A stretch of DNA of 64,000 nucleotides from Actinacidiphila sp. DG2A-62. Lineage in GTDB: Bacteria > Actinomycetota > Actinomycetes > Streptomycetales > Streptomycetaceae. The translations under genes were made by a program, and so were the position numbers. Location: positions 3,167,001 to 3,231,000 of the forward strand of contig NZ_JAYMGI010000002.1 of NCBI RefSeq assembly GCF_035825295.1, written 5' to 3'. Below are positions 1 to 64,000 of the stretch, one piece after another. Position 1 is the stretch's first letter. Every line of letters starts with the position of its first letter. The notes beneath the pieces are model-generated. The model saw nothing but the letters and a program-made list of their open reading frames with translations. It made no database searches and was not told where the DNA came from.

Positions 1-86
1 CCCACCGTAGGAGCGGAGCCGCGTGGGCGACACTGGGGTTAGCCCCCGACTTGCCCGGGGGTATGCCGTCCTTCAGGAGGATCGCC

Positions 87-1424
87 GTGCTTCTCGCCCC
101 TGTGCTCACCGCCCTGCACGCGGGCTCGGGCGGCGACCGCCCCGACGCGCTGACGGTGGCCGGGCGCTCCTGCTCCTACGAGGAGCTGCTCGGCGCGGCC
201 GGCGCGGTGGCCCGCAGGGCGGCGGGCGCCAAGGCGTTCGCGGTGGAGGCGACGGCGTCGCTGGAGACCGTCGCGGCGGCCGTCGGCGCCCTGCTGGCCG
301 GCGTGCCCCTGGTGCCGGTCGCGCCGGACGCCGGACCCGCCGAGCGCGAGCACCTGCTGCGCGACTCGGGCGCCGAACTGCTCCCGGTCGACTTCGCCGA
401 GCGCGCCGACTTCACCGGCCCGCCCGCCGGAGACGCCGCCCTGGTCCTCTACACCTCCGGCACCACCGGCCCGCCCAAGGGCGTGGTGCTCGGCCGCGCC
501 GCGCTGGCCGCCGACCTCGACGCGCTCGCCGCCGCCTGGCAGTGGACCGCCGACGACACCCTCGTGCACGGCCTGCCGCTGTTCCACGTGCACGGCCTGG
601 TGCTCGGCGTGCTCGGCGCGCTGCGCACCGGCAGCCGGCTGGTGCACACCGGCCGGCCCACGCCCGCGGCCTACGCGGCGGCCGGCGGCAGCCTCTACTT
701 CGGCGTGCCCACCGTGTGGACGCGGGTGGCGCGCGACGAGGCGGCGGCCCGCGCGCTGTCCGGCGCCCGGCTGCTGGTCTCCGGCAGCGCGCCGCTGCCC
801 GCGCCGGTCTTCCACGCGATGCGCGAGCTGACCGGGCAGGCTCCGGTCGAGCGCTACGGCATGACGGAGACCCTGATCACGGTCAGCGCCCGCGCCGACG
901 GGCCGCGGCTGCCCGGCGCGGTCGGCACCCCGCTGCCCGGGATCGCCACCCGGATCGAGGAGTCCGCCGACGGCATCGGCGAGCTGCAGCTGACCGGCCC
1001 CACCCTCTTCGACGGCTACCTCGGCCGGCCCGACGCCACCGCCGCCTCGTACACCGCCGACGGCTGGTTCCGCACCGGCGACATCGCCTCGATCGACGCC
1101 GACGGCACCCACCGGATCGTCGGCCGCGCCTCCACCGACCTGATCAAGTCCGGGGGCTACCGGATCGGCGCGGGCGAGGTGGAGAACGCGCTGCTCGCCC
1201 ATCCGGCGGTACGCGAGGCCGCGGTGATCGGCGCGCCGCACCCCGACCTCGGCGAGGAGATCGTGGCCTACGTGGTGGCGGACGGCGTCACGGCCGCCGA
1301 GCTGACCGACTTCGTGGCCGCGCTGCTGTCGGTGCACAAGCGTCCGCGCACCGTCCGGTTCCTGGCCGAGCTGCCGCGCAACGCCATGGGCAAGCCGCAA
1401 AAGAGGTTGCTCCCCGGAGCGTGA
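87..1424 (+). CDS. matB: Malonyl-CoA / methylmalonyl-CoA synthetase (MatB-like AMP-forming ligase)
   Basis: This 445-residue protein is an adenylate-forming ligase expected to join malonate or methylmalonate to CoA using ATP, supplying extender units for fatty acid or polyketide synthesis in the cytoplasm. The P-loop-like motif YTSGTTGPPKG is near residue 121, RYGMTE near residue 256, the hinge/A8 motif GRASTDLIKSGGYRIG near 346, and the A10 lysine lies in NAMGKPQKR close to the C-terminus. The stretch from LVHGLPLFHVHGLVLG through the RYGMTET motif closely matches remembered Streptomyces MatB, although the protein is about 40 residues shorter because its N-terminal region is compact. The GTG start is chosen because AGGAGG ends 6 nt upstream; an in-frame TTG at 51 lacks such a site. 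No decarboxylase (matA) or dicarboxylate carrier (matC) gene lies downstream. Another short-chain acyl-CoA ligase activity cannot be excluded. Confidence 0.85.
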   Translation: MLLAPVLTALHAGSGGDRPDALTVAGRSCSYEELLGAAGAVARRAAGAKAFAVEATASLETVAAAVGALLAGVPLVPVAPDAGPAEREHLLRDSGAELLPVDFAERADFTGPPAGDAALVLYTSGTTGPPKGVVLGRAALAADLDALAAAWQWTADDTLVHGLPLFHVHGLVLGVLGALRTGSRLVHTGRPTPAAYAAAGGSLYFGVPTVWTRVARDEAAARALSGARLLVSGSAPLPAPVFHAMRELTGQAPVERYGMTETLITVSARADGPRLPGAVGTPLPGIATRIEESADGIGELQLTGPTLFDGYLGRPDATAASYTADGWFRTGDIASIDADGTHRIVGRASTDLIKSGGYRIGAGEVENALLAHPAVREAAVIGAPHPDLGEEIVAYVVADGVTAAELTDFVAALLSVHKRPRTVRFLAELPRNAMGKPQKRLLPGA

Positions 1425-1499
1425 CGGGATAGGCGTAGAGGCCCGGCCGCCGGGAGGGGGAATCTCTTGCTCGCCCGGACCGGGAACGGACCCCTGGAT

Positions 1500-1527
1500 T
1501 TGCCGCTTGCCGGGCGGCAAGTAAGCT
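1500..1527 (+). promoter_or_regulatory. Putative promoter of the MMPL exporter gene
   Basis: A -35-like TTGCCG at 1500-1505 and a -10-like TAAGCT at 1522-1527 are separated by 16 bp, which fits the vegetative HrdB pattern in Streptomyces. Transcription would begin near 1534, about 110 nt before the exporter start. This is inferred from sequence only. Confidence 0.4.
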
Positions 1528-1529
1528 CA

Positions 1530-1543
1530 GGGTTCGCAAACCC
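1530..1543. promoter_or_regulatory. Inverted repeat at the predicted transcription start (operator candidate)
   Basis: The sequence GGGTTCGCAAACCC is a 5-bp perfect inverted repeat with a 4-nt centre lying just downstream of the predicted -10 box. That position suits a repressor operator, for example of the TetR type that often controls MMPL exporters, but no regulator gene is adjacent. Confidence 0.35.
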
Positions 1544-1642
1544 ACCCCACACCGGGCGGCCGAGGCGCCGCCCGGGTCGCCGATACCCGGGTACCGCTCC
1601 AAAGGGTGGCGGTGATACGTCCTGCCATGGAGGCAGCACCGC

Positions 1643-3817
1643 ATGTTCCACCGCATCGGACGCACAGTCGTCCGCCATCCGATCTGGACGATCGTCGCGT
1701 GGGTGATCGCCGCCGTGGCGATCGTCGCCACCGCGCCGAGCCTGCCGTCCAACAGCGACGAGAGCAGCTTCCTGCCGAGCAGCTACGAGTCGATCAAGGC
1801 CATGAACCTCCAGGAGAAGGCGTTTCCCCAGGCCTTCACCCCGGCCGCGATCGTGCTCTACCAGCGCTCCGACGGCTCCGCGCTGACCGCCGCCGACAAG
1901 GCGGACGTCACCCGCATCACCAAGGAACTGGGCCAGAAGAAGATCGACCAGGTCCAGAAGGTCGTGGACGGCTCCGTCTCCAAGGACGGCAAGTACCAGA
2001 CCGCCCTGGTGCAGATGGACAAGAAGAACAACGGCACGCCCAAACAGGCCGACGCGGCCAAGGCGCTGCGCGAGGACTCCACGTCCCTGGCCAAGGGCAC
2101 CCACCTGAAGGTGCAGGTCGGCGGTCAGGCCGGACAGAACCTCGACCAGCAGGACGCCAGCAAGACGTCCGACCAGCTGAGCCTGATCGGATCGGTGCTG
2201 ATCATCATCATCACGCTGTCGATCATCTTCCGGTCGCCCATCGTGTCGGTGCTGCCGCTCTTCCTCCTGATCGGAATCTTCGCGATCGCCAACGCGCTGA
2301 TCGCCGACGCCACGAAGGTCTTCGGACTCCAGGCGAACCAGTCCATCTCGGCGCTGCTGATCGTGGTGGTGCTGGGCGTCGGCACCGACTACTTCCTGTT
2401 CCTGATGTTCCGCTACCGGGAACGGTTGCGGGCGGGTGACGAGCCCAAGCAGGCCATGGTGAACGCCGTCACAAGGGTCGGCGAGGCGATCGCCTCGGCG
2501 GCCGGCGCGGTCATCATCTCCTTCCTCGCCCTGACGCTGTCCACCCTGTCCTTCCTGACCCAACTGGGTCCGGCCCTGGCGATCCTGGTCGCGGTCACGC
2601 TGATCGCCGGCCTCACCCTCTTCCCGGCGATCTTCTCCCTGATTCCGCCGCGGGCGCTGTTCTGGCCCGGCAAGAAGTGGAAGCAGGAGCCGACCGGCAC
2701 CCGGTACGCCACCTTCGGCCGCCTGGTGGGCAACAAGCCCGCGCTCGTGGCGATCGCGTCCGGCCTGGTGATGCTGGTGCTGGCGATCGGTACCTTCAGC
2801 TACAAGGCGTCGTACGACCTGGCGTCCGGTTCCATCCCGGACACCAAGGAGTCGATGATCGTCCAGGACACGCTGACCAAGGCGTACTCCGCCGGCGCCG
2901 CCGAGCCGACCAACGTCTACCTCAGCAGCTCCGACGGCAAGCCGCTGAGCGGCGACCTGAACGGGTACGCCGACAAGCTGCGCGGCGTCGACGGCGTCGG
3001 CAGCGTCGCCTTCGACCGGTCCAAGGACCTCAACAAGGCGGGCACCACGGCCAACTACACCGTGACGCTGAAGTACGAGGCGGCCAGCGACAAGGCCATT
3101 GCCACCGCCGGGGACATCCGCACGGTCGCCCACGACAACGCGCCGCCCGGCACCGAGGCGCTGGTCGGCGGCTCGTCCTCGATCTTCAGGGACATCAACG
3201 CGGCCGTGAACCACGACTACCGCACGGTCTTCCCGGTGGCCGCGGTGCTCATCATGATCATCCTGGGGCTGCTGCTGCGCAGTGTGGTGGCGCCCTGGTA
3301 TCTGATCGCCTCCGTGGCGCTCGGCTTCGGGGCGACATTGGGCGCCACGGTGTGGATCTTCGGCCGCGGCGACGGGCTGATCTTCCTGCTGCCGATCATC
3401 ATGTACCTGTTCGTGGTGGCGATCGGCACCGACTACAACATCCTGATGATCGCCCGGCTCCGCGAAGAGGCACGGGAGGGACGCGAGCCACGCGAGGCGG
3501 CCAGCGAGGCGCTCAAGCACGCGGGCCCCACGATCGGCGCGGCGGGCTTCATCCTGGCGGCCACGTTCGCGACGCTGATGCTGGGCGGCAACGACTTCCT
3601 CACCGAGATGGGCTTCACCGTCGCGTTCGGCATCGTGGTCGCGGCGTTCGTGATGGCGATGTTTTTCACGCCGAGCCTCACCGCGCTGATCGGGCACGCC
3701 GCGTGGTGGCCCGGGCACGCGGACCGCGACACGGCGGACCGGTCGCTGCCGCACGGCGGCGAGGCGGGCGGCTACCTGCGCGAGCGGGAGCCGGACGAGT
3801 ACTCGCGGCGCGGCTGA
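1643..3817 (+). CDS. MMPL-family RND-type membrane transporter
   Basis: This 724-residue inner-membrane protein belongs to the MMPL branch of RND transporters, which export lipids or small hydrophobic compounds using the proton gradient. The architecture is the usual duplicated one: TM1 at about residues 15-33, an extracytoplasmic domain to about 180, a helix bundle with the proton-relay motif VGTDYFLF near 245, a second extracytoplasmic domain at about 390-530, and a second bundle with IGTDYNILM near 594. Length is normal for actinobacterial members. The ATG start has GGAGG 9 nt upstream at 1629-1633. It stands alone, with its own predicted promoter and an inverted-repeat operator candidate, so induction by its substrate through a repressor is plausible. 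The substrate cannot be told from sequence. Confidence 0.9.
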   Translation: MFHRIGRTVVRHPIWTIVAWVIAAVAIVATAPSLPSNSDESSFLPSSYESIKAMNLQEKAFPQAFTPAAIVLYQRSDGSALTAADKADVTRITKELGQKKIDQVQKVVDGSVSKDGKYQTALVQMDKKNNGTPKQADAAKALREDSTSLAKGTHLKVQVGGQAGQNLDQQDASKTSDQLSLIGSVLIIIITLSIIFRSPIVSVLPLFLLIGIFAIANALIADATKVFGLQANQSISALLIVVVLGVGTDYFLFLMFRYRERLRAGDEPKQAMVNAVTRVGEAIASAAGAVIISFLALTLSTLSFLTQLGPALAILVAVTLIAGLTLFPAIFSLIPPRALFWPGKKWKQEPTGTRYATFGRLVGNKPALVAIASGLVMLVLAIGTFSYKASYDLASGSIPDTKESMIVQDTLTKAYSAGAAEPTNVYLSSSDGKPLSGDLNGYADKLRGVDGVGSVAFDRSKDLNKAGTTANYTVTLKYEAASDKAIATAGDIRTVAHDNAPPGTEALVGGSSSIFRDINAAVNHDYRTVFPVAAVLIMIILGLLLRSVVAPWYLIASVALGFGATLGATVWIFGRGDGLIFLLPIIMYLFVVAIGTDYNILMIARLREEAREGREPREAASEALKHAGPTIGAAGFILAATFATLMLGGNDFLTEMGFTVAFGIVVAAFVMAMFFTPSLTALIGHAAWWPGHADRDTADRSLPHGGEAGGYLREREPDEYSRRG

Positions 3818-3935
3818 GACGCGGGCCTTCGGCAGGAACGTTTCGCGCGGGCACCTCGCACAAGCGGACACCTCGCGCGCGACGCACGGCGTGACCGGAC
3901 GGGCGGTCCGGCGGTACGGCTTCACGGCCGGCCGC

Positions 3936-4020
3936 GGGGCCGCCCGTCCGGCGTGTGCGGGCGCGGGGCCGCCGTCCGGCGTGTGCGGGCGCGGGGCCGC
4001 CGTCCGGCGTGCGGGCGCGG
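3936..4020. repeat. Three tandem copies of a ~28-bp GC-rich repeat
   Basis: The 356-bp gap between the MMPL gene and the RpiR-type regulator contains three near-identical head-to-tail units beginning GGGGCCGCC at 3936, 3965 and 3993 (29, 28 and 26 bp). Each unit holds CCGTCCGGCGTG. No coding function is apparent; the array may act in transcription termination or be replication slippage. Confidence 0.75.
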
Positions 4021-4105
4021 GCTTACCGGCACTCGGGCCCGGCGAGCGGCGTGGCCGTTCCGGAATCCCGGCCCCGGCGGGCCGCGCCCTCCCGGCTTGC
4101 CTGGC

Positions 4106-4121
4106 TGCATATCCTCATGCA
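4106..4121. promoter_or_regulatory. Inverted repeat upstream of the RpiR-type regulator
   Basis: TGCAT at 4106-4110 and ATGCA at 4117-4121 form a perfect 5-bp inverted repeat with a 6-nt spacer, followed by GTGAATAA at 4135-4142 in an unusually AT-rich pocket. The half sites resemble actinobacterial ArgR boxes, but the spacing of the second half site is not canonical. Autoregulation by the downstream gene product is an alternative. Its position argues that translation starts downstream of it. Confidence 0.4.
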
Positions 4122-4173
4122 CCCTCGACGCACGGTGAATAAGACGACGGCAGGGGACGGACGGTACGGGGAG

Positions 4174-5148
4174 ATGGCCGGGGAGATGGCCGGGGACACG
4201 GGCGCGGACGCCGACGGCGCCGACACGGGCGGCGCCGACACGGGCTGCGACGACACGGGCGGCGCCGAGAGCGTCACGCGCGACGCGGGCGCGGGGGACG
4301 ACGGCCCGGGCGGCGCCGAGGACTCCTCCGCGCGGCTGCTGAAGCTCTTCGAGGCGCACCGGCTCACGCCCACGCAGCGCAGGATCGCGCACTGCCTGGT
4401 CCGCAAGGCCGCGGAGGCGCCGTTCCTGTCCAGCGTGGAGGTCGCGGAGCTGGCCGGGGTCAGCCAGCCGTCGGTGACGCGGTTCGCGGTCGCCCTCGGC
4501 TTCGACGGCTACCCGGCGCTGCGCCGCCGGCTGCGGGAGGTCGCGCCGGCGCGGCAGCCCGCGCGGTCGGCCGCGTACAACGAGTACCAGCAGGCCGTGC
4601 ACGCCGAGATCGAGAACCTGCGGCACCTGGCCGCGCTGCTCGCCGACCCCGCGCCGGTGGCCAGGGCGGGCGCGCTGCTCGCCGCCTCCCGGCCGCTGCC
4701 GGTGCTGGGTCTGCGGGCGGCCGGCGCGCAGGCCCGCGGCTTCGCGTACTTCGCCGCCAAGGTGCACCCGGACGTACGCCTGCTGGACGAGGGCGGCACG
4801 ATGCTCGCCGACCGGATCGACGGCGCGGCGCGGGCCGGCGCGAGCGCGCTGCTGTGCTTCGCGCTGCCCCGGCACCCGCGCGAGGTGGTGGACGCGCTCG
4901 GCCACGCCAGGGCTGCCGGGCTGACCGTGGTGACCGTCGCGGACAGCGCCTTCGCACCGGTCGCCGCGCACACCGACCTGCTGCTGCCGGCCGCGGTCGG
5001 CACCGGGCTGGCCTTCGACACGGCCTGCGCGCCGATGCTGCTCGGCCGGGTGCTCCTGGAGTCGATGTGCGACGACCTGCCGGACGCCCAGGCCCGCCTG
5101 GAGGAGTTCGACGCGCACGCGGCGGCCCGCGGCCTCTTCGTCGACTGA
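4174..5148 (+). CDS. MurR/RpiR-family transcriptional regulator with SIS domain
   Basis: The product (324 residues from this start) is a cytoplasmic DNA-binding regulator of the RpiR family, whose members sense phosphorylated sugars or related metabolites. After a low-complexity Gly/Asp/Ala-rich N-terminus, an RpiR helix-turn-helix spans about residues 63-122 (LTPTQRRIAHCL ... SQPSVTRFAVALGF). A SIS-type sugar-phosphate-binding domain follows from about residue 170 (VLGLRAAGAQARGFAYF, then ALLCFALPRHPREVVDAL and LTVVTVADS). The start is uncertain: ATG codons at 4117, 4174 and 4186 are all in frame and none has a good ribosome site. I prefer 4174 because 4117 falls inside an inverted repeat that looks like an operator. 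No sugar or amino acid catabolic operon is adjacent, so the regulated pathway is unknown. Confidence 0.8.
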   Translation: MAGEMAGDTGADADGADTGGADTGCDDTGGAESVTRDAGAGDDGPGGAEDSSARLLKLFEAHRLTPTQRRIAHCLVRKAAEAPFLSSVEVAELAGVSQPSVTRFAVALGFDGYPALRRRLREVAPARQPARSAAYNEYQQAVHAEIENLRHLAALLADPAPVARAGALLAASRPLPVLGLRAAGAQARGFAYFAAKVHPDVRLLDEGGTMLADRIDGAARAGASALLCFALPRHPREVVDALGHARAAGLTVVTVADSAFAPVAAHTDLLLPAAVGTGLAFDTACAPMLLGRVLLESMCDDLPDAQARLEEFDAHAAARGLFVD

Positions 5149-5260
5149 GGCGGGGCCAGGCCGCGGTCGGCGCGGCGGCCGGCCAGGCCCGCGATCGGGG
5201 CGCGGAGAAATCGGGGGGCACAGAAGCGGAAAAGCGGAAAAGCAGCAGAAAAGAAGACGG

Positions 5261-5317
5261 GCGGGAACCGCCGCACCCCCGAGGTGACTCGGAGGGCGGG
5301 ACGACGGCGGTTCCCGC
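5261..5317. terminator. Nested hairpin between convergent genes (probable bidirectional terminator)
   Basis: The 374-bp gap between the RpiR-type gene and the convergent cbs gene contains a purine-rich tract (about 5223-5260) followed by a perfect 13-bp inverted repeat: GCGGGAACCGCCG at 5261-5273 and CGGCGGTTCCCGC at 5305-5317. Its loop holds a second small hairpin, CCGAG-GTGA-CTCGG. Lying between two converging 3' ends, it is probably a shared terminator. Nothing else coding-like was seen in this gap. Confidence 0.6.
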
Positions 5318-5522
5318 GGGACGCGGGCCGGGTCAGGGCCGGGCCGACGCGTCCGGGCGACCATGGAGTCCGGGAGCCGCTCCGGAAGCCCTGGTGCCGT
5401 TCGGTGCGCCGCGCCGGCCGGTCCGTCAGGTCCCGCCCGGTGCGACATCACCCAATGTGCCGGAGGCTTGTTAAGCGCGTGCTGCGCGGACGTGTCGCGG
5501 GTGTACCAGTTCCGCGAACCCC

Positions 5523-6920
5523 TCAGACGGCCCCGCCGCCGCCGTGGCCGGCCAGGAAGGACAGCAGGTCCTGGCGGCTGACCACGCCCGTCGGCTTGCC
5601 CTCCACCAGCACGATCGCCGCGTCCGCGCGCTCCAGCACCGCCATCAGGTCGCCCACCGGCTCGCCCGAGCCGACCTGCGGCAGCGGCGCCGACAGGTGC
5701 CGGTCCAGCGGGTCCTCCAGGGTGGCCCGCTTGCTGAACAGCGCGTCGAGCAGGTCGCGTTCCACCACCGAGCCGATCACCTCGGCGGCCATCACGTCCG
5801 GGTGCCCGGCGCCCGGCTTGACCACCGGCATCTGCGAGACGCCGTACTCGCGCAGCACCTCGATGGCCTGCCCGACCGTCTCCTCGGGGTGCATGTGCAC
5901 CAGGTTCGGGATGGCGCCCTGCTTGTCCGCGAGCACGTCGGCGACCCGCGGCTCGCCCTCCCCGTCGTCGAGGAAGCCGTGCGAGCTCATCCACTCGTCG
6001 CTGAAGATCTTCGACAGGTAGCCGCGACCGCTGTCCGGCAGCAGCACCACCACCACGTCGTCGGGCCCGAGCTCCGCCGCGACCCGGAGCGCCGCGACGA
6101 CCGCCATCCCGCACGAGCCGCCGACCAGCATGCCCTCCTCGCGGGCCAGCCGCCGGGTCATCTGGAAGGAGTCCTTGTCCGAGACGGCCACGATCGCGTC
6201 GGCCACCTCGCGGTCGTACGCGGTGGGCCAGAAGTCCTCGCCGACGCCCTCGACCAGGTAGGGGCGGCCGGAGCCGCCGCTGTAGACCGAGCCCTCGGGG
6301 TCGGCGCCGATCACCTGGACACGGCCGTCGCTGACCTCCTTCAGGTAGCGCCCGGTGCCGGAGATGGTGCCGCCGGTGCCGACGCCGGCCACGAAGTGGG
6401 TGATCCGCCCCTCGGTCTGCTCCCACAGCTCGGGGCCGGTGGAGTGGTAGTGCGACAGCGGGTTGTTGGGGTTGCTGTACTGGTCGGGCTTCCACGCGTT
6501 GGGGGTCTCGCGCACCAGCCGGTCGGACACGTTGTAGTACGAGTCCGGGTGCTCGGGGTCCACCGCGGTGGGGCAGACCACGACCTCGGCGCCGTACGCG
6601 CGCAGCACGTTGATCTTGTCCGTGGACACCTTGTCGGGGCAGACGAAGACGCAGTGGTAGCCCTTGCGCTGGGCGACCATGGCCAGGCCGACGCCCGTGT
6701 TGCCGGACGTCGGCTCCACGATGGTGCCGCCGGGCTTCAGCTCGCCGCTGCGCTCCGCGGCCTCGATCATGCGCAGCGCGATGCGGTCCTTCACCGAGCC
6801 GCCGGGATTGAAGTACTCGACCTTGGCCAGGACGGTCGCCTGGATGCCCTCGGTCACGCTGGTGAGCCTCACCAGCGGGGTGTTGCCGACGAGGTCGATC
6901 ATCGAGTCGTGAAACTGCAC
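5523..6920 (-). CDS. cbs: Cystathionine beta-synthase (PLP enzyme with C-terminal CBS domains)
   Basis: The 465-residue enzyme condenses serine and homocysteine to cystathionine, the first step of reverse transsulfuration. The PLP-fold catalytic part covers about residues 1-310: PLP lysine K44 in GGSVKDR, substrate/PLP loop TSGNTG at residues 71-76, and the phosphate-binding GTGGT loop near 190. Two CBS domains occupy about residues 340-460, which separates it from plain cysteine synthases. The GTG start is preceded by GGAG at 7-nt spacing. Family knowledge leaves open O-acetylserine sulfhydrylase side activity. It is transcribed divergently from the SGNH hydrolase gene. From memory the S. 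coelicolor counterpart is SCO3077 at almost the same length. Confidence 0.93.
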   Translation of the reverse strand: MQFHDSMIDLVGNTPLVRLTSVTEGIQATVLAKVEYFNPGGSVKDRIALRMIEAAERSGELKPGGTIVEPTSGNTGVGLAMVAQRKGYHCVFVCPDKVSTDKINVLRAYGAEVVVCPTAVDPEHPDSYYNVSDRLVRETPNAWKPDQYSNPNNPLSHYHSTGPELWEQTEGRITHFVAGVGTGGTISGTGRYLKEVSDGRVQVIGADPEGSVYSGGSGRPYLVEGVGEDFWPTAYDREVADAIVAVSDKDSFQMTRRLAREEGMLVGGSCGMAVVAALRVAAELGPDDVVVVLLPDSGRGYLSKIFSDEWMSSHGFLDDGEGEPRVADVLADKQGAIPNLVHMHPEETVGQAIEVLREYGVSQMPVVKPGAGHPDVMAAEVIGSVVERDLLDALFSKRATLEDPLDRHLSAPLPQVGSGEPVGDLMAVLERADAAIVLVEGKPTGVVSRQDLLSFLAGHGGGGAV

Positions 6921-7145
6921 CGTGTGTCTCCGGGTTCTCCGTGATGGTCCGGTCAGCCTATTGGTGGCGGCCCGTGCGTCCCGCACGAAACGTCCGCGGC
7001 GGTGTCCGCGTTGACATCTGTACCGTGCCGGGCACCACCTTTGTACGGTGCGGGCGGCGTCGGGGCGCGGGCGGCCCGGGAAAAGACCGGCGGGGGCACG
7101 GGGCCGGCGGACGGCGGAGTGGCGAAACGGGAGGTGGTCGGCTCG

Positions 7146-8264
7146 ATGTCGAGGGCGAGGGTGGCACGGCGGATCGTGACCGCGGCGGCGTACGGCGGCG
7201 GCGGGGTCGGCCTGCTCGGCGGGGCGGCCGCCGGGCTGCTGCTGACCGAGGTGCGGCTGGCCAAGCGGGTGGTCGGCGGCTCGGGCGACGTGCCGCCGCG
7301 GGCCGACGGGCGGTACGGCTCGGCCTTCGCGCACCAGGGCGACGAGCCGCCGCTGCGGCTGGGCTTCCTGGGTGACTCCACGGCCGCCGGGCAGGGGGTG
7401 CGCCGGGCCCGCGAGACGCCCGGCGCGCTGCTGGCCTCCGGGCTCGCGGCCGTCGCCGAGCGCCCGGTGCGGCTGGTGAACGTGGCGCGGCCGGGCGCGC
7501 GCTCGGACGATCTGGCGCGCCAGGTGGACCTGCTGCTGGGGGTCGCGCCGGCGCGGCCGCCGCAGGTGACCGGCGCGTCGGGGCTGCCGGAGCCGGTGCG
7601 CCCGCGACCGCCGGAGGCGGTGCCACCGGACGTGGCGGTGCTGATGATCGGCGCGAACGACGTGACGCACCGGATGCCGCTGTCCACCTCGGTGCGGCTG
7701 CTGTCGGACGCGGTGCGCCGGCTGCGCGAGGCCGGCGTCGAGGTGGTCGTGGGCACCTGCCCCGACCTGGGCTCGGTGGAGCCGGTGTACCAGCCGCTGC
7801 GCTGGCTGGCCCGGCGGGCGAGCCGGCAGCTCGCGGCGGCGCAGACGATCGCGGTGGTGGAGCTGGGCGGGCGCACGGTCTCGCTCGGCGACCTGCTGGG
7901 GCCGGAGTTCGAGGCGCGGCCCCGCGAGCTGTTCGGGCCGGACAACTTCCATCCGTCGGCCGAGGGTTACGCGACCGCGGCGATGGCGGTGCTGCCGACG
8001 CTGTGCGCGTCGCTGGGGCTGTGGCCGGAGGCCGACGAGCGGCCGGACGCGCGGCGCGGCGAGGGCTTCCTGCCGGTGGACCAGGCGGCGGCCGAGGCGG
8101 TCGCGGAGGGCGGCACCGAGGTCACGCCGGCGCAGCCGGGCGCGGCGCACCGGGCCCGCTGGGCGCTGCTGAAGCGGCGCCGCCGCCGGCCGCTGGACGC
8201 GCCCGGCTCGGGGGACGCGGACCGGGACGCGCCGCACGTCGAGGGCTCGTCGGCGCTCGGCTGA
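7146..8264 (+). CDS. SGNH/GDSL-family hydrolase (exported or membrane-anchored esterase)
   Basis: This 372-residue protein is a predicted serine esterase or lipase of the SGNH fold. An N-terminal hydrophobic segment at about residues 10-34 (Gly/Ala/Leu-rich after basic residues) should act as a signal anchor. The catalytic serine is S78 in LGFLGDSTAAGQG, the block III asparagine sits in MIGANDVTHR near 180, and the Asp/His pair is in PDNFHPSAEGY near 270. The tail beyond about 310 is charged and low-complexity. The ATG start is supported by GGGAGG at 7129-7134, slightly far at 11 nt; a GTG at 7119 is an alternative. Substrate is unknown. It is divergent from cbs and followed by the Rex-type site of the ndh leader. 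Confidence 0.85.
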   Translation: MSRARVARRIVTAAAYGGGGVGLLGGAAAGLLLTEVRLAKRVVGGSGDVPPRADGRYGSAFAHQGDEPPLRLGFLGDSTAAGQGVRRARETPGALLASGLAAVAERPVRLVNVARPGARSDDLARQVDLLLGVAPARPPQVTGASGLPEPVRPRPPEAVPPDVAVLMIGANDVTHRMPLSTSVRLLSDAVRRLREAGVEVVVGTCPDLGSVEPVYQPLRWLARRASRQLAAAQTIAVVELGGRTVSLGDLLGPEFEARPRELFGPDNFHPSAEGYATAAMAVLPTLCASLGLWPEADERPDARRGEGFLPVDQAAAEAVAEGGTEVTPAQPGAAHRARWALLKRRRRRPLDAPGSGDADRDAPHVEGSSALG

Positions 8265-8337
8265 GCGCGGCATCCTGCCTGGTGAGCAGTGTGCGGGCGG
8301 CTCCGGGGCTGTCCGGCGGGCGAGACGCGGAAATCCT

Positions 8338-8355
8338 TTGTGAAACTCTTCACAT
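8338..8355. promoter_or_regulatory. Rex (redox sensor) operator candidate, distal
   Basis: TGTGAA-ACTC-TTCACA at 8339-8354 is a perfect 6-bp inverted repeat in the exact geometry of the Streptomyces Rex operator (TGTGAACnnnTTCACA). It lies about 290 bp upstream of the ndh start in the 373-bp gap after the SGNH gene. From memory, ndh (SCO3092) is a Rex target in S. coelicolor. This site may serve an upstream ndh promoter. Confidence 0.7.
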
Positions 8356-8586
8356 GAAGTTCCCGCCGGATGGCCCGTCTTTCCAAGGCTTCCGGCCCCA
8401 ATTCCCCTGGAATCCCTGGCCGGTGAGTGTTTCGGGCGCGTTGCGGCCACCCGTCCCCCAGGTGTCGGACCGACGATCTACGCTGCTCAGCGGGGTGCCC
8501 GTGGGCCGCGGCCCGGACGGGCGCCGGAAGGGGCGCGCAACCCCAGGTCGTGGGGCCGCGCAGTGTAGCAGAAGGTGTCCAGCACC

Positions 8587-8604
8587 TTGTGAAGGGGCTC
8601 ACGA
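8587..8604. promoter_or_regulatory. Rex operator candidate, proximal
   Basis: TTGTGAA-GGGG-CTCACGA at 8587-8604 matches the Rex half-site consensus perfectly on the left and at 5 of 7 positions on the right (TTCACAA expected). If ndh is transcribed from a -10 at 8626-8631, this site would be centred near -42 and overlap the -35 region, a repressing position. Confidence 0.6.
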
Positions 8605-8637
8605 GGGAGGGGTCCGCCCGTGCTCCATACTCAAAGC

Positions 8638-10074
8638 ATGAGCACCACGGAGCGTCCTCGTATTCTCGTCGTAGGCGGCGGGTACGTCGGCCTGTACGCG
8701 GCGCGCCGCATCATGAAGAAGATGCGGTACGGCGAGGCGACCGTCACGGTCGTCGACCCGCGCTCGTACATGACGTACCAGCCCTTCCTCCCGGAAACCG
8801 CAGCCGGCAGCATCTCCCCGCGGCATGTCGTCGTCCCGCTGCGACGCGTGCTGCCCGGGGCCGAGGTGCTCACCGGGCGGGTCACCTCCATCGACCAGGA
8901 CCGCAAGGTCGCCTCGGTCGAGCCGCTCGTGGGCGAGTCCTACGAGCTGCCCTTCGACTACCTGGTGATCGCGCTGGGCGCGGTCTCCCGCACCTTCCCG
9001 ATCCCCGGCCTGGCCGAAAACGGCATCGGGATGAAGGGTGTCGAGGAGGCCATCGGCCTGCGCAACCACGTCCTGGAGCAGCTCGACAAGGCCGACTCCA
9101 CGACGGACGAGGAGATCCGCCGCAAGGCCCTCACCTTCGTCTTCGTCGGCGGCGGCTTCGCCGGCGCGGAGACCATAGGCGAGGTCGAGGACATGGCCCG
9201 CGACGCCGCCGCCTACTACCCCAACGTCAAGCGCGAGGACATGCGCTTCATCCTCGTCGACGCCGCGGACAAGATCCTCCCCGAGGTCGGCCCGCAGCTC
9301 GGCAAGTGGGGCCTGGAGCACCTCCAGGAGCGCGGCATCGAGGTCTACCTCAACACCTCGATGAAGTCCTGCGTCGACAAGCATGTGGTGCTCGCCAACG
9401 GGCTGGAGGTCGACGCGTCCACCATCGTGTGGACCGCGGGCGTCAAGCCCAACCCGGCGCTGGCCTCCTTCGGCCTGCCGCTGGGCCCGCGCGGCCACGT
9501 GGACACCGCCCCGACCCTTCAGGTCAAGGGCACCGACTACATCTGGGCCGCGGGCGACAACGCGCAGATCCCGGACCTGGCGGCCGGCGAGGGCGCCTGG
9601 TGCCCGCCGAACGCGCAGCACGCGCTGCGCCAGGCCAAGGTCCTCGGCGACAACGTGGTCTCGGGCATGCGGGGCTTCCCGCAGGCCGACTACAAGCACG
9701 CGAACAAGGGCGCGGTCGCCGGTCTCGGCCTGCACAAGGGCGTCGCGATGATCGTCCTGGGCAAGAAGACCAAGATCAAGCTCAAGGGCCGCATCGCCTG
9801 GTACATGCACCGCGGCTACCACGGCCTGGCGGTGCCCACCTGGAACCGCAAGATCCGGGTCTTCGCGGACTGGACGCTCGGCATGTTCCTCAAGCGCGAG
9901 GTGGTCTCGCTCGGCGCGATCGAGAACCCGCGCGAGGAGTTCTACGAGGCCGCGCGTCCGCCGCGGACCCAGCAGGCGGCGGTGGCCGCGCCGGCCGCCG
10001 CGGCGGGTCCGGCGAGCGCCGCGGGTTCCGCGGGTTCCGCCGACAAGACGGCCGAGAAGGCCACGGCTTCCTGA
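8638..10074 (+). CDS. ndh: Type II NADH dehydrogenase (NAD(P)/FAD-dependent oxidoreductase)
   Basis: The 478-residue flavoprotein is predicted to oxidise NADH and reduce menaquinone at the membrane surface without pumping protons. The FAD-binding dinucleotide fold begins at residue 9 (ILVVGGGYVGLYAARR), the NADH-binding one near residue 174 (FVFVGGGFAGAETIGE), and the second FAD contact is WAAGDNAQIPD near 303. A C-terminal amphipathic region is followed by an Ala/Gly-rich tail. Family members typically begin MSTTERPRIL, so the ATG is used; a -10-like CATACT lies 6 nt before it, suggesting a leaderless mRNA. A GTG at 8620 with GAGGGAGG 9 nt upstream is a serious alternative. Two Rex-type operators imply repression when NADH is low. 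A strong terminator follows. Confidence 0.92.
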   Translation: MSTTERPRILVVGGGYVGLYAARRIMKKMRYGEATVTVVDPRSYMTYQPFLPETAAGSISPRHVVVPLRRVLPGAEVLTGRVTSIDQDRKVASVEPLVGESYELPFDYLVIALGAVSRTFPIPGLAENGIGMKGVEEAIGLRNHVLEQLDKADSTTDEEIRRKALTFVFVGGGFAGAETIGEVEDMARDAAAYYPNVKREDMRFILVDAADKILPEVGPQLGKWGLEHLQERGIEVYLNTSMKSCVDKHVVLANGLEVDASTIVWTAGVKPNPALASFGLPLGPRGHVDTAPTLQVKGTDYIWAAGDNAQIPDLAAGEGAWCPPNAQHALRQAKVLGDNVVSGMRGFPQADYKHANKGAVAGLGLHKGVAMIVLGKKTKIKLKGRIAWYMHRGYHGLAVPTWNRKIRVFADWTLGMFLKREVVSLGAIENPREEFYEAARPPRTQQAAVAAPAAAAGPASAAGSAGSADKTAEKATAS

Positions 10075-10126
10075 GCCGGGGGCCGGACCGGGTCGCGAGG
10101 CCCCGGGCTCCCGGCCCGCACAGCCC

Positions 10127-10164
10127 CGAAGGGCGCCCGCCATCCGTGGTGCGGGCGCCCTTCG
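10127..10164 (+). terminator. Strong intrinsic-type terminator after ndh
   Basis: A perfect 14-bp inverted repeat, CGAAGGGCGCCCGC at 10127-10140 and its complement at 10151-10164 with a 10-nt loop, starts 50 nt after the ndh stop. As is usual in Streptomyces there is no long U tract. Confidence 0.85.
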
Positions 10165-10301
10165 GCGTTCCGCCCGCATGCCCGACGCCCCCTGCACGCC
10201 CGAGGCTCCCGCGCGCCCGACGCTCCCGCCGCACGCCCGACGCTCCCGCGCGCCCCGGGCCGGCGTTCACCCGCCCGGCGGTACTCCCGCGCAAAAATAG
10301 A

Positions 10302-10311
10302 TGTACGTACA
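10302..10311. promoter_or_regulatory. Palindrome upstream of the cfa-like gene
   Basis: TGTACGTACA is a perfect 10-bp palindrome about 50 nt before the methyltransferase start, inside an AT-richer stretch. It could be a TetR-type operator; no partner regulator is adjacent. Confidence 0.3.
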
Positions 10312-10359
10312 AGGTAAATGTGCGTGTCAGGCGCGATCCCCGGTCGTAACCTCGGAACC

Positions 10360-11691
10360 ATGGCTGACTCGGCTTCCCGCATCCTCGCCTTCGCCGAACA
10401 CGCCCTCTCGTCGCCGTTCCCGCTGCGCGTGCGCGCCTGGGACGGCAGCGAGGCCGGGCCCTCCGGCGCACCCGCACTCGTCGTCCGCAGGCGCCGCGCG
10501 CTGCGCCGCCTGCTCTACCGCCCCGGCGAACTCGGCCTGGCGCGCGCCTGGGTGGCCGGCGACCTCGACGTCGACGGCGACCTCTACACCGCGCTCGACC
10601 TGCTCTCCGGCCTGTTCTGGGACCGCGACGAGCCCGAGACGCCCCCGACCGCGCTCCGCTCGCTGCGCCGCACCGCGAGCGCGCTGCGGGACCCGGCGAC
10701 CTACCGGCTGGCCCGCGAGGCGCTGGCGCTGGCCGGCCCCGGGCTGCCGCCGGTCGCGCCGCAGGAGGAGGTGCGCCGCCGGGCCGGCATCGCGCACACC
10801 AAGCGCCGCGACAAGGAGGCGATCGCCCACCACTACGACGTGGGCAACGACTTCTACGGCCTGGTGCTCGGCCCGTCGCTGGTCTACTCGTGCGCGGTGT
10901 GGCCCGAACTGCCGCAGGGCGCGGGCACTTTGGAGGAGGCGCAGCGGGCCAAGCTGGATCTGGTCTGCCGCAAGCTGGGGCTGCGCGAGGGGCAGCGGCT
11001 GCTGGACGTCGGCTGCGGCTGGGGGTCGATGGTGCTGCACGCCGTCGAGCACTACGGGGTGCGGGCGACCGGCGTCACGCTGTCCGTGGAGCAGGCGGCG
11101 CTGGCCCGCAAGCGGGTGGCCGACGCCGGGCTGACCGACCGGATCGAGATCCGGGTGCAGGACTACCGCGACGTCAGGGACGGACCGTACGACGCGATCT
11201 CGTCGATCGGGATGGCCGAGCACGTGGGCAGCGAGCGGTATCTGGAGTACGCGCAGGACCTGTACGCGCTGCTGGCGCCCGGCGGCCGGCTGCTCAACCA
11301 CCAGATCGGCCGGCGTCCGCTGCGCGCCGAGGAGGAGTACCGGATCGACGAGTTCATCGACCGGTACGTCTTCCCCGACGGGGAGTTGGCGCCGATCGGC
11401 GTGACGGTGTCGCGGCTGGAAGAAGCCGGTTTCGAGGTCCGGGACGTCGAGGCGCTGCGCGAGCACTACGCGCGGACGCTACGCGCGTGGGTGGCGAACC
11501 TGGAGGCGAACTGGAAGCAGGCGGTAGCCGCGACGTCTCCCGGCCGGGCCCGGGTGTGGCGGTTGTACATGGCGGCGTCGGCGGTCTCGTTCGAGCGCAA
11601 CCGGATCGGCGTGAACCAGGTGCTGGCGGTCCGCACACCCGCCGACGGGAGGTCAGGGTTGCCCCCGACCAGGCGTTCCTGGCTCTCCTGA
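10360..11691 (+). CDS. Cyclopropane-fatty-acyl-phospholipid synthase-like methyltransferase
   Basis: The 443-residue SAM-dependent enzyme is of the CFA/mycolic acid cyclopropane synthase family, which add a methylene or methyl group across the double bond of membrane phospholipid acyl chains. After a substrate-binding N-terminal domain (about 1-130), the signature AIAHHYDVGNDFYGLVLG lies near residue 155, the SAM-binding loop LLDVGCGWGSMVLHA at about 215-229, and the catalytic-region motif SIGMAEHVGSERY near 285. The C-terminal segment SFERNRIGVNQVLAVR is typical of the family. The ATG start has only a weak upstream site (CTCGGA); a GTG at 10318 is in frame but would give an atypical N-terminus. 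It appears monocistronic behind a palindromic operator candidate. Confidence 0.88.
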   Translation: MADSASRILAFAEHALSSPFPLRVRAWDGSEAGPSGAPALVVRRRRALRRLLYRPGELGLARAWVAGDLDVDGDLYTALDLLSGLFWDRDEPETPPTALRSLRRTASALRDPATYRLAREALALAGPGLPPVAPQEEVRRRAGIAHTKRRDKEAIAHHYDVGNDFYGLVLGPSLVYSCAVWPELPQGAGTLEEAQRAKLDLVCRKLGLREGQRLLDVGCGWGSMVLHAVEHYGVRATGVTLSVEQAALARKRVADAGLTDRIEIRVQDYRDVRDGPYDAISSIGMAEHVGSERYLEYAQDLYALLAPGGRLLNHQIGRRPLRAEEEYRIDEFIDRYVFPDGELAPIGVTVSRLEEAGFEVRDVEALREHYARTLRAWVANLEANWKQAVAATSPGRARVWRLYMAASAVSFERNRIGVNQVLAVRTPADGRSGLPPTRRSWLS

Positions 11692-11895
11692 GTCCGCACG
11701 CGCGTTCTTCGCGGGCCCCCTCGGCGGCGTCCCCGCGCGCCGCCCACACCCCTTCGCGCCCCTTTTCGCGCCCCCGGGCGCGCCCCTCGCGCCCCCCATG
11801 CCCCGGTTGCGCAGAGCGATTTCACGTCACTTGTGCGTGAGGAGTGACGCGGAGGGGAACGGCTTCTGTGGTGCGGCTGAAGGCGTGGAACAGGG

Positions 11896-11910
11896 CTGAC
11901 GCTACGTCAG
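11896..11910. promoter_or_regulatory. Inverted repeat in the bldA upstream region
   Basis: CTGACG-CTA-CGTCAG is a perfect 6-bp inverted repeat about 85 bp upstream of the tRNA gene. It is followed by a strikingly AT-rich run (about 11911-11940). The 303-bp gap from 11692 to 11994 otherwise holds only the bldA promoter. Possible operator or UP-type element; function inferred only. Confidence 0.35.
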
Positions 11911-11949
11911 TAACCCCTAAAATAAGACAACATGACAACTAGGGCGTCC

Positions 11950-11977
11950 TGTTCACGTCGCCCGACCCGGATACGCT
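11950..11977 (+). promoter_or_regulatory. Putative bldA promoter
   Basis: A -35-like TGTTCA at 11950-11955 and a -10-like TACGCT at 11972-11977 are 16 bp apart, placing the start of the precursor about 10 nt before the mature tRNA. Confidence 0.5.
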
Positions 11978-11994
11978 TTCACTGCGCCCCGCCG

Positions 11995-12078
11995 GCCCGG
12001 ATGGTGGAACGCAGACACGGCGAGCTTAAACCTCGCTGCCCCTTGGTGGGCGTGCCGGTTCAAGTCCGGCTCCGGGCA
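11995..12078 (+). tRNA. bldA: tRNA-Leu (anticodon UAA), bldA
   Basis: The sequence folds as a class II (long variable arm) leucine tRNA. The acceptor arms are GCCCGGA at 11995-12001 and TCCGGGC at 12071-12077, with discriminator A at 12078. The anticodon stem is GCGAG/CTCGC around loop CTTAAAC, giving anticodon UAA; the variable arm has a GCCC/GGGC stem and the T loop is TTCAAGT. CCA is not encoded. This tRNA reads the UUA codon, which is very rare in Streptomyces and enriched in developmental and secondary-metabolism regulators. The sequence is nearly identical to remembered S. coelicolor bldA apart from the variable arm. A small hairpin follows, and a convergent Prim-Pol gene ends 15 nt downstream, so antisense transcripts could reach bldA. 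Confidence 0.96.
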
Positions 12079-12082
12079 CTCC

Positions 12083-12103
12083 CAGGGCCCTTTCAGGGCT
12101 CTG
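12083..12103. terminator. Hairpin downstream of bldA, overlapping the Prim-Pol 3' end
   Basis: CAGGGCCCT at 12083-12091 and AGGGCTCTG at 12095-12103 pair at 8 of 9 positions around a 3-nt loop. It probably terminates bldA and may also act on the convergent gene whose stop codon lies within it. Confidence 0.55.
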
Positions 12104-12965
12104 CGGACGCCCGGAGGCGGCCGGCCGAGGCGACGGTCGCGGCTGCTTCGCGCTCGCTCAGGCCGGTGTGGACGGCCGCGGTGACCAGGGCCGGCGCCAG
12201 GGCCTCGCCGAAGCCGGCGTCGTAGGCGCGGCAGGCCGCCCAGAAGAGGCGGCCGTTGCGCTCGCCCTCCTGGCTGTCCAGGACGAATCTGACCAGCGCC
12301 GCGGCGCGCTTCTCCGCCGGGTGGCGCGGCGCCGCCTCCTCCAGCGGCGGGCGCGGCGGCGGGGCGGGCGGCATCGCCAGGGCGAGCAGCGCGTCCGGGG
12401 CCTCGGCGAGGGGGTGGCCGACCGAGCCCGGGGCCAGCAGGTAGCGGCCGGCGACCGTGCGGGAGCCCGGGCCCACCACGTAGCCGCCGGCGCCCCGTAT
12501 GTCTATGCCGGGGGCCAGCCGGCCCACCGAGTTCGGCACCGGCGCGTCCGCCATGAACCACAGGTGGCGACCGCCGGAGGGCGTCACCACGGTGATCGTC
12601 GGCGGCACCGTGAAGCCGTGCGCGTCGGCCAGCGCGCGCAGCGCGGTCACGCCGTCCGCGCCGTGCTTCACGTCGAGGTCCACGCCGACCAGGAAGGCGG
12701 GCGCGACGCCGCAGGCGATGCCGTAACCGGTCGCCCAGGGTGCGAGGGCGAACATCGCGCGGATCCGGGCCGGGTCGGTGGTGGCGTCGTGCACCCCGTG
12801 ACCGGGCCGGCCGCAGGCGCCCCGACAGGTCACGGTGCCCGCCTCGCCCCGGTGCGGGGAGCGGACGGCGGGCAGCTTGGTGCGGGACAGCGGGATGACC
12901 GGCAGGCCGCGCGCGGCGGTGAGCAGCGCCGCGTGCAGCGCACGGGTGTGGTCGGGGCGTGGCAT
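12093..12965 (-). CDS. Bifunctional DNA primase/polymerase N-terminal domain protein (Prim-Pol, orphan)
   Basis: This 290-residue protein carries the archaeo-eukaryotic-type Prim-Pol domain found in replication proteins of plasmids and phages and in stand-alone actinobacterial proteins. Motif I is VDLDVKHG with D96 and D98, motif II is SGGRHLWF near 130-137, and GIDIRGAGGYVVGPGS (D155) forms the third block. The metal ligands are therefore present. No helicase domain is attached; the C-terminal ~100 residues are Pro/Ala-rich and then helical. The ATG start has AGGGAG at 12972-12977 with 6-nt spacing and is preferred over a GTG at 13010. It converges on bldA with 15 nt between ends. Its cellular role is unknown; nothing mobile is seen around it. 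Confidence 0.85.
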   Translation of the reverse strand: MPRPDHTRALHAALLTAARGLPVIPLSRTKLPAVRSPHRGEAGTVTCRGACGRPGHGVHDATTDPARIRAMFALAPWATGYGIACGVAPAFLVGVDLDVKHGADGVTALRALADAHGFTVPPTITVVTPSGGRHLWFMADAPVPNSVGRLAPGIDIRGAGGYVVGPGSRTVAGRYLLAPGSVGHPLAEAPDALLALAMPPAPPPRPPLEEAAPRHPAEKRAAALVRFVLDSQEGERNGRLFWAACRAYDAGFGEALAPALVTAAVHTGLSEREAAATVASAGRLRASAEP

Positions 12966-13194
12966 GGGCTGCTCCCTGATGCCGATGTTCGAACGCGTGT
13001 TCGTCTGCACTCCTCAGTGATACCGCGCCGGACCGACAGCGTCCAGCGCGAAACGGGTGAACCGCTCCCCCGGCGCCCCCTCGCGCCATGGATCACCCCC
13101 GAGGGGGAATGTCGTCCTCCAGGCGTACGGCGCGAGTTTTACCAAGCCATTACCCTTGAGGCACAGTCGCAGATCGCGGCGATGGAGGAGAGAC

Positions 13195-14184
13195 ATGAGG
13201 AGCAGCAACCCGGTCTTCACCCGGCGGGGCTTCACCCAGGACAGCCGGTACGCCGGTTTCGGTCCCGGACCCGCCGCCCAGGGGGCGTACGGCCAGGGCG
13301 CCTACGGACAGGGTCCGCAGGGCGGCCCCGGCGCGAACCCGTACGCACAGGCACCTCGCAATCCGTACGACCAGCAGCCCCTCAGCGCGCGGCAGATGGA
13401 GGAGATGTACGCGGCCCCGGCCGCCGGGCCCGCGCAGACCGGCCGGATGACGATGGACGACGTCGTCATGCGGACCGCGACGACGCTGGGCACGGTGGTG
13501 CTCGGCGTGGTGATCGGCTGGTTCGCGCTGAAGGACCAGATCGGCGTCGCCTACGGCGCGGCGCTGGTCGCCTTCGTGCTGGCGATGATCCAGGCGTTCA
13601 AGCGCACGCCCGCGCCGGCGCTGATCCTCGGCTACGCGGTGTTCGAGGGCCTGTTCCTCGGGGTGCTGAGCCGGTACTACAACGACGCGTGGCAGGGCGC
13701 GCCGGTCCAGGCGGTGCTGGGCACGATGGCGGTGTTCGCCGGGATGCTGCTGGCCTACCGCGCGCGGATCATCCGCGTCACCGCCCGCTACCAGCGCGTC
13801 GGCATGGCCATCGCGGTGGGCTTCATCCTCGCCATGGCGGTGAACCTGCTGTTCGCCGCGTTCGGCTCGGGCAACGGCCTGGGCCTGGCCACCGGCGGCC
13901 TCGGCATCGTGTTCTGCCTGCTGGGCGTCTGCCTCGGCGCGTTCTTCCTGTCGCTGGACTTCCAGCAGATCGAGAACGGCATCCGCGGCGGCGCGCCGCG
14001 CAACGAGTCGTGGCTGGCGGCGTTCGGGCTGACGCTGTCGCTGGTGTGGATCTACCTCGAACTGCTGCGGCTGATCGCGATCCTGCGCGACTGCAGCCGG
14101 CGCGGCCCGCGGGAGCGGGCGACGGCGGCGGGGGCCGCCGGGGTCGACGCGAGTCGCCGCCCCGGCGGCCCGCCGGCGTCATAG
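13195..14184 (+). CDS. Bax inhibitor-1 / YccA-family membrane protein
   Basis: The 329-residue protein has a disordered Gly/Tyr/Pro/Gln-rich N-terminus of about 75 residues with the repeat AQGAYGQGAYGQGPQGG. About seven transmembrane helices of the BI-1/YccA superfamily follow (first near residues 95-115, last near 275-295). Conserved family features such as the QIEN motif preceding the last helices are visible. Family members are proposed calcium leak channels or modulators of membrane proteases; the role in actinobacteria is not defined. The ATG is preceded by GGAGGAG at 13184-13190. It is monocistronic, ending just before a convergent DUF4287 gene. Confidence 0.87.
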   Translation: MRSSNPVFTRRGFTQDSRYAGFGPGPAAQGAYGQGAYGQGPQGGPGANPYAQAPRNPYDQQPLSARQMEEMYAAPAAGPAQTGRMTMDDVVMRTATTLGTVVLGVVIGWFALKDQIGVAYGAALVAFVLAMIQAFKRTPAPALILGYAVFEGLFLGVLSRYYNDAWQGAPVQAVLGTMAVFAGMLLAYRARIIRVTARYQRVGMAIAVGFILAMAVNLLFAAFGSGNGLGLATGGLGIVFCLLGVCLGAFFLSLDFQQIENGIRGGAPRNESWLAAFGLTLSLVWIYLELLRLIAILRDCSRRGPRERATAAGAAGVDASRRPGGPPAS

Positions 14185-14219
14185 GGGGTCGGTACGGTGC
14201 AGGGGCAGGGGGCGGGCGG

Positions 14220-14453
14220 CTAGAGGAGGTTGCGCGCGGCCCGTCGCAGGTCGTACTCGTGGACGATGGCCTTCGCGTGGCCGTAGGAGAGCGCGTGCTC
14301 GCTGCGCAGCCAGCTGACCTTCTCGTCGAAGCGGAGGAACGAGGGGCCGTCGGCGACGGCGCGCAGCCAGTCGCTGACCTCGCGGCCGGTGCACTGGGGG
14401 ATGTGGTCGAGCAGGTTCCGGTGGGTTTCCTCGGAGAAGTGCGTTTGGGACAT
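14220..14453 (-). CDS. DUF4287-type small protein
   Basis: This 77-residue basic, helical protein is of the DUF4287 kind (helix, then TGREVSDWLRAV, then a tail with YGHAKAIVHEYDLRRA). Such proteins are widespread and uncharacterised. The ATG start has GGAGG 5 nt upstream. No signal or membrane segment is present. It converges with the BI-1 gene, with 35 nt between stops. Function unknown. Confidence 0.75.
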   Translation of the reverse strand: MSQTHFSEETHRNLLDHIPQCTGREVSDWLRAVADGPSFLRFDEKVSWLRSEHALSYGHAKAIVHEYDLRRAARNLL

Positions 14454-14665
14454 CGGCGCCTCCGGTATGTGGTCCGGTCACCCCACCGTGCCCGAGTGGT
14501 CGGTTGTTGGCAACCATCCCGTCCACCCCGGTTCGCGCCGCGCCCCGGACGGGACGGCGCCCGGCCTCGGACCCGGCGTCGCACCAGGCGTCGCGCGGGG
14601 CACTTCGCCGGGCCTCTCGCGGGCCCGGGGGCCGGGGGCCCGGGGCCGGGGGTAGGGTCGGCGGC

Positions 14666-14992
14666 ATGCCGCACCCTGACACCCTCAACGGCACCGTCGA
14701 CCGGCTCGCGTCGCGCCTGCGGGCGCTGCCGCAGAGCCGGCTGCGGTCCGGGGGGCTCGCCGCCGAGGCGCTCGCACTGGCCCGCTGGCTGGCCCGCCGC
14801 GCGCAGGAGCTGGAGTCGCCGGGACGCGTCCCGTACGAGCTGCCGGACGACGGGATCTTCGCGGTCGGCGACCAACTCGCCGTCGCCGGCCACGACCTGG
14901 CCCGCGCGGTCGAGGCCGACCCGGTCAACGGGCCGCGGGTGCGCGCCGAGGCGATGGAGCTGCTGGCCGGCACGGCGCGGTCGGCCGGCTGA
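14666..14992 (+). CDS. Small conserved hypothetical protein
   Basis: A 108-residue, mostly helical protein that I do not recognise. It is rich in Leu, Ala and Arg and contains LASRLRALPQSRLRSG and AVGDQLAVAGHDLARAV. It has no signal peptide, membrane segment or known motif. Third codon positions are nearly all G or C, supporting it as real. The ribosome-binding site (GGGGGTAGGG region) is plausible but not clean. A tandem repeat follows before the next, convergent gene. Confidence 0.6.
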   Translation: MPHPDTLNGTVDRLASRLRALPQSRLRSGGLAAEALALARWLARRAQELESPGRVPYELPDDGIFAVGDQLAVAGHDLARAVEADPVNGPRVRAEAMELLAGTARSAG

Positions 14993-15017
14993 TCGGGCTC
15001 GTCGGGCCGGTCCGGTT

Positions 15018-15130
15018 CGCCCGGCGGCCCCGTCTGCCCGGCGGACCCGTCTGCCCGGCGGACCCGTCCGCGCCCCGGCTGCCCCGGCGGACCCGTCTGC
15101 CCCGGCTGCCCGGCTGCCCGGCGGACCGGC
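15018..15130. repeat. Imperfect 17-bp tandem repeat array
   Basis: Head-to-tail copies of a unit close to CTGCCCGGCGGACCCGT fill the gap between two convergent genes. Some units are degenerate (GCCCCGGCT variants). It is intergenic and probably forms G/C-rich hairpins. Confidence 0.7.
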
Positions 15131-15159
15131 CGCGTCCGAGCGACGGACGCGGCCACGGC

Positions 15160-16275
15160 TCAGAGCGAGGCGACCACGCGGTCCGCGAGGATGTAGACGC
15201 TCTCCTCGCCGTACGCGAAGGTCAGCGCGTACGCGCCGGCGATCGCGGAGCCGCCCTGGAGGACCGGGACCTCGCCGCGGTCCAGGGCGTCGCAGAGCTT
15301 GAGCGCGGTCTCGCGGTGGCCGGGAGTCATGCACAAGGTGGTGCCGTCGGCGAAGACGTAGACGTCGAGCGTGCCCAGCGGCCCCGGGCGGACGTCCGAC
15401 AGCGGTATCCGCCCGTCGGCGAGGTCGGCGAGCCGGTCCGCGGTCTGGTCGCGGGAGGCGACCACCGGGGAGGGGGCGAAGTCGGGCCCCGAGGGGTGCG
15501 GGATCGCGCCGGGCGCCGGACGTATCGCCTCCGTCGCCCCGCTCGGCCCGGGCGCTCCGGTCGCCCCGCTCGGTCCAGGCGCTCCGGTCGCCCCGCTCGG
15601 CCCGGGCGCTCCGGCCGTGTCGGTCGCTCCGGCCGCCTCGGGGGCCTGTGCGCCCGCCTCGACGCCCGGCACGCCCGCAGCGCCCTGGGGCTCGGCGCCG
15701 CGCGCCGCGGCCTCCCTGCCGCCCTCCAGGGCCGCGTCGAGATCCTTCTCCAGCCCCGGCTGCCGGCGCGCCTCGCGCGCCGGGTCGCGGTTCGGCTCGC
15801 ACGGCGGCTCCAGGCCGGCGAAGTCCGCCTGGCGCGGCAGGTACGGCAGTCCGGACAGGCCGCCGGCGAGCCCCCCGGCCGCGCCGCCCGGCTCCTGCCG
15901 CTGCCGCGGCTCGTCGGGCGCGGCGAACGCGTCCAGGTCCTCGAACGCGTCGAAGCCCGGCAGCCCGGTGCGGAAGAAGCCGTCGCCCGCGCTCTCGCGG
16001 GCCTCCTGCTCGGCCCAGAACGCGCGGGCCTCGGCGAGTTCGCGCTCCCGCTCGTCGGCGAGCGCCTCGGCGACCGCGCTGCGCACCTCGCGCGCCGACA
16101 CCGGCGTCTCGCGCGGCGCCGGCACGCCGGCCGCGGACAGGTCGCGCAGCTCGCGCACGTCCCGCCGCAGCGCGGACAGTTCGCGGCGGGCGCCACGGGC
16201 GGCGACCAGGGCGGCGGACGCCGCGGCCGCGGCGAGACCGGCGGCCACCAGAAGGACGGTGAAGTTGGCGCTCAC
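15160..16275 (-). CDS. Membrane-anchored hypothetical protein with collagen-like stretch
   Basis: This 371-residue protein starts with a single hydrophobic segment (about residues 3-26, LLVAAGLAAAAASAALVAA), followed by a coiled-coil-prone charged region (about 27-115, including DVRELRDLSAAG and ADERERELAEARAFWAEQEA). A Pro/Gly/Ala-rich linker contains about three copies of a GAPGPSGAT nonapeptide, a collagen-like Gly-X-Y pattern. A compact C-terminal domain of about 90 residues follows (DVYVFADGTTLCMTPGHRETAL ... YGEESVYILADRVVASL). The GTG start has GGGAG 7 nt upstream. Conserved-looking but unrecognised; an envelope or cell-division-associated role is only a guess. Confidence 0.65.
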   Translation of the reverse strand: MSANFTVLLVAAGLAAAAASAALVAARGARRELSALRRDVRELRDLSAAGVPAPRETPVSAREVRSAVAEALADERERELAEARAFWAEQEARESAGDGFFRTGLPGFDAFEDLDAFAAPDEPRQRQEPGGAAGGLAGGLSGLPYLPRQADFAGLEPPCEPNRDPAREARRQPGLEKDLDAALEGGREAAARGAEPQGAAGVPGVEAGAQAPEAAGATDTAGAPGPSGATGAPGPSGATGAPGPSGATEAIRPAPGAIPHPSGPDFAPSPVVASRDQTADRLADLADGRIPLSDVRPGPLGTLDVYVFADGTTLCMTPGHRETALKLCDALDRGEVPVLQGGSAIAGAYALTFAYGEESVYILADRVVASL

Positions 16276-16453
16276 TGACGTACTCCCGACTGAAGCGACC
16301 CGAGCATTGCCCATCCGGGCGGTGGACGAAACTTTCCCCACACATCACTCTGCCGGTAAACCCCTGGCCCCCGCAGTACGGAACGTCATGGATTGCCGGG
16401 TCTGCCCCACTGCCGCCTCCGAACAAACCCCTCCTGACCTGGGAGAACGCAAA

Positions 16454-16482
16454 GCCCCCGGGAAAATCCACACCCCGGGGGC
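16454..16482 (-). terminator. Terminator hairpin downstream of the thiolase gene
   Basis: GCCCCCGGG at 16454-16462 and CCCGGGGGC at 16474-16482 form a perfect 9-bp stem with an 11-nt AT-richer loop, about 95 nt after the thiolase stop. The 300-bp gap 16276-16575 also must hold the promoter of the downstream gene; no clear boxes were identified. Confidence 0.7.
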
Positions 16483-16575
16483 GAATTCATTGCGACGTAT
16501 GTCACACACCGTGCACAGCGCAGCCGTCCGGTGCCACAGCGTCACCGTGGGCCCGCGAAAGGCCCGCCGACCTGC

Positions 16576-17796
16576 TCAGGACAGCCGCTCGAGCACCATC
16601 GCCATGCCCTGGCCGCCGCCCACGCACATGGTCTCCAGGCCGAACTGCTTGTCGTGGAACTGGAGGCTGTTGATGAGCGTGCCGGTGATCCGCGCGCCGG
16701 TCATGCCGAACGGGTGGCCGACCGCGATCGCGCCGCCGTTGACGTTCAGCCGGTCCAGGTCGATGCCCAGGTCGCGGTAGGAGGGGATGACCTGTGCGGC
16801 GAACGCCTCGTTGATCTCGACCAGGTCGATGTCGCCGATGCTCATCCCGGCCCGGCGCAGCGCCTGCTGCGACGCCTCCACCGGCCCGTAGCCCATGATC
16901 TCCGGCGACAGCGCGGACACGCCGGTGGAGACCACCCGGGCCAGCGGGGTGATGCCCAGTTCCCTGGCCTTGGTGTCGGACATGACGACCAGGGCCGCGG
17001 CGCCGTCGTTGAGCGGGCAGCAGTTGCCGGCGGTGACCGTGCCGTCGGGGCGGAAGACCGGCTTCAGGCCGGCCACGCCCTCCATGGTGACGCCGGGGCG
17101 GGGGCCGTCGTCGGCGGCGACCACCGTGCCGTCGGGCAGCGTGACCGGGGTGATCTCCCGCTCCCAGAAGCCGTTCTTGAGGGCCTGCTCGGCGAGGTTC
17201 TGCGAGCGCACGCCGAACTCGTCCTGCTCCTGGCGGGTGATGCCCTTGAGCGCGGCGAGATTCTCGGCGGTCTGGCCCATCGCGATGTACGCGTCCGGCA
17301 CCGCGCCGTCCTCGCGCGGGTCGTGCCACTCTCCGCCGCCCTCCTCGGCGCGGCGGTCGGTACGCGCCCGCGCCTCGTCGAAGACCGGGTTCATGGTGTC
17401 GGGCAGGCTGTCGGAGTTGCCCTTGGCGAAGCGTGAGACGGTCTCGACGCCGGCCGAGATGAAGACGTCGCCCTCGCCGGCCCGGATCGCGTGCAGCGCC
17501 ATCCGCGTGGTCTGCAGCGAGGAGGAGCAGTAGCGGGTGACCGTACAGCCCGGCAGGTGGTCCATGCCCATCTGCACGGCGACGATGCGCCCCATGTTGA
17601 AGCCCTGCTCGCCGCCCGGCAGGCCGCAGCCGAGCATCAGGTCGTCGATGTCGCGCGGGTCGAGCTGCGGCACCTTGTCCAGCGCGGTCCTGATGATCGT
17701 GGCGGCGAGGTCGTCCGGGCGCAGCTCCTTCAGCGACCCCTTGAAGGCACGGCCGATGGGCGAACGGGCGGCTGAGACGATGACGGCTTCGGGCAT
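16576..17796 (-). CDS. Acetyl-CoA C-acetyltransferase (thiolase)
   Basis: The 406-residue cytoplasmic thiolase either cleaves 3-ketoacyl-CoA in beta-oxidation or condenses two acetyl-CoA. The nucleophilic cysteine is in VTRYCSSSLQTTRMA near residue 89, the active-site histidine in AVGHPFGMTGARI near 360, and the second catalytic cysteine in ETMCVGGGQGMAM near 390. EINEAFAAQ near 330 is also conserved. The ATG start has GAGGAG 8 nt upstream; a GTG at 17805 overlaps that site and is rejected. No beta-oxidation partner is adjacent, so direction of use is not determined by context. From memory S. coelicolor has a similar gene at SCO3079. Confidence 0.92.
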   Translation of the reverse strand: MPEAVIVSAARSPIGRAFKGSLKELRPDDLAATIIRTALDKVPQLDPRDIDDLMLGCGLPGGEQGFNMGRIVAVQMGMDHLPGCTVTRYCSSSLQTTRMALHAIRAGEGDVFISAGVETVSRFAKGNSDSLPDTMNPVFDEARARTDRRAEEGGGEWHDPREDGAVPDAYIAMGQTAENLAALKGITRQEQDEFGVRSQNLAEQALKNGFWEREITPVTLPDGTVVAADDGPRPGVTMEGVAGLKPVFRPDGTVTAGNCCPLNDGAAALVVMSDTKARELGITPLARVVSTGVSALSPEIMGYGPVEASQQALRRAGMSIGDIDLVEINEAFAAQVIPSYRDLGIDLDRLNVNGGAIAVGHPFGMTGARITGTLINSLQFHDKQFGLETMCVGGGQGMAMVLERLS

Positions 17797-17936
17797 CGCG
17801 GGCACTCCTCGGGCTGGGCGGGCCTGGCAGGACTCACACGGAAGTTACCGGTACGTATCGCAGCGAGTCACCAGCACGCCGCTGTGACCCCGGCTACTTT
17901 CTGAGCGCTTGCTTAACCGCGATGGTACGCCCCGCC

Positions 17937-18948
17937 TCACACCAGCGACCAGGCGATGCCGTCGAGGATGTCGTGTTCGGAGACCACGACCTCCGGGGCG
18001 GCGAGGCGTTCCATGATGCGCAGCAGGATCAGTGCGCCGGCGGCGATCACGTCGACGCGGCCCTCGTGCATCACCGGGATCGCGGCGCGCTCGGCGTGGG
18101 TGGCGGCGAGGAGGCGGGCGCTGATCGCGCGGACCCGGTCCAGGGGGACGCGGGAGTGGTGGATGGCCGCCGAGTCGTACGCGGGCAGGCCGAGGGCGAT
18201 GCCGGCGACGGTGGTGACCGATCCGGCCAGGCCCACCAGGGTGCGGGTGCGGTCCAGCGGGACGTGCCGGGCGACCTCGTCCAGCGCGGCGTCGATGTCG
18301 GCGGTGATCGCGGCGACCTGCTCGGGCGTCGGCGGGTCGGTGACCGTGCCGTCGTGCACGAGGTGGCGCTCGGTGAGGCGGACGCAGCCGATGTCCACGG
18401 AGCGGGCGGCGGTGACCTCGCCGCTGCCGCTGCTGCCGCCGCTGCCGCCGGAGCCCGTGCGGGCGCCGGCGCCGGAGCCCGTGCCGCCGCCGAGGACGAA
18501 CTCCGTGGAGCCGCCGCCGATGTCCACCACCAGGTAGGGCGCCGCGAAGCCGTGCGCGGCGGTCAGCTCGCGGGTGGCGCCGGTGAAGGAGAACTGCGCC
18601 TCCTGGTCGCCCGAGACCACCTCGGGCTCGACGCCCAGGATCTCCACGACGCCGTGCACGAAGTCCGCGCGGTTCTCCGCGTCGCGCGAGGCGGAGGTGG
18701 CGGCGAACCGCACCCGGCCGGCCGGCACGCCGCGCTCGCGGATCACCGCGGCGTACTCCCGGCAGGCGGCGAAGGTGCGCTCCAGCGCGTCGGGCGAGCC
18801 GGCCGGTGCGGTCGACGCCCTGGCCGAGCCGGACGATCCGCATCCTGCGGTCGAGGTCCGTCAGCTCCCCGGTCGCCGGGTCCAGGTCGGCGACCAGCAG
18901 CCGGATGGAGTTGGTGCCGCAGTCGATCGCGGCCACACGGGTCGTCAC
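17937..18948 (-). CDS. ppx: Ppx/GppA exopolyphosphatase-family phosphatase (frame break in this sequence)
   Basis: The gene encodes an ASKHA-fold exopolyphosphatase / pppGpp phosphohydrolase of about 336 residues. The N-terminal phosphate-binding loop AAIDCGTNSIRLLVAD starts at residue 5, and LVVDIGGGSTEF is the second phosphate loop. The reading frame breaks near 18789-18797. Upstream translation runs ...GQGVDRTGRLA, downstream resumes DALERTFAACREYAAVIRERG, which needs one base removed or two added. Both halves are intact, so a sequencing error is likeliest. An unusual Gly/Ser-rich insertion (GSGAGARTGSGGSGGSSGSG) lies mid-protein. The GTG start overlaps the TGA of the DUF501 gene by 4 bp, implying coupled translation. 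It ends the eno-ftsB-DUF501-ppx run. Confidence 0.85.
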
Positions 18949-19652
18949 CGGCCGGTCTCCTTCGCGTCGTCGGGGCCGGCCGCGGTCGCGTCGTCCGGGC
19001 CGGTGGCGGGCACGTCGCCCGGGCCGGTGGCGGGCACGTCGTCGGGTGCAGCCGCGGACGCGGCCCCGGGAGCCTCGGCTCCAGCCCCGGGCCCGGCCTC
19101 CGGCAGCGGCACGCACGGCCCCTTGGCCCACCACTGCGGGAGCAGCGCGAGCGTCTCGTCGCCGAGCGGGTTGACGCCGGGGCCGGCCGCCAGCGCGTGG
19201 CCGGCCAGCACGTGCAGGCACTTCACCCGGTCGGGCATGCCGCCGGCGCTCGGGAAGTTCTCCAGCACCTCGATCGCGTCGCGCCGGGCGAGGTAGTCCT
19301 CGTGCGCCGCGCGGTAGCCGGCCGCCAGCTCCTGGTCCTGCTCCAGCCGCGCGGTCATCCGCTTCATCACGCCGTCCGCCTCCAGCGTGCCGATGGCGGA
19401 GGCGGCCCGCGGGCACGTCAGGTAGTACAGCGTCGGGAACGGCATGCCGTCCTCCAGCCGCGGCTGCGTCTCGACCACGTCGGGGTTGCCGCACGGGCAG
19501 CGGTGCGCGACCGCGCGCAGCCCCCGCGGCGGGCGGCCGAGCTGGGCGCGCACGGCGGCGACGTCGGCCTCGGTCGGTGCGGCGCGCACGGCGCGGCCGG
19601 GGTGGTCTGCGGGGTCGGCCGCGGCGGCCGCGTGGTCCGGGGAGGTGTTCAT
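18945..19652 (-). CDS. DUF501 family protein
   Basis: A 235-residue actinobacterial protein of the DUF501 family. Conserved features are AVAHRCPCGNPDVVETQPRLEDGMPFPTLYYLTCP (residues about 48-82, with a possible metal-binding CPCG), FPSAGGMPDRVKCLHVLAGHALAAGPGVNPLGDE, and a WW-containing segment. The last ~50 residues are a low-complexity tail with the direct repeat PATGPGDVPATGPDD. Start is the ATG of MNTSPD; no good ribosome site is visible. Function is unknown; the position between ftsB and ppx is conserved in streptomycetes from memory. Confidence 0.85.
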   Translation of the reverse strand: MNTSPDHAAAAADPADHPGRAVRAAPTEADVAAVRAQLGRPPRGLRAVAHRCPCGNPDVVETQPRLEDGMPFPTLYYLTCPRAASAIGTLEADGVMKRMTARLEQDQELAAGYRAAHEDYLARRDAIEVLENFPSAGGMPDRVKCLHVLAGHALAAGPGVNPLGDETLALLPQWWAKGPCVPLPEAGPGAGAEAPGAASAAAPDDVPATGPGDVPATGPDDATAAGPDDAKETGR

Positions 19653-19795
19653 GTGCCGTTTCGTCCGGTGGGGAGTCGGGCGCGCGCGGCGCGGGGCACG
19701 CGGCGCGCGAAGGGGTGTGCGGAGGGTGTGGAGGCTATGCGGGCTGCGGGGAGTGCGGGACGGCGAGGGCGGCGGGTGCGGACCGCGGGGCCGCG

Positions 19796-19831
19796 CGCGT
19801 ACGGACACGCGTACGGACACGCGTACGGACA
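19796..19831. repeat. Three tandem 12-bp repeats
   Basis: CGCGTACGGACA occurs three times head to tail upstream of the DUF501 gene, followed by repeated ACTCACGG-like units (about 19868-19895). The gap between ftsB and DUF501 (245 bp) holds nothing else recognisable. Confidence 0.75.
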
Positions 19832-19897
19832 AGGGCCGCGGGCCGCGCAGACGCGGGGTCACCGGCTCGCGGACTCACGGACTCACGGGCTCACGCC

Positions 19898-20389
19898 TCA
19901 GCGCCCCGGCGACGCGGTCGCGTCGGCCCGGTCGACGCCGTCCCAGAGGTTGTCGTACCACGGCCGGCGCCCGGCGGCGTCCTTCGCCGAGTCCCCGCCC
20001 GCGGTGTCGGCCGCGGCCGGCGGGGCGCCCGCGATCTGGTAGCCGGTCTCGCCGGGCATGACGTAGTGCAGGTGCTCGCGCGCCTGCGCCCGTACGTACG
20101 CCGGGTCCTGCCAGCGGGCCTTCTCCTCGCGCAGCTGCCGGACCCGCTCGGCCGCCCGCTGCGCCTCGCGCCGCTGGTCGGCGATGTCGGAGCGCTGCGA
20201 GACGTAGGTGCGCATCGGGTAGGCGAGCGCGACGACCAGCGCGCACAGCACCAGGGCGAGCAGCGCGGCGCGGCCGGTGAGCTTGTTGCGCCGCACCGGG
20301 CGGCGGCCCGCCGCCCGGTAGACCCGGGCCTGGGCCTCCTGGCCGATCGCCTTCAGCCGGGCCGTGGTGGAGAAGCGGTCCGCCCCCAC
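19898..20389 (-). CDS. ftsB: Septum formation initiator (FtsB/DivIC family)
   Basis: This 163-residue bitopic membrane protein belongs to the DivIC/FtsB family, part of the FtsQLB-type subcomplex that activates septal peptidoglycan synthesis. It has a basic cytoplasmic N-terminus, one transmembrane helix at about residues 41-60 (ALLALVLCALVVALAYPM), and an extracytoplasmic coiled coil (RSDIADQRREAQRAAERVRQL). The conserved AREHLHYVMPGETGYQI motif follows. The GTG start has GGGAGG with 6-nt spacing, better than an upstream GTG at 20422. It follows eno, as in other streptomycetes from memory (SCO3095). Confidence 0.9.
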   Translation of the reverse strand: MGADRFSTTARLKAIGQEAQARVYRAAGRRPVRRNKLTGRAALLALVLCALVVALAYPMRTYVSQRSDIADQRREAQRAAERVRQLREEKARWQDPAYVRAQAREHLHYVMPGETGYQIAGAPPAAADTAGGDSAKDAAGRRPWYDNLWDGVDRADATASPGR

Positions 20390-20531
20390 GCCATGCCTCC
20401 CGTCGTCCGTGCGCCCACGCACACCAGTACGTCCCCGCCCACGGTACGGGACCGGGTGCGGGGACGTACGGAGGCGGGGTGCGGCTCGCGCGCGCTGCGG
20501 TGCGCCCGTGCCCCGGACCGCCGCGGCGGGC

Positions 20532-21863
<1,332 letters not shown>

Positions 21864-21916
21864 CTATCCGCCGCCGGGACCCGGGTCGGGCCCCGGCCCG
21901 GCTGCCGGGACGGAAT

Positions 21917-21961
21917 ACCCCGGCCGGGCACGTCGGGGGGGAGTGCGTGCCCGGCCGGGGT
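21917..21961 (-). terminator. Strong terminator between rpfA and eno
   Basis: ACCCCGGCCGGGCACG at 21917-21932 and its perfect complement at 21946-21961 form a 16-bp stem with a 13-nt loop, 40 nt after the rpfA stop. It should insulate enolase from riboswitch-controlled rpfA transcription. Confidence 0.88.
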
Positions 21962-22000
21962 GTCAGGGAGCGGTGAGGATCCGCCGGTCCTGCGCCGCGG

Positions 22001-22945
<945 letters not shown>

Positions 22946-23016
22946 GACTGTTCCCGTCGGCCGGCGGCAGGACTCGGCGTTCCCGTCCGGCGGGGCCCGC
23001 TGTGGCGAGCGGTAAG

Positions 23017-23046
23017 ACGGTAAGCACACCGGCGGGGGGAGTTCAA
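23017..23046 (-). promoter_or_regulatory. rpfA promoter
   Basis: On the minus strand TTGAAC (23046-23041) and TACCGT (23022-23017) are separated by 18 bp, a good vegetative promoter. It predicts a transcript start near 23010 and a leader of about 300 nt containing the riboswitch. Confidence 0.6.
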
Positions 23047-23235
23047 ACGTTCCGATTTCGGGCGCCAACTGCGCCGCCCCGCTCGGGAGGTGTGCAGAAC
23101 CGCAGGTCGGAGGGCTGGAGCTGAGCGCTGCGCGAGCGGCCGGTGACAGTCGCGGGCGAGACCCTTGTCACATCGGCGGACGGCCCGGGACCGCGGTTCG
23201 TCCCTTTTGTCGCCGGGCCGTCATCTGCCGTGCAC

Positions 23236-24357
23236 TCAGCCGAGGTTGAGGATCTGTCCTGGTTTGATGAGGTTCGGGTCGTCGCCGATCTTCTGCTGGT
23301 TGGCCTCGTAGAGGGCGTGCCAGCCGCCGGGGACGTGCTGGGCGCTCGCGATGCCGATGAGCGAATCGCCGTGTCCCACGGTGTATGTCGCGTCGTGGTG
23401 CGATGTGCCCGAAGTGCCGCTTTCGCCGCTGCCGTTGCCGGCGCCCGGGGCCTTGCCGGCACCGTCGCCGTCGGCGGCGATCGAGAGCACCTCGGTACGG
23501 CTGGCCCGGTCGGCCGCCGCCAGCTGCTCGTCGGTCGGGCTGTACGGCTTGCCGTGCCGGCCGCCGCCGGTGGTCGGGGTGCCGGGCGTGGCGCCGTCGG
23601 CCACCGGGGGCGTGCCGTCGGCCCGGCCGGGCGCGGGGTTCACACCCTGATCGTCGGACCCGCCCTGATCGCCGCCCTGGCCGCCCGTGCCCGCGGTGGG
23701 CGAGGACGGGTCGGTGGCGCCGGCGGCCGGCGGCGTGGTCGCCGTGCCGGAGCCGGGGGTCGCGCCGGTCGTGGGCGTCGAGCCGGTGGCGGGCGCGGTC
23801 GGCGCGGAGGACGCGGCGCCCGGGGAGGCGGGCGTGGACGCGCCGGAGCCACCGGCGCCGTCCTGGCCGCCGGAGCCCGCGGCGGGCGTCGAGGTGGCGC
23901 CGGACGTCGGCAGCCCGGGCAGGATCGGCGTCGCCGAGGGGGTGCCGGGGTCGACCGAGGGCGTGGCGGTGTCCTTCAGCAGCCCGGCGGCGTCCGCGCA
24001 GCCCGGCCAGGCCTCCGGGCCGAGGTCGGCGAGGATCTTCTCGGCCACGGTGATCTGCTGGGCCCGCGAGGCCAGGTCCGGACGCGGGGCGTACGCGTCG
24101 CCGCCGTACTGGTTCCAGGTGGCCTCGGTGATCGCCAGCCCGCCGAAGAACCCGTTGTCGGTGTTCGCACTCCACAGGCCGCCGGTCTCGCAGACCGCGA
24201 CCTTGTCCCAGGTGCCGCCGTCGGCGGCCTGCGCGGCGCCTGCGCCGAGCAGGGGGATCACGATGCCCGCGCCCGCCGCGGCGGTCGTGGCCACGGTGAC
24301 CATCGCCGCGGGCGGCTGCTTGGGCCGTCGGTGCCGGCCGTTTCCGGTCGGGAGCAT
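23236..24357 (-). CDS. rpfC: Resuscitation-promoting-factor-like muralytic enzyme RpfC (Rpf + long linker + LysM)
   Basis: A 373-residue secreted paralogue of RpfA. Signal peptide at residues 1-45 (AGAAQA), Rpf domain from GGTWDKVAVCETGG with catalytic E57 to about 120 (AWPGCADAAG), then an approximately 190-residue Pro/Thr/Ser/Gly linker. A C-terminal LysM follows (YTVGHGDSLIGIASAQH ... KPGQILNLG). It probably cleaves peptidoglycan in parallel with RpfA. The ATG has AAAGG 8 nt upstream. A promoter and a palindrome lie upstream, but I see no riboswitch blocks here, so the two paralogues are probably regulated differently. Confidence 0.9.
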   Translation of the reverse strand: MLPTGNGRHRRPKQPPAAMVTVATTAAAGAGIVIPLLGAGAAQAADGGTWDKVAVCETGGLWSANTDNGFFGGLAITEATWNQYGGDAYAPRPDLASRAQQITVAEKILADLGPEAWPGCADAAGLLKDTATPSVDPGTPSATPILPGLPTSGATSTPAAGSGGQDGAGGSGASTPASPGAASSAPTAPATGSTPTTGATPGSGTATTPPAAGATDPSSPTAGTGGQGGDQGGSDDQGVNPAPGRADGTPPVADGATPGTPTTGGGRHGKPYSPTDEQLAAADRASRTEVLSIAADGDGAGKAPGAGNGSGESGTSGTSHHDATYTVGHGDSLIGIASAQHVPGGWHALYEANQQKIGDDPNLIKPGQILNLG

Positions 24358-24495
24358 GCGGTCGCCTTTCGCTGGGGCTGTACGCGCCCGGCGACCGTCG
24401 TCCCGCCGGCCGTACGCGCGGTGCGGTGCGGCGGTCCGTGGCGCCCGTGGGGTCGGCGCGTCCCGCGAGCCTTGCGTGCCTCGCGTTGACCGCAG

Positions 24496-24525
24496 AACGT
24501 AGCGGTCTTGGCCAACGGATCACAA
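24496..24525 (-). promoter_or_regulatory. Putative rpfC promoter
   Basis: On the minus strand TTGTGA (24525-24520) and TACGTT (24501-24496) are 18 bp apart, about 140 nt before the rpfC start. Confidence 0.45.
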
Positions 24526-24560
24526 GTCGATGTAGCGATCATCACGTCGCGATCACGTTC

Positions 24561-24575
24561 GTGACGATGCGTCAC
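24561..24575. promoter_or_regulatory. Palindrome upstream of the rpfC promoter
   Basis: GTGAC-GATGC-GTCAC is a perfect 5-bp inverted repeat with a 5-nt centre, overlapping the P450 stop codon. It recalls Crp-type sites (GTGA...TCAC), but the spacing is one base longer than the usual consensus. Confidence 0.35.
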
Positions 24576-25825
24576 TTTCCGTGCGGCGCGCCCGAGGCGG
24601 AGAACGCCACCGGAAGCGTACGCAGTCCACGCATGATCAGTCCGCCGCGCCAGCGCAATTCGGCCGGATCCGCTGCCAGGCGGAGATCGGGCAGACGGGT
24701 CAGCAGGGCGCCCAGCGCCGTCCTGGCCTCCAGCCGGGCCAGCGGCGCGCCCAGGCAGTAGTGGATGCCGTGGCCGTAGCCGAGGTGCGGATTGTCCCGC
24801 CGGGCCAGGTCGACGGTGTCCGGCTCGGCGAACCTGGCCGGATCCCGGTCCGCCGCCGCCAGCACCACCAGGACCGGGTCGCCCGCGGACACCTTCTCCC
24901 CGCCCACGGTCAGCGGCTCGGTGGCGTACCGCCAGGTGGCCAGCTCCACCGGCCCGTCGTAGCGCAGGAGTTCCTCCACGGCGGACTCCAGCAGGGCGCT
25001 TTCGCCGCGCTCCAGGGACTGCTGGAGCCGCGCCCGCTGCCCGGGGTGGCGCAACAGGGTGTGCACGCCGTTCCCGATCAGGTTGACGGTCGTCTCGAAC
25101 CCGGCGAACAGCAGGATGAACGCCATCGCCGCCGCCTCGTTCTCGCTGAGGTGCTCGCCGTGGTCGCTCGCCCGGATCAGCCCGGAGATCAGGTCGTCTC
25201 CGAGGTCGCCGCGCTTGCGGTGGATCAACTCGACCAGATACGCCCGCATCCGCTTCACCGACCGGGCCACTCCCCCGCGCGGCCCGCCGCCGTGACGGAT
25301 CATCATCCCGGCCCAGTCCCGGAAGTCGTCCTGGTCCTCCTCGGGCACCCCCAGCAGGTCGCAGATGGCGTAGATGGGCAGCGGGAAGGCGAAGTCGTGG
25401 ATCAGGTCGGCCTCGCCGGCCGGGGCGAAGGCGTCGATGAACCGGTCCGTCAGCTCCCGCACCCGCGGCTCGAACGCGGCCACCCGTCGGGGCGTGAACG
25501 CCTTCGACACCAGCCGCCGCAGCCGGGTGTGGTCCGGCGGGTCGATGTTGAGCAGATGCGTCATCAGGTCGGCGCTGCGCTCACCCGGGATGCCGGTCCT
25601 GCCCTTGGTGTGCGACTCCCCCGCGTGGTGCACCGGGTTCTTGCTCAGCCGCGGGTCCGCCAGCGCCTCCCGGGCGTCGGCGTACCGCGTCACCAGCCAC
25701 GCCCCGACGCCGCTGGGCAGCGTGGTCCAGCGCACCGGCTCGTGCTCGCGCAGCCAGGCGTACGCCGGGTACGGGTCGGTGGCGAACTCCCACCCGAACA
25801 GCTCGGGCCCGCCCGCGACGCTCAT
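24572..25825 (-). CDS. Cytochrome P450 (CYP107-like)
   Basis: The 417-residue soluble haem monooxygenase has the I-helix oxygen-activation motif LFAGFETTVN near 243, the ExxR motif EELLR near 285, and the haem loop GYGHGIHYCLGAPLARLE with ligand C357. The ATG start overlaps the mazG stop by 4 bp (ATGA), so it is translationally coupled to mazG, an odd pairing. From memory this is the position of CYP107T1 (SCO3099) in S. coelicolor. No dedicated ferredoxin or ferredoxin reductase gene is adjacent. Substrate unknown. Confidence 0.92.
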   Translation of the reverse strand: MSVAGGPELFGWEFATDPYPAYAWLREHEPVRWTTLPSGVGAWLVTRYADAREALADPRLSKNPVHHAGESHTKGRTGIPGERSADLMTHLLNIDPPDHTRLRRLVSKAFTPRRVAAFEPRVRELTDRFIDAFAPAGEADLIHDFAFPLPIYAICDLLGVPEEDQDDFRDWAGMMIRHGGGPRGGVARSVKRMRAYLVELIHRKRGDLGDDLISGLIRASDHGEHLSENEAAAMAFILLFAGFETTVNLIGNGVHTLLRHPGQRARLQQSLERGESALLESAVEELLRYDGPVELATWRYATEPLTVGGEKVSAGDPVLVVLAAADRDPARFAEPDTVDLARRDNPHLGYGHGIHYCLGAPLARLEARTALGALLTRLPDLRLAADPAELRWRGGLIMRGLRTLPVAFSASGAPHGK

Positions 25826-27060
25826 CCGGCGTCCCCGGCCCCCGCCTCCGCGTCGGACTCCGCGTCGGACCCCGCGTCCGCGTGCGCGTCCGGCCCGGCG
25901 TCCCGGTCCGGCCCGCCCCCCGCGCCCGCCGCCGCGCCGGACCCCGCGCCGCCCGCCCGCGCCTCCGCCTCGCGTATCGCCTTGCGGTAGCGGCGGGCGG
26001 CGTGCCGCAGCGCGGCCTCGGGGTCCACGCCGGCGGCCTGCGCGGCGGCGGCCTCCGCCAGCAGGTGGTCGCCGAGCGCCGTCTCGTCGGCGTACAGCCC
26101 GGCGCCGGCGGCGTCAGCGGCGGCCGGGTCCGCGCCCGGCTCGGCGACGGCCGTCGTCGCGGCGCGGTCCGCCGCGGCCGGGTGCGCGGGCAGCGGGAGG
26201 CCCGCGCCGCGGGCGCGGCCGGTGAGCTTGGCGGCGAGCGCCAGCGCGGGCGAGGCGAGCGGGACGCCGTCGGTCACCGAGTCCCGCGCCTTCTCGACGC
26301 CCTTCAGCCGTATCCAGTTCGCCTGGACCTGCTCGGGGGTCTCGGCCACCTCGTCGCCGTAGATGTGCGGGTGGCGGTGGACGAGCTTGGCGACCAGGCC
26401 CGCCGCCACGTCGTCGATGGAGAAGGGGCGGTCCGGGTGCTCCTCGGCGATCGCGGCGTGGAAGACGACCTGGAGCAGCACGTCCCCCAGCTCCTCGCGC
26501 ATGGCCTCCCGGTCGCCCTCCTCGATCGCCTCGACCAGTTCGTACATCTCCTCGATGCCGTACGCGGCCAGGTCCTCGTGCGTGCGCAGGCTGCTCCACG
26601 GGCACTGGGCGCGGATCGTCGCCATCACCTCGACCAGGTCCAGCAGCCGGGCGCCGGGCAGGTCGTAGGAGCCGGGGAGCAGCTCCAGATCGGGCATCCG
26701 GACCCGGCCGGAACCGCCGAGGCGGGACAGCTCGGCGGTCACCGCGGGGTCGGCCCCGCCGGACGGCGGCAGATAGACGACGGTGCGGCCGCCGGCCGCC
26801 GCCTCCACCAGCTCGCGGCCGCCGGGGTCGGCGACCTCGACCCGCACGCCGGCCTCGCGCAGGAAGGGCAGCTGCGGGTGACCGGGGTCGGCGCACAGCA
26901 CCCGGTCGGCCTCGCGCAGTACCTGCCACGCAGGCCAGGACAGCTGGCCCGGCGCGACCCGGTGGCTGGTCGCGAGCAGCACCAGCCGACCGGGGTCCCC
27001 GTGCTGCTCCTCGTCTGCGGCGGGCTGCCGATCGGCGTCCGCGCGGTCCTTTTCGTTCAC
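25822..27060 (-). CDS. mazG: Nucleoside triphosphate pyrophosphohydrolase MazG, with N-terminal methylase-like domain
   Basis: The 412-residue protein hydrolyses NTPs/dNTPs to NMP and pyrophosphate, cleaning non-canonical nucleotides or modulating (p)ppGpp stress. The N-terminal ~130 residues (RLVLLATSHRVAPGQLSWPAW...) look like a reduced tetrapyrrole-methylase-type domain, as in the YabN fusion. The MazG domain runs from about 140 (LLDLVEVMATIRAQCPW) with the metal-binding acids in EEMYELVEAIEEGD and EELGDVLLQVVFHA. A long Ala/Asp/Gly tail ends the protein. The GTG start has only a poor upstream site. It lies in the minus-strand run with P450 (overlap) and the SurA-like lipoprotein gene (44-nt gap). 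Confidence 0.88.
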   Translation of the reverse strand: MNEKDRADADRQPAADEEQHGDPGRLVLLATSHRVAPGQLSWPAWQVLREADRVLCADPGHPQLPFLREAGVRVEVADPGGRELVEAAAGGRTVVYLPPSGGADPAVTAELSRLGGSGRVRMPDLELLPGSYDLPGARLLDLVEVMATIRAQCPWSSLRTHEDLAAYGIEEMYELVEAIEEGDREAMREELGDVLLQVVFHAAIAEEHPDRPFSIDDVAAGLVAKLVHRHPHIYGDEVAETPEQVQANWIRLKGVEKARDSVTDGVPLASPALALAAKLTGRARGAGLPLPAHPAAADRAATTAVAEPGADPAAADAAGAGLYADETALGDHLLAEAAAAQAAGVDPEAALRHAARRYRKAIREAEARAGGAGSGAAAGAGGGPDRDAGPDAHADAGSDAESDAEAGAGDAG

Positions 27061-27104
27061 ACCCCGAACGTACCGTGGACCGCCGACCGCCCGCTCGGCG
27101 CGGC

Positions 27105-27779
27105 TCAGGAGCCTGTGGAAAACTCCGTGTCGGCCGCCGTGGCGGTCGCGGTCCTGTTCACGACCCACGGGTCGGTGGAGGCGCCGATGACCGCCTTCGT
27201 GGCGTCCCACTTGCCGTACCGCGGGTTGACGGTGACGCCGAGGGACTTCGCGGTCTTCGCGATGGTCTGCAGCGCGGCGGCGTTGCCGTTGTCGCTGCCG
27301 GGCTGGAAGCCGAGGCTCGCGATCAGCTTGCCGACCGTCACGTTGGTGCGGAAGAACTGGTCGATGCCCGACGGACCGACGCCGTAGCGGGTGAGCAGCG
27401 TGGAGTCCAGCTGCTTCTCGTCGCCGTTGAACTGCCGCAGCGCGGTGGCGCGCTCCTGCTGCACCTCGGCGTCGGTGACCTTGATCCCCGCGTCGGCGGC
27501 GGCCCGGTCGATGACCTCGTTCTGCACCAGCATGCTCAGCGTCTGGGTGGACAGGCCGCCGCTGGCGGAGACCGCCTGCTGGCCGCCCTGCGGGTCCTTC
27601 GCCTCGGCCGAGCGCACCTCGTCGACCTGCGACTGCAGGCTGGCGATGGTGATCCGGTGGTCGCCCACCACGGCGGCCGCGCCCTGGTGCGCCGGTCCCG
27701 ACCCGCACGCGGTGAGGACCGGGGAGGCGAGCACCAGCCCGGCGGCGGCGATCGAGACGGCGGTACGGCGGCGAACCAT
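27105..27779 (-). CDS. Lipoprotein with SurA N-terminal-like chaperone domain
   Basis: The 224-residue product starts with a lipoprotein signal peptide ending in the lipobox LTAC (residues 24-27), so it should be anchored to the outer face of the membrane. The rest is the SurA/PrsA N-terminal chaperone-type helical domain (VVGDHRITIASLQSQVDEVR ... NEVIDRAAADAGIKVTDAEVQ ... FQPGSDN). No PpiC peptidyl-prolyl isomerase domain is present. The ATG has GGGAGG 4 nt upstream. Probable role is assistance of secreted protein folding. From memory this is SCO3101, upstream of mazG. Confidence 0.85.
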   Translation of the reverse strand: MVRRRTAVSIAAAGLVLASPVLTACGSGPAHQGAAAVVGDHRITIASLQSQVDEVRSAEAKDPQGGQQAVSASGGLSTQTLSMLVQNEVIDRAAADAGIKVTDAEVQQERATALRQFNGDEKQLDSTLLTRYGVGPSGIDQFFRTNVTVGKLIASLGFQPGSDNGNAAALQTIAKTAKSLGVTVNPRYGKWDATKAVIGASTDPWVVNRTATATAADTEFSTGS

Positions 27780-27817
27780 GGTGCCTCCCGGCAGGGGAAC
27801 GGACCTCGCGTGGCTGT

Positions 27818-27890
27818 CGATGTGATCGCCCCCGAGGATATTGATCCCCACCCGCGGATATCCAGCACTCTGCGCAATGCGATCACATCG
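27818..27890. repeat. Long-range perfect 12-bp inverted repeat
   Basis: CGATGTGATCGC at 27818-27829 and its exact complement GCGATCACATCG at 27879-27890 bracket 49 nt in the 126-bp gap between two lipoprotein genes. The enclosed sequence also carries GGATAT and ATATCC. It may be a terminator/attenuator hairpin or a pair of operators. Confidence 0.55.
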
Positions 27891-27905
27891 GGGGACCGGT
27901 GGGCC

Positions 27906-28730
27906 TCACCCCCCGCACTGCGCCAGCATCGCCTGCTTGTCCGCCGAGGTGACCGGCAGCGCGTACTTCAGCGACACCTGTGCGACGCGGACCGCGTAGG
28001 AGCAGCGGATCACCGAGCTGGGCGGGAGCCAGCTGGCCGGGCCGGAGTCGCCCTTGGCGCTGTTGGAGGGGCCGTCGACGGGGATCAGGTTGAGCGGGTC
28101 GTTGGCGATCGACTCGCGGTGGGCCTTGGTCCAGTGCGCCGCGCCCATCTGCCAGTCGTACGACAGGGGCATCACATGGTCGATCTGGACGGTGGCGGCG
28201 TGCGCCTTGGTCCATTCGATGGTGCGGCCGGTGTACGGGTCGTGCAGCGTCATGGAGCTGAGGACGCAGTCGGAGCCGGAGCGGTAGCGGACGTCCTCGC
28301 CGTCGCGCTTGAGCACGTCGTTGCGGGTGTCGCAGCCGTTGTGCGCGAACGGCACGTCGGGCGCGGAGTCCATCCAGGCGTAGCCGAACTCGTCGCGGCT
28401 GTAGCCCGTCTTGGGTCCGCGCCCCTTCACCGCGACCTTGGCGATCAGGGTGCGGGCGCGCGCCTTGTCGGCGGCCGAGGTGATCGCGGCCAGGCCCGGC
28501 TTGGTGCCGTCGGGGTTGTCCAGCGGGCTGACCGCGTGCCCGTCGGAGGCCGCGGGGCCGCTCGCGGCGGGCGCCGAGCCGCCGGAGGGGTTGCCCGCGC
28601 CGGAGTCGGGCGCCGAGATCGTCGTGTCCTTGCAGCCGGCCACGCCGAGCAGCGCGGCGACCGCCGCGGCACAGGCGAGCGCGGTGGTGGTCCGCCGGGT
28701 GGCGTCACGGCGGGTGGTGGCTATGCGCAT
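27906..28730 (-). CDS. Secreted lipoprotein with HNH/DUF1524-type nuclease domain
   Basis: The 274-residue protein begins with a lipoprotein signal whose cysteine is in GVAGCKD (about residue 33), then a Ser/Pro/Ala linker. A domain of the DUF1524 / HNH family common in secreted actinobacterial nucleases follows: IDHVMPLSYDWQMGA carries the catalytic-type histidine near 185, and NDPLNLIPVDGPSNSAKGD the asparagine and lysine ligands. Several cysteines suggest disulphides. Likely an extracellular DNase for nutrient scavenging or nucleic acid turnover. The ATG start has a modest purine-rich site (AGGGGC). Confidence 0.85.
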   Translation of the reverse strand: MRIATTRRDATRRTTTALACAAAVAALLGVAGCKDTTISAPDSGAGNPSGGSAPAASGPAASDGHAVSPLDNPDGTKPGLAAITSAADKARARTLIAKVAVKGRGPKTGYSRDEFGYAWMDSAPDVPFAHNGCDTRNDVLKRDGEDVRYRSGSDCVLSSMTLHDPYTGRTIEWTKAHAATVQIDHVMPLSYDWQMGAAHWTKAHRESIANDPLNLIPVDGPSNSAKGDSGPASWLPPSSVIRCSYAVRVAQVSLKYALPVTSADKQAMLAQCGG

Positions 28731-28948
28731 CTGCGCCCCTTCGAGTAGCGGCCCGCGGGCCGGGGGCGCAGCAGGCCCCTGAGTGTCCGTCAGTCGTGGT
28801 CGGTGCGGGCGGTCGTGAGCGGTGGCGGCCGGACAGGGCCGGTTACCAGATCATGTGCCCCGAGCAGCGAAGGCTACTGGCCCGCGCGGGCGGCGCGTTC
28901 CGGCCGGGTCGCAGTACGCCCGGCGCGCGGCGCGAGGTCCGTGGTCCC

Positions 28949-29647
28949 ATGGTGGGCATGAGCGAACGACTGCGCGAGGGTTTCGGCGCGACGGGACCGG
29001 GGGCGATCACCCCGGACGGCTGCGCGGTGGAGTTGTACGAGCGGCTGCCCCCGGGCGACCACCCCGACGTGATCGCCGCGGCGGTGCCCGCGGGAGCGCG
29101 CATCCTGGAACTGGGCTGCGGGGCGGGCCGGGTGACGCACCCGCTGGTGGCGCGCGGCTTCACGGTGACCGCGGTGGACGAGTCGGCGCAGATGCTGGAG
29201 AAGGTGCGCGGCGCGCGGACCGTGCGCTCCCCGATCCAGGAGCTGGACCTGGGCGAGCGCTTCGACGTGGTGATGCTCGCGTCCTTCCTGGTGCACGCGC
29301 ACGACCCCGAGCTGCGGCAGGGGTTGCTCGGCGCCTGCCGCCGCCACGTCGCCGACGACGGCTGCGTGCTGCTCCAGCGCGAGGGCGAGGACTGGCACGA
29401 GAACCTGCCGCGCGAGTCGCCGCTCGGCCCGGACGGGGTGGCGCGGGTGGTGTCCTCCGAGCCGGCCATGCCCGGTGTGCGTTCGGTGCACGTGGAGTAC
29501 GTCTACCCAAACGTCACCTGGACCCAGACGTTCCTGTCCCGGCCGCTGGACACCGAGCAGTTCGAGGCGGCGCTGGCCGGGGCGGGGCTGGCGGTGGACG
29601 CGTATCTGACGCCGGACCGCGTATGGGTGCGCGCCCTGCCGGTCTGA
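28949..29647 (+). CDS. Class I SAM-dependent methyltransferase
   Basis: A 232-residue methyltransferase with SAM motif I at ILELGCGAGRVTHPLV (about residues 50-65), the acidic residue of motif II in TAVDESAQMLEKV, and the motif IV region DVVMLASFLVHAHDP. The C-terminal cap (VEYVYPNVTWTQTFLSRPLD) is unremarkable. Substrate cannot be predicted. ATG codons at 28949 and 28958 are both possible; GAGG at 28934-28937 sits better for 28949. It is divergent from the HNH lipoprotein and appears to be a single gene. Confidence 0.85.
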   Translation: MVGMSERLREGFGATGPGAITPDGCAVELYERLPPGDHPDVIAAAVPAGARILELGCGAGRVTHPLVARGFTVTAVDESAQMLEKVRGARTVRSPIQELDLGERFDVVMLASFLVHAHDPELRQGLLGACRRHVADDGCVLLQREGEDWHENLPRESPLGPDGVARVVSSEPAMPGVRSVHVEYVYPNVTWTQTFLSRPLDTEQFEAALAGAGLAVDAYLTPDRVWVRALPV

Positions 29648-29823
29648 CCGCGCCCGCGGCGTGGCGCCCGCACCGGACGCCCGCACCGGATGGCCGGCGC
29701 GCCCGCCCGCGACCGGCACGCGCCCGCCCGCGACCGCCCCGCGCCCGCCTGCCGCGCGACGCGCCCGCCCTCCGGGCGCCGGGGCGCCGATCCTGACGCC
29801 CGGTCACCTATCTTTCGGTTCAT

Positions 29824-31299
29824 ATGCTCATGAACGACCGAAAGCCGGTGCATATGGACAAGGTGGGCGCCGCTCTCCCCGCGCAGAAGGCCCCGACGGC
29901 GGCCGGCCCCGGTGTACGGCAGGAGCCGGGCCGTAAGCCGTGGCGGGTGCGCCCGTGGGGCCAGGCGGCCGACCCCTGGGTGCTCGCCGCGGCGCTGTTC
30001 TGCCTCTACGCGGCGCTGTCGCTGTCGCGGTACCGCCGCATGGAGACGCTCTCCTGGGACCTCGGCATCTTCGAGCAGGCGGTGAAGTCCTACGCGCACC
30101 TGCGCGCGCCCGTCGCCGACCTCAAGGGACCGGGCGCCGACGTCCTCGGCGACCACTTCAGCCCGATCACCGCGCTGATCGCGCCCTTCTACCGCGTCTT
30201 CCCCACCCCCGTCACGCTCCTGGCCGCCCAGGCCGTCCTCTTCACCGTCTCCGCGGTCCCGGTCACCCGGGCGGCCGGGCGCGCGCTCGGCCGGGCGAAG
30301 GGGCTGGCGATCGGCGTCGCGTACGGGCTGTCGTGGGGCGTGCAGCGGGCGGTGGACTTCGACTTCCACGAGATCGCCTTCGCGATGCCGCTGCTCGCCT
30401 TCTGCCTGGAAGCCGTGCTGCTCGGGAAGTGGGCCGCCGCGATGGGGTGGGCCGTGCCCCTGGTGCTGGTGAAGGAGGACATGGGCGCGACCGTGACGAT
30501 GATCGCACTCGTCGTCCTGCTGCGCTCCCGGCACGCCCCGGGCCACCGGGCGTACGCCCTCGCGCTCGCCGCGTTCGGCGTGGGCGCCTCGGCATGGGAG
30601 GTCAGATGGCTCATCCCCTACTTCCACGGCCCCGGGTACGACCCGCTGGCCCACATCGACGGCGACGGGTCGCTCACCGGCCACATCCCGGCGCTGACCG
30701 CGCTGCGCACCCTGCTGTGGGTCCTGCTCCCGGCCGGCGGCCTGCTGGCGCTGCGCTCCCCGCTGCTGCTGGCGGCCGTGCCGACGCTGGGCTGGCGGTT
30801 CTACTCCCGCTACCCGGAGAACTGGGGCACGGCCTGGCACTACAGCGCGGTGCTGATGCCGGTCGTCTTCCTCGCGCTGGTCGACGCGCTCGCGCGGGCC
30901 GGGAGGGCGTCCGCGCCGCTCCGCGCCTTCGCCGCCGCGGCGCCCGCCGCCGCTGCCGGGGCCGCGCTGGCCCTGTGCGCGCAGTTGCCGGCGGCCGGGC
31001 TGACCCACCGCGCCGCGTACGGCGTGGACGCGCGCACCCGGGCGGTGGACCGGATGCTGGACCGCGTCCCGGACGGCGCCACGGTCGAGTCGGACGTCGG
31101 GCCGATCAGCCGGCTGGTCCGGCGGACCACCGTGTACTGGATCGGCGACACCCACGGCGTCGTCCCGCAGTACATCGCGCTCGCCGACGGCTCCGGCTGG
31201 CTGCCGGACCCGGTGGGCGCGGCCCGGCGGCTGCACCCGGGCGCGCGGTACGCGGTGCTGGCGCGCGGCGGGGGCGGCCTGGTGCTGCGCCGGCTCTGA
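29824..31299 (+). CDS. DUF2079 polytopic membrane protein (copy 1)
   Basis: The 491-residue protein has about nine to ten hydrophobic segments and the DUF2079 signature (LSWDLGIFEQAVKSYAHLRAP ... GDHFSPITALIAPFYRVFP ... FDFHEIAFAMPLLAF ... VKEDMGATV). The fold is thought to be related to membrane glycosyltransferases of the GT-C type, so an acidic LGDHFSP/FDFHE active-site region is plausible, but no reaction is established. A -10-like TATCTT at 29809-29814 places the transcript start at or next to the ATG, suggesting a leaderless mRNA. TTCAT-ATGCTC-ATGAA brackets the start codon. An ATG at 29854 is an alternative. It is a tandem duplicate of the next gene. Confidence 0.85.
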   Translation: MLMNDRKPVHMDKVGAALPAQKAPTAAGPGVRQEPGRKPWRVRPWGQAADPWVLAAALFCLYAALSLSRYRRMETLSWDLGIFEQAVKSYAHLRAPVADLKGPGADVLGDHFSPITALIAPFYRVFPTPVTLLAAQAVLFTVSAVPVTRAAGRALGRAKGLAIGVAYGLSWGVQRAVDFDFHEIAFAMPLLAFCLEAVLLGKWAAAMGWAVPLVLVKEDMGATVTMIALVVLLRSRHAPGHRAYALALAAFGVGASAWEVRWLIPYFHGPGYDPLAHIDGDGSLTGHIPALTALRTLLWVLLPAGGLLALRSPLLLAAVPTLGWRFYSRYPENWGTAWHYSAVLMPVVFLALVDALARAGRASAPLRAFAAAAPAAAAGAALALCAQLPAAGLTHRAAYGVDARTRAVDRMLDRVPDGATVESDVGPISRLVRRTTVYWIGDTHGVVPQYIALADGSGWLPDPVGAARRLHPGARYAVLARGGGGLVLRRL

Positions 31300-31491
31300 G
31301 CGCGGGCGGGGCCGCCCCGGGACCGTCCCGGGACCGGCGGGCAGCGACCCGGCACCGACGGCGCGGCCCGCGACGGCGGCCGGAACCGGGCGGCCGGCGC
31401 GCGGGCGGACCGCCGCGCGGGTCCCGCCGGCACAGCCGCGTCCCGTATCTTTTCCGGCAGACCCCGACCCCGCTTCCGTGGGAGGACGACG

Positions 31492-33201
31492 ATGGACAGG
31501 GCCGAGGCCGTCATACCGGCACAGGGCTCCCCCACCGGGAGCCCGGCGGGCCGCGCGTCCGCACCGGCCGGCGACGGCACGCGGGCGTCCTCCGCCCCCG
31601 CCCGGTCGCGGCTGCGCGCCCCCGGGGTGCGGCTGGACCCCTACCTGCTGGCGACGGCGTTCTTCGTGGCGTACGTGCTGCTGTCGGTGACGCGCTACCG
31701 GCGCATGCTGACGATGTCCTGGGACCTGGGGATCTTCGAGCAGGCGGTGAAGTCCTACGCGCACCTGCACGCGCCGACCGCTGACCTGAAGGGTCCCGGA
31801 TTCGACATCCTGGGCGACCACTTCAGCCCGATCACCACGCTGATCGCGCCCTTCTACCGCGTCTTCCCGACCCCCGTCACGCTCCTCGTCGCCCAGGCGG
31901 TCCTGTTCGCGGTGTCGGTGATCCCGGTCACGCGGGTCGCGGCGCGGCTGCTCGGACGCGGCCGGGGGCTGGCGATCGGCGTCGCGTACGGGCTGTCGTG
32001 GGGGGTGCAGAAGGCCGTCGAGTTCGACTTCCACGAGATCGCCTTCGCGATGCCGCTGCTCGCCTTCTCCCTGGAGGCCGTGCTGCTCAGGAGGTGGGCC
32101 GCCGCGATGGGGTGGGCCGTGCCCCTGGTGTTCGTCAAGGAGGACATGGGCGTCACGGCCGCCGCGATCGGCGTGATCGTCTGGTGGCGCGTCCGCCAGG
32201 AGCCCAAGCCCGAGGCGGCCGGCGCGCCCGGCGCGGACGGCGACAAGGTCCGCGACGACGGCGGCCACGTCGACGGCGACGCAGCCCGCGACGACGGCGG
32301 CCGGGACGCGGCCGCCGCGGAACCCTCGCGAAGCGACGAGGGCGGCGGCGCCCGCGGCGACGGCACGGACACCGACGACACCGAGACCGACGCCGACGCC
32401 ACCGGCCGGCACGAGCCGCTGTCCGACCGCCTGCGCTACGGCCCCTGGGCGATCGGCCTGGCCGCCTTCGGCGTCGCGGCCTCCGCGCTGGCCTTCGGCG
32501 TGATCATCCCGGCGTTCAACAAGGCCGGGGGCTACGACTACTGGAACAAGCTGAACGGCAACGGCGCGCCGATGCCCGGCCACATCCCGTTCGGCACGGC
32601 CGTGCACACCCTGCTGTGGATCCTGCTGCCGACCAGCGGACTGCTGGCGCTGCGCTCGCCGCTGATCTTGGCCGCGCTGCCGACCATCGGCTGGCGGTTC
32701 GTCTCGCACGACGACCACTACTGGGGCACCGACTGGCACTACAGCGCGGTGCTGATGCCGGTGGTCGTGCTGGCGCTGGTCGACGCCGCCGACCGCTCGC
32801 GGCGCAGCCCGATGCCGTGGCTGCGCTCGTACGCCTCCGGCGCTCCGGCCGCGGTCGCGGGCGCGGCGCTCGCGCTCACCCTCACGCTGCCGCTCGCCTC
32901 GCTCAGCCACGGCGACACGTACAGGGTGGACGCCAGGACGAAGGCGATCGAGCACCTGCTGGACGAGATCCCGGACGGCGCGAGCGTCGAGGCCAACGTC
33001 GGGCCGATCAGCCACCTGGTGAGCCGCACCACCGTGTACTGGGTCGGCGACACCCCCGGCGTCATCCCCGACTACATCGCCATCGACAACGGCGACGGCT
33101 GGGCCGGCGACCCGGCCACGTACGCGACGCAGCTGCACCCCGGCGTGCGCTACACGCCGATCGGCGCCGCGGAGGGCTACGTGGTCCTGCACCGCACCTG
33201 A
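31492..33201 (+). CDS. DUF2079 polytopic membrane protein (copy 2, with acidic loop)
   Basis: This 569-residue paralogue of the preceding gene keeps all family blocks (MSWDLGIFEQAVKSYAHLHAP, LGDHFSPITTLIAP, EFDFHEIAFAMPLLAF, VFVKEDMG). Many matching stretches are near-identical at DNA level, indicating recent duplication or gene conversion. It differs by an insertion of about 80 residues after a transmembrane helix (about residues 240-320), extremely rich in Asp, Gly and Glu (DDGGRDAAAAEPSRSDEGGG, TDTDDTETDADATG), probably a disordered cytoplasmic loop. The ATG has GGGAGGAC 6 nt upstream, unlike copy 1. A terminator follows. Function unknown; GT-C-like transferase activity is conjecture. Confidence 0.85.
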   Translation: MDRAEAVIPAQGSPTGSPAGRASAPAGDGTRASSAPARSRLRAPGVRLDPYLLATAFFVAYVLLSVTRYRRMLTMSWDLGIFEQAVKSYAHLHAPTADLKGPGFDILGDHFSPITTLIAPFYRVFPTPVTLLVAQAVLFAVSVIPVTRVAARLLGRGRGLAIGVAYGLSWGVQKAVEFDFHEIAFAMPLLAFSLEAVLLRRWAAAMGWAVPLVFVKEDMGVTAAAIGVIVWWRVRQEPKPEAAGAPGADGDKVRDDGGHVDGDAARDDGGRDAAAAEPSRSDEGGGARGDGTDTDDTETDADATGRHEPLSDRLRYGPWAIGLAAFGVAASALAFGVIIPAFNKAGGYDYWNKLNGNGAPMPGHIPFGTAVHTLLWILLPTSGLLALRSPLILAALPTIGWRFVSHDDHYWGTDWHYSAVLMPVVVLALVDAADRSRRSPMPWLRSYASGAPAAVAGAALALTLTLPLASLSHGDTYRVDARTKAIEHLLDEIPDGASVEANVGPISHLVSRTTVYWVGDTPGVIPDYIAIDNGDGWAGDPATYATQLHPGVRYTPIGAAEGYVVLHRT

Positions 33202-33229
33202 ACCGCCGCCCGCCCGCGCCGGACCCACG

Positions 33230-33268
33230 AGCGCCCCGCCCCCGGCGTACGTACGGGGACGGGGCGCT
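33230..33268. terminator. Bidirectional terminator between the DUF2079 pair and the chitinase gene
   Basis: Arms at 33230-33244 and 33254-33268 (AGCGCCCCGCCCCCG versus CGGGGACGGGGCGCT) pair at 14 of 15 positions around a 9-nt loop, between two convergent 3' ends. Confidence 0.8.
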
Positions 33269-33363
33269 GGTCGTCGCCGCGCCGGAGGAGCGAGCGGCGG
33301 CGGTGAAGCCTCGGCGGTGCGTCAGCGGTGCGTCAGCGGTGCGTCAGGCACCTCGTCAGCACC

Positions 33364-34450
33364 TCAGCAGTAGAGGTTGCCGCCGGTCGGCACGCCCAGG
33401 ATCGCCGCGTAGTTCTGGTACCTGGTGACGCGGTCCTGGACCTCCGCGGCGTTGCCGCCGTTGCACTCGATGCTGCCGTTGATGCTGCGGATGGTCTCAC
33501 CGAAGCCGGCGCCGTTGACCATGGCGTTGTGGCCGGTCATGGTGCCCGGGCCGGTCTGGGTGTCCCAGTACCACAGGCCGGTCTTCCAGGCGATGGCCGC
33601 GTTGGTCTCGACCAGGCTCGGGGTGTCCAGCAGGTCGACGCCGAGCGCGTCGCCGGCCGCCTTGTAGTTGAAGTTCCAGCTCAGCTGCATCGGGCCGCGG
33701 CCGTAGTAGGAGTAGGTGCCTGCCGGGCAGCCGTAGGGCTCGGAGGCGCAGTAGTTGCCGGACTTGTCGATCTCGGTGATGTAGACCAGGCCGCCGGTCT
33801 CGTGGCTGACGTTGGCGAGGAAGGCCGCGGCCTCCTGCTTCTTGACCGTGTCGCTGCCGGTGGTGGCGAAGCCCGGGTACGCGCTGAGCGCGGCGGTCAG
33901 GCCGCTGTAGGTGTAGAAGGAGTTCCGGTTCGGGAACATCTGGTTGAACTGCGACTCGGAGACCACGAATCCGCCGCCGGTGCCGCCGCCGCCCGTGGTG
34001 CCGCCGGTGCTGGTGCAGGAGTACGGGCTCCAGTACCAGGTGCTGATCGTCGGGTCGTAGCCCGGGTTGTCGTGCGTGGCGATGTAGTAGCCGCCGTTGG
34101 TGTACTGCACGATGTCGCCGGTGACGTAGGAGCGGCCGGCCGACCCAGGCCGGGTAGCTACAGGTGCTGCCGCCGCCGGTGGTGCCGCCGCTGCCGCCGG
34201 ACGAGCCGTCGCAGCCGCCCTGGTCCGACCACACGTCGGCGGCGCCGGGCGTCTCGCCCTGCGTCCACCACTTGGCCAGCCAGTTGTGGCTGTTGTAGGA
34301 GGCGGTCATGCCGCCGGTGTAGACCGACGAGGAGTTCCAGGGCGACGCGCAGGTCGCGGCGGACGCCGGGGAGGCCATCGGTATCAGGATCGCGAGGCCC
34401 ACGACGGCCGCGAGCGCGGCCACGAACGCGATGATCCGCTGTCTCGACAA
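33364..34450 (-). CDS. Secreted GH19 chitinase with two CBM5/12 chitin-binding modules (frame break)
   Basis: The reconstructed 361-residue enzyme hydrolyses chitin outside the cell. Domains: signal peptide (1-31, ASPASA); a first CBM5/12 (WNSSSVYTGGMTASYNSHNWLAKWWTQGE); a Gly/Ser linker; a second CBM5/12 (CSYPAW...YYIATHDNPGYDPTISTWYW); and a GH19 domain from about residue 160. The GH19 catalytic acids are the Glu of NVSHETGGLVYI and the Glu of TEIDKSGNYC. The frame breaks at the CCC run 34144-34146, where one extra base separates CSYPAW from SAGRSYVTG; this looks like a sequencing error. The TTG start is supported by AAGGAG 7 nt upstream. A DasR-like operator and a TTGACA -35 box precede it, implying induction by chitin-derived amino sugars. 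Confidence 0.9.
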
Positions 34451-34498
34451 GGGACCACTCCTTATGGGGGTCGAGTGGGGTCGGGGCCACCTTCTTGG

Positions 34499-34531
34499 AT
34501 TGGTCTGGACCTGTCAATAGTCCAGACCAAT
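34499..34531. promoter_or_regulatory. DasR-like operator pair (dre) overlapping the chitinase promoter
   Basis: ATTGGTCTGGAC at 34499-34510 and GTCCAGACCAAT at 34520-34531 form a perfect 12-bp inverted repeat with a 9-nt spacer. Each arm matches the DasR element ACTGGTCTAGACCACT at most positions, so there may be two sites. On the minus strand the spacer contains a perfect -35 box TTGACA (34517-34512), so a bound repressor would block RNA polymerase. A -10 17 bp further (GAAGGT) is poor. Confidence 0.75.
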
Positions 34532-34695
34532 GCATATCCGGACAGCACGCTGCGCGGTCACGCCACCTCTCGGCGCGGGGTGTGCGAGACGCGGCGACGG
34601 GAGCACCCGTGCCACCGTCCGGCCCTCCGGAGGCAACCCCCAGGCGGTTTCGGCGGTCTGACGAGGCGTACGCACCGCACCGTTCGAGAGGTCCC

Positions 34696-35586
34696 ATGCC
34701 GTTCCGCCGACCCACCGCGAGGGCGACCGCCGCTGCCGCCGTGGCCGCCCTCGCGCCCGCCGTCCTGCTGACCGTCGCCGGCCCGGCCCGCGCGGACGGC
34801 CCGACCGACCCGACCACGCTGCCCTCGTGCAACGACGTCGCGACCGCCTACGGGGACTACGAGCAGCACTCGCTGCGGACCGCGCTGGCCGGGGCCCCGA
34901 CCGTGGTCGTGGCGGGCGACGGCTGGCACGAATTCACCGGCACGGTGACGAACATCGGGGACACCGCGCTGCCGCTCGTTTCGGTGCAGGCGTCCGCGTG
35001 GCGGGAAACCGACGGCGGCACCGAGCTGGGCCCCTACGCCGAGGTCCAGGTCGCCACCGCGGACGGCGGCTGGCGGCGGCTGGCCGGCGGCAGCTCCGGC
35101 TTCGCCGACCCCGCGCACGACCTCGCGGCGCACGCGAGCGCGACCTACCGCTTCCGGTTCGCGATCTCCGCGGACGCGCCGCGGGACGTCACCTACGGCG
35201 AGGTGTCGATCGAGGAAATCTTCGCCGACGCCTACACCGCGCCGGGCACCACCGCCCCGGTCGCCTGCGCGGGCGACTCCGCGATCGCGTCCGACTTCGC
35301 CGTCCGCGCCGCCGGCAGCACGCCGCCGGCCTCCGCCGGCCCGACCGCCACGCCGACCCCCACGCCGACCGCGACGCACTCCGCGCCGGCGGCGGGCACG
35401 GGCACGCCGTCGCCGGGCGCCGGCGGCGCGGCGGGCGCGACCGCGGCCCCGGACACCACCGCCCAGCTCGCGGACACCGGCGCGCCCTCCGACGTCCCGC
35501 TGCTGACCGGCCTCGGCGCGCTGGTCGTCGCCGCGGGCGCCGCCGTGCTGGCGGTGACGCGCCGCAGGTCCGACCGCGCGGCCTGA
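34696..35586 (+). CDS. Sortase-substrate surface protein (LAxTG-type anchor)
   Basis: This 296-residue protein has a signal peptide (residues 1-34, GPARA), a beta-rich extracellular region with HEFTGTVTNIGDTALPLVSVQASAW and a FADAYTAP segment, then a Thr/Pro/Ala linker. Its C-terminal sorting signal is LADTG (about residue 258), a hydrophobic helix (LLTGLGALVVAAGAAVLAV), then a basic tail TRRRSDRAA. LAxTG is the recognition motif of actinobacterial class E sortases, so it should be covalently fixed to peptidoglycan. The ATG has GAGAGG 4 nt upstream. The ligand of the surface domain is unknown. Confidence 0.8.
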   Translation: MPFRRPTARATAAAAVAALAPAVLLTVAGPARADGPTDPTTLPSCNDVATAYGDYEQHSLRTALAGAPTVVVAGDGWHEFTGTVTNIGDTALPLVSVQASAWRETDGGTELGPYAEVQVATADGGWRRLAGGSSGFADPAHDLAAHASATYRFRFAISADAPRDVTYGEVSIEEIFADAYTAPGTTAPVACAGDSAIASDFAVRAAGSTPPASAGPTATPTPTPTATHSAPAAGTGTPSPGAGGAAGATAAPDTTAQLADTGAPSDVPLLTGLGALVVAAGAAVLAVTRRRSDRAA

Positions 35587-35649
35587 GAAGCCGTACGGGC
35601 CCGGGCCGCCGCAGGGGCCCGGGCCGCCGCGGCAGAGGGGTCGGCGCGC

Positions 35650-39212
<3,563 letters not shown>

Positions 39213-39475
39213 GTTCCGTCCCGGAGGTAGGCAGGTGGGGCGCACGGTGCGCGGGCGGGCGCACGGTGCGGGCGGGCCGCGAGGTGGGGACCCCGCGCGG
39301 CTCGCGTGTGCCCTGGGCTGTGCGAGTGCGGGCAACGCGAATCGCCCGGCACGTCTCACGGGCCGGGGTACCTCCAGCCTACGACGTCCCGGACGGTGCC
39401 CGGCGGCCCCGGAGCACGGGGGTGCCGTGTTCCGGGGCCGGGACGCTGCGCGTGGGGCGGTCCTAGGGGGCGGTC

Positions 39476-42043
39476 CTAGTCCGTCGCGATGGCGTTCAGG
39501 ACGTTCATCCGGCCGGCGCGGAAGGCCGGCAGCAGCGCGGCCAGCAGGCCGACCACCGCGGAGCCCGCGAAGACCCCGAGGATCGTGGGCCAGGGCACGG
39601 AGAGCACGCCCAGGCCCTGGGTGGACAGGACCTTCTGCCCGGTGGCGCCCCAGCCGAGGCCGAGGCCGAGGCCGACCAGCGCGCCGAACAGGGCGATGAC
39701 CACCGACTCCAGCCGGATCATCCGGCGCAGCTGCCGCCGCGAGGTGCCGATCGCCCGCATCAGGCCTATCTCGCGGGTCCGCTCGACCACCGACAGCGCC
39801 AGGGTGTTCACCACGCCCAGGATGGCGACGATGATCGCGAGCGCCAGCAGCGCGTAGATCATGTAGAGCAGCTGGTTGACCTGCTTGTGCAGCACGTCCT
39901 TGTAGTCGGCCTGGTTGCGGACGTCGATCTGCGGGTAGTCCGTGACGCTCGCCTTCAGCGAGGCGTACGCCTCCTTCTCCTTGCCGTCGGCGGCCTTGGC
40001 GAAGAGCATCCGGTCGGCCGGCATCCTGTCGCCGGGCAGCATCGCCCGCGCGGTGTCCAGGGCGGTGAACAGGGAGCCGTTCTCCAGCAGGGTGTCGTCG
40101 CTGGTGATCGCGGCGATCCGCAGCCGGGTCGGGACGCCGCCGACGGGGGCGACCCCCAGTTCGTCGCCGACCTTCAGGTGGTGGCTGGTGGCCAGTCCCT
40201 CGGGCACGGACATCGCGCCCTTGCCGTAGGCGTCGGCGAGCTTCCCGGCGGTGGTGTCCAGCCGCACGTCCTGGGCGTAGTGCGGGTCGGCGGCGCTGAT
40301 GTCGGTCTTGATCCGCTGTCCGGACGGGGTGGTCAGGGTGACATTGACCATCGTGTAGTCGGTGAAGTGGTCGATGTCCTTCGCGCTCTTCAGCGACTTC
40401 AGGGCGGCGGGGGTGATCGGCAGCGCGCCGTTGCCGCTCTGCACGATGAAGTCGGCGCCGACGGACTTGTCGAGCTGGTCGTCGGCCGAGGCCACCATGG
40501 ACGAGCCGATCACCGACAGGCCGGCGACCAGCGCGAGGCCGATCATCAGCGCGGAGGCGGTGGCGCCGGTGCGGCGCGGGTTGCGCAGCGCGTTGCGCTC
40601 GGCGAGCCTGCCCATCGGGCCGAAGAACCGCAGCAGGACCGCGCTGACCGCGCGGACCACCACTCCGGCCAGCAGCGGGCCGACGATCACGAAGCCGATC
40701 AGGGTGAGCAGCACGCCCAGGCCCAGCAGGCTGCCGCCGGTGCCGGCCTTGTCGGCCTGTCCCGCGCCGATCAGGGCGAGCGCGCCGGCCGCGCAGACCA
40801 GCACGCCGACCGCGGCGCGGACGCGTCCGGCGCGGCCGTCGGCGGGGGTGCCGGCGTCGCGGAGCGCGGCCATCGGGGAAATCTTGGACGCCCTGCGGGC
40901 CGGGATGTACGCGGCGAGGACGGTGACGACGACGCCGAGCACCAGGCCGACCACCGGTGTGGTGGCCTTGATGGTCAGCTCGGAGGTGTCGAGGTTCATG
41001 CCGGCCTTGCCCATCAGCTTCATCAGGCCGACGGCCAGGCCGATGCCGCCGCCGATGCCGAGCACCGAGCCGGTGACGCCGAGCAGCACGGCCTCGATCA
41101 GCACCGACCTGTTGACCTGCCGGCGGCTGGAGCCGAGGGCGCGCATCAGGCCGATCTCCCGGGTGCGCTGGGCGACCAGCATGGAGAAGGTGTTGACGAT
41201 CAGGAAGATGCCGACCAGGACCGAGATGCCGGCGAAGCCGAGCATCGCGTACTTCATGAAGTTCAGGAAGCCGCCCAGGTCGTCCTTGTCCTTCTTCTTG
41301 GTCTCGGCGGCGGTGTCGATGGTGTAGCCGCTGCCGATGGCGGCCTTGACGTGCGCCTTGAGCTGCTCGTCGGTGACGCCCTTGGCGGCGGTGACGCCGA
41401 AGCCGGTGTACGCGCGGGTGTCGCCGAGCAGCTTGGCCTGGGCGGTGGCGGTGTCGATGTAGACGACCGCGGCGCCGGGGTTGGTGGTACGGAAGGTGAC
41501 GATGCCGGTGAGGGTGACGTCGAAGTCGCCGGGCACGGCGATGACGCGCAGCCGGTCGCCGATCCGCAGGTGGTGCTTGGCGGCGGTGTCGGCGTCGACC
41601 ACCGCGTCCGAGGCGCCCGCGGGCAGGTGGCCGGAGGACAGCTCGACGGCCTTGTTCTCCGTCGGGTCCCAGTTGCTGACGATGGTCGGGGCGCCGGAGT
41701 CGGGGCTGATCTTCTTGTTGTGCGCGTCGGCGACCGTGACGTCCTGGCTGGTGACGTCGGGGGCGGACGCGGCCACTCCGGCGGTGTGGACGATCTTGTC
41801 CTGGAGGGAGGCCGGCACGGTCTGCGGGATGCCGGTGGACTGCCGGTCGTCGATCTTCTTGGCCGAGACGGTGACGTCGGAGGCGGTGGAGCCGAAGAGC
41901 TTGTCGAAGGTGGCCGTCATGGTGTCGGTGAACACCAGGGTGCCGCAGACGAAGGCCACCGAGAGCAGGACCGCGATCGCGGAGAGCGCCATTCTGCCCT
42001 TGTGCGCGAAGAAGTTGCGCACCGAGGTCTTGAGGACGGTCAC
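39476..42043 (-). CDS. MacB/FtsX-type ABC transporter permease (duplicated)
   Basis: The 855-residue permease has two FtsX-like units. Each contains a long extracytoplasmic MacB-type periplasmic-core domain and three to four transmembrane helices, with repeat landmarks [20 protein letters not shown] near the C-terminus and [21 protein letters not shown] mid-protein. Such exporters move lipoproteins, peptides or antibiotics or act as mechanotransmitters. The GTG start overlaps the stop of the ATPase gene by 4 bp (GTGA), so the two are coupled. Length is normal for actinobacterial members. Substrate unknown. Confidence 0.9.
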
Positions 42044-42862
42044 GAGGTCCTCCCGCGGCCGTCGAAGGAACCGGGGGTGCGGGGGTCGTCCCCCGGATGG
42101 AATCGCAGCATGCGTTCCAGCACGGACTCCGCGGTCGGGCTGTACATCTCGTCCACGATCCGGCCGTCGGCCAGGTAGAGCACGCGGTCGGCGTAGGAGG
42201 CGGCGACCGGGTCGTGGGTGACCATCACGATGGTCTGGCCCAGTTCGTCGACCGAGCGGCGCAGGAAGCCGAGCACCTCGGCGCCGGCCCGCGAGTCGAG
42301 GTTCCCGGTCGGCTCGTCGCCGAAGATGATCTCGGGGCGGGCGGCGAGCGCGCGGGCGACCGCCACCCGCTGCTGCTGGCCGCCGGACAGCTGCGTCGGG
42401 CGGTGCTTGAGCGCCGGCCAGGCCCACGGTCTCCACCACCCGGTCGAACCAGTCGCGGTCCACCCTGCGGCCCGCGATGTCCATGGGCAGCGTGATGTTC
42501 TCCGCCGCGTTGAGCGTCGGCAGCAGGTTGAAGGACTGGAAGATGAAGCCGATCTTGTCGCGGCGCAGCCGGGTGAGCCGCTTGTCCTTCAGTCCGGTGA
42601 TCTCCGTGTCGCCGATCCAGATGCGGCCCTCGGAGACCGTGTCGAGGCCGGCCAGGCAGTGCATCAGCGTGGACTTGCCGGAGCCCGAGGGGCCCATGAT
42701 CGCGGTGAACCTGCTGCGCGCGATGTCGACGTCGACCGCGTCGAGCGCGAGCACGCGGGTCTCGCCGGAGCCGTACGCCTTGGTCACGGTGCGCGCCGCG
42801 GCGGCAACGGCCGAACGTTCTCCGCTGCCCCCAGCCGTGGGAATCGTCATGGCCGTCGTCAC
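42040..42862 (-). CDS. MacB-like ABC transporter ATP-binding protein (frame break)
   Basis: The reconstructed ~273-residue ATPase powers the adjacent permease. Walker A is [17 protein letters not shown] (about residue 53), the Q-loop [11 protein letters not shown], the signature [15 protein letters not shown], Walker [13 protein letters not shown], and the H-loop MVTHDP. The frame breaks at about 42408-42415, just before the signature: upstream translation ends VVETVGLAG and downstream resumes [11 protein letters not shown], requiring one base removed or two added. It is presumably a sequencing error. The GTG start has GGGAG 5 nt upstream. Two inverted repeats 190-220 nt upstream may be operators. 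Confidence 0.88.
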
Positions 42863-43051
42863 TGTCTCTCCCGTTGGTCGTTCGCGTCGATCGGTGTGCT
42901 TCCAGCCTGCTGGCGCAGGGGCGCGCACACGATGGGGAAGGTCTCCGTCCCGGTGGTGGGGGTAGCCCCACCCCGCCTTATGACCGTATGCAGCCGGCGG
43001 CGGCGGATCGTCCTCCGCCGGGACGAACCGCGGGCATCCGGAAGTAGGGAC

Positions 43052-43082
43052 GTCCCCTTAGGGGACTGCGACTCCAGTCGCA
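43052..43082. promoter_or_regulatory. Two abutting perfect inverted repeats upstream of the ABC exporter
   Basis: GTCCCC-TTA-GGGGAC at 43052-43066 is immediately followed by TGCGACT-CC-AGTCGCA at 43067-43082. A third, GGTGGGG-TAG-CCCCACC, lies at 42956-42972. They lie in the 286-bp gap between SUKH-3 and the exporter and may combine a terminator with operators. Confidence 0.45.
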
Positions 43083-43148
43083 CGCCGGACTCAGGGTCGC
43101 CGGTCCACGGGTGGACGCCGGACCGACCCGTGGGCGGACGGCGGCAGA

Positions 43149-43649
43149 TCAGCGCACGGTGAGGCGGACCGGGGCGACGCCGCCGACCAGGGCGGCCAGC
43201 GCGCTGTCGATGTCCGGGCCGGCGTACCAGTCGCCGGTGTGGTCGACGGTGTAGACCCGCCCCTCCGCGTCGATGGCCAGCAGCGCGCCGCTGGCCGGCT
43301 CCTCGCCGAGCGGCGCGGCCTCGGTCTCCAGCGCGCGCCCGAGGTCGCCGAGGGTGCGCGCCAGGTGGAGGCCGCGCATCGGGTCCAGGAGGAGCGCGGA
43401 CGGCGCGATCTGCCGCGCGGGGCCCGTCGCGGCCGGCACCGAGAGCCCGCCGAACTCCGCCCACGCCTCGACCGCCGCGGGGAACACCGCGTGCCGGTGG
43501 CCGCCGGGCGAGACATGGGCGCGCAGCGCGTCCGCCCACTCCTCGGCCTGCTTGATGTCCCAGCGGCCCGGCTGCCAGCCCGCCGCGCGCAGGGCCGCGT
43601 CGACGCCGACCGGGAAACGTGTGGTGCCGCCGGTCATACGGCCGTTCAT
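43149..43649 (-). CDS. SUKH-3 domain immunity-type protein
   Basis: The 166-residue protein matches the SUKH-3 family: RFPVGVDAALRAAGWQPGRWDIKQAEEWADALRAH at the N-terminus, then VEAWAEFGGLSV and the C-terminal AIDAEGRVYTVDHTGDWYAGPDIDSALAAL. SUKH proteins neutralise nuclease and deaminase toxins of polymorphic toxin systems. The ATG overlaps the stop of the YwqJ deaminase gene by 4 bp, so toxin-like and immunity-like proteins should be made in fixed ratio. AAGGGG precedes the start. No signal peptide is present. Confidence 0.83.
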   Translation of the reverse strand: MNGRMTGGTTRFPVGVDAALRAAGWQPGRWDIKQAEEWADALRAHVSPGGHRHAVFPAAVEAWAEFGGLSVPAATGPARQIAPSALLLDPMRGLHLARTLGDLGRALETEAAPLGEEPASGALLAIDAEGRVYTVDHTGDWYAGPDIDSALAALVGGVAPVRLTVR

Positions 43650-44173
43650 GCCCCTTCCGAGCCGGGCACGGCCGGATCGCCCGGGTTGACCGGCCGCACC
43701 CCGAAGTGCGCGAGCAGCGGCGCGCAGGAGCGGCACGGCGGCACGTACACGCCGTGGGTGGGGTCGCCGTCCTCGCGTATCCGGCGGGCGGTGACCTTCG
43801 CGCCGCGCAGCGCCTTGCGCGCCTCGCCCTGGGTGAGCGGCTTGCGCGAGGCCCGCTTGCCGCGGTTGGCCTCGACGGCGGTCAGGTGCCGGGAGATCAG
43901 CACCGCCTCCGCGCACCGGCCGGTGAACCGCTCACGCTGGCCGGCCGGCAGCGCGTCGAGGAAGTCCCGCACGATCGGGTGCAGTTCGGGGGCCTGCTCG
44001 CCTTTGGCCGCGGTGCAGGTGAGGACCTCGTCGCGGATGGACAGCGCGGCGGCCACCGCGGGCAGGATCCCGTCCCTGCGGTGCCGCAGCACGGGCGGCC
44101 CTCCGGCGCTGCGTGCGGCGCTCCAGCTCAGCCTCGGATCGGCGGCCCCCGCCGCCGGTGCGTGCATTGTCAT
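43646..44173 (-). CDS. YwqJ-type nucleic-acid deaminase-like protein
   Basis: This 175-residue protein has the zinc-deaminase signature of the YwqJ family: the CAEAVLISRHLTAVEANRG block near residue 87 (Cys/Glu) and PPCRSCAPLLAHFGV near 145 (PCxxC). These would bind zinc and activate water for cytidine or adenine deamination. No secretion signal or toxin leader is attached, and it is coupled directly to a SUKH-3 gene. It could be a regulated intracellular deaminase or a domesticated toxin. The start is uncertain (ATG at 44173 or 44167); GGAGGG lies 13 nt before the first. The 292-bp divergent region up to 44466 shows no clear promoter. Confidence 0.78.
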   Translation of the reverse strand: MTMHAPAAGAADPRLSWSAARSAGGPPVLRHRRDGILPAVAAALSIRDEVLTCTAAKGEQAPELHPIVRDFLDALPAGQRERFTGRCAEAVLISRHLTAVEANRGKRASRKPLTQGEARKALRGAKVTARRIREDGDPTHGVYVPPCRSCAPLLAHFGVRPVNPGDPAVPGSEGA

Positions 44174-44465
44174 GTTCTACGTGCATCCCTCCGTCCGCCC
44201 GCCGGAAGCGGGCGTTCCCCCGTATGTCGATCAGAGTGCCAAACGCGCCGTCGGATGCGGAAGCGATACGCCGGGCAGGGGCCATCCTGTGTGGGCCATG
44301 TCACCGAGGTGTGACGTTCCGTCGGCAGCGTCGACACAGCACGTGCACAGATTGCGCCCACGTTGCGTCCGCGCCATGGACGCCCCGCGGCGGGTGCGGA
44401 GAAGATCGGGGCTCGGCCCCGCATCCGCGGGCTCCCCCCACTGCCGAACGAGGGAACGTGACCCC

Positions 44466-45317
44466 ATGCGCAAGTCCCTTGCCCCACCCCGTTCCGCGCG
44501 TCCCGCACCTTCTTCTGCGACCTCCCGTGTCCGGCGGGGCGTCGTCGTCCTGGGCGTCCTGCCCGCGCTGATGTTCGCCGCCGGCTGCTCGGGCGGCGGG
44601 TCAACCGCCCCCGACGGCGGGTCCGGCGCCTCGCCGTCGGCGGCGTCCACGCTCGCGGGCCACGCGCCGCTCACCGTGCAGCAGTTGACGCGGGCCCTGG
44701 TCACCGACGCGGACGTGCCCGGCTGGGTGGTCCAGCAGACCTCCGACGACGACGGGGTGCAGACCACCGCGCCCGAGGGGTTCGACCCCGACGACCTGAT
44801 GGCGCAGGCCGACGGCGGCGGCCAGTCCGTGCTGCACGCGGACACCCCGGCCTGCCAGCCGCTCGCGGACGTCGTCGGCTCCAAGCCCGCGGTGCACCGG
44901 ATGGCGTCGGTCGGCGCGACCTTCGCGCAGGAGTCCAAGGGCGGCGGACCCGAGGTGGTCAACCAGATGCTGATCGCCAGTCACGCGCCCGGTGACGCGC
45001 AGCGGGTGATGGACGGCATACGGGCCGCGCTGCGCTCGTGCTCCTCCTTCCAGGCCACCGACGGCGAGGGGCGGCGCACGCCGTTCACCGTCACGCCCGG
45101 TCCCGCGGTGCGGGTGGGCGACGCGTCGGTCGCGTACACGATGACCGACTCGTCGGACAAGAAGACCGGCGCCGCCCTGGTGACGGTGGTGCGGACCGGC
45201 GACACCGTCACCTCCTACGTCTCCACGAAGGCGGCGGGCGGCGCGGGACCGGTGCCGCTCGCGGTCGCCCGCAAGCAGTCCGCGAAGCTGGCGGCGCTGC
45301 TGGGGCGGCGCGAGTAG
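44466..45317 (+). CDS. Lipoprotein of unknown function (copy 1)
   Basis: A 283-residue predicted lipoprotein: a basic N-terminus, hydrophobic segment and lipobox FAAGCSGG (cysteine near residue 41), then a Gly/Ser/Ala linker. A globular domain of about 220 residues follows (LTVQQLTRALVTDADVPGW ... CQPLADVVGSKP ... LRSCSSFQATDG ... GAALVTVVRTGDTVTSYV). The pattern, with a cysteine pair, resembles PknH-type extracellular sensor domains, but I cannot assign it firmly. The next gene encodes a diverged relative. It is divergent from the deaminase/SUKH-3 pair. Confidence 0.7.
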   Translation: MRKSLAPPRSARPAPSSATSRVRRGVVVLGVLPALMFAAGCSGGGSTAPDGGSGASPSAASTLAGHAPLTVQQLTRALVTDADVPGWVVQQTSDDDGVQTTAPEGFDPDDLMAQADGGGQSVLHADTPACQPLADVVGSKPAVHRMASVGATFAQESKGGGPEVVNQMLIASHAPGDAQRVMDGIRAALRSCSSFQATDGEGRRTPFTVTPGPAVRVGDASVAYTMTDSSDKKTGAALVTVVRTGDTVTSYVSTKAAGGAGPVPLAVARKQSAKLAALLGRRE

Positions 45318-45319
45318 CG

Positions 45320-45471
45320 GTCGCGGTCGGCTGTCGCGGCTGGCTGTCGCGGTCGGGGGCGGTCGGCCGTCGCGGTCGGCCGTCGCGGTCGGCCGTCGCG
45401 GTCGGCTGTACGGACGGCGGCCGGGCGGACGGGCGCCGGGTGGACGCCGGGTGGACGCCGGGTGGACGCCG
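45320..45471. repeat. Two intergenic tandem repeat arrays (13-bp and 11-bp units)
   Basis: The 414-bp gap between the two lipoprotein genes contains an array based on CGCGGTCGGCCGT (about four clean units in 45361-45408, degenerate from 45320) and three units of GGGTGGACGCC at about 45438-45470. The rest is G/C-rich palindromic sequence (45480-45560). No gene is visible. Confidence 0.75.
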
Positions 45472-45731
45472 GCCTGGCGGTCGGGCGGTGACGGGTCGGC
45501 CGGGCGGGCGACTGGATGGCCGCCAGGCCGCCCGACCGCCCGACCGCCGGCCGCAGGTCGCCGCCCGTTCGTGACCGCTTTGTGAGCTGAGCGGTGTCCG
45601 GTCGGGCCGGCCCGGTGCCGTAGAGTCGCGCGGCAGCGGGCCGGCGCTTGCCGCGCGGTCCGCGCGCAGCCGCGCCGGGACGGGCGCGCTCCCCGGCGAC
45701 CGGGGCGGGACCGACACAGGGAATCGATGCG

Positions 45732-46508
45732 ATGAGGAATCGGCGGATACGTGCCGTCAGCCGCCTACTCGCCGGTAGCGGCCAGGTGGACGGGCGGACC
45801 GGAGCGGTGAAGGCGGGGGCGGCGGTCGCGGCGCTGGTGCCGGTGCTCGCGCTCACCGCGGCGTGCGGAGGCGGCGACAAGAAAGCCCCGGCTCCGCAGG
45901 ACGTGCGCGCGTCCGGCGCGGTGTCCACCGCGAAGCTCACTCAGGCGCTGCTCACCGACGGCGACGTCGACCACGTGCAGGTGCTGCCGGCCGGCAGCAA
46001 GACGCAGTTGCTCGGCGGGGAGCAGCAGGCCGTCCCGGGGTCCTGCGAGCCGATCGCCGACCAGTGGAGCAGCCGCCCCAAGCACCCGCGCCAGGTGTAC
46101 GTCGGCGCGATGCTCACCGACACCGCGGACAAGGACAAGAACGCCAAGACCATCAGCCTGACTGTCGTCGCCACGTACAAGAAGGGCGAGGCGAAGCAGG
46201 CGGTGGACGAGCTGGCCGCGGCGCTGCGCACCTGCACGTCGTACCGGACGACGCGGAACGGGGTCACCACGACCTTCCGGGTCAAGGCCGTCCCGCAGCC
46301 GTCGCCGGCCGGCGACCAGCAGCTCGCGTACACGATCGCGGACCCGTCGAAGGGCGACGCGGGCCGGGCACTGGTCACCGTGGTCCGGGTCGGCGACACC
46401 ACGGCCGCGTACGAGTCGGTCCGCGCCGACCACAAGCTCGCGACGCTGCGGGCGGCCATCCCGGCCAAGCAGGCGGAGAAGCTGCGGAAGGCCGCGGAGA
46501 AGGACTGA
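45732..46508 (+). CDS. Lipoprotein of unknown function (copy 2)
   Basis: The 258-residue product is a predicted lipoprotein with lipobox LTAACGGG (cysteine near residue 46) and a domain similar in layout to the preceding gene: STAKLTQALLTDGDVDHVQVL, SCEPIADQWSS, LRTCTSYRTTRNG, GRALVTVVRVGDTTAAYES. The order is the same but sequence identity is modest, indicating an old duplication. AGGGAA 9 nt upstream supports the ATG. Possibly a ligand-sensing extracellular domain; not assigned. Confidence 0.7.
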   Translation: MRNRRIRAVSRLLAGSGQVDGRTGAVKAGAAVAALVPVLALTAACGGGDKKAPAPQDVRASGAVSTAKLTQALLTDGDVDHVQVLPAGSKTQLLGGEQQAVPGSCEPIADQWSSRPKHPRQVYVGAMLTDTADKDKNAKTISLTVVATYKKGEAKQAVDELAAALRTCTSYRTTRNGVTTTFRVKAVPQPSPAGDQQLAYTIADPSKGDAGRALVTVVRVGDTTAAYESVRADHKLATLRAAIPAKQAEKLRKAAEKD

Positions 46509-46586
46509 CGCCCGGCGCCGCGCCGCCGGGGCGAGCGGGTGACATGCTCAGGACGGGAGTTGTCCACAGGTACGGAGACCAGGCCG

Positions 46587-46615
46587 TTCACCGCCTCCGC
46601 CCCACCCCCTAGGCT
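46587..46615 (+). promoter_or_regulatory. Putative promoter of the WHH-SUKH operon
   Basis: TTCACC at 46587-46592 and TAGGCT at 46610-46615 are separated by 17 bp, about 40 nt before the start codon at 46654. Confidence 0.5.
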
Positions 46616-46653
46616 GTGGTCGACAGCGAGAGCAGCAGCAGGGGGCATCGGCC

Positions 46654-47664
46654 ATGACGACAGGCGCGCACGGGGTGGGAGCACCTCCGGGAACAGGAGC
46701 CGCGGCGCAGTCCGCGCCGCCCAACGCGGCCTATGCGGGCCAGGTCGTGCACTTCCCCGACCCCGTCAGGGCGGCCCGCCACCCGCGGGGCGTCTGGGTC
46801 GACGAGCACGGCCACCCGGACTTCTCGCCCTACGCACGGGCTGCCGCGGAGATCGCGGAGCCGCCGGAGGGCTTCGGCGTGGACGAACTGCGCCTGACCG
46901 ACTACGTATCGGCGAACGCGGCGATGCACGCCGCCGGCCACGAGCTGTGGGGCAGCCTGTCCCCGGTCGGCACCCCGCACGGCTGGACCTGGCACCACGT
47001 CTTCGGCACCCGCCGGCTCGAACTGGTCCCGGTCGAGGTCAAGGCGCTGCTGCGGCACCACGGAGGACTGGCCACCTCGGTCGCCGACCACGGCAAGCGC
47101 GGCACCCGCCCGCTCCAGGAGACCCGGCCCGCGCACTTCGGGCTGCCCAAGGACCCGGTCGCGGTCAGCGAGCAGCAGGTCCGGGACGTGGAGGAGGAGC
47201 TGGGCTACCGCCTGCCCGGCGCCTACCGCACCTTCCTGAAGGCGGCCGGCGGCTGCGCGCCCAAGGGCGTCGCGCTCGACCCGGAGCTGGGGCTGCTGAT
47301 CGACCAGCCGTTCTTCACCGTCCGCGACGAGGCGGCGGTCAACGACCTGGTCTACGTGAACAAGTGCCTGCGCGACCACCTGACGAAGGACTACCTGGCG
47401 ATCGGCTACGTCCAGGGCGGCGTGCTGGCGGTCAAGACGAGGGGCGAGCGCACCGGCTCGGTGTGGTTCTGCGCCTACGACGACGCGCGCGACGGCGACC
47501 GCTGGGACACCCCGGCGGACCGCGTGGCCGAACTCCTGCTCGGCTGCGGCGACACGCTCGACGAGTTCCTGCTGCGCCTGGTCGGCAATCCGCCGGAGCT
47601 GGAGACGGTGGCGAACCTGATGGTGGACGGCGGCTTCGCCACGGCCGTCCCGGTGGAGGGGTGA
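46654..47664 (+). CDS. WHH-type HNH/EndoVII nuclease domain fused to SUKH-1 (SMI1/KNR4) domain
   Basis: This 336-residue protein joins a toxin-like and an immunity-like domain in one chain. Residues about 25-150 resemble WHH nucleases of the HNH/EndoVII group: GHPDFSPYA near 53-61, the W113-H114-H115 triad in GWTWHHVFG, then LELVPVEVKALLRHHGG. In typical WHH domains the residue after LVPxxV/I is a histidine; here it is K130, so activity may be lost or altered. Residues about 170-330 form a SUKH-1 domain (VSEQQVRDVEEELGYRLPGAYRTFLKAAGG). No signal peptide is visible. It is followed after 7 nt by the Imm35/deaminase/SUKH-4 gene, so both form an operon. An intracellular, perhaps regulatory, role is inferred. 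Confidence 0.78.
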   Translation: MTTGAHGVGAPPGTGAAAQSAPPNAAYAGQVVHFPDPVRAARHPRGVWVDEHGHPDFSPYARAAAEIAEPPEGFGVDELRLTDYVSANAAMHAAGHELWGSLSPVGTPHGWTWHHVFGTRRLELVPVEVKALLRHHGGLATSVADHGKRGTRPLQETRPAHFGLPKDPVAVSEQQVRDVEEELGYRLPGAYRTFLKAAGGCAPKGVALDPELGLLIDQPFFTVRDEAAVNDLVYVNKCLRDHLTKDYLAIGYVQGGVLAVKTRGERTGSVWFCAYDDARDGDRWDTPADRVAELLLGCGDTLDEFLLRLVGNPPELETVANLMVDGGFATAVPVEG

Positions 47665-47671
47665 GGCCGCG

Positions 47672-50600
47672 ATGGTGACGTTCGCTCAGGCACAGGAGCG
47701 CGCGGAGCGCTGGATCAACGCTGACGTGCCGGCCTACCAGACGCGCGAGATCCGGGTCCGCGAGTTCGACCTCGGCTTCGTGGTGTGGTCGGAGTCGCGC
47801 GAGGGCGGCCCGCTGTCCGACGACGGGCTGGTCCGGGTGATCATCGCCCGCGACAGCGGCGAGGCCACCTTGTGGCCGGCACTGCCGATCGGCGAGCTGA
47901 TCCGGCGGTACGAGGAGGAGTACGGCGCGCAGCCGCAGGACGCGGTGCCGGAACCGCCGCAGCGGCTCGACCTGGAGGCGACGTCCTTCCTGCTGAGCCC
48001 CCCGCAGTGGCTCCAGGACGCGGCGGACCGGATGGGCATCCCCGACCGCAGGAGCGGTTCGACCAACGGCGGCGCGTCCACGCCGGCCCGGCGGAAGCCG
48101 CCGCAGGTGGCGGCGCCGGGGGCGGACACGGTTCCGGGGCGCCTGAGTTCTCCGCACCGGAGTTCTCCGCACCGGGGTCGGCGGCCGGGCCGACGGGCGC
48201 GGGACCCGCGGACCCGCAGTACCAGGACGCGCGGGCCGCCGACTCGCAGGGTGTGGACTCGCAGGCCGCGGGCGCGCACGCCGCGGGGGCCTCGGACGGC
48301 ATCGACTACCGCAAGTCCGGGGCGGACGTTCCCGCGCAGGGCTCCGGGGCGCGGGGCGCGGACGCACAGGGTTCCGGGGCGGACGGCTCCGGACCGGTCC
48401 GCGACGGCGGCGACCAGGAACGGGCCGGCGGCGAGCGGCCGGGGGGCGTCGACTTCCGCAGGCCGCGTACGCCCGAGCCGGAGCCGGAGGCCGCCCCGGT
48501 CGGCGGCGTCTCCTACCTGCGGCCGGGCGACGCCCCGGCGGCCGACGCTGGCGCCGTGCGGGACTCGCGGGACTCGCGGGACGAGGCGGCGACCGGGCAG
48601 GAGAACGCGGCCGGCGCGGGTGTCGACGCCGAGGACCGGATGGGCAAGGTGTCGTACCTGCGGCCCTCCGACCGGGCCGCCGTGCAGGACGCCGGGGCAA
48701 GCGCGCCGGCGGCGGACGCCGGCGGGAGCTGGGCCGGCAAGACGGTCACGGATTCCGGCGAGGGGCAGTCGGTGGCGGTTCCCGCGACCGTGTTCGCGCC
48801 CCCGATCACCGGCGCGGACGAGCCCGAGGACGCGCCGCGGGCCGGCGCGGAGGCGAAGACCGAGCTGATGCCCAGGGGCAGCGCGCTGCCGCCGACGAGG
48901 ATCGCACCGCCGCAGGAACCGCAGGGCGGGCCGCGCCCGGGCGTTCCGCACACGATGGGCGGGTCGCCGTACCCGCCGCCGGCCGGCTGGCGGTGCCGCT
49001 GCCGCCGCCCGGCGCCGTTCCGCCCGCCCCGGCGCCCCTCGGCGCCGCGGACATCGCGGGCCTGGAGACGGCGAAGGCCCAGCCCGGCGGGCTCCCGCCG
49101 CGCGCGCCGCAGCAGGGACCGGGCACGCCTCCGCCGCCGGGGGCCGGCGCCCCGCCGCCCGCGCCGGGCGCGCCCGGCGCCGGGACCCCGCCCCCGCCTG
49201 GCGCGGGCACTCCCCCGCCCGGCACGGGCGACCCGCACTACGCCGCGACGATGCTCGCCACCCCCGGCGCCACTCCGCCGCCTCCGCCCGGGGTGGGCGC
49301 TCCGCCGCCCGGAGCAGGCGACCCGCACTACGCGGCCACCATGCTCGCGCCGGGCGCGGGCACGCCTCCGCCGCCGGGAGCGGGTGCTCCGCCGCCTCCC
49401 CCGGCGCGGGGACTCCCCCGCCGCCGCCCGGCGCCGGCGCCCCGCCCGGCGCCGGCGCCCCGCCCGGCACGGGCGACCCGCACTACGCCGCGACGATGCT
49501 CGCCACCCCGGGCAGCACCCCGCCGCCTCCGCCCGGGGCGGGCGGCCCGCCGCTTCCCCCGCCCGGTGTGGGGACGCCCCCGCCGCATCCGGGTGCGGGC
49601 GCTCCGCCGCCGGGGGCGGGGAACCCGCACTACGCTGCCACGATGCTCGCGCCGGGCGCGGGGTCGCCGCCGCCCGGGCCGCAGGGGATGGCGCCGCCTC
49701 CGGCGCCGGCCGGGTACGGGTATCCGCAGGGAGCCCCGGTGCCGACGGTCGGCCCCGGGTACATGGCGGTGCTGCGCTACCGCGGGCACGACGGGAGCGA
49801 GCAGCAGCTGATCCGGCGGTCCGCGCCGGGCACACCGCACCCGGAGTGGCAGCTGCTGCACGAGCTGCGGTCGCTGGGCATACGGCCCGAGCAGGTGCTG
49901 GAACTGCACACCGAGCTGGAGTCCTGCGACCTGCCGGGCGGCTACTGCACCCGGATGATCCGGGAGACGTGGCCGCAGGTGCGGATCAGCCACACCGCCC
50001 CGTACGGCAGGGACCACGCCAGCCGCCAGCAGGGTGTGCAGCACCTGCTGACCCACCAGGGCGAGCTGCACCAGGTGGCGGGCGCGCCCGCGCGCCCGCA
50101 GCCGCAGCGGGTGCCGATGCCCGACCCGCACGCGGTGCTGCGGGTGCCGCCGGTCGGCCTGGACGTGATCGGGCAGGAGTTGATGGGGGCGTTCGGGCCG
50201 CAGGGGGTGTTCCGGTTCGACCAGCGCGCGGTCTCGCGCGCCGGGGTGCCGGACATCGTGGCCCAGACGCTGGTGTGGTCGGGGCTGCCGACGGACTTCG
50301 GACCGTTCTTCTGGGCCCAGGCCCAGCCGGGCCAGCCGGTGCCCACCCTCGCCGAACTCGCCGCCCAGCGCGGCCTGCAGCCGGCGTCGGACGCGGGTTC
50401 GTATCTGGTGATGGGGAACGACTTCGGCCGCCAACTGTGCGTGCAGTACGGCACGGCGCACATCGTCGCGCTGCCGCTGGAGGCCGGTCCCGGCGGTACG
50501 CCCGCGGCGGCGCCGCAGTTCGTGAACTCCAGCCTGCCGGAGTTCGCCCGCTGCCTCGCGCTGCTCGGCCGGATGTGGCCGCTGCGGATCGGGCTCACGC

Positions 50601-50728
50601 CCGAGCAGGCGGGGCGCTGGACGGTCGACTTCCAGGCGCAGTTGGCCGCGCAGGACCCGGCGGCGATAGCGTCGCCGGAGAACTGGTGGTCGGTGCTCAT
50701 CGAGCAGATGTGGGACGGCCTGCTCTGA
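47672..50728 (+). CDS. Imm35 (YrhB) - proline-rich repeat - deaminase-like - SUKH-4 fusion protein (three frame breaks)
   Basis: The reconstructed ~1,019-residue protein begins with an Imm35/YrhB domain (about 1-85: AQERAERWINADVP ... EFDLGFVVWSE ... LWPALPIGELIRRYEEEYG). Then comes a long disordered Gly/Ala/Pro region with VSYLRP repeats and four DPHYAATMLA-type units. A deaminase-like domain (about 695-810) has a zinc-type HPE motif near 724 and the cysteines of ESCDLPGGYC near 753-760. A SUKH-4 domain (about 820-1019) contains LVMGNDFGRQLCV and FVNSSLPEFARCLALL. The frame breaks at the GGGG run 48136-48139, near 48983-48988, and in the C run 49398-49402; one added base repairs each. No export signal is seen. 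It is co-transcribed with the WHH-SUKH gene. Confidence 0.75.
49230..49650 (+). repeat. Coding repeat: four DPHYAATMLA units in the proline-rich linker
   Basis: Units begin near 49230, 49319, 49475 and 49620; each encodes (D/N)PHYAATMLA, and they are separated by Pro/Gly-rich spacers such as TPPPPPGAGAPPPG. The intervals vary. The repetitiveness probably explains one of the frame breaks (49398-49402). Confidence 0.75.
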
Positions 50729-50779
50729 CCCGCGCGGGGGTCGTCGCGCCCGCCGCCGGGCGGGTCGGGCGGCCCCCGG

Positions 50780-51063
50780 TCAGGCCGCCGGCTCCGCCAG
50801 GCGCCGGGCCGCCAAGCGCCGGGCCGGCAGGTCGCGCGCCCGGTCGGGGTGAGGCGCGGGGCGTCGGCCAGGGGGCGCAGGACCACGCCGTCGAGCAGGG
50901 CGTGCAGCCGCGCCGTATCGGCCGCGCGGCTGCGCCCTGAGCCGAGCGCGCCCAGTTCCCCCGGCGCGAGGACGGCGCTCTCGACGGCGCCCCGGATCAG
51001 GTCGTCGATCTGGGCGCGGCGGCGCGCGGCCGACGCGTCGCGCAGCGCCACCCGCCACAGCAC
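50780..51063 (-). pseudogene. Remnant of a TetR-family regulator (C-terminal part only)
   Basis: On the minus strand the sequence encodes RVALRDASAARRRAQIDDLIRGAVESAV ... HALLDGVVLRPLADAPRLTP, and after a one-base break (CCCC run) continues DRARDLPARRLAARRLAEPAA-stop. This is the layout of a TetR C-terminal ligand domain. The N-terminal helix-turn-helix is absent: upstream translation is low-complexity Arg-rich. It is likely a decayed gene. Confidence 0.5.
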
Positions 51064-51505
51064 GCGGGGCGGTTCCGCGCGGCGCCGCGCCAGATCGTCC
51101 TTCCGCCGTCGCGGGCGGGGACGGCGGCGACGATCGGCCTGTTCTTCGCCGCGGCGGCGGTCAGCGTCGCGCTGACCGGGGCCGTTCAGGCGTTCTTCGC
51201 GCCGCGCGGCGGGGTGTCGTCCGGTGGCCGCCGCGCCGCTGCCGAGGCATCGCCGTGTCGCTGCCGAGCCCCGGCGCGTGGCGGCACCGCCGTGTCGCCG
51301 CCGGCACGCGCAGGACGGCGCCGACTCGCGCCCGGTTCACGCCGGTTCAGGGTGAATCACGGGGGCTGTCCGGTCATCGCCGCGCCGGACAGTGGGTAGG
51401 AGAAGGGTCGGAGGGTCGAAGCCCGTACAATTCGGGCATAAGCCAACAATTGGTCAGCAGGTGCGGCCATGACTCGGACCGGCCCGACGGCGAGGGGCAG
51501 AGGGC
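51064..51505. other. Non-coding / degraded region with a membrane-helix remnant
   Basis: Plus-strand translation around 51112-51230 gives a single hydrophobic helix TIGLFFAAAAVSVALTGAV followed by QAFFAPRGG and an Arg-rich run. It resembles the last helix of an MFS exporter, which often pairs with a TetR gene. No full gene can be supported here. Confidence 0.35.
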
Positions 51506-52477
51506 ATGAGCAGTGACACGACCACACCGGACACTTCGGCGGCCGGCGCCCCGGCGCGGTCCGCGCCGTCATCCGCCTCCGCGCCGCCTTCACCGCCACC
51601 CGCGCCGCCGCCGGCGCAGCCGCGGTTCGACACGGTGCGGGGCCGCGGTTACCGGCCCGACCAGGTGGACCGCTTCCTGGACGAGCTGTCGGAGAACCGC
51701 GACGCCGCATGGGAGCGCGCCGCCCGGCTGACCGTGCTGGCCAACGAGATGGACGCCGAGTGCCGGCAGTTGCTGGAGCAGGTGGAGGCGCTCGGCGCCT
51801 CGGGCTTCGAGACGCTCGGCGAGGGCGCGGCCGAACTGCTGCGGATGGTCGAGGAGGAGGCCGCGGCGGTGCGCGAGCGGGCCGAGGCCGAGGCCCAGCA
51901 CGCGCGGGACGCCGCGGAGACCGCGCGCCGCACCCTCCAGGACGAGGCGCGGGCCGCGGCGTCGGCGCGGGTCGCGGCGGCGGAGGACCAGGCGCAGGCG
52001 GTGCTGGACGAGGCGTGCGAGCGCGCCGCGGAGATCCTCGGGCAGGCCCGCGCGGAGGCGGACGCGGTGCGCGGCGAGGCGACCGGCGCGTTCGACGCGG
52101 TGCGGCAGCGGCTCGACCAGGAGCAGGCGGAGGTCGACCGGCAGCGGCAGGAACGGCTGGCCGGGCTCGACCGCGAGCTGGGCGAACAGAACTCGGTCGT
52201 CGACGATCGGCTGGCGGAGCTGCTGGCGGACGCCGAGCGGCGGTTGCAGGAGGCGCACCGGGAACGGGCCGAGGCGGAGGAGAGTCTGCGGGCGCAGCAG
52301 GCCGATGCGGAGGCGCGGGCGTCAGCGCTGCTCGCGGAGGCGCGGATGCACGAGGAGCGGGTGCGGCACGACGCGGAGCGCGCTCTGCGCGAGCATGAGC
52401 AGCACCGCGAGGAGATTCGCGAGCACTTGGCGCACATCCGGGCGACGCTTGCGGCGCTCACCGGGCGTGAGCCGTAG
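51506..52477 (+). CDS. DivIVA/Scy-like coiled-coil protein ('cellulose-binding protein' family)
   Basis: The 323-residue protein has a Pro/Ala/Ser-rich N-terminus, a short DivIVA-like segment (FDTVRGRGYRPDQVDRFLDEL, about residues 43-63), then an almost continuous coiled coil to the end. That coiled coil is rich in Ala, Glu, Gln and Arg, with heptad-like EAEAQHARDAAETARRTLQ and EESLRAQQADAEARASALLAEAR. Such proteins organise polar growth or the cytoskeleton in streptomycetes (Scy, FilP and their relatives); older annotations call them cellulose-binding. ATG start with GAGGGGCAGAGGGC upstream. It is not clustered with other growth genes. Confidence 0.78.
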   Translation: MSSDTTTPDTSAAGAPARSAPSSASAPPSPPPAPPPAQPRFDTVRGRGYRPDQVDRFLDELSENRDAAWERAARLTVLANEMDAECRQLLEQVEALGASGFETLGEGAAELLRMVEEEAAAVRERAEAEAQHARDAAETARRTLQDEARAAASARVAAAEDQAQAVLDEACERAAEILGQARAEADAVRGEATGAFDAVRQRLDQEQAEVDRQRQERLAGLDRELGEQNSVVDDRLAELLADAERRLQEAHRERAEAEESLRAQQADAEARASALLAEARMHEERVRHDAERALREHEQHREEIREHLAHIRATLAALTGREP

Positions 52478-52601
52478 GTCGTCGGCGCTTGCTCGGTGAG
52501 CGTGGACCGTTGACGGCGCGGCCGGGTGCGCCCCCCGAGCCCGCCGCCTCCGGCGCCGGGTCCCGTCCCCCCACCCGCAGCCACCCGTGCGGATTGTTGA
52601 T

Positions 52602-52845
52602 CGGCTGACCGTCCTCCCGTGCCCCGCCCCCGCCGCCGGCGGCTCTCCCCGAGTGGGCGGGGGGCGGCTGCGGACCGGGTGGCGGCTGACCGCCCTCCCC
52701 TGCCCCGCCCCCGCCGCCGGCGGCTCTCCCCGAGTGGGCGGGGGGCGGCTGCGGACCGGGGGGCGGCTGACCGCCCCCCTGCCCGGCCCCGCCATCGGCG
52801 GCTTCCCCCCGGTGAGCGGAGGGGCGAGTGCGGATCGGGTGGCGG
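52602..52845. repeat. 81-bp tandem repeat array between convergent genes
   Basis: The 518-bp gap between the coiled-coil gene and the histidine kinase gene contains three tandem units starting CGGCTGACCG at 52602, 52683 and 52764 (period 81, 81, then 79), plus the start of a fourth at 52843. The first two are nearly identical. Each unit contains GCCGCCGGCGGC and a G-rich/C-rich pair (CCCCGCCCCCGCC ... GGCGGGGGGCGG) able to form long hairpins. The rest of the gap is G/C-rich and shows no gene. Confidence 0.85.
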
Positions 52846-52995
52846 CTGACCGTCCTCCCGTGCTCCGGCTCGCGGGTGCGGGTGGCTCGTCGGGTGGGGT
52901 TGCCCCCGGTGCCGGCCGCGTGGTGGTGGTCTCCGCCGGCGGTGCGGGGGCCGAGTCCTCCGGAGGGGCCGGGGGCGCCCTCGGGGGGGCCGGGG

Positions 52996-54498
52996 CTAGG
53001 CCGGGGTGGGGATCATGGCGGAGACGCGGAAACCGCCTTCGGGGGTGGGGCCGGCGGCGAAGCCGCCGCCGTGGGCGGAGACGCGTTCGCGCATGCCGAG
53101 GAGGCCGTGGCCGCCGCTGGGGAGGGCGGCGGCGGGGGTGCCGTCGGAGGGACCGTTGACGATGAGGACCGCGACCTCGGCCTCGCGATAGGCGAGGAGG
53201 ACGCGGGCCTTCGCGCCGGCCGCGTGCTTGTGGACGTTGGTCAGCGCCTCCTGGACGACGCGGTAGACGGTCGCCTCGATCCGCGCCCCGCACGGGCGGG
53301 ACTCCCCCTCGACCGCCAGCTCGACGCCCATCCCGGCCGCCGCCGACTGCTCGACCAGGTCGGAGAGCCGGGCCAGGCACGGGCCCTCGCCCGCGGCGAC
53401 CAGCGCGGCGGCCGCGTCCGCGTCCTCCGGCTCCCACCGCGCCTCCACCCCCGCTCCCGCCGTCGGCACCGCCGCGAGTGCCGCGCCCCCGGCCGTCCCG
53501 GCGGACGCCACCGCCTCGCCCGCCGCCGCGAGGCCCCCGGCGGCGGCCGTCACCGCCGTCCCCCCGGACGCCCCGGACACCGAGCCGGCCGCCGCCGATC
53601 CCGCCCCCGCCGATCCCGCCGCCGCGGCCCCCGCCGCGGACCCCGCCTCGGGCTCCGCCCGCAGCACCCCCAGCATCTGCCGCAGCTCGTTCAGCGCCTG
53701 CCGCCCCATGTCGCCGAGCAGCTCCGCGCCGGCCGACGCCTTGGCCGGGTCCTTCAGGGCGACCGCCTTGAGCGCGGCGGCGTGCACCACCATCAGGCTC
53801 ACGCGGTGCGCGACCACGTCGTGCATGTCGCGCGCGATGCGGGTGCGCTCGTCCGCGCGGGCCCGCTCGGCCCGCTCCAGCGCCTTCTCCGCGAGCAGCT
53901 CCAGCTCGCGTTCCAGGCCGTCGGCGCGCTCGCGCAGACTCTCCACCAGCCGGCGCCTGGCCCGCACGTAGAGGCCGAGCAGCACCGGCGGCGCGGTCAG
54001 GCCGAGCGCGGTGAGCACCGAGACGACCAGCACCAGCGGCAGCGACATGGAGCTGTCGCTGTCGGAGTCGCGCAGGCTGCCCTGGAAGCTGAGGAAGACG
54101 ACGATGCCGGTGCCGACGCCGTTCATGCCGGCCAGCAGGGCGGTGATGCGGCGCGGCACGTCGGACGCGGCGAGGGTGTACAGGCCGACCAGGGAGAGGA
54201 GGTAGCCCATCTGGGCCGGGCACACCGCGATGCCGACCAGCACCACCGCCACCGGCCGGCGCTGGCGCAGCAGCAGCACCGCGCCGACCAGCACGCCGAA
54301 CAGCGCGCCCGCGCCGGCCGCCACGCCGATCTTCTGCGCGAAGGTCGCGCCCTCGAAGGCGCTCTCCACCGCCGACACCGCGGCGAGCGTGGCGTCCAGC
54401 AGGAAGCTGCGCCGCCGCGTCCACCACCACAGGCCGGTCCGGGCCCGGGGCCGTCCCCCAGCCCCGTCGTCCGGTACGTGCGCCCCCGTCGTACTCAT
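52996..54498 (-). CDS. NarL-type sensor histidine kinase (orphan)
   Basis: This 500-residue membrane kinase has about five to six N-terminal transmembrane segments (residues about 30-180), a short coiled coil, and a HisKA_3 dimerisation helix with the phospho-histidine in RIARDMHDVVAHRVSL (about 225). After an unusual ~70-residue Ala/Gly/Ser/Val linker (about 285-355), the HATPase domain carries the N box EALTNVHKHA and G box GGHGLLGMRERV. The low-complexity linker inside the kinase core is atypical. No response regulator gene is adjacent; the LuxR-type regulator at 57.8 kb is the nearest candidate but lies beyond ppc. Signal unknown. Confidence 0.87.
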   Translation of the reverse strand: MSTTGAHVPDDGAGGRPRARTGLWWWTRRRSFLLDATLAAVSAVESAFEGATFAQKIGVAAGAGALFGVLVGAVLLLRQRRPVAVVLVGIAVCPAQMGYLLSLVGLYTLAASDVPRRITALLAGMNGVGTGIVVFLSFQGSLRDSDSDSSMSLPLVLVVSVLTALGLTAPPVLLGLYVRARRRLVESLRERADGLERELELLAEKALERAERARADERTRIARDMHDVVAHRVSLMVVHAAALKAVALKDPAKASAGAELLGDMGRQALNELRQMLGVLRAEPEAGSAAGAAAAGSAGAGSAAAGSVSGASGGTAVTAAAGGLAAAGEAVASAGTAGGAALAAVPTAGAGVEARWEPEDADAAAALVAAGEGPCLARLSDLVEQSAAAGMGVELAVEGESRPCGARIEATVYRVVQEALTNVHKHAAGAKARVLLAYREAEVAVLIVNGPSDGTPAAALPSGGHGLLGMRERVSAHGGGFAAGPTPEGGFRVSAMIPTPA

Positions 54499-54770
54499 GG
54501 CGTCCAGCCTAGGCGCTGCCCCCTACCACCTGGCCAGCCCACTCCCGCCCGCGCCACGCCCCGCCGCCGCGCCGCGGCAACCGGCCCCCCCGCCCGCGCC
54601 ACGCCCCCGCCGCCCCCGTACCGCCCCGCGCGAGCGCCCCTCGTCCCGCCAGGTGGGCTGGCCGTCTCACCGGCGGGGACGCGACCTATCCTTGAGCCGT
54701 CGGACAGCGCGGTCCGCGAGCCCATTCGTCATCTGCCGTCGTCCATCCCACTGCACAAGGAGCCGCACCT

Positions 54771-57499
<2,729 letters not shown>

Positions 57500-57690
57500 C
57501 GCGACCGCGCCGGCCGCCGGTGGCCGCCCGCACGGCCGCGGGCGGCCGGTTGGTGCGGACCTTCGGCGGTCGGCCGGGTATCGGGCACGTGAAGTTCTGC
57601 CAAGACGGTTCCATTCGCGCACCGAACCCCTACGCTTTTCCCACAGCGCCGGTGGGGCCGGCGCTCATCAGGGGGCGAGACGCAAGGGGT

Positions 57691-57732
57691 CCGGTACCCG
57701 GCGCGGGACGGCGGTCCGGCGCCGGGTACCGG
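57691..57732 (+). promoter_or_regulatory. Long hairpin in the leader of the response-regulator gene
   Basis: CCGGTACCCGGCGC at 57691-57704 and its perfect complement at 57719-57732 form a 14-bp stem with a 14-nt loop, 61 nt before the regulator start. It could be the ppc terminator (about 190 nt after its stop) or an attenuator. TACGCT near 57632 might be a -10 box. Nothing else is seen in the 294-bp gap. Confidence 0.5.
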
Positions 57733-57793
57733 GCTCTACGCGCAGCACGCCCCGCCGCCGCCGGGGGAGCGCGCAACATCGGGAGTGGTGTCC

Positions 57794-58774
57794 GTGGCAC
57801 GAATCCGCGTACTCGTGGTCGACGACCATCGCATCTTCGCCGAGTCCCTCGCGGCCGCGCTCGCGGCCGAGCCGGACGTCGACGTGTCGGCCGCGGGCAG
57901 CGGCCCGGCGGCGCAGCGCTGCCTGGACCGGGCCGCGGTGGACAACCGCCGCTACGACGTCGTGCTGGTGGACGCGGACCTGGGCGGCGAGCCGCGCCCG
58001 CCGGTGACGCTGGCCGCGGTGCCGCCGCTGCCGGTCGGCGCGGGGGTCGCGGGCCCGGCGGCGGGAACGGCGTCGGTCGCGGCGGCCGGGCTGTCCGCGG
58101 CGGCCAGGACCGCCGTCCCGACCAGGCCGGCCGGGACGACCGGTCCGACCAGGCCGGCCGGGATCTCCGGCGCCCCCGGCATGGCCCGCGCGCTGGAACC
58201 GCGCGACCCGGTGCTCGACGGCCTGGCGCTGGTCGAACGGGTCAGGGCCGAGCACCCCGGCACCCGTACCGTGGTGCTGGCCGAGCGGGACGACCCGGTG
58301 CGCGCGGCCCGCGCGCTGCAGGCGGGGGCCTTCGGCTGGGTCGCCAAGGACTGCTCGCTGTCGCGGCTGCTGGCCGTGGTGCGCGGTGTGCTGCGCGACG
58401 AGACGCACCTGCCGCCGGCGCTGCTGACCGGGGTGCTGCGGGAGCTGACCGCGGCGCGGCGCGACCGCACCGAGAGCGAGCGGCTGGTGGAGTCGCTGAC
58501 GCCGCGCGAGCAGGAGGTGCTGCGCTGCATGGTGGCGGGGCTCGGCCGCAAGGCGGTCGCCGAGCGGCTGTTCCTGTCCCCGCACACGGTCCGCACCCAC
58601 ATGCAGAACGTGCTCGGCAAGCTGGGCGTGCACTCGACGCTGGCGGCGGTGGCGCTGGCCCGCAGAGCCGGGGTGGGCCCGGCGGACTCCGGCACCGGCC
58701 CGGTGCCGTCGCTGCTGCCCTCGCTCGCGCCGTCAGCCGGGGACGTTGTCGAACGGCGCGGTCAGCTGTCGTAG
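57794..58774 (+). CDS. LuxR/NarL-family response regulator with an inserted receiver domain
   Basis: The 326-residue protein has a receiver domain beginning RVLVVDDHRIFAESL (acids D10, D11) with the phospho-acceptor in VVLVDADLGG (D60 or D62). Directly after that a ~65-residue Gly/Ala/Pro/Thr insert (with a repeated TRPAG motif) interrupts the fold, which resumes PVLDGLALVERVRAEHPGTRTVVL and has the conserved lysine in GWVAKDCS. A LuxR helix-turn-helix follows (LTPREQEVLRCMVAGLGRKAVAERLFLSPHTVRTHMQNVLGKLGV). Three GTG starts are possible; 57794 has GGGAG 8 nt upstream. The 3' end overlaps the convergent marR gene by 42 bp. Target genes unknown. Confidence 0.87.
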   Translation: MARIRVLVVDDHRIFAESLAAALAAEPDVDVSAAGSGPAAQRCLDRAAVDNRRYDVVLVDADLGGEPRPPVTLAAVPPLPVGAGVAGPAAGTASVAAAGLSAAARTAVPTRPAGTTGPTRPAGISGAPGMARALEPRDPVLDGLALVERVRAEHPGTRTVVLAERDDPVRAARALQAGAFGWVAKDCSLSRLLAVVRGVLRDETHLPPALLTGVLRELTAARRDRTESERLVESLTPREQEVLRCMVAGLGRKAVAERLFLSPHTVRTHMQNVLGKLGVHSTLAAVALARRAGVGPADSGTGPVPSLLPSLAPSAGDVVERRGQLS

Positions 58775-59230
58775 CAGCGCGGCCAGTTCGACGCGCTGGC
58801 GCTCGCTCAGTTCGGCCAGGATGGCTCGCTCCTGGGCGAGCAGGCCGGCCAGCGCCTCGTCGGCGCGGTCGCGGCCCTCGGCGGTGAGGCGGACCAGCAC
58901 CCCGCGCCGGTCGGAGGGGTCGGGGAGCCGCTCGACCAGCTTCTTCTTGGCCAGCCGGTCGATCCGGTTGGTCATGGTGCCGGAGGTGACGAGGGTCTGG
59001 GTGAGCAGCTGGCCCGGGGAGAGCTGGTACGGCGGCCCGGCCCGGCGCAGCGAGGTGAGCACGTCGAACTCCCAGGGTTCGAGGCTGTGCTCGGCGAAGG
59101 CCAGCCGCCGGGCCCGGTCCAGATGCCGGGCGAGCCTGCTGACCCGGCTGAGCACCTCCAGCGGCTCGACGTCGAGGTCGGGGCGCTCTCGGCGCCATGC
59201 AGCGACCAGCCGGTCGACCTCGTCCTCCAT
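58733..59230 (-). CDS. MarR-family transcriptional regulator
   Basis: This 165-residue winged-helix repressor has the recognition region LLTQTLVTSGTMTNRIDRLAKKKLVERLPDPSDRRGVLVRLT (about residues 78-120), including the wing DRRG. It probably binds the inverted repeat in the divergent intergenic region and controls itself and the trans-aconitate methyltransferase/VOC pair. A -10-like TACACT (minus strand, 59243-59238) is 7 nt before the ATG, suggesting a leaderless mRNA. The gene overlaps the convergent response-regulator 3' end by 42 bp. Confidence 0.9.
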   Translation of the reverse strand: MEDEVDRLVAAWRRERPDLDVEPLEVLSRVSRLARHLDRARRLAFAEHSLEPWEFDVLTSLRRAGPPYQLSPGQLLTQTLVTSGTMTNRIDRLAKKKLVERLPDPSDRRGVLVRLTAEGRDRADEALAGLLAQERAILAELSERQRVELAALLRQLTAPFDNVPG

Positions 59231-59265
59231 GGCGTTCAGTGTAGTAGGTCTGTCGACATGAAGTC

Positions 59266-59279
59266 TCTTGACATCAAGA
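59266..59279. promoter_or_regulatory. MarR operator candidate
   Basis: TCTTGA-CA-TCAAGA is a perfect 6-bp inverted repeat in the 110-bp divergent region between marR and the methyltransferase gene, the geometry typical of MarR sites. A second palindrome TGTCGACA is at 59251-59258. Confidence 0.65.
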
Positions 59280-59340
59280 TATCTCGGGGTGGAGCCTGGA
59301 AGCAGTTGCTCAGGCTCCGAGAACCCAGGGAGTACGAACG

Positions 59341-60230
59341 ATGCAAGCAGCCCCGACGTGGGACCCGCAACAGTACCTCCGGCACTCGACCCATCGCACC
59401 CGGCCGTTTCTCGACCTGCTGACCAGGATCACCGACCTGCCCGGGGGCGACGCGCCGCGGATCGCCGACATCGGGTGCGGCCCCGGCAACGTGACGGCGC
59501 TGCTCGCCGACCGCTGGCCCGGCGCGCGGATCACCGGGTTCGACAGCTCGCGCGAGATGCTGGCCGCCGCAGAGCACTACGCGGGGCCGACCGCGGGCGG
59601 CGGCAGCCTGGACTTCCGGCGGGCCGACGCGGCGCAGTGGACGCCCGAGGAGCCCTTCGACCTGATCGTCTCCAACGCGGCGCTGCAGTGGGTGCCCGGC
59701 CACGCCGACCGCTTCCCCGACTGGCTCGCCCGGCTGACCCCCGGCGGCGTCCTGGCCTTCCAGGTGCCGGGCAACTTCACCGCGCCCAGCCACGCGCTGC
59801 TGGACGAGCTGTGCGACACCCCGCGCTGGCGGGCCCGGCTGGACGGCCACGGCCGGCGCTACGTCCACATCCTCAGCCCGGCCGGCTATCTGGAGAAGCT
59901 CACCGAGTACGGCTGCGCGGACGCCGACGTGTGGGAGACCACCTACGTCCAGCTCCTCCAGGGCGAGGACCCGGTGCTGGAGTGGACCAAGGGCACCGCT
60001 CTGCGCCCGGTGCTCACCGCGCTGGACGAGGACCGCGAGGCGATCCGCGAGTTCGTCGGCCAGTACCGCGACCTGCTCCGCAAGGCGTACCCGGCCGGTC
60101 CGCACGGCACGGTCTTCCCGTTCCGCCGGATATTCGCGGTGGCCCGCGCGCCGCTGCACGACGCGTCCCCGGCCGGCGGCGCCCGGGCCGCGGGCCCGGC
60201 GTCAGGCGCGGACGCCGGGGGCCGGCGTGA
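59341..60230 (+). CDS. tam: Trans-aconitate 2-methyltransferase (probable frame break at the 3' end)
   Basis: The enzyme methylates trans-aconitate, which detoxifies a TCA-cycle inhibitor. SAM motif I is IADIGCGPGNVTALLADRWPG (about residues 41-60), followed by GFDSSREMLAAA and the family-typical NAALQWVPGHADRFPDWLARL. The C-terminal KAYPAGPHGTVFPFRRIFAVARA is also typical. The open frame would run far into the next gene; if one G is restored in the G run 60217-60221 the protein ends at the TGA of 60228-60230, giving about 296 residues and a 4-bp GTGA overlap with the VOC gene. GGGAG 8 nt upstream supports the ATG. Confidence 0.82.
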
Positions 60231-60598
60231 TCACCGGCCTGGACCACGTGCAGCTCGCCGCGCCGCCCGGCAGCGAGGAGGCGCTGCGGGCGTACTACGG
60301 CGGTGTGCTCGGCATGACCGAGCTGGCCAAGCCGCCGGTGCTGGCCGCGCGCGGCGGCTGCTGGTTCGCCGGCGGCGACGCGGTGCTGCACCTGGGGATC
60401 GAGCAGGACTTCCGGCCCGCGCGCAAGGCCCACCCGGGCCTGCGGGTCACCGGTATCCGCGACGTCGCCGAGCGGCTGGGCGGGCACGGCGTCGCCGTGG
60501 TGTGGGACGACGACCTGCCCGGGTACAGGCGGTTCTACGCCGAGGACCCGGTCGGCAACCGGCTGGAGTTCCTGGAGCCGGCGGCCGCGGCGGGCTGA
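60227..60598 (+). CDS. VOC (glyoxalase/dioxygenase-fold) family protein
   Basis: The 123-residue protein has the paired beta-alpha-beta-beta-beta modules of the vicinal oxygen chelate fold, starting ITGLDHVQLAAPPGSEEALRAYYGGVLGM. Candidate metal ligands are His 7 and the glutamates of HLGIEQDF and NRLEFLEP. Such proteins include glyoxalases and resistance proteins; the reaction is unknown. The GTG start overlaps the predicted end of tam by 4 bp, so it is coupled to that gene and probably under MarR control. Confidence 0.85.
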   Translation: MITGLDHVQLAAPPGSEEALRAYYGGVLGMTELAKPPVLAARGGCWFAGGDAVLHLGIEQDFRPARKAHPGLRVTGIRDVAERLGGHGVAVVWDDDLPGYRRFYAEDPVGNRLEFLEPAAAAG

Positions 60599-60644
60599 CG
60601 CCCCGGTGCGTGCGGCCGGCCGGGCGCGGGGCGACCCGGCCGGC

Positions 60645-60774
60645 CGTGCGCCGGTCAGCCCGTGCGCCGGTCAGCCCGTGCTCAGGGTCAGCCCGTGCTC
60701 AGGGTCAGCCCGTGCTCAGGATCGGCCCGTGCGCCGGTCAGCCTGTGCTCAGGGTCAGCCCGTGCTCAGGGTCA
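60645..60774. repeat. 17-bp tandem repeat array at the 3' end of the membrane-protein gene
   Basis: About seven units of GTCAGCCCGTGCTCAGG or the shorter GTGCGCCGGTCAGCCC variant lie between the VOC gene and the convergent gene. The last units encode the C-terminal TLSTG of that protein. Confidence 0.75.
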
Positions 60775-61258
60775 GGAACGCCGCCCCCAGCAGCGCCGCG
60801 CCCAGGACCGCGAGGGTCCAGGCGGTGCGGCGCATCCGCAGCCCACCGGCGACGACGACCGCGGCGAGCAGCAGGGCGCCGCCGAGCGGGACCCAGGCGA
60901 AGAAGACGCCGCCCCAGCCGGAGCGGACCGCGGTGTCCGTGCCGGGCTTGATGACCACCGGGACGCGGTCGCCGACGTGGTGGCGGACCGGCAGGCCGAC
61001 CGTGACCCGCGGCCGGGCGGTCGCCGACCCGTCGGGTGTGAACGGCCCGGTGCAGTCGGTGTCGCCGCAGTGGACGAGGGTGACGGTGCCGTGCTCGCGG
61101 CCCTTGGTCAGCATCACGTAGTGGGCGGTGCGCCAGGAGTCCCAGCCGCCGGAGACCACGATCAGCAGCGCGAGCAGCGCCGCGCCCACCACCCGCGCGA
61201 GCAGCACCAGCCCCCAGGCGCCCTCGGCGGCCCGCCGCGAACGGCTGCGTGTGACCAT
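60755..61258 (-). CDS. Small membrane protein of unknown function
   Basis: A 167-residue protein with transmembrane helices near residues 17-38, about 118-136 and about 142-162. The extracytoplasmic loop contains a cysteine pair (CGDTDC) and a VTVGLPVRHHVGDRVPVVIKPG segment similar to DUF3592-type loops. It is not recognised beyond that. The last residues are encoded by a tandem repeat, so the C-terminus is probably variable between strains. The ATG start lacks a clear ribosome site. It lies downstream of pth's 3' end on the same strand but 133 bp away. Confidence 0.7.
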   Translation of the reverse strand: MVTRSRSRRAAEGAWGLVLLARVVGAALLALLIVVSGGWDSWRTAHYVMLTKGREHGTVTLVHCGDTDCTGPFTPDGSATARPRVTVGLPVRHHVGDRVPVVIKPGTDTAVRSGWGGVFFAWVPLGGALLLAAVVVAGGLRMRRTAWTLAVLGAALLGAAFLTLSTG

Positions 61259-61391
61259 GCGGGCGATCTTTGGCCATGGCGTGCCGTCCGGTCAACCGCC
61301 GCGCGGGACGGCCACGTCCGCGCCCGGCGCCGACCGGACCGCCCTCCGGGTACGGCCCCGCGCGGGGCCCCCAGGGCGGCCCGGCGTCGGC

Positions 61392-61985
61392 TCAGCCGTT
61401 GTAGGCGCTCTGCGCCCGCTCCAGGCCCTCGGTGACCAGCGCCTCGACCGCGTCGGCCGCGCGGTCCACGAACCAGTCCAGGTCCTTGCGCTCGGCGGCC
61501 GAGAAGTCCTTGAGCACGAAGGCCGCCACGTCCATCCGGCCGGGCGGCCGGCCGATCCCGGCGCGCACCCGCAGGTAGTTCGCGCCGAGCGACTTGGTGA
61601 TGGACTTCAGGCCGTTGTGGCCGTTGTCGCCGCCGCCGAGCTTGAGCCGCAGCGTGCCGTAGTCGAGGTCCAGCTCGTCGTGGACCGCGACGATCCGCTC
61701 GGTGGGCGCCCGGTAGAACTCCTTGAGCGCGGTCACCGGTCCGCCGGACAGGTTCATGTACGACATCGGCTTGGCGAGCACCACCCGCTGCCCGGCCGGT
61801 CCCGGCGGGCCGATCCGCCCCTCGATCACCTGGGCCTGCGCCCTGCCGGACCGCTTGAACTTCCCGCCGACGCGCTCGGCGAGCAGGTCGGCCACCATGA
61901 AGCCGATGTTGTGCCGGTTGCCCGCGTACTCGGGGCCGGGGTTGCCCAGGCCCACCACCAGCCAGGGCCCTTCGGTGTCGCTCAT
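61392..61985 (-). CDS. pth: Peptidyl-tRNA hydrolase
   Basis: The 197-residue essential enzyme releases tRNA from peptidyl-tRNA dropped from ribosomes. It starts [21 protein letters not shown] with catalytic H25 and conserved N15, has [17 protein letters not shown] in [29 protein letters not shown] and the [10 protein letters not shown] segment. Length is standard. GGGAGAG lies about 7 nt before the ATG. It follows rplY on the minus strand, the usual prs-rplY-pth order. Confidence 0.97.
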
Positions 61986-62127
61986 CGGGTCTCTCCCTCA
62001 CGCGGCGGCTCGGACAGACGGCCGCCGCCGCACCCGCAGGGCACGACGGCGGCCGGCCGGTTCGTCGTGGATCGGGCCGTCCCCCGCGGTCCGGGCGGCG
62101 GCGGCCGATCGCGTCGGACCGACGGGA

Positions 62128-62748
62128 TCAGGCCTCGGCGGGGGCCTCGGCGGCCTCGGCGGACTCGCCCTCGGCGGCCTCCTCGCCCTCGCCCTCGGCG
62201 GCGGCCTCGACCTGGGCGGCGACGACCTGGATCACCACGGCGTCCTCGTCGACGGCCAGCGTGGCGCCCTTGGGCAGCTCCACGTCCTTGGCGAGGATGG
62301 AGGCGCCCGCCTCCAGGCCCTCGACGGAGACGGTGAAGCCCTCGGGGATGTGGGTGGCCTCGACCTCGACCGGCAGCGCGGCGAGGACGTGCTCCAGCAG
62401 GTTGCCGCCGGGGGCCAGCTCGCCCTCGGAGACGACCGGGACCTCGACGGTGACCTTCTCGCCGCGCTTGACCGACAGCAGGTCGACGTGCTCCAGGAAG
62501 CCCTTCAGCGGGTCGCGCTGCACGGCCTTGGGGATGACCAGCTCGGAGGTGCCGCCGATCTCCAGCGAGATCAGGACGTTCGGCGTGCGCAGCGCGAGCA
62601 GCAGCTCGTGGCCGGGGACGGTGACGTGCTTGGGGTCCGCGCCGTGGCCGTAGATGACGGCGGGGACCTGGTTGGCGCGGCGCACCCGGCGGGCGGCGCC
62701 CTTGCCGAACTCGGTGCGCACCTCGGCGGCGATCTTGACCTCGGCCAT
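62128..62748 (-). CDS. rplY: 50S ribosomal protein L25 (general stress protein Ctc type)
   Basis: The 206-residue long form of L25 binds 5S rRNA. The N-terminal L25 domain (KIAAEVRTEFGKGAARRVRRANQVPAVIYGHG) is followed by the TL5/Ctc C-terminal beta domain and an acidic Ala/Glu tail. The ATG in MAEVKI has GAGGAG 9 nt upstream. It lies between prs and pth on the minus strand. Confidence 0.96.
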   Translation of the reverse strand: MAEVKIAAEVRTEFGKGAARRVRRANQVPAVIYGHGADPKHVTVPGHELLLALRTPNVLISLEIGGTSELVIPKAVQRDPLKGFLEHVDLLSVKRGEKVTVEVPVVSEGELAPGGNLLEHVLAALPVEVEATHIPEGFTVSVEGLEAGASILAKDVELPKGATLAVDEDAVVIQVVAAQVEAAAEGEGEEAAEGESAEAAEAPAEA

Positions 62749-62990
62749 GTCGCTCAACTCCTCGTGTGTGGAAGGGCTCGTGCGGAAGAGCACGATCGGG
62801 TCGCCCGACCCACGACAGGCCGTTCTCCTAGGAGTCTCCTGCGAGCTGTCCACGAGGAGCGCGTCGATAACGGAGATCCGCCGGACACGCGTCCGGGGCC
62901 TCCCTCGCCGAGCAACGCGGACAGCGTAACCGGCGGGCGGGCCCCGGACGAAATCGATCAGTGCGGGCCGGCCGGCGGCGGACCGGCCGA

Positions 62991-63013
62991 CGCGGGCCCC
63001 GGACGGGCCCGCG
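62991..63013 (-). terminator. Terminator hairpin at the prs 3' end
   Basis: CGCGGGCCC at 62991-62999 and GGGCCCGCG at 63005-63013 form a perfect 9-bp stem with a 5-nt loop, 3 nt after the prs stop codon. A second weak pair (CTCCTAGGAG, 62824-62833) lies nearer rplY. Confidence 0.75.
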
Positions 63014-63016
63014 CGG

Positions 63017-63994
63017 TCAGTGCGCGCCCTCGAAGAGGCTGGTGACCGAGCCGTCCTCGAAGACCTCGCGGACGGCGTTGGCGATGGTCGGCGCCATCGA
63101 CAGCACGGTGATCTTGTCCAGGTCCAGCTGCCCGGGCGTGGGCAGCGTGTCGGTCAGCACGAACTCGCTGACCTTGGAGTTCTTCAGCCGGTCGGCCGCC
63201 GGGCCGGAGAGCACGCCGTGCGTGGCGGTGACGATGACGTCCTCGGCGCCGCTGGCGAACAGCGCGTCGGCGGCGGCGCAGATGGTGCCCGCGGTGTCGA
63301 TCATGTCGTCCACCAGCACGCACACCCGGCCGCGCACGTCGCCGACCACCTCGTGCACCTTGACCTGGTTGGCGACGTCGGGGTCGCGGCGCTTGTGCAC
63401 GATGGCCAGCGGCGCGCCGAGCCGGTCGCACCAGCGGTCGGCGACCCGGACCCGGCCGGCGTCCGGCGAGACCACGGTGAGCTTGGTGCGGTCGACCTTG
63501 GCGCCCACGTAGTCGGCGAGGATCGGCAGCGCGAACAGGTGGTCCACCGGGCCGTCGAAGAAGCCCTGGATCTGGTCGGTGTGCAGGTCGACGGTGAGGA
63601 TGCGGTCGGCGCCCGCGGTCTTGAACAGGTCGGCCATCAGCCGGGCCGAGATCGGCTCGCGGCCGCGGTGCTTCTTGTCCTGCCGGGCGTAGCCGTAGAA
63701 CGGCACGATCACGGTGATGCTCCGCGCGGAGGCCCGCTTCAGAGCGTCGATCATGATCAGCTGTTCCATGATCCACTGGTTGATCGGGTTGGTGTGGCTC
63801 TGGATCAGGAAGCAGTCGGCGCCGCGCGCCGACTCCTCGAACCGCACGTAGATCTCGCCGTTGGCGAAATCGAAGGCGCGGGTGGGCACCAGCTCCACGT
63901 CCAGCTCGTGGGCCACCGCCTCCGCCAGATCGGGGTGGGCGCGGCCGGAGAAGAGCATCAGCTTCTTCTCACCGGTCGTCTTGATCCCGGTCAC
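63017..63994 (-). CDS. prs: Ribose-phosphate pyrophosphokinase (PRPP synthetase)
   Basis: The 325-residue enzyme makes PRPP from ribose 5-phosphate and ATP for nucleotide, histidine and tryptophan synthesis. ATP-loop FANGEIYVRFEES near 43-55, catalytic flexible-loop region PFYGYARQDKKHRGREPISA near 98-117, metal-binding TVDLHTDQIQGFF, and the PRPP signature VCVLVDDMIDTAGTICAAADAL near 225. The GTG start at 63994 is only 6 nt from the window edge, so its ribosome site and the upstream gene cannot be seen. From memory glmU lies upstream in streptomycetes. Confidence 0.97.
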   Translation of the reverse strand: MTGIKTTGEKKLMLFSGRAHPDLAEAVAHELDVELVPTRAFDFANGEIYVRFEESARGADCFLIQSHTNPINQWIMEQLIMIDALKRASARSITVIVPFYGYARQDKKHRGREPISARLMADLFKTAGADRILTVDLHTDQIQGFFDGPVDHLFALPILADYVGAKVDRTKLTVVSPDAGRVRVADRWCDRLGAPLAIVHKRRDPDVANQVKVHEVVGDVRGRVCVLVDDMIDTAGTICAAADALFASGAEDVIVTATHGVLSGPAADRLKNSKVSEFVLTDTLPTPGQLDLDKITVLSMAPTIANAVREVFEDGSVTSLFEGAH

Positions 63995-64000
63995 TGCACC

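Follow-up and report, generated by a model that had tools for sequence, protein, structure and literature searches.

A conserved Streptomycetaceae locus of toxin-type and immunity-type domains

Described toxin and immunity systems

The WHH toxin RhsP is delivered by a secretion system, and the dsDNA deaminase toxin DddA belongs to a deaminase family other than those treated here and is paired with an unrelated immunity protein. RhsP has its immunity function in a separate protein, RhsPI (PDB 8bd1, 8h8a-c), and carries His at a position where the locus described below has Lys; DddA, a secretion-system effector by the title of its entry (PDB 6u08), has the deaminase fold in common with this locus (Foldseek probability 0.95, E 0.022). 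The polymorphic toxin systems with SUKH immunity are also related, and PMC3482391 assigns such toxin and immunity domains to conflict systems that vary. The locus shares with them the YwqJ, XOO_2897 and WHH families and the SUKH superfamily, and it differs in having no delivery domain that we could find, a fixed core position in the chromosome, Lys in its WHH domain, and catalytic and immunity domains joined. Joining as such is not new, and the preliminary description went too far in stating that toxin and immunity are separated in the systems known: SUKH domains fused to toxin domains are noted in PMC3482391, and SUKH-4/deaminase fusions occur beside WXG-deaminase toxins in Streptomycetaceae genomes. 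Orphan immunity genes are likewise a described kind (PMC12247911, PMC10539506), and the title of the former calls them 'rapidly evolving'. In the open-licence literature, no paper addressing this locus appeared among the matches listed; databases name its proteins 'SMI1/KNR4 family protein', 'HNH endonuclease' and 'SUKH-4 family immunity protein'.

Domains and motifs of the four genes

The locus was analysed in a window of 64,000 nucleotides from Actinacidiphila sp. DG2A-62, the whole stretch of DNA under study, in which the four genes have the following parts.

43149..43649, minus strand: SUKH-3 protein, 166 aa (PF14433, E 3.3e-53, 180.2 bits against a cut-off of 23; scan over 43149-43640, gene bounds set at 43149-43649)
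43646..44173, minus strand: YwqJ-type deaminase, 175 aa (PF14431, E 1.1e-30, 107.1 bits against a cut-off of 25.9)
46654..47664, plus strand: WHH/SUKH-1 fusion, 336 aa (PF14414 and PF09346 in one ORF)
46972..47076, plus strand: WHH motif region of this fusion, VPVEVK, with Lys for the His of WHH toxins (PF14414 coordinates)
47164..47535, plus strand: SUKH-1 domain of this fusion (PF09346, SMI1_KNR4, E 4.1e-13, 50.5 bits against a cut-off of 25.4)
47672..48109, plus strand: N-terminal domain of the last gene, weakly Imm35-like (7 invariant columns, 18 sequences)
48110..49741, plus strand: proline-rich linker, spread over several reading frames in the window (ORF reading)
49242..49258, plus strand: first of four AATMLA motifs in the linker (DNA pattern search)
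49332-49348, 49487-49503 and 49634-49650, plus strand: second to fourth AATMLA motifs (DNA pattern search)
49751..50053, plus strand: XOO_2897-type deaminase, HxE...C...C (HTELESCDLPGGYC) (PF14440, E 1.6e-37, 128.1 bits against a cut-off of 27)
50171..50707, plus strand: SUKH-4 domain, C-terminal to the deaminase (PF14435, E 4.7e-50, 170.6 bits against a cut-off of 25.5)

Pfam thus matched SUKH-3, YwqJ, WHH, SUKH-1, the XOO_2897 deaminase and SUKH-4 above cut-off, as the preliminary description had anticipated for its nuclease, deaminase and SUKH families. The YwqJ protein carries CxE and PPCxxC in the window copy, and the CxE/CxxC motifs are present in 47/47 orthologues (45 by pattern, 2 intact by eye). 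Its stop overlaps the start of the SUKH-3 gene by 4 bp, ATGA, which confirms in the window sequence an overlap that had been claimed earlier and that recurs in 23 of 47 relatives; SUKH-3 itself was found in 76/76 of the named loci that extend far enough on its flank. The HxE..C..C motif of the XOO_2897 deaminase is kept in 120/120 among the matches listed of 1982 homologues; one locus, L083, has Tyr for His (YxE).

The XOO_2897 deaminase and SUKH-4 share one ORF (49496-50728, plus strand), and an AF2 model of 49742-50728, which covers both domains, has a mean pLDDT of 92.3 and a pTM of 0.89. The gene as a whole had been described as an Imm35/proline-rich/deaminase/SUKH-4 fusion, of which the deaminase/SUKH-4 part is secure, although the gene is not a single ORF in the window: it starts in one frame at 47672, runs on through two more and is back in its starting frame at the end. 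Of 112 relatives in which both ends were covered, 106 carry a single open frame (691-1098 aa) and 6 are broken, which makes the fusion as such a real one. Assembly indels are the likeliest cause of the breaks in the window, because neighbouring genes are frame-broken too (an ABC-transporter ATPase near 42412 and a phosphoenolpyruvate carboxylase near 55790) and the relatives so largely have one frame. The Imm35 label is weakly supported: with an E limit of 10, PF15567 matched 3/18 of the aligned sequences, the best at 0.0045, and did not match the N-terminal domain of the window copy. Genome-wide, the DNA pattern used for AATMLA gave 4 exact matches, every one in the linker.

WHH and SUKH-1 do lie in one polypeptide, as first proposed, with the WHH domain matching PF14414 at E 1.2e-12 (47.8 bits against a cut-off of 25.1). 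Lys replaces the WHH-toxin His in 32/32 rows including the window, in 17/17, in 80/80 and, among the matches listed of 747 homologues, in 120/120 (119 by pattern, 1 read), these sets overlapping one another. His stands at that position in the WHH toxins of the g18 genomes, in L218, L221/L236 and L234, and in RhsP. We take this His, which follows the LVP segment, to be a metal ligand, a role known from colicin-type HNH nucleases. Because of the substitution, the core WHH domain is probably a pseudo-nuclease that has lost activity, and the nucleic-acid cleavage once suggested for the locus is not upheld for any family copy checked.

Conservation and chromosomal setting

The locus lies between mfd and the gene for phosphoenolpyruvate carboxylase (PEPC), with these neighbours.

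35659..39131, minus strand: mfd, a housekeeping landmark (tblastn with the L051 protein, itself named by TIGR00580)
44466..45317, plus strand: lipoprotein-like gene 1, PknH_C-like below cut-off (weak PF14032, scanned from 44502; lipobox by pattern)
45732..46508, plus strand: lipoprotein-like gene 2 (weak PF14032; hydrophobic N-terminus ending LTAAC, by eye)
51506..52477, plus strand: DivIVA-domain protein (TIGR03544, 30.3 bits against a cut-off of 22; PF05103, 22.2 bits, below the cut-off of 28)
54810..57496, plus strand: PEPC, a housekeeping landmark (tblastn, query named by NF000584)
61398..63994, minus strand: pth, rplY and prs, housekeeping landmarks (named queries)

The order SUKH-3, YwqJ, WHH/SUKH-1, deaminase/SUKH-4 is kept in 63/63 named loci with enough flank, so that the linkage in related genomes on which the preliminary description depended is upheld. 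The deaminase/SUKH-4 part was matched in 245 of 249 Streptomycetaceae genomes (7 of these matches weak), and the WHH/SUKH-1 fusion in 49/61 genomes with our own counted, including 34/34 same-genus relatives. The genes are under purifying selection (median dN/dS 0.13-0.35). Being conserved across relatives, the four-gene locus is more than a chance association; it is old, vertically inherited and core in Streptomycetaceae. C-terminal swapping and patchy presence, as in polymorphic toxins, were not seen. In a second family, mfd is adjoined by a WHH/SUKH-1 gene. At the other end, glmU falls just outside the 64-kb window, past pth, rplY and prs.

No hydrophobic leader or lipobox was detected in the four proteins by hydropathy and a simple pattern, a test that in the last gene covered its N-terminal and C-terminal pieces and that agrees with the earlier claim of no export leader; nor did Pfam and hydropathy reveal a delivery domain (WXG, leader, RHS or similar) in any of them. 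The two lipoproteins, once proposed as sensors embedded in the locus, are real by their N-termini and are kept in closer relatives, where 27/31 loci have at least one such gene and 19 have both. Because the divergent gap is below 600 bp in 62/78 named loci, mostly Streptomyces, which leaves no room for them, the unit seen across the family does not include them, and the sensor proposal gained no support.

Readings of the locus

We favor, at a probability of roughly 0.48, a domesticated, vertically inherited, cytoplasmic Streptomycetaceae module related to type-VII-style polymorphic toxin operons. The domesticated intracellular system of the preliminary description is supported in this respect by constant gene order, near-universal presence, purifying selection and, for its intracellular place, by the lack of any leader or delivery domain found. 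The locus has the look of a weapon converted to lasting use inside the cell, a direction from toxin to core that we infer, as we do a joint function of the four genes. The YwqJ and XOO_2897 deaminases have complete catalytic motifs and would probably have nucleic acids or nucleotides of their own cell as substrates. YwqJ would be restrained by SUKH-3, the product of the neighbouring and in many cases overlapping gene, and the XOO_2897 deaminase by SUKH-4 on the same chain, with which it is predicted to form one unit; the pseudo-nuclease WHH domain, with SUKH-1 attached, probably has a binding or titration role. The Thr motifs in the proline-rich linker, the linker itself and the conserved DivIVA-domain neighbour hint at regulation and localisation of the activity, possibly with a link to phosphorylation. 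A more specific version, which we hold to be speculative and rather improbable, is a core editing system in which the two deaminases modify DNA, RNA or the nucleotide pool of the cell that makes them, the SUKH domains and pseudo-nuclease hold them off, a signal through the Thr-motif linker releases them and the DivIVA-domain neighbour positions them, the whole playing a part in growth of the hyphae, in development or under stress.

Streptomycetaceae are known for their antibiotic makers, and in nearly every genome of this family examined, domains of conflict systems have here a permanent chromosomal place. Should the substrates of the deaminases be nucleic acids of the same cell, the locus would be a core, built-in base-modification switch in a bacterial family; if they are not, it would be a striking case of toxin folds retained as regulators. 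The locus occurs in ordinary Streptomyces, so both readings are directly testable.

The main rival of a domesticated deaminase/SUKH module, unlikely in our estimate and still a serious contender, is orphan polyimmunity, in which SUKH-1, SUKH-3, SUKH-4 and the Imm35-like domain neutralise toxins arriving from rival actinobacteria, with the toxin-like domains serving as decoys or scaffolds. Such genes are already described in the sources cited above, and the content fits, with three SUKH domains, a weak Imm35-like domain and no same-family toxin found elsewhere in the genome. The same parts also stand beside toxins. Three genomes of genus g18 (L215, L216, L217) line up a WHH toxin, a WHH(Lys)-SUKH-1 protein at 37-41% identity to core copies, and YwqJ, in that order; these operons differ from the core locus in holding the toxin itself and a YwqJ with CxD, and the core XOO_2897/SUKH-4 fusion is absent from the g18 genomes, which gave weak matches only. 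L102 and L104 have a WXG-XOO_2897 toxin, SUKH-4 and SUKH-4/deaminase side by side. The WHH domain and the short paralogues discussed below look catalytically dead; yet both core deaminases retain their catalytic motifs, and near-universal presence at a fixed housekeeping position sits poorly with genes titled 'rapidly evolving' (PMC12247911). Our own genome (95.57% complete) has one match each to WHH, XOO_2897 deaminase and YwqJ, all in the locus; therefore no separate toxin of these families was found in it, which we also count against orphan immunity.

Quite improbable is a cell-biological role without catalysis, in which all deaminase and pseudo-nuclease domains would be kept for nucleic-acid binding or assembly only and would work alongside the DivIVA-domain neighbour at hyphal tips or septa. 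The DivIVA-domain gene does lie downstream on the same strand in 110/113 loci (median 236 nt to the match), and besides the Lys of the WHH domain there are dead relatives: short SUKH-4/pseudo-deaminase proteins (P0241-P0360) of Thermobifida, Nocardiopsis, Streptomyces and Kitasatospora follow the core-like order, SUKH-4 coming after the deaminase fold region, and carry the N-terminal domain in five aligned loci, differ from the core fusion in their 419-474 aa without the long linker, and have lost the catalytic residues in 120/120 among the matches listed. Against this, the zinc-binding residues and Glu of the core deaminases are unchanged among the matches listed, bar L083, and kept adjacency alone is no proof of joint function.

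An anti-phage or abortive-infection system whose deaminases are freed by infection, as the preliminary description had entertained, would resemble known systems in its layout of effector and built-in inhibitor, but we regard it as highly improbable: PADLOC gave no match for the four proteins at E up to 0.1, its sole match (E 0.097) being to the DivIVA-domain neighbour, the deaminase/SUKH-4 part had no phage match, and the locus is core, syntenic and linked to housekeeping genes. We give least credence to ordinary exported toxin/immunity pairs of a polymorphic toxin system, whose domain families these are (Pfam; PMC3482391), because a WXG domain, a leader or repeats for delivery were found in none of the four proteins, an immunity domain can share the chain and conservation is vertical.

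At L215 (genome G062), WXG, Gln_amidase and SUKH-3 were confirmed; the tail of this SUKH-3 protein resembles, by eye, the Imm35-like domain.

Gene content and reading frames

As the preliminary description proposed, Pfam searches of the claimed stretch found deaminase, WHH, and SUKH domains. The minus strand carries SUKH-3 and a YwqJ deaminase; the plus strand carries a WHH/SUKH-1 fusion and, downstream of it, a gene that ends in an XOO_2897-type deaminase and SUKH-4. The Imm35 assignment of this last gene's N-terminal domain survived as a weak likeness only, with matches in 3 of 18 members and a best E of 0.0045. The same gene, which starts at 47672, had been read as one fusion; it is spread over several frames in the window, and among the 112 relatives with both ends it forms a single open frame of 691–1098 aa in 106 and is broken in 6. 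Because an ABC-transporter ATPase gene (window 42412) and the PEPC gene (about 55790), both conserved neighbours, are likewise frame-broken compared to their orthologues, assembly indels are the likeliest cause of the splits in the last gene. In the window, 7 nt separate the WHH/SUKH-1 gene from the last gene; across 128 relatives, the median estimated from match ends is about 13 nt. Among the matches listed, the closest named relatives of the window are from Actinacidiphila and Streptomyces. The domain families are already known; their arrangement here is a fresh variation on known ones.

The proline-rich linker of the last gene has, in relatives, a median length of 428 residues and 26% proline (64 of 120 proteins parsed). 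When each tandem copy was counted in the linkers of 97 of 120 proteins, T-x-[LVIFM] occurred 586 times compared to 183 ± 12 in shuffles, and the serine control S-x-[LVIFM]-x-P was not enriched (51 versus 65 in shuffles). The threonine motifs may be open to a kinase or FHA reading. Short repeats of the YAATMLAGP type and, by eye, of the VSYLRP type lie at window positions 48300–49741, and are possible phosphorylation or docking sites; a DNA pattern for AATMLA gave four matches in the genome, all within the last gene.

Conservation and chromosomal setting

The WHH/SUKH-1 protein was present in 49 of 61 genomes sampled, comprising the genome studied here, all 34 others of its genus, 1 of 2 other family members, and 13 of 14 from a second family (f3, perhaps Catenulisporaceae) at about 40% identity, with 0 of 10 among the remainder. 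The deaminase/SUKH-4 part was matched in 245 of 249 Streptomycetaceae genomes, in 238 at E 1.3e-132 or better and in seven only weakly at E 4.8e-76 or weaker (G062, G077, G087, G093, G085, G120, and G127); of these weak matches, those in genera g18 and g2 were taken not to be orthologues. Four of the 249 genomes (G035, G075, G236, and G247) gave no match. In a class-wide sample of 246 genomes, this part was found in 28, 22 of them from Streptomycetaceae, with four clear matches and one marginal match in family f19 and one marginal match in f43; WHH was found in 27, again with 22 in Streptomycetaceae. By domain, a 61-genome sample of the family contained WHH in 57, the XOO_2897 deaminase in 59, and YwqJ in 61 genomes, and the genome studied here has one of each.

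Order and orientation of the four genes were kept in 63 of 63 loci with enough flank on both sides among 80 named loci (the best 80 of 510), which are mostly from Streptomyces and Actinacidiphila because they were chosen by similarity to WHH/SUKH-1. Across genera, 16 of 18 additional loci had all four genes, and the other two (L081 and L086) end too early for a call. Downstream of the four genes, and in the same orientation, 110 of 113 loci have a gene for a DivIVA-domain protein, at a median of 236 nt to the match and within 468 nt in 105 of the 110; three loci with room lack it. This five-gene block keeps together while a histidine-kinase gene, where found (upstream in 73 loci, downstream in 32), and an ABC gene (upstream in 29, downstream in 22) vary in side. 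At locus L094 (5659–6642), the YwqJ deaminase and SUKH-3 share a single open frame of 328 aa, a natural fusion; the DivIVA-domain gene is also missing there. Two lipoprotein-like genes between YwqJ and WHH/SUKH-1, previously suggested as sensors, are absent from most named loci and were dropped from the unit; close relatives have at least one lipoprotein in 27 of 31 loci.

On the chromosome, the locus is flanked by mfd and PEPC; pth, rplY, and prs follow at the window end and glmU just beyond, all landmark proteins being named by NCBIfam models. In family f3, WHH/SUKH-1 adjoins mfd in 8 of 8 loci, with PEPC immediately on the other side in four. A YwqJ/SUKH-3 pair, about 50% identical, occurs in a pth-rplY-prs-glmU neighbourhood at three loci of g2 and g18 genomes without the core fusion (L237, L238, and L239, the last with landmarks assigned by eye); G035 and G075 are g2 genomes with such a pair near these genes. 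These placements suggest that pieces of the locus have long resided in one housekeeping neighbourhood, probably, we infer, from a time before the split of these families.

Catalytic motifs and the nature of the locus

Counts out of 120 below refer to the proteins listed from three separate homologue lists of 747, 1982, and 232 proteins. After the LVP segment of the WHH domain, lysine replaces the toxin histidine in 32 of 32 rows, 17 of 17, 80 of 80, and 120 of 120 listed proteins (of 747) in overlapping sets. By analogy with colicin-type HNH nucleases, this histidine would be a metal ligand. As judged from sequence, the substitution weakens the case for an active nuclease and for the cleavage envisaged earlier. 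It is instead the first histidine of the WHH pair that is missing in 8 of 8 f3 loci and at L230 (family f20), where the SUKH-like tail was read by eye. Terminal WHH domains without SUKH-1 keep the histidine (three of g18, L218, L221/L236, and L234), although the open frames at L221/L236 are 64 aa long and the motif end is missing from L234; L235 was left out of this comparison. RhsP, unlike the core WHH domain, keeps the histidine after the LVP segment but itself lacks the last histidine (HxGG) of the motif; the set of ligands therefore varies. The WHH/SUKH-1 protein of the window had no sequence match among solved structures, and its structure model was poor (mean pLDDT 55.7) because of a narrow alignment; only its match to 8bd1 was used, with caution.

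The deaminase motifs are intact. HxE, C, and C are present in the core XOO_2897 domain of 120 of 120 listed proteins (of 1982), and all 47 of the 47 YwqJ orthologues have CxE and CxxC (pattern match in 45, reading by eye in two); the XOO_2897 domain at the additional locus L083 has YxE. By sequence, the deaminase/SUKH-4 part of the window gave four matches to solved structures (best E 0.13) and YwqJ one (E 0.13), none of them trusted. In a family of short paralogues whose domains come in the same order, the deaminase residues are missing from 120 of 120 listed proteins (of 232). Such short Imm35-like/pseudo-deaminase/SUKH-4 proteins occur in Thermobifida, Nocardiopsis, Streptomyces, and Kitasatospora (L096–L100; P0241–P0360), and at L100 (5532–7481) a protein that appears P-loop-like by eye adjoins the pseudo-deaminase.

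The evidence best supports reading the core locus as an intracellular deaminase/SUKH module that has been domesticated and has a pseudo-nuclease as its partner. The main rival, an orphan immunity locus, would account well for the dead domains but less well for deaminase motifs that are intact and for a locus that is near-universal and fixed in place. Phage defence, raised in the preliminary description, was unsupported by PADLOC families and by phage records for the deaminase/SUKH-4 part, and a PHROGs search gave weak matches only (best E 2e-4). A plasmid origin was rejected, as WHH/SUKH-1 gave only two plasmid matches, both distant.

Related toxin operons

In three g18 genomes (G062, G077, and G087), a protein with a C-terminal WHH domain is followed by a WHH/SUKH-1 protein with the lysine and then by YwqJ, which has CxD in 3 of 3. 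Pfam assigned WXG100_2, two Gln_amidase stretches, and WHH to the G062 toxin and confirmed WHH/SUKH-1, YwqJ, and then SUKH-3 downstream; this confirmation of WXG and SUKH-3 covers G062, and the G077 toxin is cut by the contig, with Gln_amidase and WHH visible. L102 and L104 each carry a WXG toxin with an XOO_2897 domain, then SUKH-4, and then a SUKH-4/deaminase fusion whose order is reversed; L103 is similar by sequence. Thus, parts of the core locus have kin in type-VII-style toxin operons, in which the toxin is repeatedly accompanied by a fusion of a toxin-like domain to SUKH; any order of origin between toxin operon and core locus is one that we infer. At L104 (2643–4436), a neighbour of the SUKH-4/deaminase fusion matches AAA and WD40 weakly. 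The g18 SUKH-3 protein at L215 (11066–11809) has a C-terminal stretch that resembles, by eye, the Imm35-like N-terminal domain of the core fusion.
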